The position numbers were made by a program, and so were the translations under genes. From positions 1-9,858 of the forward strand of contig JAJYBQ010000069.1 in the NCBI GenBank assembly GCA_021778935.1: a stretch of DNA of 9,858 bases. The letters run 5' to 3'. The DNA comes from Pseudomonadota bacterium (GTDB taxonomy: Bacteria > Pseudomonadota > Gammaproteobacteria > Burkholderiales > Burkholderiaceae). The notes under the pieces are model-generated. The model did not search any database. It saw only the letters and a list, made by a program, of their open reading frames with translations, and had not been told where the DNA came from. Shown in pieces: positions 1 to 9,858 of this stretch (positions are counted from its first letter, which is position 1; the number at the start of each line of letters is the position of its first letter).

Positions 1-9
1 AGGCGAACG

Positions 10-47
10 CCCTCACCCCCGCCCTCTCCCGCTTGCGGGAGAGGGGG
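10..47 (+). repeat. Palindromic repeat copy 1 (forward)
   Basis: The copy has a head reading CCCTCACCCCCG followed by a perfect 11-bp inverted repeat (CCCTCTCCCGC at 22-32, loop TT, mirrored arm at 35-45). The same head and stem recur at 5370, 5513, 5614 (reversed) and 6091. It lies just downstream of the LysR gene on the minus strand, but no T-run follows it, so it is not a canonical intrinsic terminator. It resembles REP-type extragenic palindromes. Confidence 0.85.
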
Positions 48-68
48 AAGATTGTTCCAACGCGAACG

Positions 69-100
69 CCCTCACCGTCGCCCGATTGCGGGAGAGGGGG
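69..100 (+). repeat. Palindromic repeat copy 2 (degenerate, in LysR 3' end)
   Basis: This copy keeps the CCCTCACC head and the right arm GCGGGAGAGGG, but the left arm is eroded. The preceding bases GCGAACGCC match those before copy 1 at an offset of 59 bp, so the two look like a local duplication. It overlaps the last codons of the LysR gene and provides its stop codon. Confidence 0.75.
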
Positions 101-995
101 ACAACAGCTGCACGTGGTTGCGCAGGAAATCGAGGAAGGTCGCCGCCGCCACCGACATCTGCTTGCCCTTCGGCCGCACGACATACCAATTCCGCCGGAT
201 GGGGAAGCCTTCGACATCGAGCACCGCCAGTTCCTTGCGGCTGGCGTCGGGCTGCAGGGTGCTGAGCGACAGCAACGCGAGCCCGAGGCCGCCTACCACC
301 GCCTGCTTGATGGCCTCGTTGCTGCCCAGTTCCATCTTGATCCGCAGCGGCATGCCCCGTTCCGCGAACACCTGTTCCATGGTCATGCGGGTCCCGGATC
401 CGCGCTCGCGCACCAGGAAGGATTCCTGCACCACGTCGGCGAAGGGAATCGCCTCTCGGCCGGCCATCGGGTGGGCGGCCGGGGCAAAGATGACGAGCGG
501 GTTCTCCAGGAAGGGTTCGCGTTCGGTTTCCATGTCCTCGGGCGGCAGGCCCATGACGTAGAGATCATCCTGGTTGCGGGCGAGCCGATCGAGCAGGCGA
601 TCGCGGTTGACGACTTCGAGCGCGATGTCGATCCCCGGGTATTCCAGACAGAACGGACCGAGGATGCGCGGCATGAAATACTTCGTTGTGGTGACGACGG
701 CGATCTTGAGGCGACCCCGCTTGAGCCCCTTGAAATTGGCGACGGTCTGCTCGAACCGGCCCCAGGTATCCAGCCACTGCGCGCAGGTTGCGTACAGCTC
801 GCGCCCCGCCTCGGTCAGGAACACCTTCTTGCCGACCTGCTCGAGCAAGGGCAATCCCACCTGCTCCTGCAGCAGGCGGATCTGCTTGGATACCGTCGGT
901 TGCGTGACCTGCATCGATTCCGCCGCCCGGGAAAAGCTGCTGAGGCGGGCAACCGCCTCGAATACCTGCAACTGACGTAGCGTGACATGCATCAT
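72..995 (-). CDS. LysR-type transcriptional regulator (CbbR-like)
   Basis: This 307-residue protein is full length for the LysR family. An N-terminal winged helix-turn-helix spans about residues 4-65 (LRQLQVFEAVA near 6, then SRAAESMQVTQPTVSKQI at about 22-39), and a substrate-binding domain fills the rest. The overall pattern resembles CbbR/CmpR-type regulators, which respond to carbon-fixation metabolites; this is inference from family and neighbours. I chose the ATG at 995 because GAGGGG lies 7 nt upstream; ATG 992 is possible, and a Met at 1016 would leave no such spacing. The gene is divergent from dabB, and a perfect palindrome begins 21 bp beyond its start, so control of dabBA together with autoregulation is likely. 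The last residues (about SPSPAIGRR) and the stop codon lie inside a palindromic repeat, so the original C-terminus may have been replaced. Its effector cannot be told from sequence. Confidence 0.92.
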   Translation of the reverse strand: MMHVTLRQLQVFEAVARLSSFSRAAESMQVTQPTVSKQIRLLQEQVGLPLLEQVGKKVFLTEAGRELYATCAQWLDTWGRFEQTVANFKGLKRGRLKIAVVTTTKYFMPRILGPFCLEYPGIDIALEVVNRDRLLDRLARNQDDLYVMGLPPEDMETEREPFLENPLVIFAPAAHPMAGREAIPFADVVQESFLVRERGSGTRMTMEQVFAERGMPLRIKMELGSNEAIKQAVVGGLGLALLSLSTLQPDASRKELAVLDVEGFPIRRNWYVVRPKGKQMSVAAATFLDFLRNHVQLLSPSPAIGRR

Positions 996-1016
996 GGTCC
1001 GGCCCCTCGCCCGCAA

Positions 1017-1038
1017 ACGATAACCTCAAGGTTATCGT
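1017..1038. promoter_or_regulatory. Perfect inverted repeat, probable LysR operator
   Basis: ACGATAACCT at 1017-1026 and its exact reverse complement at 1029-1038 are separated by CA. The core is ATAAC-N6-GTTAT, and a third ATAAC half-site lies at 1046-1050. LysR-type regulators bind interrupted palindromes of the T-N11-A class between divergent genes, so this is the expected place for a recognition site with an accessory site next to it. Binding by the adjacent regulator is inferred. Confidence 0.7.
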
Positions 1039-1139
1039 CTACATAATAACTATTCATTTTTATTTCTGGTCTCGCGTCCCTAGACTTTTTGCCGGGAGCC
1101 GTTCGCCCCCGGAAACGTCCGTTGCCGCAGGAGACCGCC
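1039..1139 (+). promoter_or_regulatory. dabB promoter region and leader
   Basis: An AT-rich stretch at about 1041-1068 stands out from the GC-rich surroundings. CATAAT at 1042-1047 is a plausible -10 hexamer; I see no good -35, which fits an activator-dependent promoter. The leader ends with AGGAG 5-6 nt before the ATG at 1140. The exact transcription start is not visible. Confidence 0.45.
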
Positions 1140-2792
1140 ATGCCGCATGACCCGCTTGCGCCCGCTCTGGCCCTGATTCCCCCGATGCTCTACCTGCTGG
1201 TCGGGTTGATGCCTGCCAGCTGGGCCAACGCGCGCATCGACGCCATGACCGGGCTCGCCGCCAAAGCGGCCTGGACGGCACTGGCCGGCGCCGGCGCAAC
1301 GGCCGTCGCCCATGGGTTCGATTCCGCCCAGTCCTGGACGATCCATCCGTTCGCGCTGGGTGACCTGGGCGGTTTCCCCTTGGAAATCTATGTCAACGGC
1401 CTCACCGTCACCATGCTGCTGCTGGTGTCCTTCGTCGGCGCGGTGGTGACCCGCTACGCGCGCGCGAATCTCGACGGCGACCCCAATCAGGGAAGCTTCC
1501 ACAAATGGCTGGCGATGACGCTCGCCGCGATCCTCACCCTGATCGTGTCCGGCAATCTCCTGCTGTTCGCCTTCGCATGGATCGCCACCAGCCTGTGCCT
1601 GCACCAACTGCTGATGTTCTACCGCGAGCGGCCGGCGGCGGTTCTTGCCGCCCACAAGAAATTCGTCGCCAGCCGGATCGGCGATGTCAGCCTGCTGTGC
1701 GCCGTTGCGCTCATCGGATCGAGCCTGCACACGCTCGATTTCGCACGGATGTTCCGGATCCTGGCGACACCGGGAATCCCGGTTCCGGCGGCGCTGGATA
1801 TCGCCGCCCTGCTGATCGTCGTCAGTGCGGCCCTGAAATCCGCGCAGTTCCCGTTCCACGGCTGGCTGATCCAGGTGATGGAGGCGCCGACGCCGGTATC
1901 CGCGCTGCTGCACGCGGGCATCGTCAACGCCGGGGCGTTTCTCGTCGTGCGCATGAGCCCGGTGATCTCGCACTCCGAATCGGCGCGCTGCGTCCTGGTC
2001 GCGATCGGCCTGATCACGCTGGCCCTCTCATCGCTCGTCATGCTCACCCAGACCAGCATCAAGGTCTCGCTTGCCTGGTCGACCACGGCGCAGATGGGTT
2101 TCATGCTGCTGGAATGCGGCCTGGGCCTCTACAGCCTTGCGATCCTGCACGTCGTCACGCACTCCCTCTACAAGGCGCATGCGTTCCTCGCCTCCGGGAG
2201 CAGCGTCGACACCTTCCGCGCACCGGTCCTGCCCTACTCCGGCGCCGGGTTTCGGCCCGGCCGCCTGCTGCGGGCCCTGCTGACCGGCAGCGTACTGACC
2301 GTGGTCACCGCCGCCGCATTCGGCATCACGGCGCATAGCCCGCCGGCCCTGCTCGCCGCCGCCACGGTGGTCGCGATCGCGACCTCCCAGTTGCTGCTGC
2401 TGGCCATCGCCGAGACCGAGGGAAATCCTTCGTTCCTGCGGGCACTGGGCCTCGGCATCGTCGTGGTGGTGGCGTACTTCACGCTGCATGCCGGGTTCGA
2501 CGCGGCGCTGGCAAGCAGCGTGCTCGCGGTGCCGGATCCGGCAAGCCGGTTCCAGGACATCCTCGCGGCCACCGTCGTCGGCGTCTTCGTCGTCCTGCTG
2601 GTGGTCCAGCAGATCCTGAAAGCCGACCCCGCGGCCTTGGGCAAGGGGCTGTATCTACACCTCTACAACGGCCTGTATGTCGACGTGTACATCACGCGAC
2701 TGCTGCAGCGCGTCTGGCCCAGCCCGCCCACGGATGCGGGCGCGCCGCCGGCCCCCTTCGCAACCATTCCCGGAACCCGAGGTGGTTCATGA
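1140..2792 (+). CDS. dabB: DabB, membrane subunit of the DAB inorganic carbon system
   Basis: This is a 550-residue multi-spanning membrane protein of the proton-conducting transporter family (NuoL/MrpA-like, PF00361). DabB couples an ion gradient to the cytoplasmic DabA subunit so that CO2 is converted vectorially to bicarbonate. Visible family features are FHKWLAMT near residue 120, AHKKFVASRIGDVSLL near 172, KSAQFPFHGWL starting at Lys233, followed by EAPTPVSALLHAGIVNAG, and HSLYKAHAFL with Lys345. These lysines sit where NuoL-like antiporters carry proton-path residues. The ATG at 1140 has an AGGAG just upstream; an in-frame Met at 1089 would add 17 polar residues and has no ribosome site. 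The stop overlaps the dabA start (ATGA), as expected for translational coupling. NuoL itself is unlikely because no nuo genes are near and DabA follows directly. Confidence 0.92.
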   Translation: MPHDPLAPALALIPPMLYLLVGLMPASWANARIDAMTGLAAKAAWTALAGAGATAVAHGFDSAQSWTIHPFALGDLGGFPLEIYVNGLTVTMLLLVSFVGAVVTRYARANLDGDPNQGSFHKWLAMTLAAILTLIVSGNLLLFAFAWIATSLCLHQLLMFYRERPAAVLAAHKKFVASRIGDVSLLCAVALIGSSLHTLDFARMFRILATPGIPVPAALDIAALLIVVSAALKSAQFPFHGWLIQVMEAPTPVSALLHAGIVNAGAFLVVRMSPVISHSESARCVLVAIGLITLALSSLVMLTQTSIKVSLAWSTTAQMGFMLLECGLGLYSLAILHVVTHSLYKAHAFLASGSSVDTFRAPVLPYSGAGFRPGRLLRALLTGSVLTVVTAAAFGITAHSPPALLAAATVVAIATSQLLLLAIAETEGNPSFLRALGLGIVVVVAYFTLHAGFDAALASSVLAVPDPASRFQDILAATVVGVFVVLLVVQQILKADPAALGKGLYLHLYNGLYVDVYITRLLQRVWPSPPTDAGAPPAPFATIPGTRGGS

Positions 2793-5344
2793 ACGCACAG
2801 ACGACCGACGATCTCGTGAACCGCGGCGACGCCGGATCGGCGGCGCCGGCTCCGGAGGAACTGCGTGCGCACATCGATGCGGCCTGCGCCCGCATCGCGC
2901 CTCTGTGGCCGCTGCAGCATTTCGTGGCGGTGAATCCGTTCTTCGGATTGCGCGACCAGAGCTTCCAGGAGGCGTCCGACACCCTGGCGCGGATCACCGG
3001 CGCGGGTCTCTACATGCCCCGCGCCTACTATCGCGCACAGCTTGCCTCCGGGCGCATCACGCGCGAGGACATCGCGACCGCGATCCGCCGCTGCGACAGT
3101 TCGCTCGATCCGGAGCGCGTCGAACGGGCCCTGGCGGCGGAAGCGCCGCGGCCCAAGCTCGGGATGGCGGCGGTCAGCGAAGTGCTCGAGCGTGTCGAAG
3201 GCGGGCTGTGGTCGAGCTTCGTCACCGAGCGCATCAGCCTGCACTGCGCCGCGTACTTCGACCTCGGCCAAGCCACGATCCGCATGCCCTGGCGCAAGCA
3301 GCCGCTCTTTGCGGCCTGGCGCGAAGCGGCTGCGATCGATCGCAGCCCGTCGATGATGGGGCTCTCCGACTTCCGGTCGGCGGTGTCCCGTCTGCCGGAG
3401 GATCCGTACGCCGCCATCGCCCTGGCGATCCGCCGCCTCAACATCCCCGCCGCGGCGGTCGAACGCTACCTGCATGCCTCGCTGATTAGCATCAACGGCT
3501 GGGCGGCATGGGCGCGATACCTGCGCTGGCAGGCCGAACTGCAGGGCGGTCGCGACCATTCGATCGTCGATCTGCTAGCGATCCGGCTGATGTGGGACAT
3601 GCTCCTCTACGAAGAGAAGCGGTCGGCGGCGCTGGTTGCGCGCTGGCGCGACATGCTCGCCGCCAGCATGCGCCCGCCGTCGGCCAAGCGCCAGGCTTCG
3701 GCGGAGATCGACCGCATTTTGCTGACCGCGATGGAGGTCGGCTTCCAGCGCAGCATCATCGCCGGCGTGGCCGAGCCGGCGGGCTCCCAGCCCGACGGCG
3801 GTTCGGCGGCGACGTCTCCCGGGCGGCCCGCGGTGCAGGCGGCGTTCTGCATCGATGTGCGCTCGGAGGTGTTCCGGCGCGCGCTCGAGACCGTCGCCTC
3901 GCCGATCCAGACGCTCGGGTTCGCCGGGTTCTTCGGGATCTTCATCGAACACGTTCCGCTGGGCTCCCATGCCGGCCACGTCCATGTCCCGGTATTGTTC
4001 CGACCGGGTTATCCGATCTACGACCGGGTCAAGAACCGCGACCCGGACGCCGTGATCACCGAGCGCCGCCGCCGCATCGGACTCTACAAGGCCTGGAAGG
4101 GGTTCAAGTTCTCGGCCGCATCCTGCTTTTCATTCGTCGAAGCGACCGGACTGATGTATGCGTCGAAGCTGATCACCGACAGTTTCGGCTGGACCCGGCC
4201 GGTTCCCGACCCGCGGACCCAGGGCCTCGACCAGGACGCCGCCGACCGCGTCGGCCCGACCCTCGATGACGTGTCGCCGGGCCGGCGATGCCCGGACCAC
4301 ACCCATGCCGGCATCCCGCCCGAGGAACGCGCCGGACATGCGGAACGGATCCTGCGGGCGATGTCGCTCACCGGCAATTTCGCACCCATCGTGCTGTTGG
4401 CCGGCCACGGCAGTAGCACCGTCAACAACCCCTATGGATCGGCGCTCGACTGCGGCGCCTGCGCCGGACAAACCGGAGAGGCCAGCGCGCGGGTGGTCGC
4501 CGCCCTGTTGAACGACCGCGCCGTCCGGGAGGAACTGCGCCGCCGCGGCATCGACGTTCCCGACGACACGTGGTTTCTCGCCGGGCTCCACGACACCACC
4601 ACGGATGCGCTGCAGCTCTTCGATTGCGACGACCTGCCGCCGACGCTGGCACCGGATCTCGCCCGCCTGCGGCAGTGGCTGGAGCAGGCCGCGGATCTGG
4701 CGCGCCTGGAGCGCGCCGCCCTGCTCGGGATCGCCGCCACCACCGACCGCGGCATCGAAACCCGCATCCGCGGCCGCAGCCGCGACTGGTCGCAGGTGCG
4801 CCCCGAATGGGCGCTCGCCAACAACGCCGCCTTCATCGCCGCGCCGCGATCCCGCACGGCGGCGCTCCACCTCGCCGGCCGCGCCTTCCTGCACGACTAC
4901 GTCTGGCAGCAGGACGCGGGATTCGGCGTGCTCGAACTGATCATGACGGCGCCGATGGTCGTGGCGAACTGGATCAACATGCAGTACTACGGATCGGTCG
5001 TGGACAACCGACGTTTCGGCAGCGGCAACAAGGTGCTGCACAACGTCACCGGCGGCGCGATCGGCGTGCTCGAAGGTAATGGTGGTGACCTGCGAACCGG
5101 CCTGCCCCTGCAATCGTTGCGCGACGGCAGGAACTGGATGCACGAGCCCTTGCGCTTGAGCGTGTTCATCGAGGCGCCGCAGGATCCGATCGATGACATC
5201 GTCTCGCGCCACGCGCTGGTGCGCGAGTTGGTGGGAAACGGATGGTTGCACCTATTCCGGATCGAGGACGACGGCACCGTGTCCCTGCGCCGGCCCGATG
5301 GCGGATGGCAGCCGGCGGAGGCGCATCGGCAACGCATCGAGTGA
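2789..5344 (+). CDS. dabA: DabA, zinc-dependent carbonic anhydrase-like subunit (DUF2309)
   Basis: At 851 residues it has the usual size of DabA (DUF2309/COG3002, formerly UPF0753). DabA is a peripheral protein with a beta-carbonic-anhydrase-like zinc site that makes bicarbonate when bound to DabB. The site is intact: FCIDVRSE gives Cys354 and Asp356, GHGSS gives His540, and LDCGACAG gives Cys555. The 15-residue His-Cys spacing matches that known for the Halothiobacillus protein (His524/Cys539). Other family stretches include an N-terminal WPLQHFVAVNPFFGL at about 38-52 and a C-terminal GNKVLHNVTGGAIGVLEGNGGDLRTGLPLQS segment (split here only as a landmark). The start overlaps the dabB stop, with GAGG 6 nt upstream of the ATG. 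A palindromic repeat begins 25 bp after the stop. The protein has no signal peptide, in line with a cytoplasmic membrane-attached role. Confidence 0.95.
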   Translation: MNAQTTDDLVNRGDAGSAAPAPEELRAHIDAACARIAPLWPLQHFVAVNPFFGLRDQSFQEASDTLARITGAGLYMPRAYYRAQLASGRITREDIATAIRRCDSSLDPERVERALAAEAPRPKLGMAAVSEVLERVEGGLWSSFVTERISLHCAAYFDLGQATIRMPWRKQPLFAAWREAAAIDRSPSMMGLSDFRSAVSRLPEDPYAAIALAIRRLNIPAAAVERYLHASLISINGWAAWARYLRWQAELQGGRDHSIVDLLAIRLMWDMLLYEEKRSAALVARWRDMLAASMRPPSAKRQASAEIDRILLTAMEVGFQRSIIAGVAEPAGSQPDGGSAATSPGRPAVQAAFCIDVRSEVFRRALETVASPIQTLGFAGFFGIFIEHVPLGSHAGHVHVPVLFRPGYPIYDRVKNRDPDAVITERRRRIGLYKAWKGFKFSAASCFSFVEATGLMYASKLITDSFGWTRPVPDPRTQGLDQDAADRVGPTLDDVSPGRRCPDHTHAGIPPEERAGHAERILRAMSLTGNFAPIVLLAGHGSSTVNNPYGSALDCGACAGQTGEASARVVAALLNDRAVREELRRRGIDVPDDTWFLAGLHDTTTDALQLFDCDDLPPTLAPDLARLRQWLEQAADLARLERAALLGIAATTDRGIETRIRGRSRDWSQVRPEWALANNAAFIAAPRSRTAALHLAGRAFLHDYVWQQDAGFGVLELIMTAPMVVANWINMQYYGSVVDNRRFGSGNKVLHNVTGGAIGVLEGNGGDLRTGLPLQSLRDGRNWMHEPLRLSVFIEAPQDPIDDIVSRHALVRELVGNGWLHLFRIEDDGTVSLRRPDGGWQPAEAHRQRIE

Positions 5345-5369
5345 GCCGCGGTGCGCCCTGTGGCGACCG

Positions 5370-5405
5370 CCCTCACCCCCACCCTCTCCCGCACGCGGGA
5401 GAGGG
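5370..5405 (+). repeat. Palindromic repeat copy 3 (forward)
   Basis: The CCCTCACCCCC head is followed by perfect 11-bp arms (5382-5392 and 5395-5405) with loop AC. It lies just after dabA. The bases after it are A-rich on the plus strand (AATAAAAATATC), not T-rich, so it is not a standard intrinsic terminator for dabA, although the RNA hairpin could still protect the 3' end. Confidence 0.85.
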
Positions 5406-5442
5406 CCAATAAAAATATCAGTACCAATCGGCGTAGAGCCCA

Positions 5443-5466
5443 CCCTCTCCCGCACGCGGGAGAGGG
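5443..5466. repeat. Palindromic repeat copy 4 (headless)
   Basis: The perfect 11-bp arms (5443-5453 and 5456-5466, loop AC) are present, but the CCCTCAC head is missing. The right flank GGGGTGTG resembles that of copy 7 at about 6127-6134. Only 37 bp separate it from copy 3. Confidence 0.85.
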
Positions 5467-5512
5467 GGTGTGATGACGCAGCTACTTTTTCATTTGGGCC
5501 CTGCGGCGGACG

Positions 5513-5548
5513 CCCTCACCCCCGCCCTCTCCCGCACGCGGGAGAGGG
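5513..5548 (+). repeat. Palindromic repeat copy 5 (forward)
   Basis: It has the CCCTCACCCCCG head and perfect 11-bp arms around loop AC. It is preceded by GCGGACG, close to the GCGAACG and GCGACCG that precede copies 1-3, so the conserved unit includes about 8 bp ahead of the head. Confidence 0.85.
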
Positions 5549-5613
5549 AGTTTGATCGGGGCGGCGCGCCTTCGTTGCCATTGGCCGGCAATGGTGCACC
5601 GGGACTACACGCC

Positions 5614-5649
5614 CCCTCTCCCGCGTGCGGGAGAGGGCGGGGGTGAGGG
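5614..5649 (-). repeat. Palindromic repeat copy 6 (reversed, left end of element)
   Basis: The stem arms are at 5614-5624 and 5627-5637 with loop GT, then CGGGGGTGAGGG. This is the only copy in reverse orientation, so its head faces the DUF559 gene and mirrors copy 7. Confidence 0.85.
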
Positions 5650-5736
5650 GCGTCGCAATTGCTACCGCCGCCGGTAGTGCCGCGTACAACCCGTCGCCGC
5701 AGACTTGGGCTTTCTTCAATACCGTTTTCCCCTCTC

Positions 5737-6423
5737 ATGGAAACACCGGGACGAATCCCATTCTGGGTGAGAGCGCGCTCGCTGCGCGCCGAATCGACCG
5801 ACGCCGAGCGCCGTCTCTGGGGGGCGTTGCGCGCGCGCCGCCTGATGGGATGGCGGTTCCGACGGCAGCAACCGATCGGTCCCTACATCGTCGATTTCGT
5901 ATGCATCGAACGACGCCTGATTGTCGAGGTCGACGGCTCGCAACATCGAGAGGCCATTCGGTATGACACCGCGCGGGATTGGTTTCTTTGCAGGCGGGGC
6001 TTCGTCGTGATGCGATTTTGGAACAGCGATGTCCTGACGCAAACGGCGGCGGTGCTGGAGAAAATTTGTGCGGTATCACAGTTGCGGCGACCCTCACCCC
6101 CGCCCTCTCCCGCCTGCGCGGGAGAGGGGGTGTGTGGTCCCAATGCACCTGCTTCCGCCTGCGCGGGAGAGGGGGTGTGTGGTCCCAATGCACCTGCTTC
6201 CGCCTGCGCGGGAGAGGGGGTGTGTGGTCCCAATGCACCTGCTTCCGCCAGCGCGAGAGAGGGGGCTTGGTCGGGATCCATCAGCGGGTCAGCGACAGAT
6301 ACAGGGCTGGGAGCTTTTCCGGCAGACGCGCGACCTGGTCGAGGATCAGGTAACTCTTCGCCCCGAAGATCCGCGAAACGTACTGGTCGGCATTGGGATC
6401 CAGCGTCAGGCAGAAGGTGTTGA
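5737..6423 (+). CDS. DUF559 (Vsr/PD-(D/E)XK-like) endonuclease-domain protein with repeat-derived tail
   Basis: Residues 1 to about 115 form a DUF559 domain, a predicted nuclease fold related to Vsr mismatch endonuclease. The family landmarks are present: AERRLW with Glu24, FRRQQPIGPYIVDF with Asp53, LIVEVDGSQH with Glu64, Asp66 and His70, then RGFVVMRFWNSDV near 87-99. DUF559 proteins are usually about 110-140 residues; this frame has 228. The extra 110 residues come from translation of a palindromic repeat, a 45-bp tandem array (a 15-residue ACAGEG-type unit repeated) and 143 bp antisense to the 3' end of cbbO. The native stop was therefore probably lost, and the tail is unlikely to be a selected domain. 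No clear ribosome-binding site precedes the ATG at 5737. Base composition looks less GC-rich than dabA or cbbO. Biochemical function is unknown for most members; a role in moving the flanking repeats is speculation. Confidence 0.72.
   Translation: METPGRIPFWVRARSLRAESTDAERRLWGALRARRLMGWRFRRQQPIGPYIVDFVCIERRLIVEVDGSQHREAIRYDTARDWFLCRRGFVVMRFWNSDVLTQTAAVLEKICAVSQLRRPSPPPSPACAGEGVCGPNAPASACAGEGVCGPNAPASACAGEGVCGPNAPASASAREGAWSGSISGSATDTGLGAFPADARPGRGSGNSSPRRSAKRTGRHWDPASGRRC
6091..6128 (+). repeat. Palindromic repeat copy 7 (forward, right end of element)
   Basis: It has the CCCTCACCCCCG head, arms at 6103-6113 and 6118-6128, and a 4-nt loop CTGC in place of the 2-nt loop of other copies. It is the mirror partner of copy 6, and its right arm is the start of the tandem array. 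Confidence 0.85.
6111..6265 (+). repeat. 45-bp tandem repeat, three full units and a partial fourth
   Basis: Units start at 6111, 6156 and 6201 and are essentially identical; a fourth begins at 6246 and diverges after about 20 bp (GCGAGAGAGGGGGC instead of GCGGGAGAGGGGGT). Each unit contains the right arm of the palindrome plus GTGTGTGGTCCCAATGCACC, which is the outer part of the right inverted repeat. The period is a multiple of three, so every frame that is open in one unit stays open through the array. It ends about 15 bp before the cbbO stop codon. Confidence 0.9.
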
Positions 6424-8641
6424 TGCCGCGCCGCGCCAGTTCCTCGACCGCCTTGCGGGTGTCCTGGCGCAGGTACTGCGGATCGCGCACGTCGTTGTCG
6501 GCGGGTTCGCCGTCGGTGAGCAGCAGGATGAGCTTGCGCTGGCTCGGCCGGCGGGCGAGATGGGCCCCAGCATGCCGCAGCGCGGTGCCCATGCGGGTGG
6601 AGAGTTTTCCGGACATCGCTGCCAGCCGTCCCTTCACCCGGTCGTCGTAGAGGCCGTCGAAATCCTTGAAGCGGTAGTACTCGACGTCGTGGCGGCCGTT
6701 GGAATCGAAGCCGTGGATCGCGAACGGGTCGCCGATCTTGTCCAGCGCATCGGCAAGCAGCGCCGCCGCCTCCCGCGCCATGTCGAGCACCGTCCGATCG
6801 CGATCGTCGCCGCGCAAGGCATCGTTGGTCGATTCCGACAGATCGATCAGCAACAACACCGAGAGATCACGGATCTGCAGCCGCGTGCGGATCCCGATGC
6901 GGGGGTCCGGCGCCCGCCCCATGCGGATGTCGACCAGGCCCTGGATCGCCGCGTTGAGGTCGATCTCGTCGCCATCCTCGACCTTGCGCTGGCGCACGAC
7001 GCCCTGCGGCTGCACGGCCTCGATCAGCCGCTTGAGCCGCCGCACCAGCGGTTTGTGCTCTTCGATGACCGCATCGATGCGCGCCGGATCGCCGACTTTC
7101 GGATGTTTCTCGAGCAGGGTGACCCAGTCCGGCCGTTCGAGCTGGGTCTGATAGTCCCACTCGGGGTAATGGAACGGCGAGGACACCGGCGGCTTGCCTT
7201 CGCGCGCATTGAAGGTGGTGCCGTCGTCATCGTAGAGCTCGGTCGCCAGAATCCAGATTTCCTGGGCGTCGTCGCCGGCGAATTCGACATCGAGCCCGTT
7301 GAGCATTTCCATCACGCTGACGTACTTGCGCACCTGCGCGGGCCGGCCGGTCGCCCCCAGGATCTCGGCGTCGGTCTCGGGCATCTCCCACAGGTGGCGA
7401 TTGTCGTCGCGGTAGGAACCGGAGGGTTCATCGATCCGCGCGCTGAACGGAATTTGGCGGCGTGCCGCGTCATCGGCGAGTTCCACGCCGATCGCGACCG
7501 CGGCGTCGACATCGTGCAGGTCGGCGAGCGCCCGGAAGCGCCGGCGGGCGAGCGCGACCAGCGGATGGTCGTCGTGCACGGCATCATCGAGCAGCACCCG
7601 AGCGATCCGGTCGAGCAGCGCACCGACGCGCTCCGGCGCGGCCGGGTCCGCCGGCAGCAACGCCGACCACAGCGCCTTCAAGCCCGGAAAGGCGCGTATC
7701 GCGAGGGCTTCGACCCGGGCGTCCTCGATCACGCCGACGAACGCGCGCTGCAGCGGGGTATAGCGTTCCGGATCGGGGACGGGACGCGAGTGAACCTGAT
7801 GCGCGGCGGCGTGCGCGGCAGCCGCGCGATAGACCTCCAGGCCGGGAACGACGGGAGCCGCAGACGCCGCCACGGTCGCTTCCTCGGCGGTCGGCCCGAC
7901 GTCGTCGAACGCGTCGGGGAGGTGGATGACGTACTGTTCGATGTACGGGCGATACCCTGCCCGCGTCTCGAAATCGCCCGAGGTCGGCCGCAGGAAGAAG
8001 TCGCGGCCCCACAGCGCGCGCAGGTACATGAGCAGGCGGCGCTGGACATCGACGAACAGCACGCCCCGCTGCTCCTTCTTGAGTACCGCGCGCGCTTCGT
8101 CGCTTTCGAGCGCGAAGTACGCAGCCTGCGCGGCGAAATCGCTGCGGTAGGCCGAAGCACCCCACATCGCCCAGCGCCGCAGCCCCCCCAGCGTGAGGTG
8201 GGTCAGCAGCACGTCGAGCTTTTCGAGCATCGGCCGCAGAGCCCGCGGCACCTGCGTGAGCAGGTTGTCGAGCAGGGACAGATAGCCTTTGAACAGTTCC
8301 ATCTCGCCCAGCCGCGCGGCGGCGGTCGGCGCCGTGGCGAACAGCAGGACGAGAACGCCGGCGCTGGTCTTGGAGTACATCTTGATCGCGCTGGAGAGCA
8401 GTTCGGCAACCGCCGGTTCGCCGATCTCCTTCGCCACCCGCGGCGCGCTCTCGATGAACGACACGACGAGATCCGTGCCCCGGCCGAGGGCCTGGAGCCC
8501 TGCCGCGCCCTGGAGATAGGCCTGCAGTCCGCGCGGACTGAACACCCGCACGGCATCCTGCCAATTGGCCTCCAGCACCTCTCCGGCCTGGGCGCCCAGA
8601 TCGTCGAGGATGTCCTGGTAATCGCTGAGATGGATTGCCAT
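6281..8641 (-). CDS. cbbO: CbbO, Rubisco activase adaptor with von Willebrand factor A domain
   Basis: This 786-residue protein matches CbbO in length and architecture: a long helical N-terminal region and a C-terminal VWA domain from about residue 590. The metal-ion-dependent adhesion site is complete: DLSES at 600-604, Thr686 in RMGT, and Asp710 in LLTDGEPAD. CbbO works with the hexameric AAA+ protein CbbQ; the VWA domain of CbbO engages Rubisco, and CbbQ then removes inhibitory sugar phosphates. No cbbQ lies in this window, so it is probably upstream in the operon or elsewhere. The start ATG at 8641 follows the McdB-like stop by 39 bp, with AGGCGG as a weak ribosome site. The gene is the last of the cso operon here and converges on the DUF559 gene, whose open frame overlaps its 3' end by 143 bp. 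NorD-type VWA proteins are the main alternative, but the carboxysome context favours CbbO. Confidence 0.92.
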   Translation of the reverse strand: MAIHLSDYQDILDDLGAQAGEVLEANWQDAVRVFSPRGLQAYLQGAAGLQALGRGTDLVVSFIESAPRVAKEIGEPAVAELLSSAIKMYSKTSAGVLVLLFATAPTAAARLGEMELFKGYLSLLDNLLTQVPRALRPMLEKLDVLLTHLTLGGLRRWAMWGASAYRSDFAAQAAYFALESDEARAVLKKEQRGVLFVDVQRRLLMYLRALWGRDFFLRPTSGDFETRAGYRPYIEQYVIHLPDAFDDVGPTAEEATVAASAAPVVPGLEVYRAAAAHAAAHQVHSRPVPDPERYTPLQRAFVGVIEDARVEALAIRAFPGLKALWSALLPADPAAPERVGALLDRIARVLLDDAVHDDHPLVALARRRFRALADLHDVDAAVAIGVELADDAARRQIPFSARIDEPSGSYRDDNRHLWEMPETDAEILGATGRPAQVRKYVSVMEMLNGLDVEFAGDDAQEIWILATELYDDDGTTFNAREGKPPVSSPFHYPEWDYQTQLERPDWVTLLEKHPKVGDPARIDAVIEEHKPLVRRLKRLIEAVQPQGVVRQRKVEDGDEIDLNAAIQGLVDIRMGRAPDPRIGIRTRLQIRDLSVLLLIDLSESTNDALRGDDRDRTVLDMAREAAALLADALDKIGDPFAIHGFDSNGRHDVEYYRFKDFDGLYDDRVKGRLAAMSGKLSTRMGTALRHAGAHLARRPSQRKLILLLTDGEPADNDVRDPQYLRQDTRKAVEELARRGINTFCLTLDPNADQYVSRIFGAKSYLILDQVARLPEKLPALYLSLTR

Positions 8642-8680
8642 CGCCGCCTGCCCCCGATGCGTTGCTTCGACCGCGGCCGT

Positions 8681-8908
8681 TCAATCCGGCCAGACCCGTT
8701 CGGGATGCAATGCCGCGCCGTGGGCGCCGGAATCGTCCGCCGACGTCTTCACCGTCGTCGGCGCGGCGGGTGCGACCGTCTCGGGCCTGGGCACGGCCGC
8801 CGCCGGCACGGCAGGCCCCGCCGCGGACGGTGACCCGGCCGCCCGGGGCGCGGGACGCGCGGGTTGCGCGGACTTCGCCGGACGGCCGCGCATCGGATCA
8901 GCCGCCAT
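8681..8908 (-). CDS. Small Ala/Pro-rich protein, possible alpha-McdB
   Basis: This is a 75-residue, low-complexity, probably disordered protein. The N-terminal half is basic (several Arg and Lys among Ala and Pro), the middle is Ala/Pro/Val, and the C-terminus is more acidic and ends in LHPERVWPD. Alpha-McdB proteins of cso operons are short, disordered and carry an invariant tryptophan near the C-terminus that is needed for carboxysome association; Trp73 fits this. McdB works with the ParA-like ATPase McdA to space carboxysomes over the nucleoid, yet no mcdA is found here. The start is uncertain: ATG 8908 overlaps the acRAF stop by 11 bp, ATG 8893 begins 4 bp after it, and ATG 8926 is also in frame; none has a strong ribosome site. 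The identification rests on position, size, composition and one residue. It could instead be an unrelated small hypothetical protein. Confidence 0.55.
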   Translation of the reverse strand: MAADPMRGRPAKSAQPARPAPRAAGSPSAAGPAVPAAAVPRPETVAPAAPTTVKTSADDSGAHGAALHPERVWPD

Positions 8909-9173
8909 GGCGCGTCGCGATCGCATCCGCGGCCGCGGCGAAATCGCGCTCCATGGTTCCCGGCTCCTCCGCGTTCATGCCGAGACTCACGTTGACGTAT
9001 GTGCGTGCGAAATTGAGATCGGGATGACACCCGAGCAGCTCCGACAAGGTCGCGAGTTCGTCGAGAAACCCGCGGGTTGCCCCATAGCTCGCAAACTCGT
9101 ACCGACGCGCCAGCCGCGGCGGACGCATCTGAACCGACCACCCCTGCGAAAACTCACCCGCAAACTCCGCCAT
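8898..9173 (-). CDS. acRAF, alpha-carboxysome Rubisco assembly factor (PCD-like)
   Basis: This 91-residue protein has the pterin-4a-carbinolamine dehydratase (PCD) fold pattern: an N-terminal strand region, a helix around FLDELATLSELLG, then CHPDLNFARTYVNVSL at 49-64. True PCD enzymes have a His-His-Pro triad and a later catalytic His; here the first His is Cys49 and the later His is absent (GMN follows the last strand). That loss is typical of acRAF, a chaperone for Rubisco assembly encoded in cso operons rather than an active dehydratase. I chose ATG 9173 because AGGAG lies 7 nt upstream; the longer in-frame Met at 9203 would overlap bfr by 50 bp. The gene overlaps the bfr 3' end by 20 bp and abuts the McdB-like gene, so tight translational coupling is likely. 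Confidence 0.88.
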   Translation of the reverse strand: MAEFAGEFSQGWSVQMRPPRLARRYEFASYGATRGFLDELATLSELLGCHPDLNFARTYVNVSLGMNAEEPGTMERDFAAAADAIATRHGG

Positions 9174-9639
9174 AACAGCGCTCCTGATGGGTTGCATCGG
9201 CAAGCATGCGCTCCAGTTCGTGAAGATGCGCCTGCTCGTCTTTCAGTAGTCCGGCAAAAAGCTGCCGAGCGGTTTCATCGCGCGTGCGGCGACAATGATC
9301 GACCGCTTCGGCATAAAGATGCACTGCCTGCTGTTCCAACTGCATGTCGCGGACGAGGAACTCGGCCTTGTCGCGTCCGGGGCGCACCGCCGCGAGCTGG
9401 GTCGCGTTCGGGGTCAACCCCAGGGCGAGCATGTGCCGGATGATCAGGGCGGCATGCCCGAGTTCCTCGCTCGCCTCGCGCCGGAAATAGGCGCACTCCG
9501 CGTCCAGCCCCCACAGCGCGCACAACTGCCCTTGGGTGATGTACTGCTGCACCACGCTCATCTCGTGGTTCAGCGCCTGACGGAGATAGCCTATCGTCCG
9601 AGGGTCGCCCCGGAGAACGCGATCCAGGTTCGCCAGCAT
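9154..9639 (-). CDS. Carboxysome-operon bacterioferritin-like protein
   Basis: This 161-residue four-helix ferritin-like protein has a complete di-iron centre: Glu26, Glu59, His62, Glu102, Glu135 and His138. These are offset by exactly eight from the standard bacterioferritin ligands (Glu18, Glu51, His54, Glu94, Glu127, His130). The residue that would bind haem, Met52 in bacterioferritin, corresponds to Leu60, so haem binding by the usual axial methionine is not expected. A short C-terminal tail carries Cys155 and Cys160. Genes of this type occur in many cso operons between the shell genes and acRAF; iron storage, redox protection or oxygen handling near carboxysomes have been considered, but the role is not established. 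The ATG at 9639 follows csoS1 by 9 bp, with GAGGT 6 nt upstream. Confidence 0.88.
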   Translation of the reverse strand: MLANLDRVLRGDPRTIGYLRQALNHEMSVVQQYITQGQLCALWGLDAECAYFRREASEELGHAALIIRHMLALGLTPNATQLAAVRPGRDKAEFLVRDMQLEQQAVHLYAEAVDHCRRTRDETARQLFAGLLKDEQAHLHELERMLADATHQERCYGGVCG

Positions 9640-9648
9640 GACGACACC

Positions 9649-9858
9649 TCAGCGGGCGACCTCGGAGACATCCATGTCCCGACCGCTGATCCCGGAACCG
9701 GGCGCGCGCGGCAGGATGCCCTCGACCTCGGCGTGGACGCGGGCGATGATGTGCGCCGCGACCAGACCGTCGCCGACGCGCTCGCACGCATCCGCGCCGG
9801 CGCGCACCGCCGCGTTGACAGCGCCGGTCTCGCCACGCACCAGCACCGTCACATAACC
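9649..9858 (-). CDS. csoS1: CsoS1-type carboxysome shell hexamer protein (partial, 5' end outside window)
   Basis: The last 69 residues are present; the first 40 or so lie beyond the right edge. They form the second half of a BMC (PF00936) domain, with GYVTVLVRGETGAV, then RAGADACERVGDGLV, then AAHIIARVHAEVEGILP. These are nearly identical to what I recall of Halothiobacillus CsoS1A/C. CsoS1 hexamers tile the flat facets of the alpha-carboxysome and their central pores pass bicarbonate and sugar phosphates. After the BMC core there is a tail of about 19 residues (starting RAPGSGISGRD), longer than in CsoS1A/C and more like the extended CsoS1B paralogue, so this may be the csoS1B-type copy. 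It is followed after 9 bp by the bacterioferritin-like gene in the same operon. Confidence 0.93.
   Translation of the reverse strand, partial: GYVTVLVRGETGAVNAAVRAGADACERVGDGLVAAHIIARVHAEVEGILPRAPGSGISGRDMDVSEVAR

Follow-up and report, generated by a model that had tools for sequence, protein, structure and literature searches.

RAYT proteins (TnpA-REP, Y1 HUH transposases) and the REP or REPIN sequences together form the REPtron, in which inverted copies of a dispersed palindromic repeat stand on both sides of the gene. At the foot of the REP hairpin stands a GTAG/CGTC tag (PMC3733652). The intrastrand triplex motif TM_ECO, earlier called PIT or Box C, was described by Holder et al. in 2015 and has the pattern CCCTCNCCCN3-6GGGNGAGGGN3GGGNGAGGG (PMC4666352). 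Its 3610 copies in 262 proteobacterial genomes are intergenic, and some lie in inverted pairs; TM_ECO forms a triplex in vitro, and triplex motifs have been linked to instability in E. coli (PMC4666352). According to the text of that report the neighbours of TM_ECO revealed no functional class and mobility activities were never found nearby; the words DUF559, ycjD and endonuclease have no occurrence in its main text. As for the DUF559 family (PF04480), earlier work has placed YcjD of E. coli in the PD-(D/E)XK superfamily near Vsr (PMC1189080), and a DUF559 gene has already been assigned to the EDxHD family (PMC9403480).

The locus analysed here combines a DUF559 gene with repeats of the triplex-motif (TM) type. 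A first-pass annotation, made from the sequence alone, had called the element a candidate for an undescribed one. For the repeats this is incorrect, as they are the TM_ECO/PIT/Box C motif (PMC4666352); it can stand at most for the pairing. The bracketing of DUF559 genes by such repeats and the covariation of stem and tag across lineages were found in the present analysis, and a search of the open-licence PMC literature found no paper tying DUF559 to TM repeats.

The DUF559 unit and its arms

The window, that is, the whole stretch of 9,858 nucleotides that was analysed, contains two arms in inverted orientation at 5593..5661 (+ strand) and 6079..6149 (- strand). The surroundings resemble a carbon-concentration locus, with DabA (Pfam match) and a VWA protein that we take to be CbbO-like. 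In a local alignment of the 200 bp on each side of the gene, the left arm matched the reverse complement of the right one over 71 columns, differing by 8 substitutions and a single gap of 2 nt (score 45), exactly as the first-pass annotation had it (about 70 bp, roughly 8 substitutions and a 2-nt indel). The best of 1128 other same-size placements in the window scored 14.5. The same arms were recovered without gaps in a separate repeat search (repeats I1 and I2). The alignment also bears out the claim that the match extends past the shared palindrome, both outwards (GGTGCA..GGGAC.ACAC) and inwards (CG.CGCAA.TG).

In each arm a spacer of 3 nt separates the hairpin (CCCTCTCCC-loop-GGGAGAGGG) from a tag, GGGTGAGGG, facing the gene, and the outer and inner extensions lie at the ends. 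In the left arm the hairpin lies at 5614..5637 (+) and the tag at 5641..5649 (+); together they fit the published TM_ECO pattern fully (PMC4666352), and the tag, as putative third strand, obeys the purine-triplex code at 9/9 positions. The right arm has its tag (CCCTCACCC on the + strand) at 6091..6099 (-) and its hairpin at 6103..6128 (-), and fits the pattern except for a loop of 8, the published range being 3-6. The GCGGGAGAG palindrome of the first-pass annotation leaves out the more telling half of the repeat, the GGGTGAGGG tag aimed at the gene from both sides.

Besides the two arms the window contains four hairpins of the family. Three of them, at 10..45, 5370..5405 and 5513..5548 (all on the - strand), are TM copies outside the unit with a 9/9 tag, and one, at 5443..5466, is tagless; the latter resembles the solo palindromes of Xanthomonas described below. 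The outer part of the right arm is repeated in head-to-tail copies of about 45 bp (family D3; 6107..6265), a series that ends in a diverged copy and looks like local amplification of one arm. Rfam gave no match in the window at the gathering threshold.

The only gene between the arms is a DUF559 gene (PF04480, E = 5e-39; 132.9 bits against a cut-off of 20.6, positions 6-106 of 109); the first-pass annotation had seen one gene of a Vsr/PD-(D/E)XK-like family there. It is read on the + strand from an ATG at 5737 (5737..6423; the mechanical open reading frame begins with TTG at 5659), and past about 6090 its reading frame is translated repeat. Profile match, alignment and model with fold search place the domain at 5770..6072 (+). 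The model of the window protein (pLDDT 86.8) was closest to 3hrl (E = 1e-8), a member of the same family, followed by the catalytic domain of the homing endonuclease I-Bth0305I (3r3p, E = 1.7e-4) and more weakly by Vsr (1cw0, E = 0.024), the closest folds of known function. Residues E24, D53, E64, D66, H70 and D77 are present in the window protein and invariant in a 19-row alignment of relatives. The fold match to 3r3p suggests a comparison with the EDxHD enzymes, which also have conserved acidic and histidine residues, and the six invariant residues are candidate active-site residues. The best reading of the model is a single-domain nuclease of the EDxHD/Vsr type. While the EDxHD homing relatives of phage possess extra DNA-binding regions (PMC3943268), DUF559 here is a single domain of about 115 aa, and it lies between repeats, not in an intron.

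A profile search of the window detected no Y1 (HUH) domain, the only matches being DUF559 and, below its cut-off, MTES_1575. None of the PADLOC families matched in the window, and a known anti-phage defence system was rejected on this ground.

Bracketing, stem/tag covariation and cognate repeats

A check named beforehand was whether the DUF559 genes of relatives are bracketed more often than other genes. Eighty loci with close DUF559 relatives were picked from species genomes by protein similarity alone and 78 were used; the top score of one (L042) was a run of N and another (L077) lay at a contig edge. With an inverted-repeat score of at least 18 for the 200-bp flanks as criterion, 56 of 78 DUF559 genes were bracketed, compared with 4 of 793 other ORFs and 2 of 219 small ORFs in the same loci (Fisher p = 6e-65); the DUF559 loci below 18 numbered 22. 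The bracketed loci span the Proteobacteria and loci labelled Chloroflexi, Nitrospirae and Cyanobacteria. Forty further loci, chosen by genome and not by flank, sampled part of the DUF559 genes of nine multi-DUF559 genomes; 31 of them scored at least 16, and in one genome (G203) none of the four sampled loci was bracketed. At the level of sequence comparison, the inverted bracket is general and specific to DUF559. The tags faced the gene in 41 of the 44 TM pairs detected around DUF559. Elsewhere, close TM pairs (no more than 150 bp apart) were inverted in 68 of 75 cases.

The two best-known members of the family deviate from this arrangement. E. coli YcjD and the N. gonorrhoeae 3hrl protein (encoded by L082, E = 5.6e-66) have TM-like repeats near their genes, but in neither locus do these form a clean inverted bracket. 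Around ycjD, TMs lie only 3' of the gene. In N. gonorrhoeae the closest repeat 5' of the gene and the closest one 3' of it share one orientation, with inverted copies further 3'. Within L082, three same-orientation copies alternate 3' of the gene (2485-3187) with three inverted, longer-stemmed ones at a spacing of about 281 bp.

Paralogues within a genome were mostly 45-62% alike in DNA (three pairs that include a partial gene were lower and one pair reached 79%), and the unit is considered low-copy because of this divergence. A classical or high-copy insertion sequence was rejected: there is no transposase gene, near-identical copies were absent and the paralogues are too diverged, as judged from the partly sampled DUF559 genes of the nine genomes.

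Tags and stems were compared under the code for an antiparallel purine third strand (G.GC, A.AT and T.AT). Among 140 hairpin-plus-tag units from 79 loci, the own tag (best tag window) fitted the stem at 9/9 positions in 73.6%, against 12.3% when tags were swapped between loci with different stems and scanned alike; in direct orientation the values were 30.7% and 13.6%. Stem/tag combinations such as GGGGGAAGG/GGATGGGGG, GGGAGAAGG/GGATGAGGG and GGGGGAGGA/AGGTGGGGG illustrate the agreement across lineages. As far as can be judged from these comparisons, the third strand covaries with the stem between lineages as a triplex requires. Any protein reading a mirror repeat would also account for the covariation; coming from a comparison of lineages, it speaks for a role in cells of the triplex or of some mirror-symmetric recognition.

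Own arms outscored all cross-locus arms in 23 of the 30 bracketed loci of the multi-DUF559 genomes. Across genomes, protein identity correlated with arm similarity (r = 0.27; 2 of 5000 within-genome permutations were as high), and the most similar arm belonged to the best protein partner (at least 55% identity) in 13 of 17 rows, many of which were reciprocal. The arm type GGGGAGGGGGACCA, found at L105 and L106 in G072 and at L113 in G236, numbers 21 copies in the former genome and 39 in the latter, against none in five other DUF559 genomes; the L106 and L113 proteins are 69% identical, and L113 shares no more than 44% with other G072 proteins except L104 (51%) and L105 (58%). The arm class changed 22 times on a protein tree built from 88 loci (mean 33.1 and minimum 27 in 300 shuffles). 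The signal was weak for L001-L080 alone, with 16 changes against a mean of 19.3 and 6 of 300 shuffles as low. These comparisons show a largely cognate pairing, each nuclease lineage apparently going with its own repeat type.

A survey of 199 Pseudomonadota genomes gave 49 with both TM repeats and DUF559, 9 with TM only, 7 with DUF559 only and 134 with neither (odds ratio 104, p = 1.4e-29, kinship ignored); a size-binned permutation reached a maximum of 35 genomes with both. TM-positive genomes had at least three hairpins, and other repeat types are missed in this count because only two repeat patterns were counted. DUF559 was scored as present at E of 1e-15 or lower (56 genomes), so that 19 of the 75 genomes with any DUF559 match, their E values lying between 1e-14 and 9e-4, fall into the absent group, including the TM-only genomes G074 and G195. 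Nine of the 58 genomes with at least three hairpins had no good DUF559 match, one of them (G102) with as many as 69 hairpins and no recognisable DUF559 remnant in its stretch of the Pseudomonas site considered below (L251). Conversely, 134 of 143 DUF559-negative genomes had fewer than three hairpins. TM abundance did not track Y1_Tnp in the same 199 genomes (29, 29, 80 and 61 in the same order; odds ratio 0.76, p = 0.43). Y1_Tnp was counted in 109 of 115 matching genomes, six with E above 1e-4 being left out; 110 were over the Pfam cut-off. A RAYT as the mover of TM repeats was rejected on the strength of this comparison. The repeat-plus-nuclease reading of the first-pass annotation, taken as a general association, is strongly supported by the ORF control, the co-occurrence with its Y1_Tnp control and the cognate pairing.

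Turnover of units at fixed sites

A fixed site in Xanthomonas, beside a gene that is presumably hmgA-like, was searched in 35 genomes, of which 33 were used (in G443 and G461 it was split over contigs). Twenty-four of the 33 possessed the DUF559 gene, 12 of them with both palindromes by the strict pattern and three with a split protein match. Seven contained a solo palindrome without tags or gene (five by pattern, G453 and G464 by eye); one (G459) had neither unit nor solo palindrome and one (G454) was rearranged with a short remnant. The filled allele reads AAAG[CCCCTCTCCC..GGGAGAGGGG]TTGGGGTGAGGG-gene-CCCTCACCCCAA[CCCCTCTCCC..GGGAGAGGGG]CTT and the typical solo allele AAAGCCCCTCTCCC..GGGAGAGGGGCTT. 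Either tag-bounded DNA would enter the palindrome and duplicate it, or recombination between palindromes would delete the gene; judging from the alleles, the hairpin itself may be the target duplication. Such compatible empty and filled alleles are also what an EDxHD homing endonuclease would leave, with direction and cutting being putative.

The solo genomes are scattered on a tree of the Xanthomonas flanks, some nodes of which are weak. G440 and G437 are 95-100% alike over 551-1100 and 80-92% in the flanks; the exchange tract reaches somewhat past the unit, because the gene spans 666-986. The reverse is seen in G447 and G452, where the flanks are 90-99% and the DUF559 genes 73-82% identical and the spacer before the gene is also divergent. 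The pattern seen in these alignments is one of apparent exchange of units between species at a fixed site. In L210 (G461) an apparent insertion sequence, close to a contig end, lies within the unit's left hairpin.

Another site, between two conserved genes of Pseudomonas, was searched in 79 genomes and seven stretches were compared. A DUF559-TM unit was present in G005, G480 and G530, a REPIN-like pair in G531 (L245) and a Y1_Tnp gene between REP-like repeats in G476 (L248); the repeats are judged to be REP-like by eye. The Y1_Tnp match in G476 was weak (E = 2.8e-4), and over the cut-off with its neighbours. In G545 (C1:803485-807240) the gene of a DUF559 unit is split by other DNA of about 2 kb.

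In E. coli MG1655, copy no. 9 of Table 1 in the TM_ECO report (1351204-1351239; PMC4666352) lies between fabI and ycjD (1351407-1351760). Two other E. coli loci (L087 and L088), with a ycjD of 366 nt, have an intact TM overlapping the 3' end of the gene; at this place K-12 retains only a decayed remnant of the TM. A place covering at least 80% of a ycjD+TM query was found in 3364 of 5426 E. coli genomes, and 60 rows spread down the ranking were examined for TM places with one TM type as query. Counting the ycjD place itself, the 37 rows with ycjD had 13-28 TM places. The 23 rows that lack ycjD fell into 14 with 1-5 places and nine, the O157-labelled ones among them, with 10-17. These counts would fit loss of ycjD with slow decay of the TMs, but are confounded by phylogeny, the phylogroup pattern being given in PMC12817139. 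TM blocks were present or absent between strains at adk-hemH and yjdP-phnP; neither place showed a clean target-site duplication, adk-hemH being a segment replacement and yjdP-phnP a TM pair without clear duplication.

The dabA-cbbO interval of the window was also compared, by searching 200 genomes with the CbbO-like protein (110 matched). Among 20 places none had the convergent arrangement and in none was DUF559 found, some of the stretches ending at contig edges; dabA was nearby on the same strand in five (L165, L166, L168, L169 and L171).

The interpretation given in the first-pass annotation holds in part. A "small mobile element" that jumps freely is not apparent from the low-copy, diverged units; what the alleles described above show is that the unit is lost or gained at a fixed place and exchanged between species.

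The nuclease as a possible mover of triplex repeats

The reading that we prefer, and consider fairly probable, is that the window contains a member of a widespread two-part system, a DUF559 nuclease with a cognate family of triplex repeats, in a partnership similar to the REPtron. Our confidence in it is slightly lowered because E. coli and N. gonorrhoeae are not clean inverted brackets. Also counting against it are the nine TM-bearing genomes with no good DUF559 match, the O157-labelled E. coli rows that retain TMs without ycjD, and the lack of a clean target-site duplication at the two E. coli places. Association, orientation, specificity and unit turnover can be read from the alignments, with the exceptions mentioned; for triplex recognition, cutting and dispersal we infer the following course. 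DUF559 would recognise the hairpin plus tag, probably on a strand exposed at the replication fork and folded as hairpin or triplex, and would nick or cut at this structure. Repair or copying would insert a new hairpin-plus-tag copy or pair elsewhere, or replace the unit at the same site. TM repeats would stand to this nuclease as REPs stand to RAYTs, namely as its non-autonomous progeny, the nuclease being unrelated to the RAYT whose place it takes. These comparisons make DUF559 a strong candidate for spreading the triplex repeats. A more far-reaching proposal, for which our confidence falls a little short of even, is that the long-missing mover of triplex repeats in bacteria is the DUF559 nuclease, and that these nucleases constitute a second, independently evolved REP-type system that occurs in many phyla, recognises a triplex and amplifies in a lineage-specific way. 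According to this proposal a homing/Vsr-type nuclease would read the intramolecular triplex, made up of hairpin stem and covarying third strand, and each nuclease lineage would amplify its own repeats; a possible way is that tag-bounded DNA goes into a palindrome, which becomes duplicated.

The likeness to RAYTs and REPs consists in a low-copy nuclease gene between inverted repeats, dispersed repeats that often form inverted pairs, and cognate pairing; moreover, DUF559-TM units and a Y1 gene can occupy the same Pseudomonas site. The differences are that DUF559 has no Y1 domain and an unrelated fold, that the abundance of the repeats does not track Y1_Tnp, and that the place of the GTAG/CGTC tag is taken by the triplex third strand GGGTGAGGG or its lineage variants. 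The DUF559-TM unit is not classed as RAYT/REP, because the Y1 domain, the defining test of that family, is absent.

The Xanthomonas alleles, in which a solo palindrome alternates with [hairpin]-tag-gene-tag-[hairpin], together with the fold adjoining that of I-Bth0305I and fixed-site swaps between species as in G447/G452, could also be understood if DUF559 was a selfish homing-type nuclease landing on pre-existing TM hairpins. It would cut the solo palindrome and be copied in, duplicating the hairpin, and the TMs would be spread by something else. However, the repeats are rare without DUF559 (134 of 143 negative genomes), and any other spreader would therefore need to follow DUF559 too; nor would one expect nuclease lineages with their own repeat types. 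We consider this explanation unlikely. There is a rather small chance that DUF559 has a house-keeping function, resolving or repairing TM triplex or hairpin DNA, that TM-rich genomes keep it for this reason and that the flanking TMs act as regulator or terminator. For a repair enzyme, however, there would be no need of a place between two inverted copies of its substrate, nor of 7-8 diverged, bracketed paralogues in one genome that differ in repeat type. The alternation of unit and solo palindrome would also be left unexplained, even though the Vsr-like nature of DUF559 (fold search; PMC1189080), the link of triplex motifs to instability in E. coli (PMC4666352) and the overlap of a repeat with the 3' end of the gene in the window and in some E. 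coli all suit such a function.

The first-pass annotation had also considered a hitchhiker in a repeat cluster: TM clusters would build up in tolerant intergenic gaps, where DUF559 would land by chance or by general horizontal transfer. TMs do pair up in general, and permissive hot spots exist, as the elements at the Pseudomonas site differ from species to species; both points count for hitchhiking. Nevertheless it is largely refuted by the control in which only 4 of 793 other ORFs of the same loci were bracketed, and the co-occurrence, the nearly fixed orientation of the tags (41 of 44 facing the gene) and the cognate arms likewise disfavour it, which makes it very improbable.

If the two-part system is the correct reading, several consequences follow. 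TM/PIT/Box C repeats are abundant and appear in PMC4666352 with no associated gene or mobility class; the link to a nuclease would make their spread testable, and E. coli K-12 ycjD is the place where this becomes directly so. The DUF559 family, which is large (6703 homologues in one search), would gain a concrete candidate substrate. The RAYT/REP system would have a structurally unrelated counterpart able to occupy the same site.

Among paralogues, the pair with 79% identity in DNA consists of two related DUF559 genes 5.7 kb apart (L118 and L119 in G219), whose arms of about 100 bp are nearly identical within each unit, possibly through a recent duplication of the unit. In G017 two equal-scoring DUF559 copies, at C111:5033-5350 and 5616-5933, lie 583 bp apart and may represent a tandem duplication.
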